A stretch of DNA of 64,000 nucleotides from Simmondsia chinensis (lineage: Eukaryota; Streptophyta; Magnoliopsida; Caryophyllales; Simmondsiaceae). Location of the stretch: assembly GCA_018398585.1 (NCBI GenBank), contig JAGTTD010000001.1, forward strand, positions 3,722,501 through 3,786,500. The letters run 5' to 3'. Under the pieces are notes generated by a model that saw only the letters and a program-made list of their open reading frames with translations, made no database searches and had not been told where the DNA came from. The position numbers were made by a program, and so were the translations under genes. Shown here in pieces: positions 1-64,000 of the stretch. Positions within the stretch are counted from its first letter, which is position 1, and each line of letters starts with the position of its first letter.

Positions 1-1273
1 GAATGAAAGTAGGGCCTGTTCTGAACCCTTAGTCACTATTTTGATTATTTTATTAATTTCATGTAACTTTTTGGACTAAAAAATTATTTCACAAAGTTTG
101 TAAAAACTAAAAAATTAATACATCAAACCTTGAGGTACTAATATATAATTTACCCAATAAAAAATTGGAAAGAGAATAACAAGCACCCTAAGCACCATCC
201 AAGAAATGCTATTTTTTATCAAGTTTGGCCAAGATGGCTAACACCTCCTAATCAGAGCCTAACTTCCCTTATCAAACAACGGACTAAAATCATCAGGGCC
301 CTTCCAGTCTCTCCTCATTTCATATTTGTTGACAAATTTGGCATCCTGCTTGCAACAAGAAACCTCAATATATCCTATTTATTCTAACCTGATCATTGTT
401 CCGGAAACCATTTGCTTAAGTCTCTGAAATGCAGGAGCAAAAGTTGTCTCAATGTCATATTCATAAAATCATCTAGCCAATTATTACCCCCATAGACCTG
501 ATCCGGTCACCATGAAGCATCAACTTGGTGCATCTCTTTCCCCTCACTTTGAATACCACTATCAACAAAGATGAACACGCAACCAAAGCCCTGCTTGGAA
601 AAAATAGTGGGGGCCTCAAAGGGAAGCAACTAAGGGAGACTTATATCTGCCACTAACAGAGTGCCAAGCGTTTCGAGAGAAAGGAGAGTACGTAGCATAT
701 ATCTATTTCTTAAACCTGCAGCACTGGTCAAGCATCACTGACTTATTGACAATAGTTGATGCAGAGAACTTCTATGTTCCTGCCAGGTTACCCAGCTAGA
801 ATCGTTTTATATCTAGAAACAAGAAAAACCAAATGCAGAAGATCTTCTGTTATTCTTTGCCGTCACAGATTTATGACATTCAGTCTACTCCTTGAATGCT
901 GAAGTGCATCAAATAAGTAATCTGATCAAAGTTGACCTCCTTTTTAGATGTAAAAACAGAAGTAGTTTCTTTTGGTTCACTAGAGATGGGATTGTCTAAA
1001 TGAGAGAAAATATATATTTTATCCATAACTTCTTAAACCATTTTGCTTGAAAGATGAGGCAAACATGTGGAAAAATTAGCAGAACATAAACCTAGAGGAG
1101 CAGGAATAAGCTTTCAGGGTTCTTTCATTATTGTCAATCTAGGAAAAGAGATAATTCAAGTATTCCCATGGATCTATGCATATCTTCTTCATATCTTTAC
1201 TTAACAAAAAGTAGTAATATCTCCTAGGAAAGGCGATGAGATTAATACACAGCACAGGATCACAGAAACTCAC
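1..1273. other. Intron or 3' region of the A_thal_3526-domain gene; no exon certain
   Basis: This stretch follows the last recognised exon of the minus-strand gene at 1274-3727. I see no long conserved reading frame on either strand. One small exon is possible on the minus strand at 315-345. An acceptor ending CAAGCAG precedes it, the phase fits the GA left by the 1274 donor, and it would read E-M-P-N-L-S-T-N-M-K then stop. Another frame of the same block reads D-A-K-F-V-N-K-Y and also looks protein-like. The true last exons may lie beyond the left edge. Confidence 0.3.
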
Positions 1274-3727
1274 TCATTGCCAGAATTCAGTCTCATAGGT
1301 TGAAAATTTCCGGGTGCTGGAACTCCATTTACTACATGACAGCCAGGTAATCCATGGCCCATAGGATCGAGATGTGGTTGACCTGTTGCCGGCATAGAGG
1401 GTGGTTGGAGGACAGGGTAGCCCATAGGCATGTTGTTGACTGCGCTGCAAATACCAACCATTAATGACAAAATAACTTCATAGCAACCATTAAGACAACA
1501 AAACGATGACAGCAAAAGAGCAACTTCAGCAACGTCCATTCGAAACCTTCAGCGTGAATTAGGCTAACATCACAGAACGTATGCACAACCAGAAGGACTA
1601 AGGGACCAATTTCAATATTTAAATTGGTTTTGTAGTGCATTAGACAAAATCAACGAGAGGATAGATGAATCACAAGGACCTGGACAGCTTGACAGCAAAG
1701 ATTTAGAATGTTTCATTAAGACGAAAAGGTCTCTGACAATTTTGCAAACTAGATCTGTTACAATGTAAAAGATAATGTGTAAATGACAGATCTGAGTCCT
1801 ATGAACATACAAATCTTCACTGTTCAGCTAACTGTAAAACCACTTATTCCAAGAAAATAGGATTGCCCCACGACATCCACATAATGGAGTGTGTCTCCTT
1901 TCTAATAAGATTTTAATATCACATGTGATAATTTAGAAAGAAGAGGGGAGAAAAGGGGTGATTTCAATATCACAAATGAGAACTCACCAGGTATGGGATG
2001 TATCCCATTCTGAATAGGAGTCAAGGGAACTTTTGGCGGAAGGGGATACTTCATCATATGATACTGATGCTCAAGCAGGTGATTGAACGTTACTATCTGC
2101 TTTTTCAATTTCAACCTTACGTAATAAGCCCTGAAAAACTCAGCATTTTCTTCCTCCAACTTCTGCCATACTATTCATGATCACACAATCGATCAAAATC
2201 ACATCACATCAGAGAATAGGGTAAGAAATTGGAATGGTCAATCGAAACCACTTCACTATATAACAGGGTAAGAAATAACTAATCAGAAGCCACTACGCAT
2301 GCATTTATGTTAATTACATAACAAATATCAGCTATTACCATAATGAAGAGGTCAGAAGTTCAATGCCTCAAGTTCACCATTTTAAGTTTCTCGCCAGAAA
2401 ATAGGCGTGTAACATGCATAAGGAAACACTAATTTCATGTAATATGCTTAGGAGACATAATGATAAAGATTCACAGCTCATGATCATTGATAACTTTCAG
2501 AAAAGTCACAAATTCCAAGAAAGACATGTTCATGTGTACATGGATGCAATCATACAGACAACGGTTGAACATTATACATGTATAATTGCTTTAGTTTGCA
2601 AAAGTTTGCAGTTCCTACCAAGAGTTGTAAATCCAGGATCAATCCTTGCTCGATTCAAGAGCGTCTTGACCACCTCGTCTCTATTCATATACAATTGCAG
2701 ACACCGTTCAATTAGATTTTGGACCTGCAAACAGCATATTATAAATAGTACAACCATCTCAAAGAAACTTAGGATTTCATGATCAATGGAAACTAAAAAG
2801 GAAACAAGATCCCTTACAAGTTCAATATCCTCGCGTGAAACTTTTCGCCCATCATTGCTTGAAGCAGCTGTTGATCCTGAGTCTGGAACGGGGGCTTCTG
2901 TTGTGTTATTCAGTTGATCGCTTTGTGATTCATGCGGAGCTTGACTAGCAGATTGAATTTCGGGGGCACTTAGGGAATCCTACAATCAAACAAAATTAAT
3001 TACTAATAAAGTAAATCGATAAATAAGCAAGAAGAGTTTGTGCAGATCAAAGCATACAGTAGCAATTGATGAAATATTGCAATACACATGCATGCAATCA
3101 CAGGGAAGTAACATAAATGGTGACTATAGAAATACTACTTCTAAATGAAACAAGTAGCCACAAACTTGCGAAGTCTAAGTCAGTATAACTACCATTATAA
3201 AATGCAAGTGCATATTGCATAGCTAACAATCACGAAATCAAGGAAAAAGAAACATGGTTGGCATGAATCACATGATGACCTTGAAAATGTAAATATTAAT
3301 GCGAAACAATAGTAGACAGCACATAAAGGTTTTCATGACCACTGCATACATGTACAATCATGCAAAAGCGGTGGATTCGACAAAATATGTACCTGTATCC
3401 TGCATGAAAGTTTAGATATGACCCATGAATACACACGGAAACATGTATTACAAAAGGAAGAGAGGACCAACAATACAATTTTATAAATAAACAGTAATCT
3501 TTCTTTTTATAACGAGGGATTGGATTGCCCCAACTAACCCCGGCCCATGAGAATAGCCGACAAACCCTACATGGGTAGGAGATGCCACCAACTGAGACAC
3601 CCTCATGTTGGGCAGTAATCTGCCACTGAGTGAAACCTATTTTGATCTTCACTCTTAAGAGGGGGATAATTTAGAATGAATGGTACGATAGGAGTACCTG
3701 GGAAGTCTTCATTGCAGCTATACACAT
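1274..3727 (-). CDS. Plant-specific protein with TIGR01589/A_thal_3526 domain, 3' end unresolved
   Basis: Five coding exons on the minus strand join in phase: 3727-3698, 2979-2818, 2724-2619, 2170-1988 and 1439-1274. The start is the first in-frame ATG after a TAG (M-C-I-A-A-M-K-T-S-Q). The core reads VQNLIERCLQLYMNRDEVV, then IDPGFTTLVWQKLEEENAEF, then FRAYYVRLKLKKQ. This is the signature of the plant family TIGR01589/PF09713, whose biochemical role is not established. A Ser/Gln/Asn-rich linker precedes it and a Pro/Met/Gly-rich tail (NNMPMGYPVLQPP) follows. Exon 5 offers two acceptors, TTGCAG and CGCAG; only the second (exon starting at 1439) keeps the frame, giving HPIP-VNNMPMGY. The exon 5 donor GTGAGT at 1273 shows the gene continues; about 215 codons are accounted for. 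The family assignment is firm, the C-terminus is not. Confidence 0.8.
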
Positions 3728-5100
3728 GCTGATCGCATCTTCTTGTGAAAATCGGACAACCTAATTGAAGCTAAGAAGTTCTTAATAGATCACTCTGTCA
3801 AGGAAGCGAAAATGAGAAGAAATCAACAACTGGAAGAGGAGACTAGAGACAAGTCTCACAAGCCATATAAGATGGAAGCTGAAGCAATGAACCAACTTAA
3901 ATTGCATTACACCGTCTTGTACTTTGCCTACCATGTCAATTTAGTGAACACGTTTATTGCGTCAATTTAATCCGTGTACTATTTTAACAGCCTGAGTGCA
4001 TTGTTATGCCCCCAACTTCCCTCAAATTTCTTGACCCAACTGTTGAAACTTTTCCGTCAAAACTATGATAATGCACATCTTGCACTACATTGTTAAATTT
4101 ATAAGTACGTTAATATAACTAAAAGTATAAAAACTAAATTAACACATGGGCAAAATTTATAGCAAAATATAAACTTTAATAATATGAATAGCAAAAAAAT
4201 GTTATTGCCACAACAAGAATATAATTTGTAGTGAATAATAGCCACAAAATTTCACAAAGTTACTCAGACATTAACAATTTTGCCAGAAAATAACATTACC
4301 AAATAATATCACATCAAAGCAGAGAAGTTTGACCGACATTGTGTATTTATTGAACATTATTCACGCAACTCTATTAAACCAAGCACAGAGCCACAAGGAA
4401 TCAACTCATTTAACCACAGTTAGCAAGCAAACGACTTGAAATCCACCATTAAACAACTTAACAAACAATCCAAACAAACAAAACCAATAAACACATCACA
4501 AGCACTCAAATTTCACTTCAGATTCAGGCTCATTCCTGCAAATAAACATCTAAACAAACAGAAAAAAAAAATTCAAATTTCCTGAAAAGAACAAATCATC
4601 ACAGCAATACAAATTTAATAACTCATCTATTTCAGACAAAAGTAGGAAAAAGAAAACAAATTTACACAATTCAACCAGAAACAAGATCCAGCAACCAATT
4701 ACCTGCAACAAAGCTCGCAGTAACTGCAATATCAACAGATTCTCAAACCGAATTTCGCTTCAAAAAAAGCAAAAACAAACAAATAAATAAACGAAAATCT
4801 CAGAATTCAACCACTCGTTCTTAGCGTGAAATTTCGACGAATTTAGCAATCCGCCATAGCTAAAACCTAGCAAAAGTCAGCAATAACAAACTCAGCACTC
4901 AAATTCTTTACACTGAATTTCTTTCTCTCTCTCTCTCTCTCTTCTCTCTTATTGGAAGAAAATGAGGGAATTTGCGTAGAAATTGGGGCAAATCTGGGGG
5001 TTTTGCGGGGAAAGAGAGAGAAAAAAGGGTAGAAAAATATCTTTACCACAATACAAACACTCAAGAGATTAAATCAAGATTGTTTTCGCTGCAGCGCACG
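3728..5100 (-). promoter_or_regulatory. 5' leader, leader intron and promoter of the A_thal_3526-domain gene
   Basis: Upstream of the ATG at 3727 the minus strand has an in-frame stop and an acceptor-like TTAG near 3760. A good donor (TTGCAG then GTAATTGG) lies near 4705, so an intron of roughly 0.9 kb in the 5' leader is likely. A GA-repeat tract (CT on the plus strand, 4922-4949) lies near the expected transcription start; such Y-patches are common in plant core promoters. No convincing TATA box was found. Confidence 0.45.
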
Positions 5101-5164
5101 GTTTTACTGGCCGCTGTGTTTTTCATGCCTACTTTTAGACTTTTCTCACTCTAAAGGATTTTTT

Positions 5165-5712
5165 TTTTCTGAAAATTATTTATATTTTAAATAAGATATT
5201 AAAAAATTATTTAATTTTTTTAATTTCTTAAAGTTACATTTAGAATTTTAAAAAAAATTCCAATATTATGTCTAATATTGATATTATTAACTTTCTGTCA
5301 AATAAAACGCTGCTTTCAGGGTTATAAATGTAGCAAAACATGAAATTTAACTTACTTTAATTAAATTATATTAAGTAATATATTTTATAAATGATAAAAC
5401 TATCCTTGCCTTTGAATTTTGTAGAATTATTAAAGGTTCGGCGTGCTAGTATGGGCTTTTGCCACCAATAAAATTTAGAAGTATTTTTTATTTATAAACT
5501 GATTTATAATTCGTTGATGAAAAACAATTTTTATTGATGGTAGTTTACTAATTTCGTATTATTTTATTGGATAGTTAATCATGTTAACGTCAGATGTGAC
5601 ATTGAAAATTTTTTAAAACATTTAGGCATGACTTTGAAAATTAGAAAAAAATAGGTTATTTTCTAATACCTCATCTAAAATATAAATAATTTTCAGTAAA
5701 AAATCTTATTTT
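5165..5712. mobile_element. MITE family B, long terminal inverted repeats
   Basis: The left end reads CTGAAAATTATTTATATTTT and the right end reads AAATATAAATAATTTTCAG, so the ends are inverted copies of each other. Inside is a recurring motif, TGTGACATTGAAAATTTT. Related copies lie at 12170-12408 (part), 14722-14892 (part) and 34806-35450. No transposase is encoded. The exact termini and target duplication were not resolved. Confidence 0.5.
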
Positions 5713-6981
5713 ATAATATATTATTGTCAAGACAAAATTATTATTATTAGAGTAAGAATATAACTTTTAAATCAATTTTGTAACTTTTATTGTTTATAAG
5801 TTATATTATTTCTCTGGAATAATAATTTTTGTTCTGATGATACTAACTCCCTTTGTCTATTATTATTAGTTGCTATTATAATTTTTATTAACATATGAGA
5901 GTAATTATAAAAGATTTTGGATTTTTTTTCTTATACTAAAATTGTCATGATATTTAAAAAAAAATGTCATAATATTTACTATCCAATGATATAATGTAAT
6001 ATACATTAGTTTCTATCTGTTATATTAGAACGTTAATTAGAACATTAAGCATAATACATTCTTCTATATCAATCCCAAAGATATTCCCAATTTAGTGGTC
6101 AAATTCAAGTGATTTGACCCTTCGAACTTTTAATTTCATCAGAATATCCCGCTAATTTTAATTATCAAACACATTTCAAAGAATTAAAAAATAAAATTAA
6201 TTTTTTGTATCTAATATTGCAAAAAAAATCATAAAATTTATTACTTTTATCATACATATATAAAAAATTATTTAAATACCTTAAAATTTAAGCATTTATC
6301 AGTTAGACTTATTTTTGGGACACCTATATGGGACTTGGCCAATCAAGCCCAAATTTTTTTAATTTAAAAATTGTTAAAATGTTGCATTTTGGCGTTAATG
6401 TTTTTATTTTGTTTTCAATAATTATGTTTGAATTTTTTTGCTTCTCTTTAAAATTGACCTTCAACACCTATATAGTTAGTTATTTCTTTAATAATATTTT
6501 GTCATAAATGTATTTTCATCACGTATTTTGAAATAATCAAAATAAAATCAAGTATCAATAAAAATTAATCATTAAAAAAACTATAAATATAAAAATGAGG
6601 TTAAAAAATGAGACACTATTGAAAGGAAGAAGGTTCATATTTAAGTGAAGCGTCATTTTTACTGATGTGGCAAAAATGGAGCTTAAAAAAATGAGACGCT
6701 ATTGGAAGTAGCCTTAGAGAATAGATGTTAAAAGCAAGTACCTTTTGTCTAATAATTAGTGTTCTACAAAAGATTTAGGTAATTGTTATTATCATAATAA
6801 AAATTATTTTCGATGAAGCAATAATATGACTTATAAACAATAAGAGCCACAAAATTGCCTTAAAAACTATAATTTTGCTTTGACAATAAACAATTTTGCC
6901 ATAATACTAACATTATCCAAAATTTAATGGGATAGGCACCAAGTTATTTAAAGCTAATTAAAGATATATATTTTTTAAGTT
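5713..6981. other. AT-rich intergenic DNA, no gene seen
   Basis: A very AT-rich stretch without an extended conserved reading frame. Short poly-A and poly-T runs and degenerate MITE-like phrases are present, but nothing I can name. Confidence 0.5.
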
Positions 6982-7257
6982 AAGAAGAGTTTTACTATAC
7001 TATAACAACAACAGACTCAATGCCTCAAGGGCTTATGTAGGGTCTGGAAGGGGTGGATGTACGCAGCCTTACCTCCTTCAAGGTGTAATCCTAACGAAAG
7101 ACTATTTTCGAGGACCCCCAACCTTATAGGGTTGGCAATACAAGGACTTCCCAGGAGATCACCTATCCTGATACTACTCTTGCTCAAGCACGCTTAACTT
7201 CAGAATTCTAATGAGATCCGGTGCCTTAGTGCCAGGTACAAGAAGAGTTTTACTATA
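6982..7257 (-). mobile_element. 5S-headed SINE copy 1 with 18-bp target duplication
   Basis: A perfect 18-bp direct repeat, AAGAAGAGTTTTACTATA, lies at 6982-6999 and 7240-7257. The element between them (7000-7239) is in minus orientation. Its 5' half matches plant 5S rRNA from about base 11 onward (CACCGGATC, AAGCGTGCTTGAGCAAGAG, GACTTCCCAGG on the opposite strand). Its 3' half is the tail shared with the RTE LINE at 19.4 kb (GCTGCGTACATCCACCCC) and ends in TGTTGTTGTT. The long target duplication and TTG tail show target-primed insertion. Confidence 0.85.
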
Positions 7258-7360
7258 TTTATCAAAAAAAAAAAAAAAAAATCAACTTATAATAATAGTT
7301 GTCAAAATGACTCAAGCCAAAAACTATTTATCTTTATGACTTTAGCATGAATTATTTATG

Positions 7361-8099
7361 TGTTGATGCAAATCAGTCTAAAGATCCGGCCTGTAGTCCT
7401 GAATCTTGACGACGCGTGATGGGAAGGAATAGGGTGCCTCTAAACCATTGATCGTACCCATCGATGCCGAATTAAAAGAGATCGGTTAAAACTCGTTACT
7501 TCTGCAAATACTCATGCAATAACCTAAAAAAGAAGCTAAGTATTTTTTATTGAACTCTTTTAAAATAAAAACTACAAAGACCAACTCAAGACAAAACAAT
7601 TCATTAGATTTATCAAATGATCAAAAGCCTCATAAAACAAACAACTAATAGCCTATTTATAGGCATTCCTTTAACGCTACTCTAATTGAACTCTATAAAA
7701 CAATTATATTCTAACTATAACTAAACTTAATATAATTCTAATATAATTGAAAAAATGCTAATCATAATTACATGATTTAATAAAGAAAACCTAACTAAAA
7801 CCCTATATAAAATTAAAGAACAACAACAACAACCGACCCAGTGCTTCAAGGGCTCCCGTGTGTGCAGGGTCTGGAGCTATATAAAATTGAACAAAATATA
7901 TAATTCTAATTAAACTATAAAATCCTTTGACTTTTTGTAGTTCGATCCGGGTCCCCAACGTCCTCTGGTCGAATTTCTCCATTTCTTTTCTTAATCGGAT
8001 TATCTCCATCCCTAGTTCCATCACGTGTACTTTTTCATTCAAAATAACTTTTATCGTTTATTTTGAGTTCCACCGTTAAAACTCATATGTGTAGCAGCA
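7361..8099 (-). mobile_element. Probable solo LTR, minus orientation
   Basis: The block begins TGTTGATGCAAATC and ends GTGTAGCAGCA, that is TG...CA. On the minus strand it holds a strong LTR-type TATA box, CCTATAAATAGGC, near 7655. I found no clear 5-bp target duplication and no internal domain next to it. It contains a later tail-only insertion at 7803-7888. Confidence 0.4.
7803..7888 (-). mobile_element. Tail-only RTE/SINE insertion with 12-bp target duplication
   Basis: CTATATAAAATT occurs at 7803-7814 and 7877-7888. The 62 bases between them begin with AACAACAACAACAACC (the reverse of a TTG tail) and stop inside the shared tail at GGGTCTGGAG. This is a severely 5'-truncated copy of the RTE LINE or of its SINE. 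Confidence 0.75.
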
Positions 8100-8182
8100 T
8101 TTGGTTTTTTTTACTGAAATGCTAGTAGCGTTGACAAGAGGTGGTTGAGTAAAACATCCTAATATAAAAGTTCTAATAATTA

Positions 8183-8443
8183 ACGGCCTATTAGGTATTG
8201 TTTGTTTTATCATGATTTTTGGATCTTTGAAACTAAATACTAGATCTTAAAAACAATTATTTTCTGTCTTTCATTTCCCTTAAACTAAGAAGAAACGAAA
8301 GAACCAAGAATAAGAAAAAATTATTTTCAAAATATAATTACAAATAAAAACTGTATCAAATATGCTCTAAAATTTTTATCATTTATTGTTTACAGTTTCT
8401 GGTTTTTAGAAACAAAAAATATATATCAAACAAGTCCTAAGTA
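8183..8443. mobile_element. Possible hAT-type MITE
   Basis: The left end reads GGCCTATTAGGTATTGTTTG and the right end reads TCAAACAAGTCCTAAG, which is an imperfect inverted repeat. The interior is AT-rich and non-coding, as in the common plant hAT MITEs with TTGTTTG/CAAACAA termini. Confidence 0.35.
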
Positions 8444-8936
8444 ATTTAAAAAAAAGCACCTTCTAGTTCATATAAAAAAGAGTAAAGTTATTGTAAATAT
8501 TAGTTTCAAAGCAATTTTATAAAAAAATTTTGTTTGACTATTATCACTACAAGTCAAATTATTGTTCCTATTCTTGCTCACTCTACTCGTTTCAAGAATA
8601 GCGCATGACGAAAAGATGGACATCAGATTGGAGTAGCTCCAGTAAGAGGCATGCCGACTCTCATTACCGTCCCACGCTTCCTCCTTCGCAATGACGGTGA
8701 GATCCATTCCGGGTTCTGAGTCTCATGGTGACTTCCACCTAGATCAGCCGTCGGCTGCTATGTAAGAAATAGAATTGATACGTGTCATTTGTCAAATATG
8801 CATCATTAGGGGATCCTTAGAAATAACTCTCCGTGTATTTTGGTAGGTAGCTTTATCATAATAATATAGGTAATTTTCTATTTTATTACGTAATCATAAT
8901 ACTCTGTAAATAGAGTAACATATAAAAATTAATGAA
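8444..8936. other. Intergenic; GC-richer islet of unknown origin
   Basis: Mostly AT-rich, but 8570-8770 is noticeably richer in G and C. A short minus-strand frame there begins at 8707 (MDLTVIAKEEAWDGNESRHA). I do not recognise it. It could be a degraded gene or retroelement fragment. Confidence 0.25.
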
Positions 8937-9183
8937 ATTTTTTTTTTGATAATTAGAGAATTTTATTGCAACAAAGTCAAACAAAAGGTACAAGAATTAC
9001 AGCTAACACTTCCATAAATAACTACTCACACCACGCAATTAGGGGAATATTTCTATAGACTCCAATTTTGCAAGAGTTTCCGCTTGACGTTTTGCCTCCC
9101 CCGTAAAAATACAAAATGACGTATGAAGTACTCTCTTAAGAGCAACAACCTTGATCGAAAGAAAGTTTAGCCTCCATAAATTA
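8937..9183 (-). mobile_element. L1-type LINE 3' fragment
   Basis: On the minus strand the block ends CTCTAATTATCAAAAAAAAA, the same 3' end seen in the other L1 elements here (TAATTATCAAAAA). Upstream a frame reads GEAKRQAETLAKL, similar in style to the C-terminal part of retroelement RNase H domains. It is a 5'-truncated remnant. Confidence 0.5.
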
Positions 9184-9329
9184 ATGAATGATAAGTTGAA
9201 ATCTCCCTCTTCCTCTAATATTCATTTATCCCTTCCCTGAATTCTACTCTATTTTCCCCAATTTCTATTATCAACAGTTTTGTAATGTAAAGGCAAGAAA
9301 GATGAAATAAAAAGAAAAACATAAATTAG

Positions 9330-9698
9330 ATTCATCATTTATAGTATTGATTCTAATACAAATCAAAATATAGCGGTTAAGTCAGGGGTAGTTTAGGTAT
9401 TAATAAATAGGCTACGTCTTTTATTTCAATTATACTCCTCTCCTACTCTATAAATAGGGACCTTAGTGTAGAGGAGGAATATGAAATAAATCATTTGAGT
9501 CTTTCTCTCTCTCCCCCTCTCTCGATCTCCCTCAATCCTGTCTCTATTTAGTCTTCTCTCTCTTTCACCTCCCTGCTCTTATCTTATACCCTATGCTTAT
9601 AAATCTTCCTATATTCTATAGTTTATATTGAATATGTATACTGTAGTTTATAGAATTTAGTATTTGGAGTGGTTTGATTTTTGATCTTTGGATTGGAT
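9330..9698 (+). promoter_or_regulatory. LTR-like or promoter-like segment with TATA box
   Basis: A clear TATA box, CTATAAATAGGGACC, lies near 9450. A CT-rich leader follows (TCTTTCTCTCTCTCC near 9500). This arrangement is usual in plant LTRs and also in gene promoters. No downstream gene is visible because an L1-derived element occupies 9699-11935. I lean towards an LTR remnant. Confidence 0.3.
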
Positions 9699-11935
9699 TA
9701 GTTTTTTATTTTTGATAATTAGTAACACAGTCGCAATACAAAATGGCAACTCATAGAAATAAGGCCATAGTGAACCCGCACAAATGCGGAGATCAAAGAG
9801 CAAATACACATAAATCAAAAACAAAACATGAAAATAAGACCAAAAAGGCAGGCATTAGAGAATTAAATAGGCACTATAAGTACACAACACCATAGTTGAG
9901 ACAGGCCATGGAAAAGGAAAATGACCAGCTAAACTAGAATTGAAACTAAGAATGATGGGGCCAGAACACCTAGAATCCTAATCCAACCTTGTAAACAGCT
10001 CAACCATTTCCAACTCCTCACCGTTATAAGACAAACCAAGTTTTTTCCCAAACTCCCACTTGCGCCTCGCACTAATAAGATTCGCATCCTCCATAGCACT
10101 GTCACCTTGTCACTAACCTCCCTTTTTCGATTACCAGAGGGTTTGACCAGTTTTGCACACTTATCGGGAGACATGCCTTTTAGGAATTTCTGCAAATCTT
10201 GCTTTGCTTGTTCTTTAATCCTGCACTTTTGTGCTCTACAACTCCTCTTCGAAGAAACGAAGCTAGTACCATGAAGACTCGCCACCTTCTTCCTTCTTCT
10301 CTCCCTTGGCATACTAGATTCCACCAATAGTGGGATCCATGCCAATGATGGTTCAAAACTTGGTGGATACTCAGGTCCAAAAGACTCAGAATCAGTATCA
10401 CTAGCTGCATAAAGTGATCTTGGGATCCTTCAGAGTTGTCCAAACCAACATCATTCCAGGGTAAGGCAAGAAGAGACTGAGTTGCCTGGATTGCTGCTTG
10501 GGAACTTGACTTGATAAAAGTGGACATGATGGCCGGACATGGCTGATGAACATCCCTTTCCCAACTACCGAAAAATTGGCCACCAACGTGAATATCAAAA
10601 CTGTCGATGCCACGCTCCACGAACCTCGCATTGTCTCTGACCCACCTACACAGAGGACAATCTCCACAACCTCCCATGCCAGCGTTCGAGGGCTCATGAA
10701 AGGAGGGACCAGTTGGACAGTGAGTTCTCCGAATGATGCACGTTCTGAAGCCAATATCAACCTGAGAAGATGATTCCATTTCTCTAAAGAGCCTAGCAGA
10801 GGCGACAAGAGCAATTACTTCCCATGAGAAATTAGGTATATTATTTCCCAGGAGAAATTAGGTATAATTTCGAAAGTACCTTCTTTCACAAACACTAGAC
10901 GGGATTCTACATGAACATGCGCTTGGACATTTCATGTAAACACGATGGGCGGCATGTATCAATAAGTATCCTTGCAACGTCAATGCATCTTATTGCATAA
11001 GTTTTGGTGTCAACCCAAATAAGCTTGCCCCATAAATTAGTGAATTTAGTGAAGCTTTCCTTCGACCAAAATTGGACTGGCAACCCACGAAACTCAATCC
11101 ATACTCTTCTACAAAAAGAACCCAAACTCTGCCCTGAGTACCTATCTACCTTCTTGAATAGGTGAAGCGGTAACTATTTTCGAGGCCCAAGGTATAATCT
11201 ATGGACTCAGTCGAGTCACAAGTTAGGATAATGGTGTTAGGGCTTAACCCTCTAGGGACCAAACTCTAAAGGTTATTCTCCATAATGAATGTGAGGACAC
11301 TATCGATCGTATCCCCCTTGAAAGATTAAGCAATTATAGACCTGTTAAGCCATGCCTTGACACCCTTGTAAATATGTGCAACCACAACCCTGGGACTGAA
11401 ATGGGCCTAAACATCCCCATGTCGAGCCCTTGAAGGAGCATCAACCCTATCAAGATTAGTGGCTGGAGCATTGGAATTGCGATGAGAATCTGAAGGAGAC
11501 TAGTCCCGAAGAGATGAAAAGGAAGCCCTTCTATCGGATTTAGCCCAGTCAACTCTAATCGCGAACTCGGCTACCCGTTTTTCATTCATGGTCGCTCTTG
11601 CCTTGGCAGCTTTGTTCCTAGCACGGAACCTAATAAAGCCATAAGAAAGCCTTGATCCCGCTCTTCTTTTCGGAAGAACATAAAAGTCATAAATCAATTC
11701 AAAATTCTGAAACACTACTTTAAGCCATGAACTTGACGTCCTCTCTGGAAGTCCATTAACGAAGATAGAAACTGCCATTACAACCACCGACAATTGACTG
11801 TGGTGGTGTTGGAGAAGTGAAGCTGGAGGACTGGGTGGTGGTGGGCGTGCGACCTTTGAAGTGGATAGAGAAGAGTTAACTGTATTTTGAATTAATTTCG
11901 TTCGCATTAGATTCTCTATTCAATTCCCAACACTT
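9699..11935 (-). mobile_element. L1-type LINE derivative carrying ORF1 only
   Basis: Minus-strand element that ends in TAATTATCAAAAATAAAAAA near 9705. The N-terminal part of ORF1 (11907-11500) is an RRM-like domain with SIFVNGLP (RNP2-like) and SYGFIRF (RNP1-like). Next comes a segment with RVWIEFRGLPVQFW (11125-10907), typical of plant L1 ORF1 proteins. The C-terminus reads RRKWEFGKKLGLSYNGEE and ends in stop 9978-9980, only ~260 bases before the poly(A) end. No endonuclease or reverse transcriptase lies between. ORF1 is broken by stops and frameshifts. Plant L1 ORF1 proteins bind the element RNA; here the element would depend on another L1. Confidence 0.65.
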
Positions 11936-12169
11936 AAATTGTTAGAACAGTTGTAATAGTTAGATATTTTTACCCATATAATAATAACAGATAAAAATAA
12001 TCCCAAATCATGGAGAATTCTCTAGATAGTAACATGTATTGGAAAACATGATATGCCCAAGCATGTTGTTACTTTCAACAAAAACTTACAAAATAGAAAT
12101 AAAAAAAAATAAAATCAAAGGGGGGCCCTTGACTTTTATCTCTCGGAAAGCGAATAAAATACTACCAAC

Positions 12170-12408
12170 TTTTCCTTCCAATTTTTAATTAAAAAAAATT
12201 TACGCATAATTTTAAAAAATTATCTAAATTTTTCATTTTTTAATATTTTTTAAAAACTTTTTAATATTACATCTTAATTTAATATTGTTAGTATCTGTTA
12301 ATTTTATTAATATATATCAAATAATTAAGATACTCAAAATTTTGAAACTAACATTTAAAATTATATTAAAAACTTAAATTTAAATATTTTTAGAAAAATT
12401 TAGAAGAT
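12170..12408. mobile_element. MITE family B, partial copy
   Basis: Contains the family phrase TTTAATATTACATCTTAATTT followed by an AT-rich arm similar to 5165-5712. Only about half an element is recognisable. It abuts a family A copy that starts at 12411. Confidence 0.35.
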
Positions 12409-12410
12409 GG

Positions 12411-12972
12411 GAAATTATTACTTAGGTATTCTAAGATTTGAGCATTTATCACTTAAGTATCCTATCATTTCAATATGTACAATGAGGTAGCTTAAAGTTT
12501 TAAAAATTTAATCATTTAGGTACTCTATGTGAGAAATTGGTAAGTTTTTTTGAAGATTCAAAGCTTTTTTTTACCATAAAACGTTAATGCAGTACATAAT
12601 CACAATAATAACGTCAATTTTTTTAACAAAAATCCAACTAATTACTAAAAAAAAGTCAGTGAATTATGATGGAAGAAATCTATATACTTGAGAAACAATG
12701 TATTATGTTAGCATTTCACGATAAAAAAATTATAACATTATAATAGAGGATACTTATATATTGCCATGAATATGTCATACATTAGCACTTTTTAATAAAA
12801 ATCTATCTGATTTTGAATAATGGCACTTGATAAAAATTTTAAACTTTAGGGTGCTTAAGTGATAAACCTTTTAAACCTCAAGGTACCATATTATATATAT
12901 TAAAACTTTAAAATATTTAAGTAATAAAATATTTAAATTTTAGGATATTTAAATAATAAATTCTTTTAAAAT
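12411..12972. mobile_element. MITE family A copy, long inverted termini
   Basis: The left arm reads AAATTATTACTTAGGTATTC then GAGCATTTATCACTTAAGTA; the right arm ends with the reverse pattern (AGGATATTTAAATAATAAAT). The arms pair over roughly 100 bases. At least six related copies lie in this window (13185, 32948, 33955, 52533, 63208). No coding sequence. Confidence 0.55.
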
Positions 12973-13184
12973 AATATAAAAATCAAGGAGGGGGCCCTTG
13001 AGAAAGCAAATAAATTAAGACTTTTCCTTTTCACTATATTGGCCCTTGACTCCTCACTCTAAACAGAGGGTAATCTTTACCCGTCAACTCTGCCACGTGT
13101 CTCTGCCTCCTCATTTGGGCCCTCTTTTGGGCCCAAATAAATCCAAATTCTCACTTTACCCCCCACCCCTCTATTATTAATTAT

Positions 13185-13580
13185 CAAATTATCATTTAAA
13201 ATATCTTCAGATTTAAGTATTTATCGCTTAAGTATTATAATATTTTTATATATTTTTAGATTTAAGTATTTATTATTTAAGTATTAATATTTTATTATAT
13301 ATAACAAAATACTTTAAAGTTTAAAAGTTTTATTACATATATACTTTAAGTAGGAATCTAGTAAGTTTTTAGAGAAATTTAGCCAAATTTCACTGAAAAA
13401 TGTTGATGTGGTTAAGTAAATATATGTGTTATATCGGTGTTGTTTAAGAAAATCCAACAGATTTGGAAAATAGTTATTAGGTTTTGACAGAACACATATA
13501 TAGTTACTAAAATAATGTGTCACGTTATCGTGTTTTGACAAAATAATTAGATAATGTCAGAGGACATTTATATATTGTTG
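13185..13580. mobile_element. MITE family A, partial copy
   Basis: Carries the family A arm motifs TTTAAGTATTTATCGCTTAAG and TTTAAGTAGGAATCTAGTAAG, but the second arm is lost or replaced by a TRIM LTR at 13585. Confidence 0.4.
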
Positions 13581-13584
13581 AACA

Positions 13585-13765
13585 TGTAAAATTTCACCAA
13601 GTCTTTTAGGCCTGACCCGTTGAGTTGGAATATACAAGGTCTATATATAAGCTGAAGTGAGATTTTATTCTAAAATTAATTGAGAGTAGGTGGAGTAACC
13701 CTCCGCACTTATAAATTAATCTCTTCACTTTCACAATTACTAAAATCACATGTGAAGTTTCAACA
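13585..13765 (-). mobile_element. Solo LTR of TRIM family 2, diverged
   Basis: Read on the minus strand it begins TGTTGAAACTTCACATGTGA and ends GGTGAAATTTTACA. It matches the 197-bp LTR of the TRIM pair at 30.6-32.1 kb along its length (TTACTCCACCTA, AACTCAACGGGTCAGGCC). No internal domain remains. Confidence 0.6.
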
Positions 13766-13963
13766 TAGTGCAAAATGTATGCGGTGATATATATCCATAG
13801 GTTTATAGACTGACAATAATAGAATAGCCTCTAAAAAAAAAATAAAAAAAAAAGGCCTAGCTCGGAAGGGAAGGGACACTTTTGTTAGACTATATATGTA
13901 TAGATGGTCCTAATATTATATTTATACGGTTCGTTGAGCTTGGCTTTGTATTTGTATTGATAC

Positions 13964-14249
13964 ATTATATATAAATGAAGGGTTCATTTATCAGGTACCA
14001 AGATATTGGATCTTTTTAGAACTTCGAAGTTAAGCGTGCTTTGGCGAAGAGTAATACTAGGATGAGTGACCCCCTGGGAAGTCCTTATATACCCAATTCT
14101 ATAAGGTTGGGGGTCTTGAAAATAGCCTCTCGACAGGGTTACATCCTAAAGGGTAAGGCTGCGTACATCCACTCCTCCCATACCCCACTTATGCGGGACC
14201 CTTTGAGGCACTGAGTCTGTTGTTGTTGTTGTATATTATAGATAAATGA
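13964..14249 (+). mobile_element. 5S-headed SINE copy 2, full length, plus orientation
   Basis: A 15-bp direct repeat with one mismatch flanks it: ATTATATATAAATGA at 13964-13978 and ATTATAGATAAATGA at 14235-14249. The element (13979-14234, ~255 bp) starts GGGTTCATTT, matching the very start of 5S rRNA. It continues AAGTTAAGCGTGCTTTGGCG, GGATGAGTGACCCCCTGGGA and then the RTE-type tail ending TGTTGTTGTTGTTGTA. It is the only plus-oriented full copy here. Confidence 0.85.
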
Positions 14250-15471
14250 GAGGGCATTGAAATTGTTTTGTTGCTCATTATTTTATAACTATATTTTATT
14301 AGCAACATAATCAATGAAATCATGTCATTTTTATTCTCTCCTTAGTTACTCTTTAATTCCAGTCAATTTGTTGTTTTATTTGATTTCTGTTTATTTCGAT
14401 TTCAAATCATACCAATCAACAAGGTTGTTCAAAGTAGGGAGAAACGTTTCGTTTTTACCAAAAATATTGTTCTTCTTAAAATATTTTTAGCTAAACATAT
14501 TTATTTGTTGAAAATACATTTTCTAGGTAACGAAAATGATTTTCTTAAAAAATTTTCATTTACCCTGAGTTGTAAAGCTCGACTTGTTATAAGCTCAAGC
14601 CCAATCAATTCGATTCATTTAGCTTATTGAATTGAGCCGAGCCTAATGAAGCCCTAATTCATAGGCTCGTGAACCTAAACTAGCCTAAGCCAATCTCTCT
14701 TAATATAATGGATTTTTTAATAAAAATTTTCAAAAGCCACATAAGACAACTAACATATATTAACGGTATTAATAGATGTGACATTGAAAAATTTTGAAAG
14801 TTTAAATGTAACATTAAAAAATTAAAAATTTAGCTGGTGTTTTGAAACAACACCTAAAAGTTGAGTGGTTTTCAAGAAAAATTTCTAATCTAATATATTC
14901 GCTTAAATAACATCGAGCATAAACAAGCTGATGTAAAGCTCAAAATAAGCCTAAATAACACTATCACAAGCTTGGTTCTGCCAAGCTAAGTTCGACCTAA
15001 ACCGAGCCGAGCCAAATCGAACCTTAGACATATGATTCGAGCTTAAGCTTGAAGTAATTTTCAAGATACCACGCTTAATACAAACGAGTCGAGCCTCGAG
15101 CCTGACTAGCTCAGACTTGACTAGGCTCGACTCAAATACACGGCAAAATTTAGAAATTGTTGGGACCCTGACCCAAAAATGAACCGACTCGAACTTGACC
15201 CAACCTGTGATGATCCAAGACCCGAATCAGGCATGTCCTATATTCCGAAATGATCTAATAAAAATTTATTTTATCATAGAATTTAAATAAAATGCTAATT
15301 ATAGTCATTTTGTTTTGTATTTTTAGTTATAACTTTTAATGTTGAATAAATATATTATCAAAATAATTTGATGAGTCAACTTGAAATCTGAGCTAGCCTA
15401 AGGACAGACCTGAGGTTAACCCAACCCACGGTTGACCCGACCCAATATCAACCCAACCCGAGAAGACCCGA
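14250..15471. other. AT-rich DNA with degenerate GAGCTCGAG-type repeats and a MITE B part-copy
   Basis: From about 14575 to 15140 and again 15150-15470 the sequence is a loose patchwork of AAGCTCGAG, GAGCCGAGCC and GACCCGAAC words, as found in subterminal arrays of some plant hAT-type non-autonomous elements. A half copy of MITE family B (TGTGACATTGAAAAATTTTG) sits at 14722-14892. No gene is visible. Confidence 0.35.
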
Positions 15472-15912
15472 TGATGCAGCCAGTATCTTGGCAGATCTGA
15501 TTCTTGGCTAGATGGGTTACTTGACGGGATGGAAGAGAGACGTGGATAAAGCAGAGAGACGCAAAATGGTGAACTGAATTGAGAAAGTTATAGGAGACTT
15601 TAGCTTAGTTTAGATTAAGAGATAATTATTAGTTGTTTAGATAATTAGCAGTTGTTTTTGCATTTATCTTCTAATTTTTAAGTCTTTTAGTTTAATTCAA
15701 TTAGTTCCTCTATTTAAACAAAAGAAAGTCTAAGATTTAGTTAATTCAATTATTTTAGAGACTTTTATCATTGTTTATGTGTTTTTTCGCGAGGTGAGAA
15801 TTTTGTCAGATTCTTTATTCCCCTTTATTCTTAATTATTTTCGTAATAAGAATTAAGGGAAGACTGTTGAATCTTCCTGTTTCCCATTAATTTCTATCTA
15901 CGCGCTACATCA
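15472..15912 (+). mobile_element. Solo LTR, ~441 bp
   Basis: Begins TGATGCAGCCAGTATC and ends CGCTACATCA, giving the inverted TGATG...CATCA terminus. Flanks are CCCGA (15467-15471) and CCCAA (15913-15917), a 5-bp target duplication with one transition. No internal coding domain is present. Confidence 0.65.
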
Positions 15913-16301
15913 CCCAAACCTGAAGATGCCCCAACCCAAGTCTGACGCGACCTCATTTTGATCCGATATGGCATTAATCCAACCGAATTGTCAGTTATAG
16001 CTATTATAACCCAACAAGAACAAAAGAGAGCGCGATTGACGTAAAAAGTGAAAGGGATTTTGTTTAGTCGAAAAAGATGGGCGCCCAACATCCCGACAAA
16101 TCTTACCAAATGTCCTTCCAAATTTGCTCTGGCCATTTCATACACATATTTTTTAATTTTTTATATCATATAATATACAATTTATTTCCTCCAAGATTAT
16201 TATGAAATTGTAATATTTTAAATATGTAATTGCATATAATATTTTAACAAGGTATGAAAATGTGTTAGGTTATGATTCTATATATCTAATGTGTGTCATT
16301 C

Positions 16302-16604
16302 ATTATTATCAAGGAACCGTCTATCCCAAAAGTTTAAGCTGATGGGCGAAGGTCCAGGATTGATTTTATACTCTAACATGCCCCCTCACGCAAATACCCG
16401 TTTGAGCTTCAAGCATGGACAATACACAGGCCCACCTCATACCTTGTGCTTAATTGTTTTAATATTGAAAGTGAGGATTGTTCAGATTCGAACTCCTGAC
16501 CTCTTGGTCATCAAAGTTCCGATACCGTGTCAAGGAACCATCTATCCCAAAAGCTTAAGCTGATGGGTGAAGGTCCAGGATTGGCTTTATACTCTAACAA
16601 TTAT
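16302..16604 (-). mobile_element. Complete TRIM family 1 element, 293 bp with 72-bp LTRs
   Basis: Two near-identical 72-bp direct repeats lie at 16307-16378 and 16528-16599. A perfect 5-bp target duplication ATTAT flanks them (16302-16306, 16600-16604). Read on the minus strand each LTR starts TGTTAGAGTATAAA and the 5' one ends CCTTGACA. Behind it CGGTATCGGAAC resembles the initiator-tRNA-Met primer site TGGTATCAGAGC, and GTGAGGGGGCA before the 3' LTR is a polypurine tract. The 149-bp interior encodes nothing, so it must move with enzymes from another LTR element. Confidence 0.8.
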
Positions 16605-17479
16605 AATAGAATAAAAATAGTGCAGGTATGTTAACTGTCAAGATTGATTTCATGATGTGTTCAAACTATGCAGTTCCTATAGTTATTTTTTTACAGAAAA
16701 TATCGGTTCTCGGTTTGTCTCAATAATTGGGGTGGCAGTGGCCCACCCCTGGATGTGGGTTCGATCATGGTATCGTCCTTCCCAAAACATCGGGCGTACA
16801 AATTATATTTCACGCAAAATATAGTTATAATTATACATATATTTGTTTTGTGTTATTTACAACATCGGTTCATATATTTGTTTGGTTAGCCCCCTAGGTA
16901 AGTTCTGATTCCTTCATTTTTAACTAGTCTCATAAATGAAGTTATATTCTCATCCTAACAACCAAACATATTTTACCTCATTCTAGGAAAGTTGGCATAG
17001 AAATTGAATTCTCTAAAAATACAACTTTTCGTATAAATTCAATTTACGTGACAACCAGACAAGACCTTTATTGTGTTTAAATTGCCTTAAATATTTTAAA
17101 AAATGTCTTGATAATAACAACACTTGTTTAAAGTAACGTTATTACTATGACAAAATTATTATTATTAAAATAAAATTATAATTTTTAGAATTATTTTAGA
17201 ACTCTTATTATTTATGAATCACATAACTATTATAAAAATAATAATTTTTATTTTGATAATAGTAAATTACTATTTTTAGCATCAATAATTGAACACAATT
17301 AGGGTGCAAATTAAGGGGTGAGAATGGAAGCCACGCTCTTCCATTAATGTTGTGACATGTAATTGTCATTCGTTGCCTAATTTGGTAAAATTCTGACATT
17401 TATTTTATGTCAGAAATTTTATGCTACTTTGACCTTTTTGGCATGGGTTCTCAAAATCCCTATATTCTTGGCATACTAG
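16605..17479. other. AT-rich intergenic DNA with a weak tRNA-like scrap
   Basis: No gene is visible. Near 16715-16765 a piece with GTGGGTTCGATC resembles a tRNA B box and may be a SINE fragment. The rest is AT-rich and unrecognised. Confidence 0.35.
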
Positions 17480-19082
17480 TTTGTACGGAGTTTTACCATT
17501 TGGTTAACTGTATTGAAAAATATTTTGATTTGATTAATTATAATTAAAATATTTAAAAATCTCTAATTATTATCATGACTGAAAAGTCCAGTTGACCGAC
17601 TTTTGATAAATCGGTAATTTAGTTCGGTTATATCACTTAACCAATAACCAAAAAAATAATACAACACTTCTTTCATGTTATATGATCCATTTTCTTAATG
17701 GTTTTTAAAAGTCCAAAAATGCATTAAACACAAGAATAGTCAACAAATTATGAGCTTATGTAGGCAAACGAATAGTACTAGATTGTGGCAAAGTAGTGCT
17801 TAGTTAGTATTAGAGATATACTAATAAGGTACGAGTACTCTATGATAGGAGATGAATTGGAGAAAAAAAGATAAAATTGATCATACATTATATAATAGTT
17901 ACTTCACGTATATGCTACAAAAGCATACTTAGTGAATAATATAATATTATGAATATGTAAAAATATATACATGATATATATTATTTTGGTAACTCGGTTA
18001 ACCGTAATGGGCAAAATCACTAACCATTACCGTCCCAAAATACCGCAAATTTATTCGATTCGATTAACCATGAGGGTTGAACTATGGAGGAGCAATCGCT
18101 AGATAATGTAGATAAGGGTTTCACCGTACCTTCGAGGCCAGAATTCGAGGGCATAGCGCACAACATTGATATTATGGGGGACAGTTTGGTAGCTCTTTCC
18201 CTGCCTATGGATCAGGTTATGAAAAAACAAACTTTGTGTTATCATCAACCTTCCCCTCCTTTGGAGTTGGTCCAGTGTGGCCATCCTAATGACAATGTGG
18301 ATTCCGAGCCCCTCTTACCCACCAGGTTTTGGTCCCGATGCAGCTTTTGTTGATCATGATGATGATGAATCATCTTGCCAGCTTAGTGTTAATAATATGG
18401 TTGAGCAAGTTAAGGTTAGCAGGAGTTTGAAATTTGGAAAGAAAAAGAAAAACCACGAGATGTTTGGACAGTTTAAATTTGTTAACTTGCAGCTGAACTC
18501 TATAAAGGATCGAAGAGCTAGGAAAAAGTGTGACAAAAAAGCCAAACAGTTGCATCGAGAGCTCCTTGGGGACATAATCCCTGAGGAAGTTGTGTAATTC
18601 GAGTCTAAGTTGGCTATTGTTGTTTGTTCTTTTGCTGCTTAGTTGGGGCTTGCTTGGGTGTTCTTTCTAGTTCCATTTTAGTATTTCGGAGTGTGGCTAT
18701 CCCTGCTTCTGGGCGTTTGTCTTCGGTGTCTTCACTGGTGGGGCTTTCTTAGTTTGTCTTGAGTTGCTTGTGGTTAGTTGCCTTTTCTTTGGCATCTGGT
18801 GCTGGGGGTTGGAGGTGGTTTTTCTTTTACTCTATTGTGTATTTTTCGTTGTTTTGATGTTGTTATGAGGATAGGGCTTGTCTCTCTTGTTCGGCAGGTT
18901 CCTTGTTATTTTTTCCTTTTCACACTTTGTGTGTGCTTTTCGGGTCTCTTGTTTGAGGCGCCGACTTTTGTATTGCGAGTTTATCCTCGCTAATTATCGA
19001 AAAAAAATCGAACTAGAAATTCAGTACAGTTAACCACATTTTCTATTCGGTATTTCAGCTATGGATTTTTTGAACACCCCTA
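17480..19082. mobile_element. hAT-type MITE family C, interrupted by an L1 insertion
   Basis: The right end reads TTGAACACCCCTA, the inverted form of the AGGGGTGTTCAAAA start of the second copy at 47663. The interior (CTTAATGGTTTTTAAAAGTCC) matches the 47.7-48.3 kb copy in opposite orientation. An ORF1-only L1 derivative splits it at about 18075-19010. The left terminus near 17480 is diverged. Confidence 0.55.
18075..19010 (+). mobile_element. ORF1-type L1 fragment with poly(A) end, plus strand
   Basis: A frame from 18084 (MEEQSLDNVDKGFTVPSRPE) shifts near 18300 into a second frame (PSYPPGFGPDAAFVDHDDD) that ends KKAKQLHRELLGDI...VV at stop 18595-18597. A ~400-base 3' region follows, ending TATTGCGAGTTTATCCTCGC, TAATTATCG and poly(A). 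There is no endonuclease or RT. GAACTA on both sides may be the target duplication. It lies inside MITE C. Confidence 0.55.
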
Positions 19083-19282
19083 CTAATTATTACACACATG
19101 TAAAAGAGTAAATTATTCATGTAAGTATAGAGTAAAATTTGTTTTATTTCATAAATAACAATTAGTTTGATATTTTAAGTATAAAAACACAAATCATTAT
19201 CTTGAGAATAATATGCAATATGTACTGAATTTTTAGTTATTTTTAGTTTCTTTTGGTTATATCTTGGCCGATTTATCATTTA

Positions 19283-19422
19283 GTGAGAGCAACAACAACA
19301 ACAGATTCAGTGCCTCAAGGGCTCACGCATAAGCGGGATCTAAGAGAAGTAGGATGTATGCAGCCTTATCCCTTCAGGGTATTACCCCAACAAGAGGCTA
19401 TTTTCGAGGATTTTGTGAGAGC
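19283..19422 (-). mobile_element. Tail-only RTE/SINE insertion
   Basis: GTGAGAGC at 19283-19290 and 19415-19422 flanks a minus-oriented tail that starts AACAACAACAACAG and includes TGCAGCCTTATCCCTTCAGGG, stopping at TTTTCGAGGA. No 5S head is present. Together with the plus-oriented tail at ~22 kb it brackets the RTE LINE with inverted ~125-base ends, which is probably coincidental. Confidence 0.65.
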
Positions 19423-22109
19423 GCTTAAATGAACTCATAGGGAAGAAAGCGTGAGCAACACATCATCACGTACCAAAGCGTTGGGACAAGAACACAGATT
19501 GACTACATACTATTAAGGAAAGGGTATAAAGAGACTGCAGGGATTGCAAGGCTACCCCAGGAGAAGACCTGTCTACACAATATAGGATGCTATGGGTGGA
19601 TATAAAGGCCAAGAAGAGGGCCAAAAGAATTTGCAAATCCGCACGGACGCATACCTGTTGGAGGAATTTGAAAGCGGAGAAGTAAAAGGTATACAAGGAA
19701 AAAGTGGAGGCCAAGCTCGGGTAGGACTTTGAGGGAAATACAAACCAGATGTGGAACCAACTAGCCCAAAAGATTAGAGGACTGGCACGGGAATTTCTCG
19801 GCACGTCAAAGGGAAGGGTACCAAACAACTGAGAGTCCTGGTGGTGGTGCGAGGAGGTCCAATAGAAGATTAAGGCGAAACGAGTTTATTTCAAAGAGTG
19901 AGATCATAGCAGAGATGAGGATAAGTGACATCGGTATCTGCAAGCCAGATGAGAAACAAAGAGAGCAGTCAGAGAAGCACAATCAAGAGCTTATGAGGAT
20001 TTCTACAAAAGGCTGGAGACCAAGGAGGGTGCGAGGGACTTATATAGAATTACCAAAGCTAGAGAAAGGAAAACTAGGGACTTAGATAGAGTACAATGCA
20101 TAAGAGGGGAAGATGGATAGGTACTTGTGGATAGGCAACTAATTAAGGATAGGTGGAAAACGTACTTCCACGAGCTGTTCAACGAACCAGGAGGGAGGGA
20201 CAGAGATATCCTTAGGTGATCTTCAAACATCTGAGGAGCATCAAAACCATTGTGACTGTAGGCAAATTAGCCCCGAGGAAGTCAAGGAAGCCCTAAAATT
20301 CATGGGAAGGGGTAAAGCAGTTGGCCCATATGGCATACCCATAGAAGTATGGAAATGCCTTGGACAGAAGGGCGTCAGTTGGCTGACTAAACTATTTAAC
20401 CAAATCCTTCTGAGGGAGAATATGCCTGAGGAATAGAGGAAGAGCACATTGATTCCGATATATAAGAACAAAGGCGACATTCGGAGTTGCGTCAACTATT
20501 GGGGTATCAAACTAATGTACCACACTCTGAAGTTGTGGGAATGGGTCATAGAGAGGAGGTTAAGGCAACAGACAGAGGTGTCCGAGAACCAATTTGGATT
20601 TATGCCCAGGAGATCAATAATAGAAGCCATCCACATCCTAAGGCGGACGATAGAGCACTACAGGGAGAGACAAAAGGACCTTCACATGGTCCTTTGGAAT
20701 GCATATGATACAGTGCCAAGGGATGTCCTTTGTAGAGTTTTGGACAGGAAAGGCATCCCTGTGCCATACATCCGAGCCATTAGAGACATGTGTGAGGAGG
20801 CACAGACTATGGTGCGTACAGTGGACGGGGAGATATACGCATTCTCGATAACAGTAGGAGTACACCAAGGGTCTGTTTTGAGCCCCTATTTGTTCATTCT
20901 GGTTATGGACGAGCTCACTAGGCACATCCAGGAATATGTAACTTGGTGCATGCTTTTTGCAGATCACATAGTGTTGGTGGGGGAGTCGCGGGAAGAGGTA
21001 AATGAGAAGCTGGAACTGTGGAGAGGGGTACTAGAGTCGAAGGGCTTATGACTAAGCAGAGCCAAGACCGAGGACATGGAACTCAAGTTCGATCCCTCCA
21101 CCAAGCCTAGCCGGGAAGACATCAAGATTGGATCTGAGGCCATAGCGAAGAAGGAGAGCTTCAGGTACTTGGGGTCCATAATACAACACAATGGCGAAGT
21201 TGACGAGGATGTCAACAATCGGATTAAAGCGGGATGGCATAAGTGGAGGATGGCCTCTGCAGTACTTTATTATAAAAAGTTCCCCTTGAAGCTAAAGGGA
21301 AGATACTATAAGACGGTTGTGAGGCCAGCCATAACATATGGGGCGGAGTGCAGGGCGATGAAACAATAGCACATACAGAAGATGAAGGTGGTGGAGATGC
21401 GAATGCTGAGGCGAATGTGCGGACACACAAGGAAGGATAGGATCAGAAACGACGTCTTAAGGGGAAAATTGGGCGCAGCCTCCATTGAAGATAAATTGAG
21501 GGAGCAACGTTTGAGGTGGTTCGAACATGTTAGAAGGAGACCGGAAAATGCTCCAGTACGGAGATGCAAACAACCCCATACTACACTAGGCAGGAGAGGA
21601 AGAGGCAGGCCAAAGAAGAGATGGCTGGAGACGATCCGACAGAACCTTACCCACCTAAACCTTCGGGAGGAGATGGCCTTAGATAGGGCCCAATGGAGGG
21701 CTAGCATAGGGGTAATAGATGCTCTAGTTGAAGTAGGGTAGTCTAGCTTACTAGTGCTAGGCCTTGACATCCTCTTGGCGCACATAGGTTGTGTACTTGC
21801 TCTCATGAGCTGCTATTTGCCTACTTATCTTTTGATTTCTGCTTGATGTGGCTCGTTTTGAGTTTGAGCTTTGAGTTTGTTGCTTTGCTCTCTGTGTGTT
21901 TTGCCCTACTCATGCTTTGATGCTCCCCTACTGTCAGGTCACATGCTCTATGCTACGGACCAGCTTTTCAGGCTGGGGGTCCTCGGAAACAGCCTCTCTT
22001 CAGGGTAGCCCCCTGAAGGGGGAATACTGCGTACATCTACCCCCCAGACCCTGCTTTTGTGGGAGCCCTTGGAGACACTGGGTTTGTTGTTGTTGTTTGT
22101 TGTTGCTAA
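19423..22109 (+). mobile_element. RTE-clade LINE, 5'-truncated and decayed
   Basis: Plus-strand non-LTR retrotransposon. The 5' part keeps the end of the AP endonuclease (TRTQIDYILLRKGYKE near 19485). Reverse transcriptase runs ~20300-21051: IPIYKNKGDIRSC, NQFGFMPRRSIIEAI, GVHQGSVLSPYLF and the catalytic box as CMLFADH. The C-terminal region runs 21076-21741: ESFRYLGSIIQHNGEVDEDV, RIKAGWHKWR, MLRRMCGHTRKDR, GRRGRGRPKKRW. These phrases identify the plant RTE LINE clade. It carries several stops and frameshifts, and the FADD box is FADH, so it is inactive. Its 3' end (21965-22109) is the same tail found on the 5S-headed SINEs and ends in TTGTTGTTG repeats. Confidence 0.85.
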
Positions 22110-22445
22110 AATGAACTCCATTCACAACTCCACATGGAATGATGGTGTTAGACACACATACCAGCCAAGTTGGCGTGAACCTGTGTTTGATGTGTTTCGT
22201 GCTCTTGTTTAAAATTGGACTTGGGATCTAGGTTTCTGTGATCTTAAACGGATCTAGTAAGTAGCACCTGGAAATATAAAGTCAAATAAAGTGAATAGTT
22301 TGGTTGAATGATACAACACTTACCTTGTGGCTAGAGAGTTCACTCAGCATCAGGTATTTATTATCATAAGACTTTCAGCTATGTCATCAATTACATAATA
22401 GTGCTGCATGTTCTTTGTCTTGCCGTAACTCTTTTGCCCTAACAG
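22110..22445. other. Non-coding spacer after the RTE LINE
   Basis: No reading frame of note. The end probably belongs to the same decayed Copia element as the next feature, but I cannot recognise domains in it. Confidence 0.3.
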
Positions 22446-22930
22446 TTACAGACGCTATGCCTTCCTGCATGGCTTCCTTAATGAGGAAGTCAACATGAAG
22501 CAACCTCTTGGTTTTATTCACTTCACCTTTTAGGGTCATGTGTGTTGCATATGTAAGGCTATATATAACCTAAAACAGACACCTCAGGCCAGGTATCAGT
22601 GCTTTAGGACTGCTTTGCTTTAGTATGGCATCCGGTGCTCATGGATCAATCCCTCACATTTCATTTATGACACCCGTTAGGACATTATGTTACTCCTCCT
22701 GTTTGTAGATGACAGCATGGTCACTGGTGACTTACTTGATCTTGTTATGAATCTTTTAAGGATCCTATTCTCTCAATTTGCTACGAAAGATTTCGGTGAT
22801 TCTTGATTTCCATAGGATTGAGGCACACTATACACCCATTTCTTTTATTTACTTTTCTCCCAGCATAAATATGTCATTGACCTTTTCACTCATTTTAATA
22901 TGAATCATGTTAAATCCTCTAATTAAGGCA
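22446..22930 (+). pseudogene. Copia reverse transcriptase remnant
   Basis: Read across several frames the plus strand gives NEEVNMKQPLGFI, then a stretch like VCCICKAIYNLKQTPQARY, SHFIYDTR, and FVDDSMVTGDL. These are the conserved steps of Ty1/copia RT (usual forms: EEVYMKQPPGF, LYGLKQAPRAW, YVDD). Stops and frameshifts are many, and neither LTR nor integrase is visible. It is older than the Copia element at 23.98 kb and in the opposite orientation. Confidence 0.7.
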
Positions 22931-22945
22931 TCCTAACCAACACTA

Positions 22946-23224
22946 TATATATAGTGCCGTTCTTACGAGAGTAAGAGTGTGAGAGGGGAAAATTCTGACC
23001 CTTGGCCAAGATGTGTTGAATATTAAAAAAAAAAAAAAATTTATGGCCCATATCCCTTAATGGAATAGAAAGAAAGAAGGGATAAGGGAGGAAAATTATT
23101 ATTTTTTCAATACTCCACAAATCTTGGGGGTAAATTATTTTTTTTAATGTTCAACAAATCTTGGCCGTCCATTACAATAGAGGGCAATGATTTGCCCCTC
23201 TCACGCTCTCACCATCTCATAAGA

Positions 23225-23232
<8 letters not shown>
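22946..23232. mobile_element. MITE with ~90-bp inverted termini (family D)
   Basis: The left arm reads TGCCGTTCTTACGAGAGTAAG, GTGTGAGAGGGG and CTTGGCCAAGATGTGTTGAA; the right arm is its inverse (CAACAAATCTTGGCCG, CCCCTCTCACGCTCTCA, ATAAGAACGGCA). The arms flank a short AT-rich centre. TATATA words on both sides could be the target duplication. No coding capacity. Confidence 0.6.
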
Positions 23233-23255
<23 letters not shown>

Positions 23256-23256
23256 G
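23231..23256. repeat. (AT)n microsatellite
   Basis: A run of alternating A and T of about 25 bases lies exactly between MITE D and the truncated tail end of a 5S-headed SINE. Confidence 0.8.
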
Positions 23257-23425
23257 GGGGGTGAATGTACGCAACTTTCCCCCTTCAGGGTGTTATCCTG
23301 AAGCAAGGCTGTTTCCGAGAACCCTCAATCTAAGAGGTGCAATATGAGGACTTTCGTCACCCGTCTTGGTACTAATCTTACCCAAGCACCCTTAACTTCG
23401 GAGTTCTAATGGGATCCAGTGACCA
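23257..23425 (-). mobile_element. 5S-headed SINE copy 3, lacks the TTG end
   Basis: Minus orientation. The right part is the 5S-derived head (opposite strand: GGATCCCATTAGAACTCCGA, AAGTTAAGGGTGCTTGGGTA). The left part is the shared tail up to GTACATTCACCCCCC. The terminal ~45 bases with the TTG repeats are replaced by the AT microsatellite. Confidence 0.75.
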
Positions 23426-23709
23426 TAAAAAAAAAAAAAAAAATTGCTAGAACAACAAAAATAAAATAAAATAAAATAAAAAGAATTCACAAGACAAGTT
23501 GCCCAATTAACCAACAGCCCATAAAGCATAATTACAAAACCGCTAAAGCAATGCATAAATTATAAAATTGGGTAATCTTTTATTGTATATATTTATTTCC
23601 TATTAGTTTCAAAAAAAATATTTATTCTCTCTCACTCTCTCTCTCTCTCTCTCTCTATATTCTTTGTAATGATTTATAGACACTCCGATAATTGCAGGAA
23701 TCATACCAC
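23426..23709. other. AT-rich spacer with CT microsatellite
   Basis: Poly-A, AAAATAAAAT and a (CT)n tract (23630-23655). No gene seen. Confidence 0.4.
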
Positions 23710-23893
23710 TTTTTTTTTTTTTTTTTTGATAATTAGCGACACAATTGCTGTACGGAACAGGTGACTCGGAATAAGCAAGGCCTAGAGAATCGGAGAAAAT
23801 CAAGATACAAAACACAGAATGTGAGACAACAAAAAAAGGAAAACCAGACAACAAGGCAAAATAACAAAAACAAAAGAGCAAGAGTAGCCATAA
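23710..23893 (-). mobile_element. L1-type LINE 3' end
   Basis: The minus strand reads TGTGTCGCTAATTATC followed by an A run of 18. This is the 3' end shared with the L1 derivatives at 9.7 and 18.1 kb. Upstream is an untranslated CT-rich stretch. Only the last ~180 bases are present. Confidence 0.55.
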
Positions 23894-24936
23894 TGTTAAA
23901 TTTTACCGGACCTTTTTAGGCCCTACCCACAGAGTTGGAGCATACAAGATCCACATATAAGCTCAAGTGAGGTTCCTGTTATAAATATTGCGTGTACAAA
24001 GATTATACTGTGCTCAATACCGCGTACAATTATGCCGACTCTTTAACCGAAAATAACCAGAAATTTTACCGAAAATTACAGCCAAATTGCGAACCAAAAT
24101 TACAACAAAATAACTAACAAAATGCTAGATCGGTATAAAAAATTAAATAGCAAGAACATCTAAGAATCAGCGTTAATGGCTTGAACGCAGTATTATATTG
24201 TAGCCTAAATGTTGAACACGACAATCAAAAATACCGAAAGAAGAAGGTAGATTAGAAAATACCGAAGATACCGTGCCGTGGTAAATAGCCATTGTCCTAA
24301 AAGACGATTTCGCCTCTGCTTTGGTGCAAACAGACGAATAGGCGGCCGTCCTCTAGGATTTACACAATCCGACCCTTAGCGTGCACTCGTTAATGGCCGG
24401 TTAGGAATGCTTCGAACTTTGCCCAGAAACAACGAAGGGAATTTGGATGCGAGAAGAATTGCGAAAAACAGAGAGCGAGGGAAGAAGATGAAGTTGCTGA
24501 TGATTTTTGACGCCCTGGTACTGCCGATATTTATACAAGATGATTAAGGCTCTAAACTTAATTACCAACGGGCAAAAAAACGGATGGGTCAATGAATGGT
24601 GATATGCAACTTAATTGCCAACGGTGAACAATAAATGGTGAGATGCGGTTTTAATTACCAACGGCTATAGCTGTTAATTATTTTCCGTAAAATAAATATA
24701 CCCGGAGTAAAAACTCACCCACACCCTCGCCCGAGCACGGCGGGGCGGGCGGGCGGGCGGCGCGCGCGCGCGTGTGGTTCCCTCCATTCCTTCACCCAAG
24801 GCTTAATTCAAATGACTAAAAAATACTCACCCTTATAAACCCAACCACCCCCTCCTAAATTATCAATGTGGGACTGGGGGTCTTGTATTCACAATGGAAC
24901 TTTAATTTAGACTTAACTTGTATCATTTTTCTAGCA

Positions 24937-25662
24937 ATCCCCCACAAAGGATACAAGCGAAACAAAAAGAAAGGAATAGACTGGGCAAAGGGAGTTCGGT
25001 TTTTCAGCGCCGATGTCTTACGACTTGAATCGTCACTTAGTGTAACCCAAGTTTAGGACCAACATCTTGCAAGGTGACTTTCGTCTCGAACCTCACAAGG
25101 GGTTGTATAGTCTTCCACTTGGACACATACCAAACTCCAAATCTTGGCAACTCCGGCAGTTTGGCCCGTTTAATCGGCCATGCGCTCGTCCTGGATGTTC
25201 ATAGGTGCTCTAGAAGGCAAGTCTTAATCCTTCATAGGGAGCGGCCAGACTCCCACACCTATATAGGTGGATCCCATCAAGTGTGTGTTACCGCACACCA
25301 CCAAACATATGGATATGGGTCCATTAAGAGCTAAAGCTCAACCTTAACCTTGGTAACATACAGACAGTGTCCTGCCATGTGCAAGTCGTGCTCACACCGC
25401 CAACATACGGCATTGGACCCGTCTCCAAACAGCGTCCGTCATGTGCAAGTCATGCTTACACCGCCAACACACGGCATTGGACCCATCTCCAAACAGCGTC
25501 CGTCATGTGCAAGTCATGCTTACACCGCCAACACACGGCATTGGACCCGTCTCCGCACTGTCACATCATAGGGAGGGACAATATAAAACACAGTGCATAT
25601 CTTGAATGAAACTATGACTTTTCACATTGAACCTGATAAGCGCAGGTTGGATACATCATAGT
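24937..25662 (-). repeat. Copia 3' untranslated region with three ~64-bp tandem repeats
   Basis: Between the pol stop and the 3' LTR lie three tandem units beginning at about 25365, 25430 and 25494. Each contains CATGTGCAAGTC, CACCGCCAACA and CGGCATTGGACCC. The unit is longer than a microsatellite and highly conserved between copies 2 and 3. The rest of the region encodes nothing recognisable. Confidence 0.7.
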
Positions 25663-28600
25663 TTATTCGTGTACAGACTTCAGTCCCATCCCCCTCGATG
25701 TTTCTACAATTATTTTACGACAAAGGCCTTTTGTCAATGGATCCGCAAGATTCTTTTCAGACTTTACATAGTCTAGTGATATCACTCCACTCTCTAGTAG
25801 ATCTTTCACGATCTTATGCCTGAGACGAATGTGTCTCCTTTTGCCATTGTAAACCTTGTTCTTAGCCACAGCGATTGCAGCTTGACTATCACAGTGAAGC
25901 GACACTAATGGAGCTGGATGCCCCCACAATGGCATGTCTCCCAGTAGACTTCTTAGCCACTCGGCTTCATGACCTGCCAACTCAAGAGCAATAAACTCAG
26001 ATTCCATAGTAGACGTGGCAGTACAAGATTGCTTAGATGATTTCCAGGATATAGCACCTTTAGCTAGTGTGAACACATATCCACTAGTGGAATTAATCTC
26101 ATCATTATCAGACACCCAATTGGCATCATAATATCCTTCTAATACAGCGGGAAACTTCCTATAATGAAGCCCCCAATCCATGGTTCCTTTCAAATATTTA
26201 AGCAATCTTTTTAACGCATTCCAATGCTCTTGATTAGGATTATGTGTGTATCTACTGAGTCTACTTACAGCATATGCAATATCAGGTCTAGTGTAATTCA
26301 TTAGAAACATAACACTACCAATTATTTTGGCATACTCAAATTGGCACATAGCAACACCTTTATGTTTAGTTAAATATACACTGAGATCATAAGGTGTTCT
26401 AACAGGATCCGTATTGATCATATTGAACTTCCTAAGTATCTTCTCAACGTAGTGAGACTGGTTTAGGCTTATGCCTTCTGAAGTTTTCACAATTTTAACT
26501 CCTAAGATCACGCCTGCCTCACCCATATCTTTCATTTCAAACTTAGAGCATAGAAAGTTTTTCGTCTCAATGACAACATTCAAGTCTGTGCCAAATATCA
26601 GCATATCACAACATATAGACAAATTATTACACATCCATTTGAATCACACTTAGAGTACACACACGAATCACCATCGTTTACAAGGAAATTATTAGCTACT
26701 AACGTGCTGTTAAACTTCTCATGCCATTGTTTAGGTACCTGTTTGAGACCATACAAAGATTTTACAAGTTTACAAACTTTATTTTCATTACCAGGAACCA
26801 CAAAACCCTCAGGTTGTTTCATGTAAATCTCTTCGTCTAGGTCACCATTAAGAAATGCTGTTTTAACATCCATTTGATGCACTACTAAATCATGGACAGA
26901 CGCAAGGGCGATCCAAGCTCAAATCATGGCGATTTTAGCAACAGGTGAATAAGTATCAAAATAATCTAACCCCTGTTTCTGGGTATAACCCTTAGCCACT
27001 AACCTCGCCTTGAACTTGTCTATTGTCCCATCAGCCTTTATTTTCTTTCTAAAGACCCACTTATAACCTATTGGCTTACAACCTCCTGGAAGGTCTACCA
27101 ATTCCCATGTATGGTTACCTAGAATCGATTCTAGTTCGCTATTAATGACTTCTTTCCAAAAAGTAGAGTCAATTGACCTTATAGCCTCATCATAGGTTTT
27201 AGGGTCTTCTTCTAACATATAGACGTTCGCAATATCTTCATTTACGAAGTTATCTTCTGATAGGAAAGTGGTTACAAAGTCAGGTCCAAAGTTGGTTTCT
27301 TTTCTAGCTCTTTTACTCCTACGAATTTCAGGAGTGTCTATATCGTTAGTATTATCATGACTAGCAGTTACATTATTAGGAGGCAAGCTAGAAGGTTGTG
27401 CATCATTAGACTTCAAGGGAAATATATGTTCAAAGAATTCAGCATCTCTAGATTCCATGACACTACCACATGCATATGAATCATTAGATCCCTTAATTAA
27501 AAAACAATAAGCAGCACTGTGATGAGCATATCCGATAAAAATGGAATCGACAGTCTTAGGTCCGATTTTACTACGTTTAAAGTCAGGTAACCCAACCTTA
27601 GCTAGACACCCCCACACTTTTAAATATTTTAGATTAGGCGCATAACCTTTCCACATTTCGTATGGGGTTTTATCTAATTTCTTGTGAGGAACTCTATTAA
27701 GTACGTGACAAGTGGATAGTATAGCCTCCCCCCACATGTTGTCAGGTAGTGCAGAACTAATAAGCATAGCATTTATCATACCCTTTAAAGTTCTATTTTT
27801 CCTCTCTGCAACACCGTTAGACTGTGGGCAATAGGGTGGGCTTCGCTCATGTATTATTCCATTTTCCTCACAAAATCTTTCTAGAGAGGTTGGATCATAT
27901 GCTCCTCCTCTATCAGACCTAACTCTTTTAATTTTCCTTCCTAACTGATTTTCTACTTCAGCTTTGTATTTTAGAAACATTTCTTCTGGCTCATCTTTAG
28001 TGCTTAGGAGATATAGCATTAAGTATCTAGAGTAGTCATCTACAAAGGTTATGTCGTATCTTTTTCCTCCTCTACTCATTAGACTTTTATAGTCTCTTAA
28101 GTCAGTATGAACTAGTTCAAAAAGTTCAGTTTGTCTCTCAACAGACTTAAAGGGTTTTTTAGCATATTTAGCTTCTACACATACTTCACACTTATTAAAG
28201 TTGATATCACTGAAGTTAGGGATCATGTTCATTTTCTTAAGCCTTTTAATCGATTCAACATTTATATGTCCTAAGCGAGCATGCCATAATTCAAGGGACC
28301 CAACAATATAAGCAGAAGAGGTACTAGCAGTGTTATTCATGCAAACAACATCAAGAACAAACAGACCACCATTACAAAAACCCTTGCCCACATACTCTCC
28401 ATTCCTAGTCAGGACTAATTTGTCTGAGTCAAAGGATAATTTCAGCCCAGCTTTTATCAAGAGACTACCAGAAATTAAATTTCTAATAAAAACACATGCA
28501 GCACATTCGTTAAAGTAAGAAATTTTCCAGAAGTGAGTTTTAAAGAAACCTTCTCTTTTCCGAGGATTGGTGCAGCTGCAGAATTGCCCATAATGACCAC

Positions 28601-29575
28601 CTCTCCCTCGGACATCTTTTGGTATTCCTGGAACATGCTTCTGTTTGTGCAGATGTGCCTAGTAGCCCCGGTATCCACTATCCACTCAGTCAAGTTGTTG
28701 ACCAGGTTTACCTCTGAGACAACAGCTACAATGTTCTCTGCTTCTAAAAGGTGGGCTTTATTCTTCGAGTCTTTGGGCTTTTTACTTCTATAGTCTTTGG
28801 CCATATGTCCATGCTTTCCACAATGATAGCAGTCTCCGAGAAATTTGTTGTTCGGTTTTTGAATCTTTGCTCCATGCTTGAAATTTGGGCGATGCTTTTT
28901 TCCTTTGTTCTTGAACCTGTCTGCATTATTAGGTCTAGCTTCAACAATATTAGCTTTAGAATAGTCGGAGTATGCATACCCCCTGTCTTTAAGCCTATTT
29001 TCTTCTTCAATTTTTAAGTGGTTTATTAACTCCTCTAATGTCAGGTCCTTCTTTTTGTGCATGAGTAAATTTCGATAATCCTTCCAGGAGGGTCGAAGTT
29101 TTTCAATTAAGACATACGCTTGAGTTATTTCGCAAATTTTAAGGCCTTCTGACAATAGTGCAGTTACAATATTTTCATATTCATGGACTTGTTCAATTAT
29201 TGGTTTATTGTCCACGAATTTGAAATCTAACCACTTACTAACTGCATATTTCCTAGTACCCGCATCATCACCCCCATATTTTTTCAGTAGGGAATCCCAA
29301 ATTTCTTTTGCCGTACTTAATTTTACATAGATATCAAACAACCCATCACTCATATAATGCAGTAAATTTTCCCTACAGGTTCGGTCATCTGTGGTAAATT
29401 TTTCTTCATAAGCCTTCTTCTCGTTCTCATCTTCAAGAGTCTTTTTGTCATACAGCACATAATCAAGACATACTAACTATAGGAAAAATAGAATTTTTTG
29501 GGACCACCTCTTATAGTTCTTCCCTTCAAGAGTTTCAACTTTTGACATGTCGGGAACGGGTATTTTTGTTGCCAT
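25663..29575 (-). pseudogene. Copia gag-pol, disabled
   Basis: Starts MATKIPVPDMSKVETLEGKN at 29575. A TAG breaks gag near 29480. Gag continues to the zinc knuckle CYHCGKHGHMAKDY, in which the last Cys is Tyr. Protease core: WIVDTGATRHIC. After a frameshift near 28480 come the pre-integrase LWHARLGH, the integrase core (VHTDLRDYK, SPPYCPQSNGVAERKNR) and the RT start (KARLVAKGYTQKQGLDYF). Two stops lie near 26900, then VHQMDVKTAFLNGDLDEEIY. A lesion near 26620 destroys the YVDD box (the surviving text reads CDMLIFGTD). RNase H runs to the stop at 25663 ([14 protein letters not shown]). At least five lesions make it non-autonomous. Confidence 0.85.
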
Positions 29576-31045
29576 GTTCAAATATTAGTGCGTTAGCAGA
29601 AATCGCCTTTTAGAATGTTGTAACTATTGCGTGTATAAAGATTATACTGTGCTCAATACCGCGTACAATTATGCCGACTCTTTAACAGAAAATAACCATA
29701 AATTTTACCGAAAATTACAGCCAAATTGCGAACCAAAATTACAGCAAAATGCTAGATCGGTATAAAGAATTAAACAGCAAGAACGAGTAAGAATCAGCGT
29801 TAATGGCTTGAACGCAGTATTATATTGTAGCCTAAATGTTGAACACGACAATCAAAAATACCGAAAGAAGAAGGTAGATTAGAAAATACCGAAGATACCG
29901 TGCCGTGGTAAATAGCCATTATCCTAAAAGACGATTTCACCTCTGCTTTGGTGCAAACAGACGAATAGGCGGCCGTCCTCCAGGATTTACACAATCCAAC
30001 CCTTAGCGTGCACTCATTAATGGCCAGTTAGGAACGCTTCGAACTTTGCCCAAAAACAACAAAGTGAATTTGGATGCGAGAAGAATTGCGAAAAACAGAG
30101 AGCGAGGGAAGGAAGAAGATGAAGTTGCTGATGATTTTTGACGCCCTGCTACTGCCGATATTTATACAAGATGATCAAGGCTCTAAACTTAATTACCAAC
30201 AGGCAAAAAAACGGATGGGTCAATGAATGGTGATATGCAATTTAATTGCCAACGGTGAACAATAAATGGTGAGATGTGGTTTTAATTACCAACGACTATA
30301 GCTGTTAATTATTTTTCATAAAATAAATATACCCAGTGTAAAAAACTCACCCACACCCGAGCACGGCGCAACGGGCGGGCGGCGCGCGTGCGCGTGTGGT
30401 TCCCTCCATTCCTTCACCCAAGGCTTAATTCAAATGACTAAAAAATACTCACCCTTATAAACCCAACCACCCCCTCCTAAATTATCAATGTGGGATTGGG
30501 GGTCTTGTATTCACAATGGAACTTTAATTTAGACTTAGCTTGTATCATTTTTCTAACAGTTCCATCATAAAACCAATTGGCAATAGGTGGAGTAATCTAC
30601 TAGGCTTATAAGGTGATCTCTTCTTTCTTTCATCTCCGATGTGGGATTCCACATGACTCACATGTGGAGTCTTCAACACTCCCTCTTGCATGTGAGTCTG
30701 TGACAAACGTACCCCTCACCTTCTCCGATCCAATTGGATCCAACATACTGGAGAGGCCCTTGGCGCACCAAACACAAATGAACCTCCTGTTCATGAGGAC
30801 AAGGTGCGACAAACACGAGATCGGGATCAACAGCCTGCTCTGATACCATGTTAAATTTCCATCGGGCCTTTGGGCTGGACCCATGAAGTTGGAACACATG
30901 AGATCCACATATAAGCCCAAGTGGAGTTCCATCCTAAAACCAATTGGCAATAGGTGGAGTAATCCACTAGGCTTATAAGGTGATCTCTTCTTTCTCTCAA
31001 CTCTGATGTGGGATTCCACAAGACTCACATGTGGAGTCTTCAACA

Positions 31046-31544
31046 TAGGCATAAATATAAAGCCATTTTTCGCTATTCACATGTGGAGTCCTCAATACTC
31101 CCCCTCACATATGAGTCTACGACAAACGCACCACTTGCCTTCTCCGATCTAATTGGATCCAACATACTGGAGAGGCCTCGGGGCACCAAACACAATGCAC
31201 CCCTCTTCATAAGGACACGGTGCGACAAATAAGAGATCGGTACAATGTATCACTTATCATGAGGTATCATTTATCACGAGTCTTGTGGAATTCAATGTAG
31301 AAATTCTACATTGATACCTTGAACAAATGCACCCCTCTTCATGAGGTAATACTTACATAATTTTTCTACACAAATGCACCCCTCTTCATGTAGGACAAAT
31401 ATAAATTTTCTACACAAATGCCCCCCTCTTCATGAGGTATCACTTATCATCCATTAGTTGAGCGGTACGGTACACGTTATTTATTATGCATGTCGCATGT
31501 TCAAGACCTGTGAATAGCAAAAAATGGCTTTATATTTATGCCTA
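31046..31544. repeat. Spacer of a large inverted repeat, with TRIM scrap and short repeats
   Basis: Both edges carry the same ~40 bases in inverted order (CATAGGCATAAATATAAAGC at 31043 and its complement ending at 31546). Inside, 31078-31232 is a minus-oriented TRIM 2 interior (TATTGAGGACTCC, GGATCCAACATACTGGAGAG). Beyond it a phrase ACACAAATGCACCCCTCTTC recurs four times between 31185 and 31440 with ATGAGGTATCACTTATC. GTAGAAATTCTAC is a small palindrome. Confidence 0.6.
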
Positions 31545-32106
31545 TGTTGAAGACTCCACATGTGAGTCTTGTGGAATCCCACATCGGAGTTGAGAGAAAG
31601 AAGAGATCACCTTATAAGCCTAGTGGATTACTCCACCTATTGCCAATTGGTTTTAGGATGGAACTCCACTTGGGCTTATATGTGGATCTCATGTGTTCCA
31701 ACTTCATGGGTCGAGCCTAAACGCCCGATGGAAATTTAACATGGTATCAGAGCGGGTTGTTGATCCCGATCTCTTATTTGTCGCATCGTGTCCTCATGAA
31801 GAGGGGTCCATTTGTGTTTGGTGCCCCGAGGCCTCTCCAGTATGTTGGATCCAGTTGGATCGGAGAAGGCAAGGAGTGCGTTTGTCGTAGACTCACAAGT
31901 GAGGGGGAGTATTGAGGACTCCACATGTGAGTCTTGTTGAATCCCACATTGGAGTTGAGAGAAAGAAGTGATCACCTTATAAGCCTAGTAGATTACTCCA
32001 CCTATTGCCAATTGGTTTTAGGATGGAACTCCACTTGGGCTTATATGTAGATCTCATGTGTTCCAACTTCAAGGGTCCAGCCTAAAGGCCCGATGGAAAT
32101 TTAACA
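31545..32106 (+). mobile_element. TRIM family 2 element, right copy, complete
   Basis: 5' LTR 31545-31741 and 3' LTR 31910-32106, each 197 bp, TGTTGAAGAC to TTTAACA. Primer site TGGTATCAGAGC at 31742-31753, complementary to initiator tRNA-Met. The polypurine tract GTGAGGGGGAG precedes the 3' LTR. The interior of 168 bp is non-coding. Flanks GCCTA and CACAA do not match, so there is no target duplication. It mirrors the left copy across an inverted repeat. Confidence 0.85.
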
Positions 32107-32640
32107 CACAACAAGGCTAAAACAACACTGGGAGAGACGAGCTCGGTCTGAGGAATACGGCAACCTGTGATACAGGTGGAGAGAAATTAACAGGGGGACT
32201 ATACAAATAAAGGCCTACTCCATCCTTGCAAAAAGTTCAATTATATCCGATTCGTTACCATCATTAGCCAAACCAGGTCTTTTCCCATATTTCCACCTAT
32301 GCTTAGCTTCAGAAAGCTTACCAACATTCATGGCAGTGTCACCCTTCTTTACGGACTTCCTCATTTTTTGTTCCCCGGCGGGTTTGGTCAGTTTCTTCAC
32401 ACTGCTCCCTAGAGACATATCTTTAATGAACTCCTGCCAGTCCTGCTTCGCGTGTTGTTTTATCTTATGTTTTTGAGCTCTACGGTTCTTCTTCGACGAC
32501 ACAAAGATAGAAGCTTGCTAGCCCGCTTTCCTCTTCCTTCTCTGCTTTCCTTTCTCAGACCCAGCGACATGCGGCCTTAGTCCTGGAGGTGGTTCAAAAC
32601 CCAGTGGGTACTTGGGTAAAGCAGGATTCATACCACTGCA
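32107..32640 (-). pseudogene. L1 ORF1 C-terminal fragment
   Basis: Frame 32502-32215 reads RAQKHKIKQHAKQDWQEFIK, then GDTAMNVGKLSEAKHRWKYG and ends IIELFARME-stop. It is clearly related to the ORF1 C-terminus of the element at 9.7 kb (RAQKCRIKEQAKQDLQKFLK; LVELFTRLD). The 3' region is cut by the TRIM end at 32106. No ORF2. Confidence 0.6.
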
Positions 32641-32646
32641 AAAATA

Positions 32647-32776
32647 AAAATAGCCCAGTGCCTCAAAAAAAAACTCTCGCTAAGGCAAAATTTAGGAAGG
32701 GTGATATATATACATTCTTACCCTTATAGGGTGCTCCCTTAAAGAAAGGTTATTTCCAAAAAGTCCTCAATTCTAA
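32647..32776 (-). mobile_element. Tail-only RTE/SINE copy, diverged
   Basis: Minus-oriented tail: AGCCCAGTGCCTCAA, CATTCTTACCCTTATAGGGTG, AAAGGTTATTTCC. No 5S head and no TTG repeat survive. Confidence 0.55.
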
Positions 32777-32947
32777 AAAGAAAAGAAACAGTATTTATAA
32801 AATTTAAATCAAATAAGCAATAGCAGACATGTAAGCAATGGATCTACCACTATAACTGCATGCCTAATACATAAGGTATGCAACAATTAGCTCATGCAAA
32901 AGTAATTAGTTTAGTGTCATATTTATACTATGTATATTGAAATATAA

Positions 32948-33517
32948 AATAGAAAAATTATCAATTAGGTATCCTAAAGTTTGAATATTTATTACTTAGG
33001 TATCCTGATATTTTAATACATATAATAAAATACCCTGAGGTTTGAATTTTTTATCACTCGAGTACTCTATATTAGAATTTAATGAATTTTTGTATAAATC
33101 TGATCAATTTATAAAAAAATATTGATTTAGTACGTAATTATGCTAATATATAGAAGTCATGTCAATATTTTCTATAAGAATTCAACAAATTACCAAAAAA
33201 AATTTCCCCGAATTATGATATAAACTACCTATATATTGTCAAAGTATGTTTCATTTCAACATTTGGGTAAAAAATCCTCAAATTTTAATGAAAATACTTA
33301 TATATTATCGGAATCGTGTTCAACTTTGACATTTTCTAATGAAAATCTATCAAATTTTGAGAAAGGGGTACCTAGTGATAAAATTTTTAAACTTCAGGGT
33401 ACTTAAGTAATAAATTTTTTGAACCTCAAGGTACCCCATTGTGTATATTGAAATGTCAGGGAATCTAGGTGATAAATAGTCAAACCTCAGGATACCTAAG
33501 TAAGAATTTCCCTATAT
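32948..33517. mobile_element. MITE family A copy, best preserved
   Basis: Left arm: AATTAGGTATCCTAAAGTTTG, then ATTTATTACTTAGGTATCCTG. Right arm: CAGGGAATCTAGGTGATAAAT, then AACCTCAGGATACCTAAGTAA, the inverse of the left arm. Pairing extends over more than 100 bases per arm, leaving a ~340-base loop without a gene. Confidence 0.65.
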
Positions 33518-33558
33518 AATTATGTAAGGCTATGTTTTAAGTGTGTACAACATTTCGT

Positions 33559-33754
33559 GTTAAATTTCCCAAGCTTTTTGCCTGACCTATGGAATTGGAA
33601 TATCTGAGAACCACATATAAGTCTAAGGAAAGTTTTATTCTAAAACTAATTGGCATTAAGTGGAGTAATCATCTAGGCTTATATATTAATTCTTTTTTTT
33701 TTTTTAATAACTTCTACGTGAGATTCAACTAAACTTACATTTAGAGTTATTAAT
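33559..33754 (-). mobile_element. Solo LTR of TRIM family 2, diverged
   Basis: Starts TGTTAAATTTCCCAAGC and runs through TAATTGGCATTAAGTGGAGTAA to TTAATATTTCA, aligning along the 197-bp TRIM 2 LTR in minus orientation. No internal domain. Confidence 0.55.
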
Positions 33755-33954
33755 ATTTCATTTATGGAAGCCATCGACCATTCAGTGGCGCCGCTTGTCA
33801 CGTGATAAGTCACGGGAGCATCAGAGAGGGATTCATTTAATTCAAGTTCAAATTCAATGTGCATGATAATAAGTCAAACTATATATTAAATATATTAAAT
33901 TATATAATATCTCTTATTTATAATAAATATTACATTTATATTATACATACTTTG

Positions 33955-34470
33955 AGATATTTGAAATTTGAATATTTATTACATAGGTACTCTCATATTT
34001 TAAATTGTCAAATGAGTTATATTGAGGTCTGAAAATTTGATTGCTAAGTACCTTTCATTAATATCCGGTGAATGTAAGTCTGACTTCAGCCAACTTTGAA
34101 GAAAATGATTATATGATATATGATTACGATAATATATATGAGTCTTGTTTATGCTTTCAACGAAAACTCAATGGATTAATACGATTGAAATTTAAAAGGA
34201 CATGATGGAAGCTAACTTATATTACTGAAATCTCATATAACTTCGACATTTTTGGTAAAAAAATCATCATAAAGTCACAAATGATACATATATAATGTTG
34301 AAATCATATTTCATGTCAGTGTTTCGAATCGAAGTCCACCAAATTTTGGTATGTGAAATGATATATAATTTATAAAATTTAAAAATGTTAGAATTTTCGA
34401 GTGGTAAAATTTTTATGCCTTGAAAGATATCTCATCATATATTAAAATATTAAGAGCCGCATTTGAAATG
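33955..34470. mobile_element. MITE family A copy, diverged
   Basis: Left arm TTGAATATTTATTACATAGGT and right arm with GAAAGATATCTCATCATATA follow the family A layout; the interior (TGATATATGATTACGATAAT) is similar to the 32.9-kb copy. Confidence 0.45.
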
Positions 34471-34805
34471 TTCGCTTAAAACTCGAAAGTGTCAGGATCA
34501 GCCAAAATCACAGTTAGGCAATGGAGGGAACGCATCTTGATATTCCCTTCTTTGCAAAATACTTTACAACAAAGTTTGTATTTTTACGTGTATGAACAAA
34601 ACTCATAGAGACAGAACATAAAACCAAAGAGTTAATTTCGTTGCGTGACTATTTATAACTGAACACAAACCTAAGTAAGCCTAAAAAATAGAGAATTACA
34701 TTAGACTAGGACCGAATCAAGTACAAAATTTTTCGTTCTCCATTCTCTATACATGACCCATTATAAATAAAATTAGATTTCACACAGAATGGCCAACATA
34801 AATTT

Positions 34806-35450
34806 TTGGGTCTTTTACTTAAAACTACTTAAATTTTAGGTACAATTTTTGAAAATCTACCTACAATTTCTAATTTTTTAAAGTTGCACTTAAAGTTTAC
34901 AAAATTATTCAATGTTATACTTTAATGCTAATTTTTTTCGATAAATATCGGTAAAGCCGTAGAACAAGCCGGCAACTTGAAAAGACGAGGCCTAAGCCAC
35001 CCCGTAAACGGAAGTGGGAACAAAAAACAAAAAAAAAGTAACCAGATCAAACAAAGAATAAATAGGCACAAAAAGCACACCATCCAAACACGACACAACA
35101 GACACTAAGCACAGGCCAGACAAGACATGCAAGAACAAGCTCAGATGGGGATCTGAAACGAAGGAGAAACCAGTTAGTTTTTACTAACGTGATATTTAAA
35201 AAAAATTTTTTAATATAAAAATAGTTTTTGAAATATTTACAAACTTTTAAGATATTTAAAATATTTTTTTAAGTTTGAAATGTAAATTTAAATCTTTTAA
35301 AATTACTTTCTTTTCTTTCAAATGCCACGTCAGCAAAAAACAAACGAATATTAACAACATTAACACTGAGGTGTGACATTGAAAAATTTTATAAAGTTAG
35401 GTAATTTTTAAAATTATATCTAAAATTTAGATAATTTTCAGTAAAAATTC
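34806..35450. mobile_element. MITE family B copy interrupted by an L1 3' end
   Basis: Left end ACTTAAAACTACTTAAATTTT and right end AAATTTAGATAATTTTCAGT are inverted. The family phrase TGTGACATTGAAAAATTTTA is at ~35372. The middle (34932-35175) is an inserted minus-strand L1 3' region that ends ACCGATATTTATCGAAAAAAA. Confidence 0.55.
34932..35175 (-). mobile_element. L1-type LINE 3' end inside MITE B
   Basis: On the minus strand a T/G-rich untranslated stretch ends CGGCTTTACCGATATTTATC followed by an A run, the hairpin-like 3' end typical of the L1 copies here. No coding part is left. Confidence 0.5.
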
Positions 35451-35908
35451 CTAAATTTTTTTTAATGGTCCAAATTTATATACAAACGAGTTAAATAGCA
35501 TCTGGGTTTCATATGATCCATAACCAATCAAATCAATCTAATCTAATTTGCAATCACAATAGATATTTGAATGGCAGTGTCGGTACATTTTTGGACTTTT
35601 CATTCTATTATCCAAAAAAGACACTTGGGTGTCAATAAGTCGAGCTAAGCTTGTATGTACGAGTTGTCTGTTTTACATTACGATTATGTTATTAATTATC
35701 GGAAAAAAAAAAAGTTCCGGGCTCACTTGGGCTGAGTCAAGTTGACTCGTTTAGTTTAATGAGCAAAGCTTGAGTCTAGTAAAGCTCGAGCTCATAGGCT
35801 TGAGAGTCTAAATAAGTTTAAATTAATCTAGTTTAATACACTTTATTAGTCTATATATGGCTAATTAAATCAGTAAAGAGCTTTGGTGAGCTGAACTTGA
35901 ACTTAAAC
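35451..35908. other. AT-rich DNA with degenerate GAGCTTGAG repeats
   Basis: From 35640 the sequence is built of AAGCTTGAG, GAGCTCA and CTCGTTTAG words; it resumes after the Gypsy element at 41635. This shows the Gypsy element inserted into it. No gene. Confidence 0.4.
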
Positions 35909-38900
35909 TGTCACGGGTCCGAACCGCTTCGCACCAGAGGCTTGTCATGACACTATCATGGTCCGGCCTGGGTATGCGCCAGCGCTTGTCATGAAATTGT
36001 GAAGGTGTTCGCCAGCGACTATGTCAGGACACTGTCTAGGTCCGGTACTTTTGCTTGTCTTGACACCCGATAGAGTTTAGGACATATTGGGTATTAATTC
36101 AAATAAAAGGACACGCTTGGAATTATTGTAATGTATTAGAATAATCTAGAATCACCTAGAAAAGCGGTAACTAACTCCGCTCCTCCCTTTCCTGCCTTTT
36201 TTGGATGATGGTTATTTCCTGCTCGTTTTTTGAATAAATGTAAGTAGTTATAAATAGAGGATATCATACTTGTAATAATCATCCAATCAAATATTAATGA
36301 AAGCTCTCAATTAACCCATCCCAATTCTATCTCTCTTTTCTCATCTAATTTCTTCTTTTCTTGTCTTAAATTCTCAATTTCTCTTAAACCTCTAAATTCA
36401 TTGATCATCTTTGATCCTTGAGTTTAGGTCACAAAATCAAGAACGTGACAAGATGGTATCAGAGCCATCTTCTGATCACGAAGCTGGCCATCACTCGTAG
36501 TACACGATCCGCTGCAACAATGTCAACATCTGGGGAGACGGCTGATTCTCATGTTCAACAAAGAATCAAGTCAGTGGAGAAACGTTTGGAGAGATTGGAG
36601 ATGATCTCTGAAAATCAAGTCAAGATTAGCAATGAGCTCAAGACATCCGTAGATTCTCAAGCCCGGATCACTGAGGATCTAAGGTCCACATTGGAAACAT
36701 TGAATGCCACCATGAGGAGGTTCACAATCAGCCAGGAAAAGTGACCAGCGGTAGAAATACCGGCGGCCACAGCCAATACCAACGCTGGAGGTTCTGGAAA
36801 TTACGTTCGTTTGGGAGCAAATGGCCTAATTCCTCCAACACCACCTCTGCCGGAGCTCAGGAACGACCGTGTTCCCTCAGGGACAAATGAAGATGGAGAG
36901 AACAGTGAATTCAATGGCAGTAACCGCACTTGGAGTTCGCATCACACGGCCAAACTTGATCCACCACGTTTTGATGGATCCAATCCAAGGGGCTAGACCA
37001 GGAGACTTCTCAAATACTTTCGTTGGTATCAAGTGTCAGCAGAGGAATGGGTGGAATTTGCTTCTAACCACTTACCAGAGCACGGGGACGCTTGGTATCA
37101 AGCTCTAGAGCTCAAAAATCCGGTGATCACTTGGCAATTTTTCATAGATGAGCTTTGTAAAAGGTTTGGCATTCGATCTCCTCATGACATTGTGGAGGAA
37201 TTCAGCAAAATTGTCCGAAACGGTACAGTGGAGGACTACATCATACGTTTTGAAGAACTTAAGAGCTGGATGTTGATTTATCATCCAACTCTAACGGAGG
37301 CCTACTTCATCTCCAGCTTTATCAGTGGCCTCAAGCCCGTGCTTTGAGCCTCAGTCAAAGCCGCACGTCCTAATGACTTAAGTTTGGCGTTTGAGCAAGC
37401 CAAGCTTCAAGACATTGCTATCGCTGAGATCCATGGCACTAAAGGGTCCGGACTGGCTATCGCTAGGCTTGGTTCCAGTGTCAAGACAATGTCCAGGGCA
37501 CAAGCCGGACCGTCTGTGTCCTTCCAGGGCCTAGCGCACTCCTACGGGTCCGTGTCAAGGCCCGGAGGGGCCAAGTCAGGCCCAGCTGCTTTCTCAGGCT
37601 ACGGCGCACCAAGGCGCTAGCCCGGTCAGCGTTACAAGTGCAGGGAGCGATATTTCCCCTGACATGTTTGCAAGCCCAAGCAACTCCAAAGCATGGAGGG
37701 GCAAGAAGAAGTGGAAGAGGAGCAGGAGGAAGAGGTCCAAGAGGAGGAAGAGGCTCAAGAGGAGGAAATAGGGGCGATGGAGATCTCCCTTAATGCTCTA
37801 TCAGGGCGCATTACTCATAACACCATGCGCCTAAGGGGATCCATCAAGAAACAGGCCGTTACGATCCTCATTGATAGTGGGAGCACTAATAGCTTCCTTG
37901 ATGCAGCCGTGGTCCGTGAGTTGAGGCTAGAGACAGTACCAACGTTGGTGATGACTGTCACCGTAGCTAACAGTGAGAGCCTAATGAGTTACCAAAAGTG
38001 CACGGGTGTCAATTGGAAGGTTCAAGGCACCACTTTCATTGATGACCTACGTGTGCTTGAGCTACGGGGTAGTGACATGGTTTTGGGAGTTGATTGGTTA
38101 CAACGTTATGGCCCTGTGACCATTGACTTCACAAACCTCCATTTCTCTTGCTTCAAGGAAGGCAAAGCAATACAGTTGCAAGGGACGGCTGAGCAAGCAT
38201 CCTTGCACTCCATTTCTGAGCGTGGCATCACTCGGTTCTTAAAGAAGCAAGCGAGGTGTGTCCTAGGCCATCTCTTTATGGCCACGGGAGTAGAAGAATC
38301 TGAAGTAGAGGTTCATCCGGACATAGCGCACCTGTTGCATTACTATGAGGATGTGTTTGACATTCCCAAAGGGCTGCCTCCACCTCGCACCCATGATCAT
38401 GGCATCCCTACGCTGCCAGAGGCCAAGCAGGTTAACATTAGGCCCTATCGGTACCCTCACAATCAAAAAGATGAGATTGAAAAGCAAGTAGAAGAGATGC
38501 TCAAGACCTTCATTATTCAGCCCAGCCGGAGCACTTTTGCTTCACCGGTTCTTTTGGTCAAGAAGAAGGACGGAACTTACCGCTTTTGTGTAGATTACCG
38601 TCAGCTCAATCAGATCACAATCAAGGATAAATTTCCTATTCTGGTTATTGATGACCTCTTGGATGAGTTCCAAGGTGCAGCGGTTTTCTCCAAAATAAAC
38701 CTCCGGGCCGGTTATCACCAAATCTGGGTTAGGAATGAAGATCGCCACAAGACAGTCTTCCGTACACACCAAGGGCATTATGAGTTCCGTGTCATGCCCT
38801 TTGGGCTCACAAATGCCCTTGCCACATTCCAAGCCCTAATGAACGAGGTTTTCGCCCCATTCCTAAGGAAGTTCGTTTTGGTATTCTTTGATGATATCTT

Positions 38901-41620
38901 GATATATAGCCCTGAGATGCGGGCGCACTTGAAACACCTGACATTGGTCATGGACACGCTCCGTGCCCATAAGTTGTACGCCAAACGCAGCAAATGCATG
39001 TTCAGACAGGACCATGTTGAGTACTTGGGACATATAATCTCACAAGAAGGTGTGGTCACTGATGCGGCAAGGATAGAGGCTGTGAGAGATTGGCCCGTGC
39101 CAACCAGTGTCATAAGCCTCCGTGGGTTCCTTGGTCTCACAGGATACTACCGGAAGTTCATCAAAGGGTACGGTACTATGAGCAAGCCCTTAACTAGTCT
39201 CCTCAAGAAGGGGGCCTTCCTATGGAACAATGCCGCTCAAGATGCCTTTGAGTCCTTGAAGTCAGCTATGATGACAGCGCCCGTGCTAGCACTGCCGGAC
39301 TTCAACGAACCATTCGTTTTGGAGACTAACGCATGTGATGTGGGAATTGGGGCCGTATTGACACAGAGAGGCAGACCTTTGGCTTATCTCAGCCAGGCAC
39401 TCAACCCACACCACTTGGGCCTGTCAGTATATGAGAAGGAGCTCATGGCCATGATCATGGCCGTCCAAAAATGGAGGCACTACTTGCTAGACAATCATTT
39501 CATCATCAAGACTGATCATTCTAGCTTGCGCCACCTCCTGGACCAACGCATCAGCACCAGGCTACAGCAAAAAGGGGTCTCCAAGTTGATGGGGCTTAGC
39601 TATAGTATCCAATATCGCAAGGGTGCTGAGAACCGTGCCGCAGATGCCTTGTCAAGGCGTAGTGAAGGTCCGGACCAAGCAGCGCTGTCCCAGCTAACCA
39701 CGGTCACTCCACTTTGGGTGCGTGAGGTTAGCGATAGCTATGAAGGTGTTTCCCAAGCCTCCCAACTCCTTGCCCAGCTAGCCCTTGATCCCAAGGGGCA
39801 ACCTCCGTTTTCTCTTCAGCAAGGAATCATCCAGTACAAGGGGCGCATCTATGTGGGTGAAAGCGCAGCAGTAAGAGACAAGGTCTTGCACGTCCTTCAT
39901 GATTCTCCAGTGGGGGGACACTCTAGGATGACTGGCACTTTGATGAGGATCAAGAGCATGTTCTATTGGCCACGGCTCAAAGACAGTGTTCAAGATTGGG
40001 TGCGCAGCTGTGATGTATGTCAGCGCACCAAGGGGGAACATGTGCCCTACCCCAGCTTACTTCAGCCGCTGCCTGTGCCAGAGTAGGCCTGAGCTAGCGT
40101 CAACTTGGATTTCATTGAAGGCCTTCTAAGGTCTCAAGGGAAAGACGTGATCCTTGTTGTAGTAGACCGGTTCATCAAGTACGCTCATTTCTTGACCTTG
40201 GCGCATCCCTACACAGCAACACGTGTGGCCCATCTCTTCTTGGACCACATATACCATTTACATGGGCTGCCAAAGGATATAGTATCAGATAGGGACTCTT
40301 CATTTCCAAGCTTGTTCTGGAAAGAGCTCATGTGCCTTGCTGGAGTGGACTTGCACATGAGTAGCTCTTATCACCCACAATCAGATGGGCAAACGGAAAG
40401 AGTTAATCAATGCCTTGAGAACTACCTCTGTGCCATGGCTCTCCTCAAGCCCAAGCTATGGGCGCAATGGATGCCTTTAGCTGAATTCTGGTACAATACC
40501 AATTATCACTCCTCATTGAAGACTTCACCGTTCCGGGCCTTGTATGGTTATGAGCCACGCCTCCTGGCTTGGGACATACCATGCCACTCCACATCCCTTG
40601 ATGTGGAGGACTTTGTCATAGAACGAGGCAATATGATCAACATCCTCAAAGAAAACTTGAAGGCAGCCCAACACCGCTACAAGCAAATGGCAGATTTGAA
40701 GAGGACTGAGCGCACATTTGAAGTAGGGGACATAGTGTACCTCAAACTTTAGCCTTACCGTCAGACTTCCTTGGCTCTAAGGAAGAATTTGAAGCTGGCA
40801 GCACGCTATTACGGACCATATCCAGTCTTAGCAAAGATTGGAACGGTTGCTTATAAGCTTGACTTACCAGAAGGGACCTACTTACCAGAAGGGACCTAGA
40901 TTCATCCAGTCTTTCATGTGTCCAGGCTTAAAAAGAAGAATGGGCAATGGGCACAAATCAGCAACGAGCTTCCACATTGTGACTTGGAAGGGGACCCTGA
41001 AGTGACGCCACAAGAAGTGCTCCAGCACTGCACCGTGACAAGAGTTAAGAAGAAGATTGCTCAAGTATTGATTCGTTGGAAGAATCTAGCATATGAGACT
41101 TGGGAGGATTAGACCTTCATTCGCAAACAGTTCCCTCACTTCAAACCTTGAGGACAAGGATCGCTTCATGGGGGAGGCAATGTCACGGGTCCGCACCGGT
41201 TCGCACCGGAGGCTTGTCATGACACTGTCATGGTCCGGCCCGGGTATGCACCAGTGCTTGTCATGACATTGTGAAGGTCCGCCAGCGACTATGTCAGGAC
41301 ACTGTCTAGGTCTGGTACTTTTGCTTGTCTTGACACCCGATAGAGTTTAAGACATATTGGGTATTAATTCAAACAAAAGAACACGCTTGGAATTATTGTA
41401 ATGTAATAGAATAATCTAGAATCACCTAGAACAAGCGGTAACTAACTCCGCTCCTCCCTTTCCGGCCTTTTTTGGATGACGGTTATTTCTCGCTCTTTTT
41501 TTGAATAAATGTAAGTAGTTATAAATAGAGGAGATCATACTTGTAATAATCATCGAATCAAATATTAATGAAAGCTCTCAATTAACCCGTCTCAATTCTA
41601 TCTCTCTTTTTTTATCTTAA
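35909..41620 (+). mobile_element. Ty3/gypsy chromovirus, 3' LTR truncated
   Basis: 5' LTR 35909-36450 (542 bp, TGTCACGGGTCC to GAACGTGACA, TATA box TTATAAATAGAGG near 36250). Primer site TGGTATCAGAGC at 36454-36465. Polypurine TGGGGGAGGCAA precedes the 3' LTR, which starts at 41181. The 3' LTR lacks roughly the last 100 bases, breaking off near 41620 in CTCTCTTTTTTTATC. TTAAAC lies before the 5' LTR and after the break. The coding order protease, RT, RNase H, integrase, chromodomain marks a chromovirus. Its ~5.7 kb size suggests the Reina clade, as inference. Confidence 0.88.
36520..41149 (+). pseudogene. Gypsy gag-pol with chromodomain, disabled
   Basis: Gag starts at 36520 (MSTSGETADSHVQQ) with a coiled coil (KSVEKRLERLEM), then a retrotransposon gag core (EEWVEFASNHLPEHGDAWYQ). 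Stops interrupt it near 36745, 36996, 37347 and 37620. Protease core ILIDSGSTNSF is near 37875. RT is intact in 37693-40086, with VFFDDILIYS near 38885. RNase H has VLETNACDVG, where an Asp is expected in place of Asn. The integrase zinc finger CDVCQRTK is followed by a TAG near 40086. The integrase core is 40105-40752 (VSDRDSSF, YHPQSDGQTERVNQ). A C-terminal chromodomain (VLIRWKNLAYETWED) lies at ~41010-41110. Several stops look like C-to-T changes (TGG to TAG, CAG to TAG). Confidence 0.85.
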
Positions 41621-41902
41621 ACTATCTTAACTAGGTCGAGTTTGAATGAGCCTACGTATAAGTTAGGCTTAGCTCAAGGCTCACTGAACAGGGTTCAAGC
41701 TGAACCAAGCTGAGCTCAAGTTGCTTCTTTTGAAAAGCTAAGTTTGAGCTTGAAATATCCAAATTCAACACCCTCCAACTTGAGCCCAAGCTAAACTAAA
41801 GATTCTTAATATATATATGAGTGACTGATGTTTGGAAAAATCATGAATATATCACCCGACATGTAGTATAGGTTATGCCCTTAGACCAATTTATTACCAA
41901 CA
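41621..41902. other. Degenerate GAGCTCAAG repeats continuing the Gypsy target
   Basis: Same word composition as 35640-35908 (GCTCAAGGCTCACTGAAC, CAAGCTGAGCTCAAG). No gene. Confidence 0.4.
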
Positions 41903-42040
41903 ACAACAATCCCAATGTTTCACGGGCTCTCGCTTGCGTAGGTTCGGGGGGGGGGGGGGGGGGGGGGGGGGGGTAGGATGCACGCAGCCTGACCCCATCA
42001 TGGTGAGACCCTGACGAGATGTTGTTTTCGAGGACAGACT
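41903..42040 (-). mobile_element. Tail-only RTE/SINE copy with a 28-base G run
   Basis: Minus orientation: AACAACAACAATCCCAATG, then a homopolymer of 28 G at 41946-41973 where other copies have GGTCTGGGGGGGTGG, then ATGCACGCAGCCTGACCCC and TTGTTTTCGAGGA. No 5S head. Confidence 0.65.
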
Positions 42041-43102
42041 AGTTCATCACCCTAAGCCCTAATCTAAATATTACTCTAAACTTAGTGCTTGTATCTTAAG
42101 CCTCCTAAATTATTGTCATAGTAGAATATAATGACGGAATACGAATAAAGCTACCCTGAATTCATTCCCTGAACTATCCTCAATTGAATTGACATCTTAG
42201 TATAGAATTTATTACTTTTTTTAATTAATTGTCCAAATAATCAATAAAACCCAATTCCAACCACTCATTAACAACTAAATTCGATTTAACTCCGATTCCT
42301 TATGGATAAGACATCCATATATCTTACTAAGTTATGGCAATCTAGTACGCTTACAAGTACGCGGTTTTAAGACACACTTTAATACCGAGCTGAAATTAAT
42401 GAAAAATTGCGAATGGCGACAATTGTGTGTAATTAATGAAGGTTATGTCAAATTAATGAGAGAAAGTGCAAAATTAACAAATATCTACGTTAGGGTTTTT
42501 GAATTCTTGATGAATTAATGTTTTGACCAATCATATTATCATTTTAGTCCTTCTATCTTATCCAAATTGTCTCAATGGATTAGTTAGATGACCATTACCA
42601 AAGAGAAGTGAAGCTTCTCCAAGTAATCAATTGGATATTAAAAAGACACAGGAAGTATGAATTTATGAGAAGTAGAAATTTGGTTTTTTATTTGGCTGTC
42701 GGAAAGTTGGCGGGATATGCGAAGTGAAAATTACTTAATAATCTTCCATTTTAAGAAAGTTTTATTTCTTATTTTTGATAACCAAACACTTTATGCCTAT
42801 CTTCTAATAAGTTGACATAAGATTCGACTTTAGTTATACAAATTCAATTCATGTAGCAACAGAACAAGACCTAAGAAAATTGAAAGAATGAAAAAGTTGT
42901 TTAAGTGTCCAATTTTCTAATTGAGAAAGTTGGAGAATAGTTTTCCGATTTACAATAATCGGGTCATCAAATATTTAAATTGAATATTTTTCCTTTTTAA
43001 GGGAAACTTGGTAAATTTTTTGAGTCTAAACGCTCTTCCATTGTGCAGTTAAACCAACTAAACACACACAAAACTAATAACCGGAGACAAGATACAAGTG
43101 TC
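42041..43102. other. AT-rich intergenic DNA, no feature recognised
   Basis: No conserved frame, no repeat that I can tie to the families above. Confidence 0.45.
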
Positions 43103-43305
43103 ATACTCAAGGCCGGTCCTGACATTCTCAGGGTCCTGAACAAAATTTTTAAATGAGGCATTTCATATATAATAATATTTATCTTAAAACATATTGATAT
43201 TAACAATTGTTATTTCAAAAATTACGACATCTAAAATTTGGGGCACCTAAAATTCGGAGGCTCCAAGTGGTTGCTTGGGGTTATATCCGGCCCTAGCCAC
43301 ACTTC
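43103..43305. mobile_element. hAT-like MITE with GGCCGG termini (family E)
   Basis: Left end AAGGCCGGTCCTGAC and right end TATCCGGCCCTAGCC form an inverted repeat. Inside are GGTCCTGAACAAAATTTTTAA and CTCCAAGTGGTTGCTTGGGG. A diverged relative is at 53288-53545 and a fragment near 51730-51830. Confidence 0.5.
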
Positions 43306-43709
43306 CACCATGTACCTCTTTGCACGAACTTAGGAACTAGATAATTAAATATGAATCTAGAAAATATAGTGCATAAATTTAGATAGCATGTGTTCAGTTA
43401 ACCTAATAAGTAAATGAACCTAATACTTCAGTTTGACCAAATTGTGAAAAAAACTCATTTTTTTTATAAATACTTTCTAAAAAACACATTTGGAAAAAAC
43501 TATTTCAATAGAGGTATTTTTATTTAAAAAAATTATTTTTTTCTTCTATTTTTATTTTAAAGAAGAAATGTCATGTTTCTGCTTTTGTTTAAAAAACAAA
43601 AAGTCCACTTCTACTGTATTAAAAAATACATTTAGCCTAATAGACCCTAAGTGACGCATAAACCAAGTTAACATCACCATTTTCAAAAAAAAATTATATA
43701 CAAATTTTC
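43306..43709. other. AT-rich DNA, possible MITE at 43395-43655
   Basis: Bounded by AACCTAATAAGTAAATGAAC and TTTAGCCTAATAGACCCTAAG, with A/T-rich arms that could pair. Too degenerate for a firm call. Confidence 0.3.
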
Positions 43710-43845
43710 TTTTACGACAACCAAGTGCCTCGAAGAGGATTCATGCCAATGCAAGGTTTAGGGAGAGTACGATATACGCAACCTTACCTCTATAGGAGAG
43801 TTGTACCCTGTAAAAAGGTTGTTTTCGAAGGATCCATAATTTAAT
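43710..43845 (-). mobile_element. Tail-only RTE/SINE copy, diverged
   Basis: Minus orientation: ACGACAACCAAGTGCCTCGAA, ATACGCAACCTTACCTCTAT and AAGGTTGTTTTCGAAGGA. No 5S head. Confidence 0.55.
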
Positions 43846-43979
43846 TTTTTTAAAGCATCCTTGGAATTAGTTGTTGGGCATTGCCCATCTCCTGCTTCAT
43901 TCATTGAGCCTCGCAGTCAAGGTGGTCCTGTTCATTTCGATTTTTTTTTGTTTTTTTAAAATTTTTGTGAATGATTTTT

Positions 43980-44262
43980 TTAAATGGGTATCTCATAAAA
44001 AAGCAAAGCAATATTTCTTGTATCCCAAGGACTCTCACCTAAGCAGGGTCTAAGGGGTGGATGTACACAGTCTTTCCCCTTCCGACACCCTGAAAAGAGG
44101 TTGTTTCTAAGAACCCCCAACCTAAGGAGTGTAATACGAGGACTTCTCAGGAGGTCACCCATCTTGGTATTACTCTCGCTCAATCACACTTAACTTCGGA
44201 GTTCTAATGGGATCCAGTGTTTGCATGTTGGTACCTTCTTAGGTTAAATGGGTATCGCATAA
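43980..44262 (-). mobile_element. 5S-headed SINE copy 4 with 19-bp target duplication
   Basis: TTAAATGGGTATCTCATAA at 43980-43998 and TTAAATGGGTATCGCATAA at 44244-44262 (one mismatch). The element between is minus-oriented. Its head is 5S-like (opposite strand: GGATCCCATTAGAACTCCGA, AGGATGGGTGACCTCCTGA, AAGTCCTCGTATTACACTCC) and its tail is the shared RTE type (GTGTACATCCACCCCTTAG). The TTG end is eroded. Confidence 0.85.
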
Positions 44263-44527
44263 TTTATATAATTTTTTAGTAGCTATCCATGTTTATATAA
44301 TTTTTCAATAAGAAAATAAAAAATAGTTATAGTCCATAAAGAATTGTACATTAATGCTACATATACCTAATTTATGTACAAGCTATCGGATTTCTTATTT
44401 TTATTTTTTGGATCATTGCAAGCCGTTGGAGTTGACATAGTGACTATGCCACCCATCTCCGAGTTAGAGGTCTTACATTTGAAACTTGGTGTCGTTTTTG
44501 AGAAAAATATTGCATCCTTCTTATTTG
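44263..44527. other. AT-rich spacer with a tRNA-like scrap
   Basis: At 44398-44490 GTTGGAGTTGACATAGTGAC and AGAGGTCTTACATTTGAAACT resemble a tRNA-type A and B box pair, possibly an old SINE. No gene. Confidence 0.3.
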
Positions 44528-44809
44528 TTAAGGAGCCAACTGTTCAAAAACATTATAAGTTGATCGATGAAAGTCTAACATTAGTTTTATACTGACCATT
44601 CATGCAAGTACCCATTAGATTTTAAGCGTAGACAATGCATATGTCCACTCATACCTTGTGCTCAAAATATATTAATATTTAGAGTGAGAGCTGTTGGAAT
44701 TTGAACTCATAATCTCCCGGTCGATAAGACTCAGATAGCATATCACGGAACCAACTCTTTCAAAAGTTATGCTATTAAGTGAAGGTTCAAAAATAATTTT
44801 ATACTGTAA
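44528..44809 (-). mobile_element. TRIM family 1 element, diverged
   Basis: Left LTR near 44528-44597 (GAGCCAACTGTTCAAAAAC ... TTTTATACTGACCA) and right LTR near 44742-44809 (GGAACCAACTCTTTCAAAAG ... TTTTATACTGTAACA). The interior keeps CATACCTTGTGCTCAAAATA and GATAGCATATC where the primer site sat. Same layout as 16302-16604. Confidence 0.6.
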
Positions 44810-45017
44810 CAATTACATAAAAAATTAGGTAGATATCCAATAATATATAGAGGGGGAATGTCACATTCAAATATGGGAATGAGAGGCATGGGGAGATTCT
44901 GTGGAGTGCATGGCAACAAGAGCACCCAGTTGAGGCTCTCATTTTTTTGAATTTCTTGTCATTTTCTCCTTTTGTTTTTATTGGGCCTCACAATTCGTGT
45001 GAAATTTTGCCGGAACT

Positions 45018-45170
45018 GTTAAGGACTACACATGTAAGTCTAGTAGAATCTCACATTAGAGTTGTTTGAGAAAAGAGATCAATATATAAGCTTACTAAGT
45101 TACCCCCGCCAACTTATATGTGGATCTCATGTATGTCAATTCCGAGGGTCAGACTTATATTTGACTTACA
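45018..45170 (+). mobile_element. Solo LTR of TRIM family 2, diverged
   Basis: Starts TGTTAAGGACTACACATGTAA and runs through AACTTATATGTGGATCTCATG to GGGTCAGACTTATATTTGAC. Plus orientation. A second scrap lies at about 45550-45605. Confidence 0.55.
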
Positions 45171-45225
45171 AGTTGTGCATATATAATGCTTTGTTAGGCT
45201 AAAGTGCCTCAAGAATTGTGCTCAA

Positions 45226-45546
45226 TGTAGATGTCAGAACTAGATCTGATCAAAATGAGAAGAAAGAGAGAAAGATAAACAATAACACAAAGAAGATCAC
45301 TGATAATAGCAGAGAGTTTTCATTATATTCTAAAAATGGAGGACACTTATACACACCGAGTTAGAATCCTAAACAAAATATATATAGCGGACAAAACAAA
45401 CCCTTGCCAGCCAAAGGGTAATACTGGGTCAGCTCGTAAATAAAGGTCCATATTAGTGTCAGGCTATGGTTTTGGGCCCAAAAGGCCCCTCCGCTCCACC
45501 ACAGGCCTCTGCTTTGAGACTTAAATTCGAGGTACATCACAACAGG
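45226..45546 (-). mobile_element. Possible solo LTR
   Basis: TGTAGATGTCAGAAC at the left and GTACATCACAACA at the right give TG...CA ends. On the minus strand it includes GTGTGTATAAGTGTCC and a CT-rich leader. I see no target duplication. Confidence 0.35.
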
Positions 45547-45595
45547 CTTAACATAAGTTGAAGTAAAGTTTTATTTTAAAACCAGTCGGCATTAG

Positions 45596-45742
45596 CAGCT
45601 TACTTAGGAACATAAGGAACATACTCGGTGCCTCAAGGGCTCTCGTCTACGCACGGTCTGGGGGGGCGGATGTACTCAGCCTTCCCCCTTCAGGGTGTTA
45701 ACCTGAAGAGAAGTTGTTTCCCAATGCCCAAACAGCTTACTT
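45596..45742 (-). mobile_element. Tail-only RTE/SINE insertion with 10-bp target duplication
   Basis: CAGCTTACTT at 45596-45605 and 45733-45742. Between them: CTCGGTGCCTCAAGGGCTC, GTCTGGGGGGGCGGATGTAC, CCTTCAGGGTGTTAACCTGA, stopping at GTTGTTTCCC. No 5S part. Confidence 0.7.
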
Positions 45743-45908
45743 GATTTATATAATTCAATGATTGTTATGACCAAAAACAGTAACAAACGATTTTTGAATA
45801 AATTTATAAGGTAACATAAAGTAAGTGCGCTCCCCATAAATTTTATACTTGGAATAAGCTTCTTAAGCTGAAGTTAAAGTAATCCAACAATCTTTTTTTT
45901 TTTTCCCT

Positions 45909-46173
45909 TAACAACTCCGAATAAAACAACAACAGACCTAGTGCCTTAAGGGCTCCTGCCTAAGCGTGTATACAGCCTTACCCCTTCAGGGTGTAAGCCT
46001 GTCGAGAGACTGTTTTCAAGGACCCCCAACCTTATAGGGTTGACAATACAAGAACTTCCCAGGAGGTCATCCATCCTGGTATTACTCTTGTCCAAACACG
46101 CTTAACTTTTGAGTTCTAATGGGATCCGGTGCATAAGTGCTTAATAAATGAATCCTAACAACTCCGAATAAAA
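45909..46173 (-). mobile_element. 5S-headed SINE copy 5, full length, 18-bp perfect target duplication
   Basis: TAACAACTCCGAATAAAA occurs at 45909-45926 and 46156-46173. The element is 45927-46155 (229 bp), minus orientation. Its first bases (GGATTCATTTATTAAGCACT) align to the very start of 5S rRNA. The internal promoter regions follow: AGTTAAGCGTGTTTGGAC (A box) and AGGATGGATGACCTCCTGGG (intermediate element and C box). Then come the RTE-type tail (AAACAGTCTCTCGACAGG, AAGGCTGTATACACGC) and TGTTGTTG. This is the clearest copy in the window. Confidence 0.9.
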
Positions 46174-46991
46174 GTTCTTACTAAATTCACATATGTAGTT
46201 TGTCCGAAAAAAGAAGACTTTAACAATGCTGAATAGATTTTATCCTTTGTTTAATTATTATTTTCCATTTTTAATTCTGGTTTATGTGAAATAGAAACGA
46301 GTTATATTTTTGTTTCTTCCAGGAAAAAAAAAATCTCTAAAAAGGCTTGAAAACGACACTTAATTGTTTTAATTTCCTATTTAATACTTTTTCTAAAAGC
46401 TCGAAATTTAAGAAATACGTGAGAACTATTATCTCAAATACTGATAAGAACTTGAAAAAAATAGAGCAAATTATAATGGCATAATTTGTTCAACCTTATA
46501 CAATTTTTTTAAAATCTTTTTTGTAGTGATAAGGAGTATAATATTTTCTTTTGCAGTGGTACGGATGTACAATATTGTTCTAAGTAAGACTACCAATATC
46601 TAAAAAAGAGAGATGAGCTTTGAACCCAAGAACTCATATTTAAGATCGAGTAGGCTAACTACTATACCAAAACTTAACAGCTTAATTATATAATATTTAT
46701 ATTAAGTAGGACTACGAACACGTTCAACCATCAAACTTACACATGAGCTACATCACGGCTCCAATCACGTCGAATTTGAACTCTTAAGTTTAAGGCTTGG
46801 ATGGCTAACATTTTACTTAATTCGAAGCACTATATCGAGAGATTTTGAGTTCATGTTCGGGTCATTTAGGTTGAGATTGAATGTCGCTCAGTAAGTTTGG
46901 GATGGAGCTTAACTCTTTTAGAGTCGTCTAGGCTTTAATGCCACTTAATAAGGCTTGAACTTGGCTTGTTTGGACACAACAAGAGGAGTTA
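46174..46991. other. AT-rich intergenic DNA with one tRNA-like SINE scrap
   Basis: At 46592-46690, minus strand, GGTATAGTAGTTAGCCTACT and CTTGGGTTCAAAGCTCATC look like the A and B boxes of a tRNA-derived SINE. From 46720 the sequence again has AAGCTTGG/GAGCTC-type degenerate words. No gene. Confidence 0.35.
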
Positions 46992-47298
46992 CTTGCTCCG
47001 TTGATTTGTAACGTTTGTAAATTTGATCAAATTGGTTCTTTTATTGAAAGTAGTCTCTAATATTTATAAATTTGTTTAAATTAGTCCCTTCTTCTTTTTT
47101 TCTTATTCAAAATAGACCTCAAGTTATATTTGATGACAAAATTGGTCTCTCATCTTTTAAATTTTTACCTAATTTTAGTCATTATATGAGGGACCAATTT
47201 TCTCATAAAATTAAATACTATGACTACTTTAAAAAAAAATGAGAGACTAATTTGAACAAATATATAACTATTAAGAACCAGCGGAGGAAATAGCTCCA
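46992..47298. mobile_element. MITE with CTCCGTTG / CAGCGGAG ends (family G)
   Basis: TTGCTCCGTTGATTTG on the left and AACCAGCGGAGGAAATA on the right, with arms AATTAGTCCCTTCTTC and GAGAGACTAATTTGAACAA. Non-coding. Confidence 0.4.
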
Positions 47299-47662
47299 TC
47301 GAGGGTCATAAGTTAGCTTGAGACGAGCTCATTTATGCTTGTATAAACTCGAAAGCTCCAGAGTCCAAACTTTATTAGACTTCGACTTGGCTTATTCGAC
47401 TAAACAAGTCAATCTAACTCAAAATGGGGCTCAAAATGAATCAAACTTTCCAAAAACAAATAATGATCCATGCAATCAATCACGAATTGACTCAACTCAT
47501 TTATAGGCTTAATGTCACGGGATGAGAACAAATCATCCGTGCGGTGACCTAGCCCCTTGAGGCTAGGACTTGGCCAGCCTGCCCCATGTAGTTAGTAAAC
47601 AGCAATATACATCTAGAAGTGACGAAATACACAATTAATCAGGGAGTATACCTGCATAGGGG
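47299..47662. other. Degenerate repeat DNA, no gene
   Basis: 47310-47510 is made of AGCTTGAG/GACTCAACT words like the Gypsy target region; the rest is unrecognised. Confidence 0.35.
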
Positions 47663-48352
47663 TGTTCAAAAAAATATGTAACCGAAATACCGAACCAAAT
47701 TTCCAAAATACCAATCGGAAAATGTGTTTAACCATACTGAGTTTTCGGTTTCGGTTAACCGAACCTAATAAATTTGAGGTATTTTGGGAGGGTTATGGTT
47801 AGTGATTTTGCTGATTTCAGTTAACCGATTTACCGAAATAATATATATTATGTATATGTTTTTATATGTTCATAATATTATATTGTTCACTAAGTATGTT
47901 TTTGTAGCATATAAGTAACTATTCCATAATGAATTATAAACTTTATCTTTTTCCCCATTTCATCTCCTACGATAAAGTACAATCGTACTGTTATATCCCA
48001 AATACTAACTAAGCACTACTTTGCTACAATCCAGTGCCTACTCGTTCGCTCATATGTTGGTTAAGATATTATCCATTTAGTTTTTTTTTTAGATTTGGAT
48101 TATAAGCTTGTAATTTGTTAAATATTTTCACATTTAATGTATTTTCTGGACATTTACAAACCATTAAGGAGATAAAGTATATAGCACAAAAGAGGCGTTG
48201 TATTATGTTTTCGGTTACCCGGTAAATCGGCATAACCAAACCGAATTACTGAAAGTTGGTCAACCAATCCTTCCAATTACGGTAACGGTTAGAGATTTGT
48301 GACTATTTTGATTACGGTCAACAGAACCAAAATACGGTTCGGACATAAACAC
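47663..48352. mobile_element. hAT-type MITE family C, second copy
   Basis: Begins AGGGGTGTTCAAAAAAATA and ends GACATAAACACTCCT. The interior includes AACCGAAATACCGAACCAAA and TTTCGGTTAACCGAACC. It is the inverted counterpart of 17480-19082, without the L1 insertion. Confidence 0.55.
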
Positions 48353-48399
48353 TCCTGCATCCACTCAATAATAGACAGGCGATGGAGTCCATGACATAC

Positions 48400-48528
48400 G
48401 GCTGCTTCACATGAAGCCCAAAAATTCAACCCACAAGCCCATTATGAAGCCCAAAGTTTCAAAATCTAAATGGCCCTCTAAGTTTCCATCAATGGCGGAT
48501 GAGATTACGGTGTTGAGCCATAAGCAAA
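48400..48528 (+). promoter_or_regulatory. Likely promoter of the small membrane-protein gene
   Basis: Repeated GCCCA-type elements (AAGCCCAAA, AAGCCCATT, AAGCCCAAAG, TGGCCC) lie within ~70 bases upstream of the proposed ATG. Such site II-like motifs are common upstream of plant organelle and housekeeping genes. No TATA box seen. Confidence 0.35.
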
Positions 48529-48659
48529 ATGCTGGCCCTCACTTCTCCACTCTCAAGAACACCACCCCTAATCTCCTCTCTAATCAACCCTAATCTCCCG
48601 AAATTAGGGTTTCTTCTCCTTCCAAACAAGCACAACAATGGCGAATTTTACAAGAATAA

Positions 48660-48958
48660 TGTTATGACCCAAGCCGACACCTGGGCCAAAACTCAATCAT
48701 ATGAGGGAAATAGAGGGAGAGATAGAAGAATTCTGCAGAATTATGCACAGAGAGAGAGAGAAAGTAGAATTGAGGAAGAAGAGAGAAGAGAGATGAGAGA
48801 AATCGTAATTTCATTAATTGTGTAAAAAGATGCCATTACAATAGAGTATCCCTTGCCTTTTATAGACTTAACATGATATATGCAACAAAACTAACTAAAA
48901 AACAGAAAATAACAAAAATAACAGAAAAGTACAGGTCTTTGGTGCCAAGAGCCTAACA
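48660..48958 (-). mobile_element. Possible solo LTR inside the membrane-protein gene
   Basis: TGTTATGACCCAAGCC at the left and AGAGCCTAACA at the right give TG...CA ends. On the minus strand it has a TATA box (TCTATAAAAGGC), then ATTAATGAAATTACG and a CT-rich leader, all LTR-like. No matching 5-bp target duplication (AATAA versus ACTAC). It starts exactly where the transit-peptide frame stops making sense. Confidence 0.45.
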
Positions 48959-49273
48959 ACTACCAACTACTTTTCCCGCCAAAAATGCCATTTAAAAGTT
49001 AGGTATTTTGACTTCTAAATCCATTTTTTTTTGGTAAATTGGGTACCTTAAAATGTTAATTCTAACAATTCTAGCTCAATTCAACAACTTAGAACTAGTA
49101 ATTAAGAGAATTAATCAATTAAAACCCTACAACATAACAAATAATATCACCATCAAAGCATTCTCAAGTTCTAGTCATGGAATCGGGGGAGCATCTGATG
49201 ATGATGATGATCTGCCTCCACAACAGGAAGAACGAAAGGTTCTCTCTTTCTTTCTCTAGTGTTGAATTCTCTA

Positions 49274-49840
49274 TGTCAAAGAACTAACTATTCCAAAAAT
49301 TTAAACCGATGGGTGAACGCCCATGATTGATTTTATACCCTTAACATGCCTCCTCACGTTAAGTGCCCATGCACCTTGCACTGAAATTATATTAATATTG
49401 GCAGTGGAGGTTGTTTGAGATTCGAACTCGTGACCTTTTAGCTGATAAGGCTTTGATACCATGTAGGAGAACCAATTATATTAGGTTATGTGTAAAGTCT
49501 GGTTGTATTGGGATTGGGTCAATCCTATTTAGGTTTATGACACACTGGGTTTTTAATATAGTGGCTCTATATATACACAGGGATTGTATATGTTACTATT
49601 ATAGTTTGAGTTAAGATTGAGAAAAAGTTGAGAGTTAAGGCGTCTCATATAACTTTCAAAAATATAGTGAATTATTGCGCTCCCGGCGTGGAGGTAAGCT
49701 TCGGCTGAATCTTGTAAATTTAGGGTTTGTGTATTCTATAGGTGATCCTAATAAGTCGTAGCAGGAGCCCAACAAATTATCTCAAAATCTTAATTAGATG
49801 AGTGAAGGTTTATGATTGGTTTTATTGTTATATCAAAGGA
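49274..49840 (-). mobile_element. TRIM family 1 element with a solo LTR nested in it
   Basis: Left LTR 49274-49346 (TGTCAAAGAACTAACTATTC ... ACCCTTAACA) is followed by CATGCCTCCTCACG (polypurine complement) and an interior with GATTCGAACTCGTGACC. Primer-site complement: GCTTTGATACCA near 49450. The right LTR is split after AACCAATTAT. A 295-bp block (49480-49774) is inserted there, flanked by AATTAT on both sides and ending CCCAACA; the LTR resumes CTCAAAATCTTAATTAG. The inserted block has CTCTATATATACA and looks like a solo LTR. Confidence 0.6.
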
Positions 49841-50197
49841 CTAATTATCCCAAAAGTTTAGAAAATCATGTGATAATACATGAATGATTTTATATCGTAA
49901 CACTCTGCCCTTCTATGCATCTATCTATTTCTCCCACTTTCAATTGAATCGATTGTTGTACATTCGTGATGAAATAATGCACAAGCTCACCTTATATTTT
50001 TTACTCGAATTATGTTAATTTAATAGTGACGGCCTGTCCTAATAGAGCCTCTGATGTCATATTAAGGAACTAATTATTCCAAAAGATTGAAGGCGCGTAA
50101 ATGCTTTTATACTCTATCACTCTCCCTGTTTATGTATCTATCTATTACTTCTACTTCTCTCAATTAAATCGATTGGTGTGGATTCGCAATGAAATAG
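49829..50197. repeat. TRIM 1-derived tandem duplication abutting the splice acceptor
   Basis: Two diverged units lie head to tail. Each has a TRIM 1 LTR-like piece (ACTAATTATCCCAAAAG near 49843; ACTAATTATTCCAAAAG near 50067), then ATCTATCTATT, then a CTTTCAATTGAATCGATTG or CTCTCAATTAAATCGATTG piece, then CGTGATGAAATAATG or CGCAATGAAATAG. The second unit supplies the AAATAG acceptor of the exon at 50198. Confidence 0.5.
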
Positions 50198-50365
50198 GCA
50201 AATTCTGCGGAAATGAGCGGGAAACTGGCGAAGCTGGGGCTGGCGGCAGTGCTGGCGTATGGGTTGCTTGATGGGGTGACATACACCAGTTTCCTTGTCT
50301 TGGCGTTCTTGGGTTATGAGAAGAGCACCGGCAAGAACCCTGCTGCCAATCTCCAAGCTCTCCAA

Positions 50366-51906
50366 TGCATCTTTTGCCTTTCTGCTTGTTATTCATTTAT
50401 GTACTGCTAATGTGTAATGATTTATGTTACTACATAATTTGGTCCAATCTTATGCAAAAACTGAGTTTTTGGAGTCGGTATAGTGGTTAAGATACCCAAC
50501 CTTCAAACTAGAGGCCTTGGATTTGATACTTATTTCCCCCCTTCCCTTGACAATTAAGGGAAAAGCTGTATCCTCTTTGCCGTTGTAAAAGTAAACTTTA
50601 TGCAAAAGTTTGATGTGAGATTGTTAATTTCTGAGAATTTTGATCATAGGAGTACTTACTAGGTAAAGGCATTAGATTGTGTAAGTTTCCGATTCCAATT
50701 TGGGGGATGACCACCGTTAGCATCTTATTTAGTTAGGTTCACTATAAGAGCGGCCTACATTTTTCTTATATTGCTGAGGAAATTGCAGATTCTCTAAATA
50801 GGGATAACTTGGAGAAGAGGGAGATTGGTCAATTTCGAACTGGGGACATAAACAAAAGAGGGCGGGAATTTTAACCGCTAAGCCAATACAAGAAGCTCTA
50901 AGAGTAGCCTTCCTGGGTCTACGTTAAGACCCATTCATAGAATGCCTTTTTCTTTTCTTTTTTGTTTTTGGAGCTACTGGGGAGTTCCTTTACCTCATAT
51001 CCCTGAATTATCGATAAAGGTTATATTTCATTGGGCAACGGCATATAATTCAATGAGTTGGCATACAAGGTTTACATATGAACTTCAGTGAGGTTATGTG
51101 TAGATTCAGCTGGAATTAGTTTAACTGGTCCATTTGGCATATATGTTGATCTCTTCTCTATTTGGACGTGACGCTTTGTGTTGATTCCCCTGCAGCTGAC
51201 AGAGCTCGCGGGGCTGTGGGTAGAAAAACCGTTAGTTGTGGGTTGAAAAGGCCTTCTTTTGGTAAATCTTGTAATGTTCTTCACAAGTTTCTTTCCAAAG
51301 AAACCTTCGATGTAACTTGTATACACCAGATTGGAAATAGTGGAGTAATCTTGCTGCTGCCTTGGCTAATCTTGAAATTTTTGGGGCTTGAAGTGAGTTT
51401 TGATTGGTGGGCCTTTTTGATAACTTGTCTAGGTTAGCTAGCATACCTCAAATACTCTATCTTAAACTATAGTATTAGTATAATATGTGGATCATTTATA
51501 TTATACATATACATAAATGTTTACAATGTATTGTACATTCTTTTAAGGTTGGCTTTTCTTTTTTTTTTTTGGGGGGGGGGGGGGAGATTTTGCTACTAGT
51601 GGGATTTTATCCCAGGTGATGTCACCCCGATGATCATCACCACTAGACTAATCTATGCTTTGTTTTATGTGTATATACATAGGTCATAATTTATTCAATT
51701 ATAAATGGTGATACGTGGTAAAAGCAAACTCATAACATCCTTAATTTTTAAAGAGGCCCCTTAATAAAATGGGGGCTCTAAGCAACTACTTGGATTGTTT
51801 AGGACCCATAGTATCAATCACTTTAGAGCCAAACCCTGTAAATCTTGTGTCTCTCGTACTTTGTTATCTTTCTTATGGATTTTTGTACAACCGTCAATTT
51901 TTGCAG
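50366..51906 (+). other. Intron-like interval of the membrane-protein gene, repeat-filled
   Basis: Contains a tRNA-like SINE piece at 50472-50560 (GTCGGTATAGTGGTTAAGAT and CCTTGGATTTGATAC). A TRIM 2 LTR scrap is near 51040-51200 (TGGCATACAAGG, GTTGATCTCTTCTC). A T12-G14 run lies at 51559-51584, and a family E MITE scrap near 51730-51830. The stretch 51180-51440 has an open frame that I do not recognise. Confidence 0.4.
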
Positions 51907-52141
51907 ATTGTTGTAATGATGTGGGCCGGAAGCAATGTAACAAGGCCGTTTCGAGTCGCAGGGGCAGCTGCGTTGGCGCCCGCCATAGACAAAGGACTAA
52001 GAAGGATCTAGAAGACACTAAACTTGCCAGATCTGGTAAATGCATTTGCACTGGTGGTGGGCATAGTTGCTACATTGTGTTTCACAGTGGTTGGTCTTCT
52101 CATCCTTTCTAGATGGGGAAAATAGATGTCCTAGTTCTATA

Positions 52142-52285
52142 AATTTTTAGGGTTGGGACCTTTTGGAAACAGCCTCTCTATAGGATGGCACTCTGTAGGG
52201 GTAAGACTGTATACATCTTAGCCCTCTACAGAGAAATCTTAACGGGAGCCTCTTTAAGGCATTGGGTGGTGGTGGTTGTTGTACT
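52142..52285 (+). mobile_element. Tail-only RTE/SINE copy just after the membrane-protein stop
   Basis: Plus orientation: TAGGGTTGGGACCTTTTGGA, AAACAGCCTCTCTATAGGA, GTAAGACTGTATACATC and a GGTGGTGGTTGTTGT end. It lies within the expected 3' UTR of the 48.5-52.1 kb gene. Confidence 0.65.
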
Positions 52286-52532
52286 CTTCTTTTAGACAAA
52301 TGGGGATATGAGGATTTGAACCTAAGATCTTTGATTATAGGGTCTCAACTTTAGTCGTGTTTTTATCACTAGACTAAGGCCTCGTTAGCGGTGAATGACT
52401 CCTTCAAGCTATTTGTGCATAACTGTTTTTCCATTGCCTGTTTTTGCATCTGAATTCGATCGCTTTTTATTTCTTCTTGCCCCTGATGTTTAAAGTTTTT
52501 AGTTGTACAGGTATGGTTACAAACAGAAGTTA
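52286..52532. other. Spacer with a tRNA-like scrap
   Basis: At 52315-52385 GAGGATTTGAACCTAAGATC and ATCACTAGACTAAGGCC look like a minus-strand tRNA-derived SINE fragment. No gene. Confidence 0.35.
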
Positions 52533-53055
52533 TTACTTAGGTATCATGAGATTTGAGAGTTTATCACTTAAGTGTTCTAATATTTTAATATATATATATA
52601 TATATAAGTACCCAATATTTTAAATTTGCAGGTATCTTATGTCGGAATATGGTGGATTTAGGTCAAAACCTAGCAATTTTTCATAGAAACTTTGTTGTGA
52701 TACCTGATTAAGATCATCAGAGCACCATAAAAAAATCATTACATTCTGGTGGATCCCTATATATTGCTTGGGTCATTTGTCAAATGATGATTTTTCGACA
52801 GAAAAATCATCAAATTCTAAGCGAAGAAACTGGAATCACATAACATATTCCACACCAATTTTTTTCCAATAAAAACCCACAGAAATCAGTAGAGAATACC
52901 TAATAGATAAAAATTTTTAAACATGCCTAATGGATAAAAATTTTTAAATATGATATAAGTTACTAATAAAATTGTTAGACGTTAGGGTATCTCATTGAAA
53001 GGTATTTAGGGTATAAATATTCAAACCTTATGGTACTTAATTGAGAAATTACTAA
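52533..53055. mobile_element. MITE family A copy
   Basis: Left arm GTTATTACTTAGGTATCATG then AGTTTATCACTTAAGTGTTC; right arm GGGTATAAATATTCAAACCT then GGTACTTAATTGAGAAATTA. A short TA repeat is in the left arm. Confidence 0.5.
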
Positions 53056-54405
53056 AGTACAATGTTGTAGCAATTTTAAGATATTAAATTGTTTTTCCTT
53101 GGAATGGCTTTTTTTTTTTTTTTTTTTTTCTTCCTTATATGATTTCGTAGTTGAGGATAAATCCCGGACTCTTGGGATAAATGACTTAGCCAAGTCCAAA
53201 CTTGTTAGGCTTAGAAGATTGAGTATTTAATATTTTTGCTTGAAGTTTGTCAAGTTTAGAGAGTTCAAGCACTAGCTCAAGTTGCCTTGAGATTGAGCTT
53301 AGTGTTAGGGCCCATCTTAAAATTTTTGGGAACCGCAGCAAAAATTTTAAATGGGTTCTTATTAATAACATTTTTTTAGCAGTATAAATACTAAGACCAT
53401 AAATTATAAAAATTTTAGTCAAACTTATTAATATTATTAACAGTTAATACTTTAAAAATTACTATAAAAATAGAGCAAATAGACTTGCATGTGATCGACT
53501 TTGGGGCTCTTGTGATTTGGGGGACCCCAAGCAGTTGTTAGGACTGCTTGGAAAATGCGTAGCCTAGTTTAGTGCAACTGCACAGTTGCAACTATCGAGC
53601 CTATCTTAGTAAGCTTTGAGATGACGTTTTCTTGTTTATGTTCTATAAAATTGAAGGAGAGCTTTTCCAAGTTCGGATTTGACTAGTTTAACTCAACTCA
53701 AATTGGTGATAAAATTCAAAATAAGCAGAGCTATTAGTTTTTAAGCCAGTTTGAAAATTTTTTTTCTTTTTATCATCAAGAAAAATCAAATACTTCAATA
53801 ATTGAAAAAGGCGAAATTTTCTCTCTAAAACATGACAGCTTACACAATATCATAAAACAACATTATACAATACTGAATGTTTGGTATCATTTTCTATTTT
53901 TAAGACATCAAAATGGGTTGCATAACAATTAATTTTTTTTAATTTAATTTTCCATTAATTTTATTCAAATGAGAAAAAAAAAAAACTTAAAAACAAAAAG
54001 TTAAAAATAAGAAAACAGTATTCTCAAAACTACAAAGTCTATTTTAAAAACCAAAAAGTATAAATAGAAAACAATCTTCACGAATTTCCTCCAAAGAGAA
54101 TCAATAAAGCTAAGCCAAGGTAAAATACATGGTCAATAAAACCTCATACAAAATTGAAACTAAGCCCGATACATCCAAACTCATGAAAGAAACAAAAATG
54201 AATACATTCAACACCACAAAGTCCCTTAATTTGATAACCAAAAATACTCGGACAAATTTCGACTACCTCGAATCTCTAGCACTTGTGATGATGAATAAAC
54301 AACGAAATGAAGATCAAAATCCCTCCTTTTTTCCTTTTTGTTTTTGTTGGAGAATCGGGGTATCTGGTCAGCTTATACGCATCTTGAGTAGTCCCCGGAT
54401 TATAT
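53056..54405. other. Intergenic DNA with a family E MITE relative
   Basis: A T20-type run at ~53110. Degenerate AAGTTTGTCAAG/GAGCTTAG words from 53190. 53288-53545 resembles MITE E (AGGGCCCATCTTAAAATTTT ... GGGGACCCCAAGCAGTTG). 53740-54400 is AT-rich and includes the 3' flank of the helicase gene. No gene seen. Confidence 0.4.
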
Positions 54406-57400
54406 CTACTTGGAGCGCAAACCGGGGACATTTTTAAGACCCATTTTTCCAAGAACAAGTTTAGGGATAGCAGGAGGGTTGTCAAGCCCCATGCTTCTGC
54501 TGAACTCATTTGCAAGCTCCACCAGTCGGAGCTTGTCCCGCGCTATGATCTTATTCGAGTTGTAGTAGCCGAGCCACGCCTGGTATGCGGTCTCCTTGTT
54601 CTTCATCTCGACATGGGCCAGCGCTCGCTCCACCTGTTTGGTTAGCATGTAATCATCCCGGTCATCAACATTGAACTCATCGAATATTCCATTAACGTAA
54701 TCTCTAGTTAATTAAACAAAAATAAGCTTCAAGACAAAGCCCGATTGGGTCAGGTTTTGCTGTTAACTATTAATGTTAAGGTCATCTCGGGCTTGAAAAC
54801 AACTAGGGTGAGGTTGGGCTCGGGTTGACCCCATCGTGGTTTGGATTACTTTTGGTTTTTGGTTAAAGCTCAATTCTACATGGGCAGAGTTATTTCAGGT
54901 CACTGGTCCGTCGGTTAGGTCAATTTGAGTATAGGGCCTTTTCAAGTTGGGTTAAGATTAGTCGGTCAAGGTTGTGTTTGGCCAAACTTCTTTTCTCCAA
55001 AATAGTGTTGTTTTTAGGGGAAAGAAGTCTTTTTCAAGGTGTAAGAGTGTTTCACCTAGGGGAAAAAAAAATGCTTTTAAATAAAAGTTGCTGCTGTTTT
55101 TAAATGTCTTTTAAAATATAAACACAAGCAAAAACTAAAATTTTTTATATATCAAAATAACCCTATCAAAAACACTTTTTGCAAAAATGTTTCTGAAAAA
55201 AAAAATCTTCTGAAAAAGGCAATTTTTTACAGTTTGGCCAAATAAGCCCTAAGTCTCAAATGGGATTACTTCAAGTTCCGCTCCAATTATTCGGATCAAA
55301 TTTGCAGTTCAAGTCAGGTCGCTTCACTAACTACTCAGGTCTTTTCAGTTACTCTTTGACATCTCTATCTAGACCCTGCCTTTTGTAGAGAGACCGTTTC
55401 TATGATTTGAACTCATAGCATCCATATCTCAATAGCCACCTCACCGGTTACACCAAAACCAAACCCTCATTTGACATAAATAAGCTTGTTGGAGAAAATA
55501 TGGAATGAATTTGGAAACCTACCTTCTTCCGAAGATCGGGATCAACCATGGGCATGGGAGACTTGGAGATGGGCAAGTCCTTGATGGACAACAAAAAGAA
55601 CTCCTCCCATGGTGCCAACATTAGTATGCCAACCCCTTCTTTCCCCTTACGTCCCGTTCTTCCTAGACGATGTATGTACTGTTCTCTATCTGATGGTAAT
55701 CCCAGCTGTAGAAAACGTCAAGTAACGATATAAGAAGGATGAAGGCGTTCTTCCCCGGCATTTCTCACAACACATCAAGAAGAAAGTTTTTCCATGGAAA
55801 AGGGACTAATATTGATGATGAAAATCGATGCAGAGTATATGGGTATGGGTGCATTCACTTTATAAATGATGGAATCAAATAAAGTCCGCAATGTTATGTA
55901 GTAATCCTTACATAAAAGATTTTGAGCTAGTCATTACCCAACTGGCTGTTATATAATGATACTCATTGCAACCGTCTCCAAGATGCACATCTATATTGAA
56001 GTTCTATTAAATAAAACATATCTATAAATATATAAATATATTAAAAGCTATGAAACTGGCATAAAACATTGATGATAGTATGGCTATTGATTCACATTTT
56101 TGCAGACAAAAGGTTTAAAGGAAACTGATATTCCATTAAAAAATTCAACTCCACCGTGATGTGTTACACAAGATCCCCGATAGCCCACTTCGCAACACTG
56201 CAACCGTGAATTATGAATAGCAACTTAGGATGTGCCCAATACACACGACAAGAAATCATTAGTTTATCGGGAAATTATTCAACACTAGAAATTATCTCTT
56301 TTTCTTTTTTCTAATCACTACACAATCAGGTACTTAATACTGTGAGCATGAAGCATTTTTCAAAAACTAATCACAGAAGACGAGCAGAAGCAAGTATTGT
56401 CTTACCTGTATGACGAGGGTAACATCTGGATAATCAACTCCTCGAGCCGATACATCAGAAGTTACAAGAATTAAACCCTTGGACTTTCGGAACTCGTCAG
56501 AGACTTTGGTCCTGTAACTCTGTGCTTTCCGAGAATGGATCTCTCGAACATTCAAGTTCAGCTCACCAAGAAGATCAGCAACGAGTCTTGTGACCATTGC
56601 CGTGGTACAGAATACAAGAACCTACAGAAAGTAATGCCATCAATTCATATGATTCAGATCGGCAGCACCTTCGGACTTGCTTTAGGAAGCCAAAACCATG
56701 GAGTCATACAGATTTAAGAATATGCCTGTCTTGTCTAGAGGTGTACATGAGCCAAACTGAGCCTGAGCTGGGCACTTATCATGAGCACGAGTTCAACCTG
56801 GCTCATTTGAGCAGGAACCCATCTCAATGGATTTGAAGTTGAGTCCGGTAATGTAGATTCACTTTGGGCTCTTCTAGACTTATTTAGGTTCGAACCTGGA
56901 TTATTCAAGCACATTTCGATTAATAATTTAACTTGATCTTAGCTCATTTAGGCTTACTTAGATTTATAAGTCGGCAAGCCTGGGCTTGGTAGGATCATTC
57001 AGCTGAATCTCGCTCGAACTTGGAATAAGCCAAGCCTTTCAAACTACATAACAGCTAGCTTGCAAGCCACTCAGCTCATTCAAACCACCTAATCTTGTCA
57101 AACAATAACCTTAAACAAGTCAAGAGACTTTCATGTCGGTAAAATAATGTTTCAACACGAGAGAGAGAGAGAGAGGGAGAGGGAGAGAGGGCCGAAGGGC
57201 GAGAGTGAGAGTAAGAGAGTGTGTTTTACTTAAAAAGACCCACAAAAGCAACTTTTCCATTATTTGGCTGGGTAAAATAAACTCAGATACATAAGCCTAC
57301 TGAGAACAAAACCAAGGTCAACCACTACGGCACTCTCTGCCACCACAACTGCACATACCTTATAGTTAACATCATCTGAAATATGCTCCTTCAGAATGGC

Positions 57401-60400
57401 GTATAACAGCGAAAAATGCTTATCCAAGGGCGCAACTAAATGCATCTGTCTGACCTGAAAGGTTGAAATTTTTTGTTTGTTAATACGAGGGATTAACTAA
57501 ATAACATAAAACGATTTATACAAGAAGCCCAGAAGGCTTTCTGAAACCTGAGAGTGTGTTTCCTCGCTACCCTCTTCAACCGTGTCGATAAATTCATGAT
57601 CTCTTTTCAAAGCAATGTGGCACACTTGACGGACCTTCATAGATAAGTTAATTTTTCAGAATAAATTTCATTACATCATAGATAAGAACGAGAAAAGATG
57701 TAAAATAAGGCAACAAACCTCTTCAGGTATCGTGGCAGAAAACATGAGTGTTTGTCGTTGTTTAGGAACAGCAGCAATGATCCTCTCGATGTCCTTACGG
57801 AATCCCATGTCTAAGAGATGATCAGCTTCATCAAGCACGAGCACTTTTACTCCCATAAGCCGGGTTGCAAAGCCTGCAGTATTCTCAAGGTGATCTCTGA
57901 GTCGTCCAGGAGTAGCAACCAAAATCTGTGTTGAAGATGAAGTTAACCAACCTACTCAAGACATGCAACGATCCGATAATTGAAAGGAACAGGAATTTTT
58001 TATGTCAACATCACTCGTACTTTTCTTTTCCCAAAAAAAAAAGTGTTGACTTGAGCAAGAGTGGGAACTTAGCACTTTTGCTTTTAGTTTTTGGTTTTTG
58101 AGACACCAAAAGCTGAGTTGTTGAACCGCCCTTTTCCCTTTTCTGTTTTCTGTTTCCATTTTTTATCTCAAGTCTTCCAAAAACTGAATATATGATATTA
58201 GAAACAAGAAAAAGTCATTTGTGATTCTCTCTGGCCACCCTCTGTTGTTCGACAGGTTCGTGAAACAAAACGAACCAAAGAGGGAACCATAGGGAGATAA
58301 CATTCATCCAATCAGAACTGTGGGCAATGCATATACCAATAAATTAAAAAAAGACCATAGTATTAAAATATGATAGCATAAGAAATTGTAAAAAACATCA
58401 CATAGTATTTTTAGTTTAAAAAATTCATAAAAATAACGGGATGCAATGTTATCTTTTTACTAAGACAAGTAATAACAATCAGTATTAAATTTTCAAAATT
58501 CTTTCAAGTTGCGGGAGGCACTTGCCCCACTTATTCAACAGTGGCTCCTTGTAGTACTGGTGATCCCATAATGTTTATCGATACCTACCTGGCAAGGATT
58601 TGCCTGCATGCGTTTCTGCTCCACAGCGAGTCTCGTACCTCCCATCACAACTTGAACACCAAGAGTAGGATGATATTTTAGCAGGGAGCTAGCTTCTGCA
58701 GCAGCTTGACTTGCAAGCTCTCGCGTTGGGCAAATTACAAGCACGAGAATTGGTGGTCGCTTCTGATCCCTGCTAGCAGGAGGCGACTTTACAGCAACTT
58801 CAATAGATGGAAGCTGAAATTTAGGATTATGGTTAGTCGTATTTCGTGCAATGCGTTAAGATGAGAATAATACTGAAAGAATCATCAGATTTTGGCTAGT
58901 TTGTATTACGGCAAAATATTTTCCATCTCAATTTTATCAACCACCACAAATATGAAAAAGGTTTTCCTACATTGAGGAAAATTGACTTACCCTCAATGAA
59001 AGGGAAAACATTTTCCTTCATGTTGTGGAAAACATTTTTCGAGGGTAATCTCATGTCATATGTTTCAATCCAACCTCAACTTGACCAAAAGTTAACCTCA
59101 TATAAATTTAAAAAATGAAACTATTTTCTTTAGCTAGAAAAAAAAAAATTTTTAAGAAGAAAGTATTTTTAATTGAAAATATTGTATGAAAAAAATTTTG
59201 AATAAAGAAAATGTTTATCATTAAATCAAATGAAGTCTTGAACTTCCCACTTTTGAGTAGGGAATCGTCTGCTCTATAGGATCTCGACAAATGACTTCGT
59301 AGTTCAAAGCATGTGATGAGTTTCAGACAGTCCGGTTTTCAAACCGTAACTTTTTCTTGGAAAGAAGTGAAGTCAGAAGTTGTTGGAGATGATATAGAGC
59401 ATAAGTGAATCCATGGAATGCTCCTCGTGACTTATTAGACAAGTAAATCCTAACAGAAGCATCAGAGAGGAATATCTTACCAAAAACGCTACAGTTTTTC
59501 CGGTGCCTGTCTTAGCCTTTGCCATAACATCCTTACCTAGCAAAACATGCAGTAAATCAGCCAATCATTACACAAGGATATTTTACCTAATCAATCTCAA
59601 TGACCTATGGTTATTACCTGCATGATGTAACGGTCCTGGGCAACGAAAAATAGTAACTTGACGTGAACGAGTTAACAATATTTTCAAGCTGTCACCCACA
59701 GTGGAGTAGGAGTTTTGAACATTGATAAGTTCGCTCAGCTATTTCCCCAAATTTTTATATGTTTTTGGTCAGAGTTGTTGGATTTGATATAATGTTAAGT
59801 AAAGAGGTCTTAGATTCGAAGTTCATCTCCCCACCTCACCCATATGTTGGTGGCCCTATTCAGAACAATGTTGTATCTCCTCATCGTTGAACAAAAAAAA
59901 AAAAAAAAAAAAAATCATTTCGGCCAAAATTTTCATTGTAAGATATCCTTACCCAAGACGCATATTTTGGTGTTAACAAAGAGTTAATGTTTCATATAGC
60001 ACTTTCCCACCCTCATCCAGGTTTTCCGGCCTCATTACCCTATAGCTCACCTGCTCCTCAACCCAAATGGCTATGCTTTTACGCATTATAATCTCAGAAG
60101 ACAAAATGGGTAGACAAAGGAAATGTAGCATCTGCTGCAGCGCATTGTGTACTAACCTTTTAGTATGACTGGTAGAGTTGCCTCTTGTACTACAGTCATG
60201 TTCTCATATCCAACATCCTTGATTGCTTTCAATGTTAAGGGCGATATTGCGCATTGATCAAACCTGTAGTTTTTTAACAGTTAGTCATCCAGTGAACGGT
60301 AACCTAAAAACCATACGACCCTGTGTACCGACCTGTGTCCTTTCAAATCATTTTACCTACAAATTTCCTTTTAACCTTCCACTGAAAATCTTCACCCACC

Positions 60401-61991
60401 TACTAATACGAGAACTACAGAGACTTATGTATTCTAACCATTTCACTTGAGACATGGTCATTTTTGTGAAGCAGAGAAGTATTACTATACAAAAAGATTG
60501 ACTCCAAACTCACCAAGAGATCACCAGAATCACTTGTAACCTATAAGATAGGTAAAACTGACATTTATCAAGTTTGGTCATGCATTCTTCAAGAGGTATG
60601 ACCAACATCGTCGAAGCTAGTACTCCTTTAATTCAAATAATGACAATTTCGCAGAACACAGTACAAAATTGAACTTCTCATATCTTATATCTTTGATAGA
60701 CTGACCACAAAAAGAACTTGCACCATCTACTAAGGCTGACTTCTTCTCCTTTCTTTTCTCATTTAGTTAAATGAAACAAATGCCATTCATAAAGGATTGC
60801 ATTGATGATTCTCAATGTTCATCACTGTTGTACTATGAAAACTATATTGAGCAAAGAAAGCAATGAAAAATACATCAAAGATTCAAAATCAGTACCCACA
60901 TACCTAGTTTCACTAAGGTAAGAGCCACTTCTACTCGGAGAGCTAGGCGGAGAACTCTGCCTTGCAACCTTCTTTGGAAACAAAGCACTTCTACTCTTAA
61001 TTTCATCCTCATCCTCGTCATCATCCTCGTCACCACTAATACCCTCTTCGCTATCTTCATCACCCATCAAATCTATAAAACTAGAAACCGATTTTTCTCC
61101 CCTCCTTGCGAAATCACTGTTCTCATTCTGCGACCCAAATGCAACTCGTCCCACACCCCCATTCTTCACGCTTCCTACCCTCCTATCTCCTCGAACCCAC
61201 CTATCCTTTGCCTCAAACCCCTTTTCTCCCCGCTTCGATCCCTGTCTCACTCCACCTTTCTTTCTACCCAAAGTCCACCCACTATCATCCTCATCTTCTT
61301 CTTCCTCTGATTCATTGCCAAATCTTCTACTATTCCGCACCCCAAAAGCGTGGTCTCCTCTCCTAATCCCTCCCCTAATCGGACCTTTCTTTCTACTAAA
61401 ACCCTGACCCCCATCATCCTCCTCCTCAAATCTCCTTCCAAACCCAGAACTCTTCTTCCCCAAATTACTCAATTTCCGCGAACCCGGCCTCTCCATTTGC
61501 CCCATTTCATCACCGCCGCCACCACTAAATTCCCTCTCTCCCCTCCTCCTCGAACCACCCCCATCTTCCCCTAATTCACCCAAACCCCTAACCCTAACCC
61601 CATCCCTACCCCTCTTTTTCCCTTTCCCATACTCACTCTCCTCCTCATCCTCCGTAAACACCCCCGACTTATACGAACTCGTCCTCAACCCACTAACCCA
61701 ATCACTCAGCTCATCCTCATCCTCAATCAAACTCTTCGACGCCCGAATTTCACCCTCACGCGGGTTCCGGTCGGGTTTGGCCCGAAAAGGGCGGGTCGAA
61801 AAGGAACGAGGGAGATGCGAATTGGGCGGCGAAAACCCTAAACCTAAGTACTTGAGCTTGAAGGGGAAGACCCGGCAGAATACGGGCGGGGCCCGAGATG
61901 GGTGGCGGGTTGAATTGAGTATCATTTGGTGGGAACGGCTGACCGGGAGAGATGACCGGAGGAGAGTTGTCGGAGGGAGTTTTACCGGCAT
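54406..61991 (-). CDS. RH26: DEAD-box ATP-dependent RNA helicase, RH26-type, 830 aa
   Basis: Ten minus-strand exons join in phase: 61991-60904, 60263-60157, 59536-59481, 58813-58589, 57925-57719, 57634-57548, 57454-57359, 56621-56406, 55705-55523, 54633-54406. Start [20 protein letters not shown], rich in Ser/Arg with few acids, suits a mitochondrial or plastid presequence. Residues ~80-340 are low-complexity, Gly/Arg/Ser-rich with acidic runs ([10 protein letters not shown]). The helicase core has Q motif Q389, motif I AKTGTGKT 406-413, Ia PTREL 446-450, Ib TPGR 497-500, II DEAD 524-527, III SAT 555-557, V TSDVSARG 676-683 and [10 protein letters not shown] 706-713. All are intact, so ATP-driven RNA unwinding is expected. 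Length and long N-terminus match Arabidopsis RH26 rather than the shorter RH25 and RH31. The RNA target is unknown. Introns hold MITE and SINE fragments. Confidence 0.92.
54974..55253. mobile_element. hAT-like MITE in the last helicase intron (family F)
   Basis: TGTTTGGCCAAACTTCTTTT on the left, ACAGTTTGGCCAAATAAGCCC on the right; the arms are inverted (AGAAGTC.../...CTTCTGAAAAAG). Non-coding, inside intron 54634-55522. Confidence 0.55.
55368..55470 (-). mobile_element. Au-like tRNA-derived SINE fragment in a helicase intron
   Basis: Minus strand: GGTGTAACCGGTGAGGTGG (A-box region), ATGAGTTCAAATCATAG (B box), then AAACGGTCTCTCTAC and GGCAGGGTC. This order matches the plant Au SINE, whose AAACAGCCTCT part also resembles the tail of the 5S-headed SINEs. 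Confidence 0.5.
57152..57225. repeat. (GA)n microsatellite in a helicase intron
   Basis: GAGAGA runs with GGGAGAGGGAGAGAGGG interruptions between exons 8 and 7. The flanking sequence from 56740 is made of degenerate AGCTGGGC/GAGCACGAG words. Confidence 0.6.
59765..59912 (+). mobile_element. tRNA-like SINE fragment with poly(A) in helicase intron 2
   Basis: GTTGTTGGATTTGATATAATG (A-box-like) and GGTCTTAGATTCGAAGTTC (B-box-like), followed by ~60 bases and a run of about 20 A. Plus orientation, opposite to the gene. Confidence 0.4.
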
Positions 61992-62100
61992 TAGATGGTG
62001 GATTTTGGGTAGGGTTTGAGATTGGGATATTTGTATGAGGGTTTAAGCAGGGTTTTGCACTTCTATAGTGTGGATGCCGATTCCTGTTTCTTTTGGCTGG
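61992..62100 (-). promoter_or_regulatory. Helicase 5' leader with telo-box elements
   Basis: Three AAACCCT-type words on the minus strand within 50 bases of the ATG: 62010-62017 (AAACCCTA), ~62038-62046 and ~62049-62056. Telo-boxes are frequent in plant genes for translation and ribosome assembly. This context fits an organelle RNA helicase. No TATA box seen. Confidence 0.4.
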
Positions 62101-63054
62101 GCACCTAAATATTGCAATAGAGTTATCACAGGGACCCCTCTTATCGTTTGTTTGAATTTTATAAAAATTATTGAGTCAAACGTATAATTAGAGTTTGAGT
62201 TCAACTTATCCGTACAAATCCTATCTTGTAGTGATTTTTGTTACTAATGACGGTAATTGGACAAGTAAAATTTGTTATTTTTGAGTACTTACTTTGTATA
62301 GAGTGGATAAAGGTATAAGTGAGGCGGATAACAGGTGTAGGTTAGGTGGAAATTATATTGCCACCATGACGAGTATGAGACAGATACGAGTATAATGTTG
62401 TACCCGCCCCGCCCCACCTCATATCAACCATATCCGCCCCAATTTGCATTCTATTTCTGTAAAAATAAAAAATATATATTTGATTTAATTATTTAATTTT
62501 GTGTCAAATGTTAGAGCAAATGATAATCAAATTATGCAACATAATTAAATAATTAATTGAGCAAGTATTGATAACGGTTTGTACCCACATAAAGAGGGTA
62601 CGGGTGAGAGTAATAGATACCTGAGGTAATAGAGCAGGTATGAGTATGGATTTGTACCCATCAAGGTAAATATTGGTATCTACTTCACACCCATGGCAGG
62701 TAATTGAGCTTGATTTGATCTAATTCTGTATCACACAAAGTAGAAGAGGAGATAGATAGTCACAAATTAAAACCAAAATTAAAACACAATTACATCCAAA
62801 TTAAAGAGGTACAAACCCTAAAATGATTCAGTTCTAATTGAAGCATCCAAACTGTTACAAACAACATCAACAATTGAAACCCAATTAAAGGATAAAAACC
62901 AATTAAAAAAGGATAATAATAAGTCAACAAAAATTGTATATACAAATCTGACCATCTTGCGTAACTCTTAGAACCGTCCGATAGCAAAAGAATAACAACA
63001 CCACTAAGAAAAGGTAACTTCCAGCACCCCAACACAAACAACCCAAAAAAGTTA
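62101..63054. other. AT-rich intergenic DNA
   Basis: 62330-62700 is a patchwork of GGGTACGGGT/TACCCGCCCC words typical of degenerate MITE-like repeats. 62760-63050 may be the 3' UTR of a minus-strand gene whose last exon could be at 63055. Nothing firmer. Confidence 0.3.
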
Positions 63055-63135
63055 TCAAATCACAGCAGAATAGCCTCTGACTTGAAAAACTGAAACCCAT
63101 TCATCGTCCGAAGCACTTTCAAAAAGGTAAGAACA
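63055..63135 (-). CDS. Possible last exon of an unidentified minus-strand gene
   Basis: A short frame reads YLFESASDDEWVSVFQVRG and ends SAVI-stop (63055-63057). The acidic SDDEWV phrase looks protein-like and the GC content is higher than around it. No convincing acceptor is visible and the upstream exons are not seen, so this is only a candidate. Confidence 0.15.
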   Translation of the reverse strand, partial: CSYLFESASDDEWVSVFQVRGYSAVI

Positions 63136-63207
63136 CCTAACTCATGTAATTTACATCTATCAATCATTTATGCCTACAGCATCATCGCCAAGGATCATGT
63201 CCAAAAA

Positions 63208-63735
63208 AACTAAGCAATTTATCATTTAGGTATACTGACATTTTAACATATACAATGAGATTCCTTAAAGTTCAAAATTTTATTATCTAAATATCTTAAG
63301 GCTTGTAAATTTTATCATAGGTACATTCTATCAAGAAACCAACTTTCTCAACAATTAAGCTGATAATTGAAGGTTCATAATTGGTTTTATACTTTAATAC
63401 ACTCTACCGAAACATAGTGAATTTTTCGGAAGATGATTTTATGTAATCAAGCAATATATAAGCATATTCTATTAGAATTCGGTGAATTTTTTTATAATTC
63501 GCTAAAGTGGTAAAAAAATAGTAGCATAACTCATACATACCATCGTAATTATGTCACATATCAACATTTTTGGGTGAAAATTGTCGAGATTCTAACGAAA
63601 ATCCTTCATATTTCAAAAGAAGATACCTAGATGATAAAATTTTGAAACATTAGGATATTTTATTATATTATGTATATTACAATCTCATAGCACCTAGATC
63701 AAAAATACTTAAATCTCAGTATGATAATTTCAAAC
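63208..63735. mobile_element. MITE family A copy with a nested TRIM 1 solo LTR
   Basis: Left arm CAATTTATCATTTAGGTATA, right arm CATAGCACCTAGATCAAAAA and CTCAGTATGATAATTTC. A ~71-bp TRIM 1 LTR lies inside at 63329-63399 (TATCAAGAAACCAACTTTC ... TTTTATACTTTAATA), flanked by CATTC and CACTC, a 5-bp target duplication with one mismatch. Confidence 0.55.
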
Positions 63736-64000
63736 AAAACGACAACAAAACACTAGACTCTCTAACAAAATTTCAAGGAAAAATAACCTACATTATTAAC
63801 GAAGACGCATTGGAGAAACCAAAAAAAAAAAAAACTTTAGACAGACAAAACATCAATATCCAGAGTTTACTATAAATTTTCAATGCCAAAGGTCACAAAG
63901 ACGTACGAGATATAACAAAAATCCATTGGAAAGAAGAATGCAATCACAACGTAAGTCAACCAACACCAAGTACACTAAACACTACAAGAAGCACCACCAA
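63736..64000. other. AT-rich DNA, nothing recognised
   Basis: No conserved frame or repeat that I can assign. Confidence 0.4.

Follow-up and report, generated by a model that had tools for sequence, protein, structure and literature searches.

A probable SINE3-type family with a 5S rRNA-derived head and an RTE-type LINE tail in Simmondsia chinensis

How does a 64,000-nucleotide stretch of the Simmondsia chinensis genome (hereafter the window) come to hold five copies of an element of about 250 bp in which a 5S rRNA-derived head is joined to the 3' end of an RTE-type LINE? The sequence evidence points with high confidence to a dispersed SINE3-type family that would be mobilised by a plant RTE-type LINE and would have been born by a template jump from LINE RNA to 5S rRNA.

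Copies in the window and their likely partner LINE

The initial annotation had placed 5S-headed copies at five sites of the window, and all five were found to bear the element. BLAST with a general plant 5S sequence as query detected 5S sequence at each of them, and three also exceeded the curated cut-off of the Rfam family RF00001, on the minus strand (E 5.6e-11 to 1.8e-8). The four target duplications reported with these copies proved right in length and mismatches. Copies and duplications were as follows.

45927-46155, minus strand: SINE copy of subfamily A, starting at the first head base and with a TTG end; RF00001 at 46038-46159
45909-45926 and 46156-46173: target duplication of this copy, 18 bp, perfect
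7000-7239, minus strand: SINE copy of subfamily A, about 15 nt missing at the 5' end; RF00001 at 7130-7243
6982-6999 and 7240-7257: target duplication of this copy, 18 bp, perfect
13979-14234, plus strand: SINE copy of subfamily A
13964-13978 and 14235-14249: target duplication of this copy, 15 bp, one mismatch
43999-44243, minus strand: SINE copy of subfamily B1, 5S 3' end directly joined to LINE sequence, TTGCTTT-type end; RF00001 at 44126-44238
43980-43998 and 44244-44262: target duplication of this copy, 19 bp, one mismatch
23257-23425, minus strand: SINE copy of subfamily B1, incomplete on its 3' side

No target duplication was found for the copy at 23257-23425; this copy breaks off within the tail, next to an AT microsatellite. 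A tail of TTG repeats had been ascribed to all five copies, which holds for those at 7000, 13979 and 45927 but not for those at 43999 and 23257.

The tail had been attributed to an RTE-type LINE, and it indeed matched the 3' end of a LINE lying in the same window.

About 19430-22107, plus strand: decayed RTE-type LINE, the likely partner; start approximate, from three-frame translation
21957-22097, plus strand: 3' end of this LINE

The LINE contains an RVT_1 domain at 20437-21048 (E 1.3e-21), followed by a C-terminal part up to the stop codon at 21738-21740, a 3' UTR and a TTG end. The reverse transcriptase piece had 619 relatives at E ≤ 0.001; among the 120 listed, identities were 49-67%, and the named relatives came mostly from plants, a few others bearing bacterial or archaeal labels. 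The nearest solved structures by sequence in the PDB were those of R2 (1.1e-9) and LINE-1 ORF2p (3.1e-8), and the reverse transcriptase of this LINE is of the non-LTR kind. We labelled the LINE as RTE-type because of its TTG end, given that in the accessible part of Ohshima's text (PMC3747384) plant L1 LINEs end mostly in poly(A), while a TTG end marks plant RTE elements.

The last 128 bp of the LINE (21970-22097) were 86% identical to positions 125-250 of the SINE consensus. When the LINE 3' end was used as query, the 40 matches scored (best 40 of 4,718 candidates) all showed 93-100% identity. Homology continues upstream of the tail at loci L065, L072, L078, L079 and L080, which shows that the tail is the LINE's own end. 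Judged from these matches, the LINE at about 19430-22107 is the likely partner of the SINE family.

The tail also occurred without a head in the window.

45609-45729, minus strand: truncated tail-only copy with a subfamily C tail and a duplication
19289-19410, minus strand: truncated tail-only copy with a duplication
41894-42035, minus strand: tail-only copy whose C run spans 28 bases
7819-7881, minus strand: strongly truncated tail-only copy with a duplication

In several SINE and LINE tails the C run was expanded to about 20-35 bases (window 41946-41973; L049 near 3640; L051 near 8590; L059 near 900; L071 near 8570; L072 near 8290), which suggests slippage at this site of the tail. Tail-only matches were also considered as tRNA-headed siblings of the family and rejected as such: several were LINE ends or truncated copies, and no tRNA head was seen by eye in those inspected. 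A more distant tail-only group (window 32646-32761, 43717-43835 and 52125-52282; L059:8056-8156; L072:5004-5121) formed a clade of five rows with support 96/88, and may correspond to LINEs of an older subfamily or to a different SINE whose tail is related.

Head, subfamilies and proposed origin

A covariance search for true 5S genes, in which 47 of 47 scored matches (best 47 of 51,838 candidates) exceeded the cut-off, located two tandem arrays on one contig (C8) and a single unit on another (C29). The arrays on C8, at 4.686-4.702 Mb and 6.397-6.414 Mb, are in opposite orientation; their units are spaced about 437 bases apart in one array and for the most part about 421 in the other. Four 5S genes were retrieved; they start with GGGTGCGATC (GCGTGCGATC in one) and end with TTGCACCCC, followed by a T-run. 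Alignment to these genes bore out the earlier claim that the head follows 5S rRNA, with identities of 95.2% for consensus A (over 5S positions 12-114), 92.6% for consensus B1 (12-119) and 95.0% for consensus C (26-105), each over the aligned part. The internal control region is present in the 5S-derived head.

The motifs CATTAG and CCGAAG were common to the SINE and all four retrieved 5S genes, at sites where plant 5S rRNA in general has CATCAG and CCGCAG, which fits a source of the head in this lineage. In the heads of all three consensuses GTACCA stands where the four genes have GTACTA, best read from the alignment as a shared SINE change; single copies vary at this site (T at L071:8398). 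All three consensus heads likewise have CTCCTGG, against CTCTTGG in the four genes; CTCCTGG is also found in plant 5S in general and may be the ancestral state.

Junction type and tail end set three subfamilies, whose consensuses were built from 14 (A), 6 (B1) and 3 (C) copies.

Subfamily A: junction GTGTTGC-CAACCCTATAAGGTTGGGGGTCC, TTG end
Subfamily B1: junction GTGTTGCACCCC-TCAGGTTGGGGGTTC, TTGCTTT-type end
Subfamily C: junction GTCCTC-ACCCTCAGGTTGGGGGCAC, TATGTTCC-type end

In the direction from 5S to tail, subfamily A measures about 250 bp and consists of the 5S-like head, then CCAACCCTATAAGGTTGGGGGTCC and a GC-rich tail with TTG repeats at its end; in subfamily B1 the complete 5S 3' end joins the LINE sequence directly. 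The five copies had been described as one family; they stand as a family, but one of three subfamilies, in which the copies at 43999 and 23257 belong to the older B1 and have a different junction. Between the consensuses, 12-15 of the 27 sites at 5S 1-27 differed, a stretch in which the alignment is uncertain, as compared with 0-1 of the 48 sites in the internal control region at 50-97. Difference counts against B1 at 5S 108-120 are inflated by gap placement, and B1 aligns through base 119. Selection on the promoter in source copies would give such a near-constant region 50-97 next to a variable region 1-27.

The subfamilies raise the question of whether A and B1/C go back to separate jumps from RTE RNA to 5S rRNA, or whether one head exchanged its tail. 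We regard such an origin as a serious possibility, though not the one we would favor. The junction points and tail ends differ between subfamilies, and in a tail tree of 42 rows B1, C and one tail-only copy grouped apart from A (99/94). Constraining all SINE tails to a joint clade cost 36 log-likelihood units, but with an AU p of 0.06 a single clade was not rejected. Moreover, GTACCA is shared by all three consensus heads and absent from 4/4 retrieved 5S genes, and this common change favors one head. Tails may also have been exchanged. Somewhat more doubtful is a wider scenario of a plant SINE3 lineage with a single 5S head that would have taken up RTE LINE tails at least two times near the tail hairpin, reached tens of thousands of copies and be of the kind proposed as donor of the Cassandra promoter.

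For the preferred reading, a family born by template jump, we propose the following course. The last ~130 nt of the LINE RNA would have been copied by the LINE enzyme in target-primed reverse transcription; the enzyme would then have jumped to the 3' end of 5S rRNA and copied on toward its first base. The product would be a 5S gene body with a LINE tail in place of the T-run terminator, and the junction of B1, with its full 5S 3' end joined to LINE sequence, is the expected product of such a jump. Pol III and TFIIIA would then use the internal 5S promoter, with transcription running on past the tail as far as a T-run. Recognition of the tail by the LINE protein would be followed by nicking of a new site and insertion of a copy with a target duplication. 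Consensus A contains no TTTT and the T-run of the 5S gene is gone, so that Pol III would presumably continue to a T-run in the flank; the T-rich end repeats of B1 and C could, by their composition, serve as Pol III terminator.

Truncated copies at L058, L068 and L082 (the last read by eye) start in the same short stretch at the junction. Given that only 2 of the 8 tail-only copies with a duplication in the window and the coordinate-placed sample described below start there, pausing or stopping of the reverse transcriptase at the junction is just a lead. For the tail stem, evaluated on 24 hand-chosen rows, pairing reached 86.9% (shuffles 84.8%, 8/500) and the covariation score 0.205 (shuffles 0.176, 10/500), but pairs changed on both sides showed no excess over shuffles (308/500); covariation in the tail stem is weak. 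The folding energy of the whole element was ordinary (z -0.68). Both results count against the preferred reading.

Relation to known elements

By its head, tail and insertion features, as read from the sequence, the family belongs with SINE3: it combines a 5S head containing the internal control region, a tail shared with a LINE and target duplications of variable length. By analogy, it may work like Ped-1 or HaSE3. Ped-1, a SINE of the springhare, likewise joins a 5S rRNA head to the tail of an RTE-type LINE (BovB) according to the portion of PMC3747384 available; it is a rodent element, whereas the SINE described here comes from a plant, its tail is that of a plant LINE and, in subfamily A, the tail ends in TTG. 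HaSE3 and other lepidopteran SINE3 elements also have a 5S head, and RTE-clade mobilisation has been proposed for them (excerpts of PMC3272025 and PMC7245038), as has template switching for the origin of HaSE3 (PMC3272025). HaSE3, however, is an insect element with a body that the excerpts describe as shared with a tRNA-derived SINE, whereas here the 5S sequence meets the LINE end and no body was seen.

The tobacco TS SINE resembles our family in that its ~100 last bases match an RTE LINE, both being TTG-ended, but its head is tRNA-derived with A and B boxes, whereas the head here is 5S (PMC3747384, same portion). An RTE LINE tail with a TTG end, as in TS, was found in subfamily A and not in B1 or C. 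Identification of the family as a tRNA-headed SINE of the TS or Angio-SINE type was rejected since the head is 5S, and ARAGORN detected no tRNA gene in the window. The SINE tail may resemble the Angio-SINE 3' domain (37 bp Angio-domain). The Angio-SINE superfamily (Seibt 2020, as cited in a review) comprises tRNA-derived plant SINEs sharing a 3' domain. Cassandra TRIMs are, like our family, plant retroelements with a 5S-derived Pol III promoter (excerpts of PMC10853983 and PMC10886601); they are LTR elements, whereas the unit here is non-LTR with 5S at its 5' end.

A search of open-access PMC text found 5S-headed SINEs of vertebrates, insects and a fungus (PMC5063351), and, among the texts retrieved, none of a plant. 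The AnnoSINE classification allows a 5S class, with no plant example named in the portion of text available (PMC8825457). The initial suggestion that the family may be undescribed is upheld within the open-access text searched, where no such plant family was named; on this literature, novelty of a plant 5S-headed family is probable. That it has already been described, for instance among the SINE3 entries of Repbase or in a paper behind subscription, is rather unlikely yet worth bearing in mind, as Repbase, SINEBase and most subscription papers lay beyond the search and automated repeat libraries would catch so abundant a family. Against it stand reviews which, in the parts accessible, place SINE3 in vertebrates and some insects (PMC7245038), give 5S-type promoter acquisition by SINEs as known in animals (PMC10853983) and plant SINEs as tRNA-derived (PMC9033089).

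From an abundant 5S-headed family in a plant it would follow that plant SINEs, too, can be driven by a Pol III promoter of the 5S type. Insertion of a SINE3 into an LTR has been speculated to be the origin of the Cassandra promoter (PMC10886601, in excerpt), and the present family would be a plant member of the class so invoked; it looks much younger than Cassandra and need not be the donor of that promoter. With the SINE, its likely partner LINE and the 5S genes in one assembled genome, a birth by template jump is directly testable.

Dispersal across the genome

The S. chinensis assembly (831,394,711 bases in 35 contigs) was searched with the copy at 45927-46155. The 40 matches scored (best 40 of 6,220 first-look candidates) all covered most of the query; the 39 best matches besides the query copy itself showed 79-84% identity and covered at least 208 of its 229 bases. 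These 39 were retrieved with their flanks and, being best matches, are biased to subfamily A. A junction differing between copies had been named as evidence against a single element: the A junction was identical in all 39, while two further junction types occur elsewhere. A direct repeat scoring 9 or more was present at both ends of 30 of 44 copies (the 39 retrieved and the five of the window), as compared with 0.7% of 865 mismatched-flank pairs, in a test whose flank window missed the duplication of the copy at 43999-44243. Most duplications were longer than 10 bp and enclosed single units of ~250 bp. Non-CpG divergence from the consensus was 2.7-12.9% in the retrieved copies and 8.6-23.2% in those of the window.

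A coordinate-placed sample comprised 25 segments on 19 contigs, each 10 kb long and set at a round coordinate, 250 kb in all. It contained nine heads (the head-alone query being run on the first 200 kb only), and the tail was present in 9/9, contrary to the concern that heads might mostly occur without it. This count suggests ~30,000 copies in 831 Mb (Poisson limits on nine: about 14,000-57,000). Window and sample together gave 39 profile matches, 14 with a head and 25 tail-only, the latter including LINE copies and truncated pieces. Of the 14 head-bearing copies, two end within the tail, and 8 are flanked by a duplication with a score of at least 10, versus 0.5% of 384 controls. Transposon-like frames were among the longest frames in the sampled loci.

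Two other identities were rejected on the junction, duplication and head evidence. That the copies are 5S pseudogenes or stray 5S units adjoining an unrelated repeat is hardly credible: the head is clearly 5S and true 5S arrays are present in the genome, but every sampled head has the tail, one junction recurs throughout the retrieved best matches and the duplications bracket head and tail as a single unit. Target duplications of Cassandra are short and fixed, at 5 bp. Solo LTRs or pieces of a Cassandra-type TRIM are just as improbable, even though Cassandra is the known plant element with 5S sequence in its LTR (excerpts of PMC10886601 and PMC10853983), since here a unit flanked by long duplications opens with 5S, from its first base or close to it, and 5S does not lie near the middle of an LTR as in Cassandra (PMC10853983), and the rest of the unit is a LINE 3' end with TTG.

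No match was returned from plasmids, IMG/VR or prokaryote genomes, in keeping with the plant nature of the element. Two groups of reading frames elsewhere in the window resemble broken-up LTR polyproteins: those at 25663-29476 (minus strand), in several pieces, one of Copia type, and those at 37663-40752 (plus strand), in two pieces, one of Ty3 type. At 60822-62042 (minus strand) a cellular gene has a long open frame with 21 weak relatives, at a guess the initial exon of an RNA helicase gene. A 64 bp unit is repeated in three tandem copies at 25364-25554.
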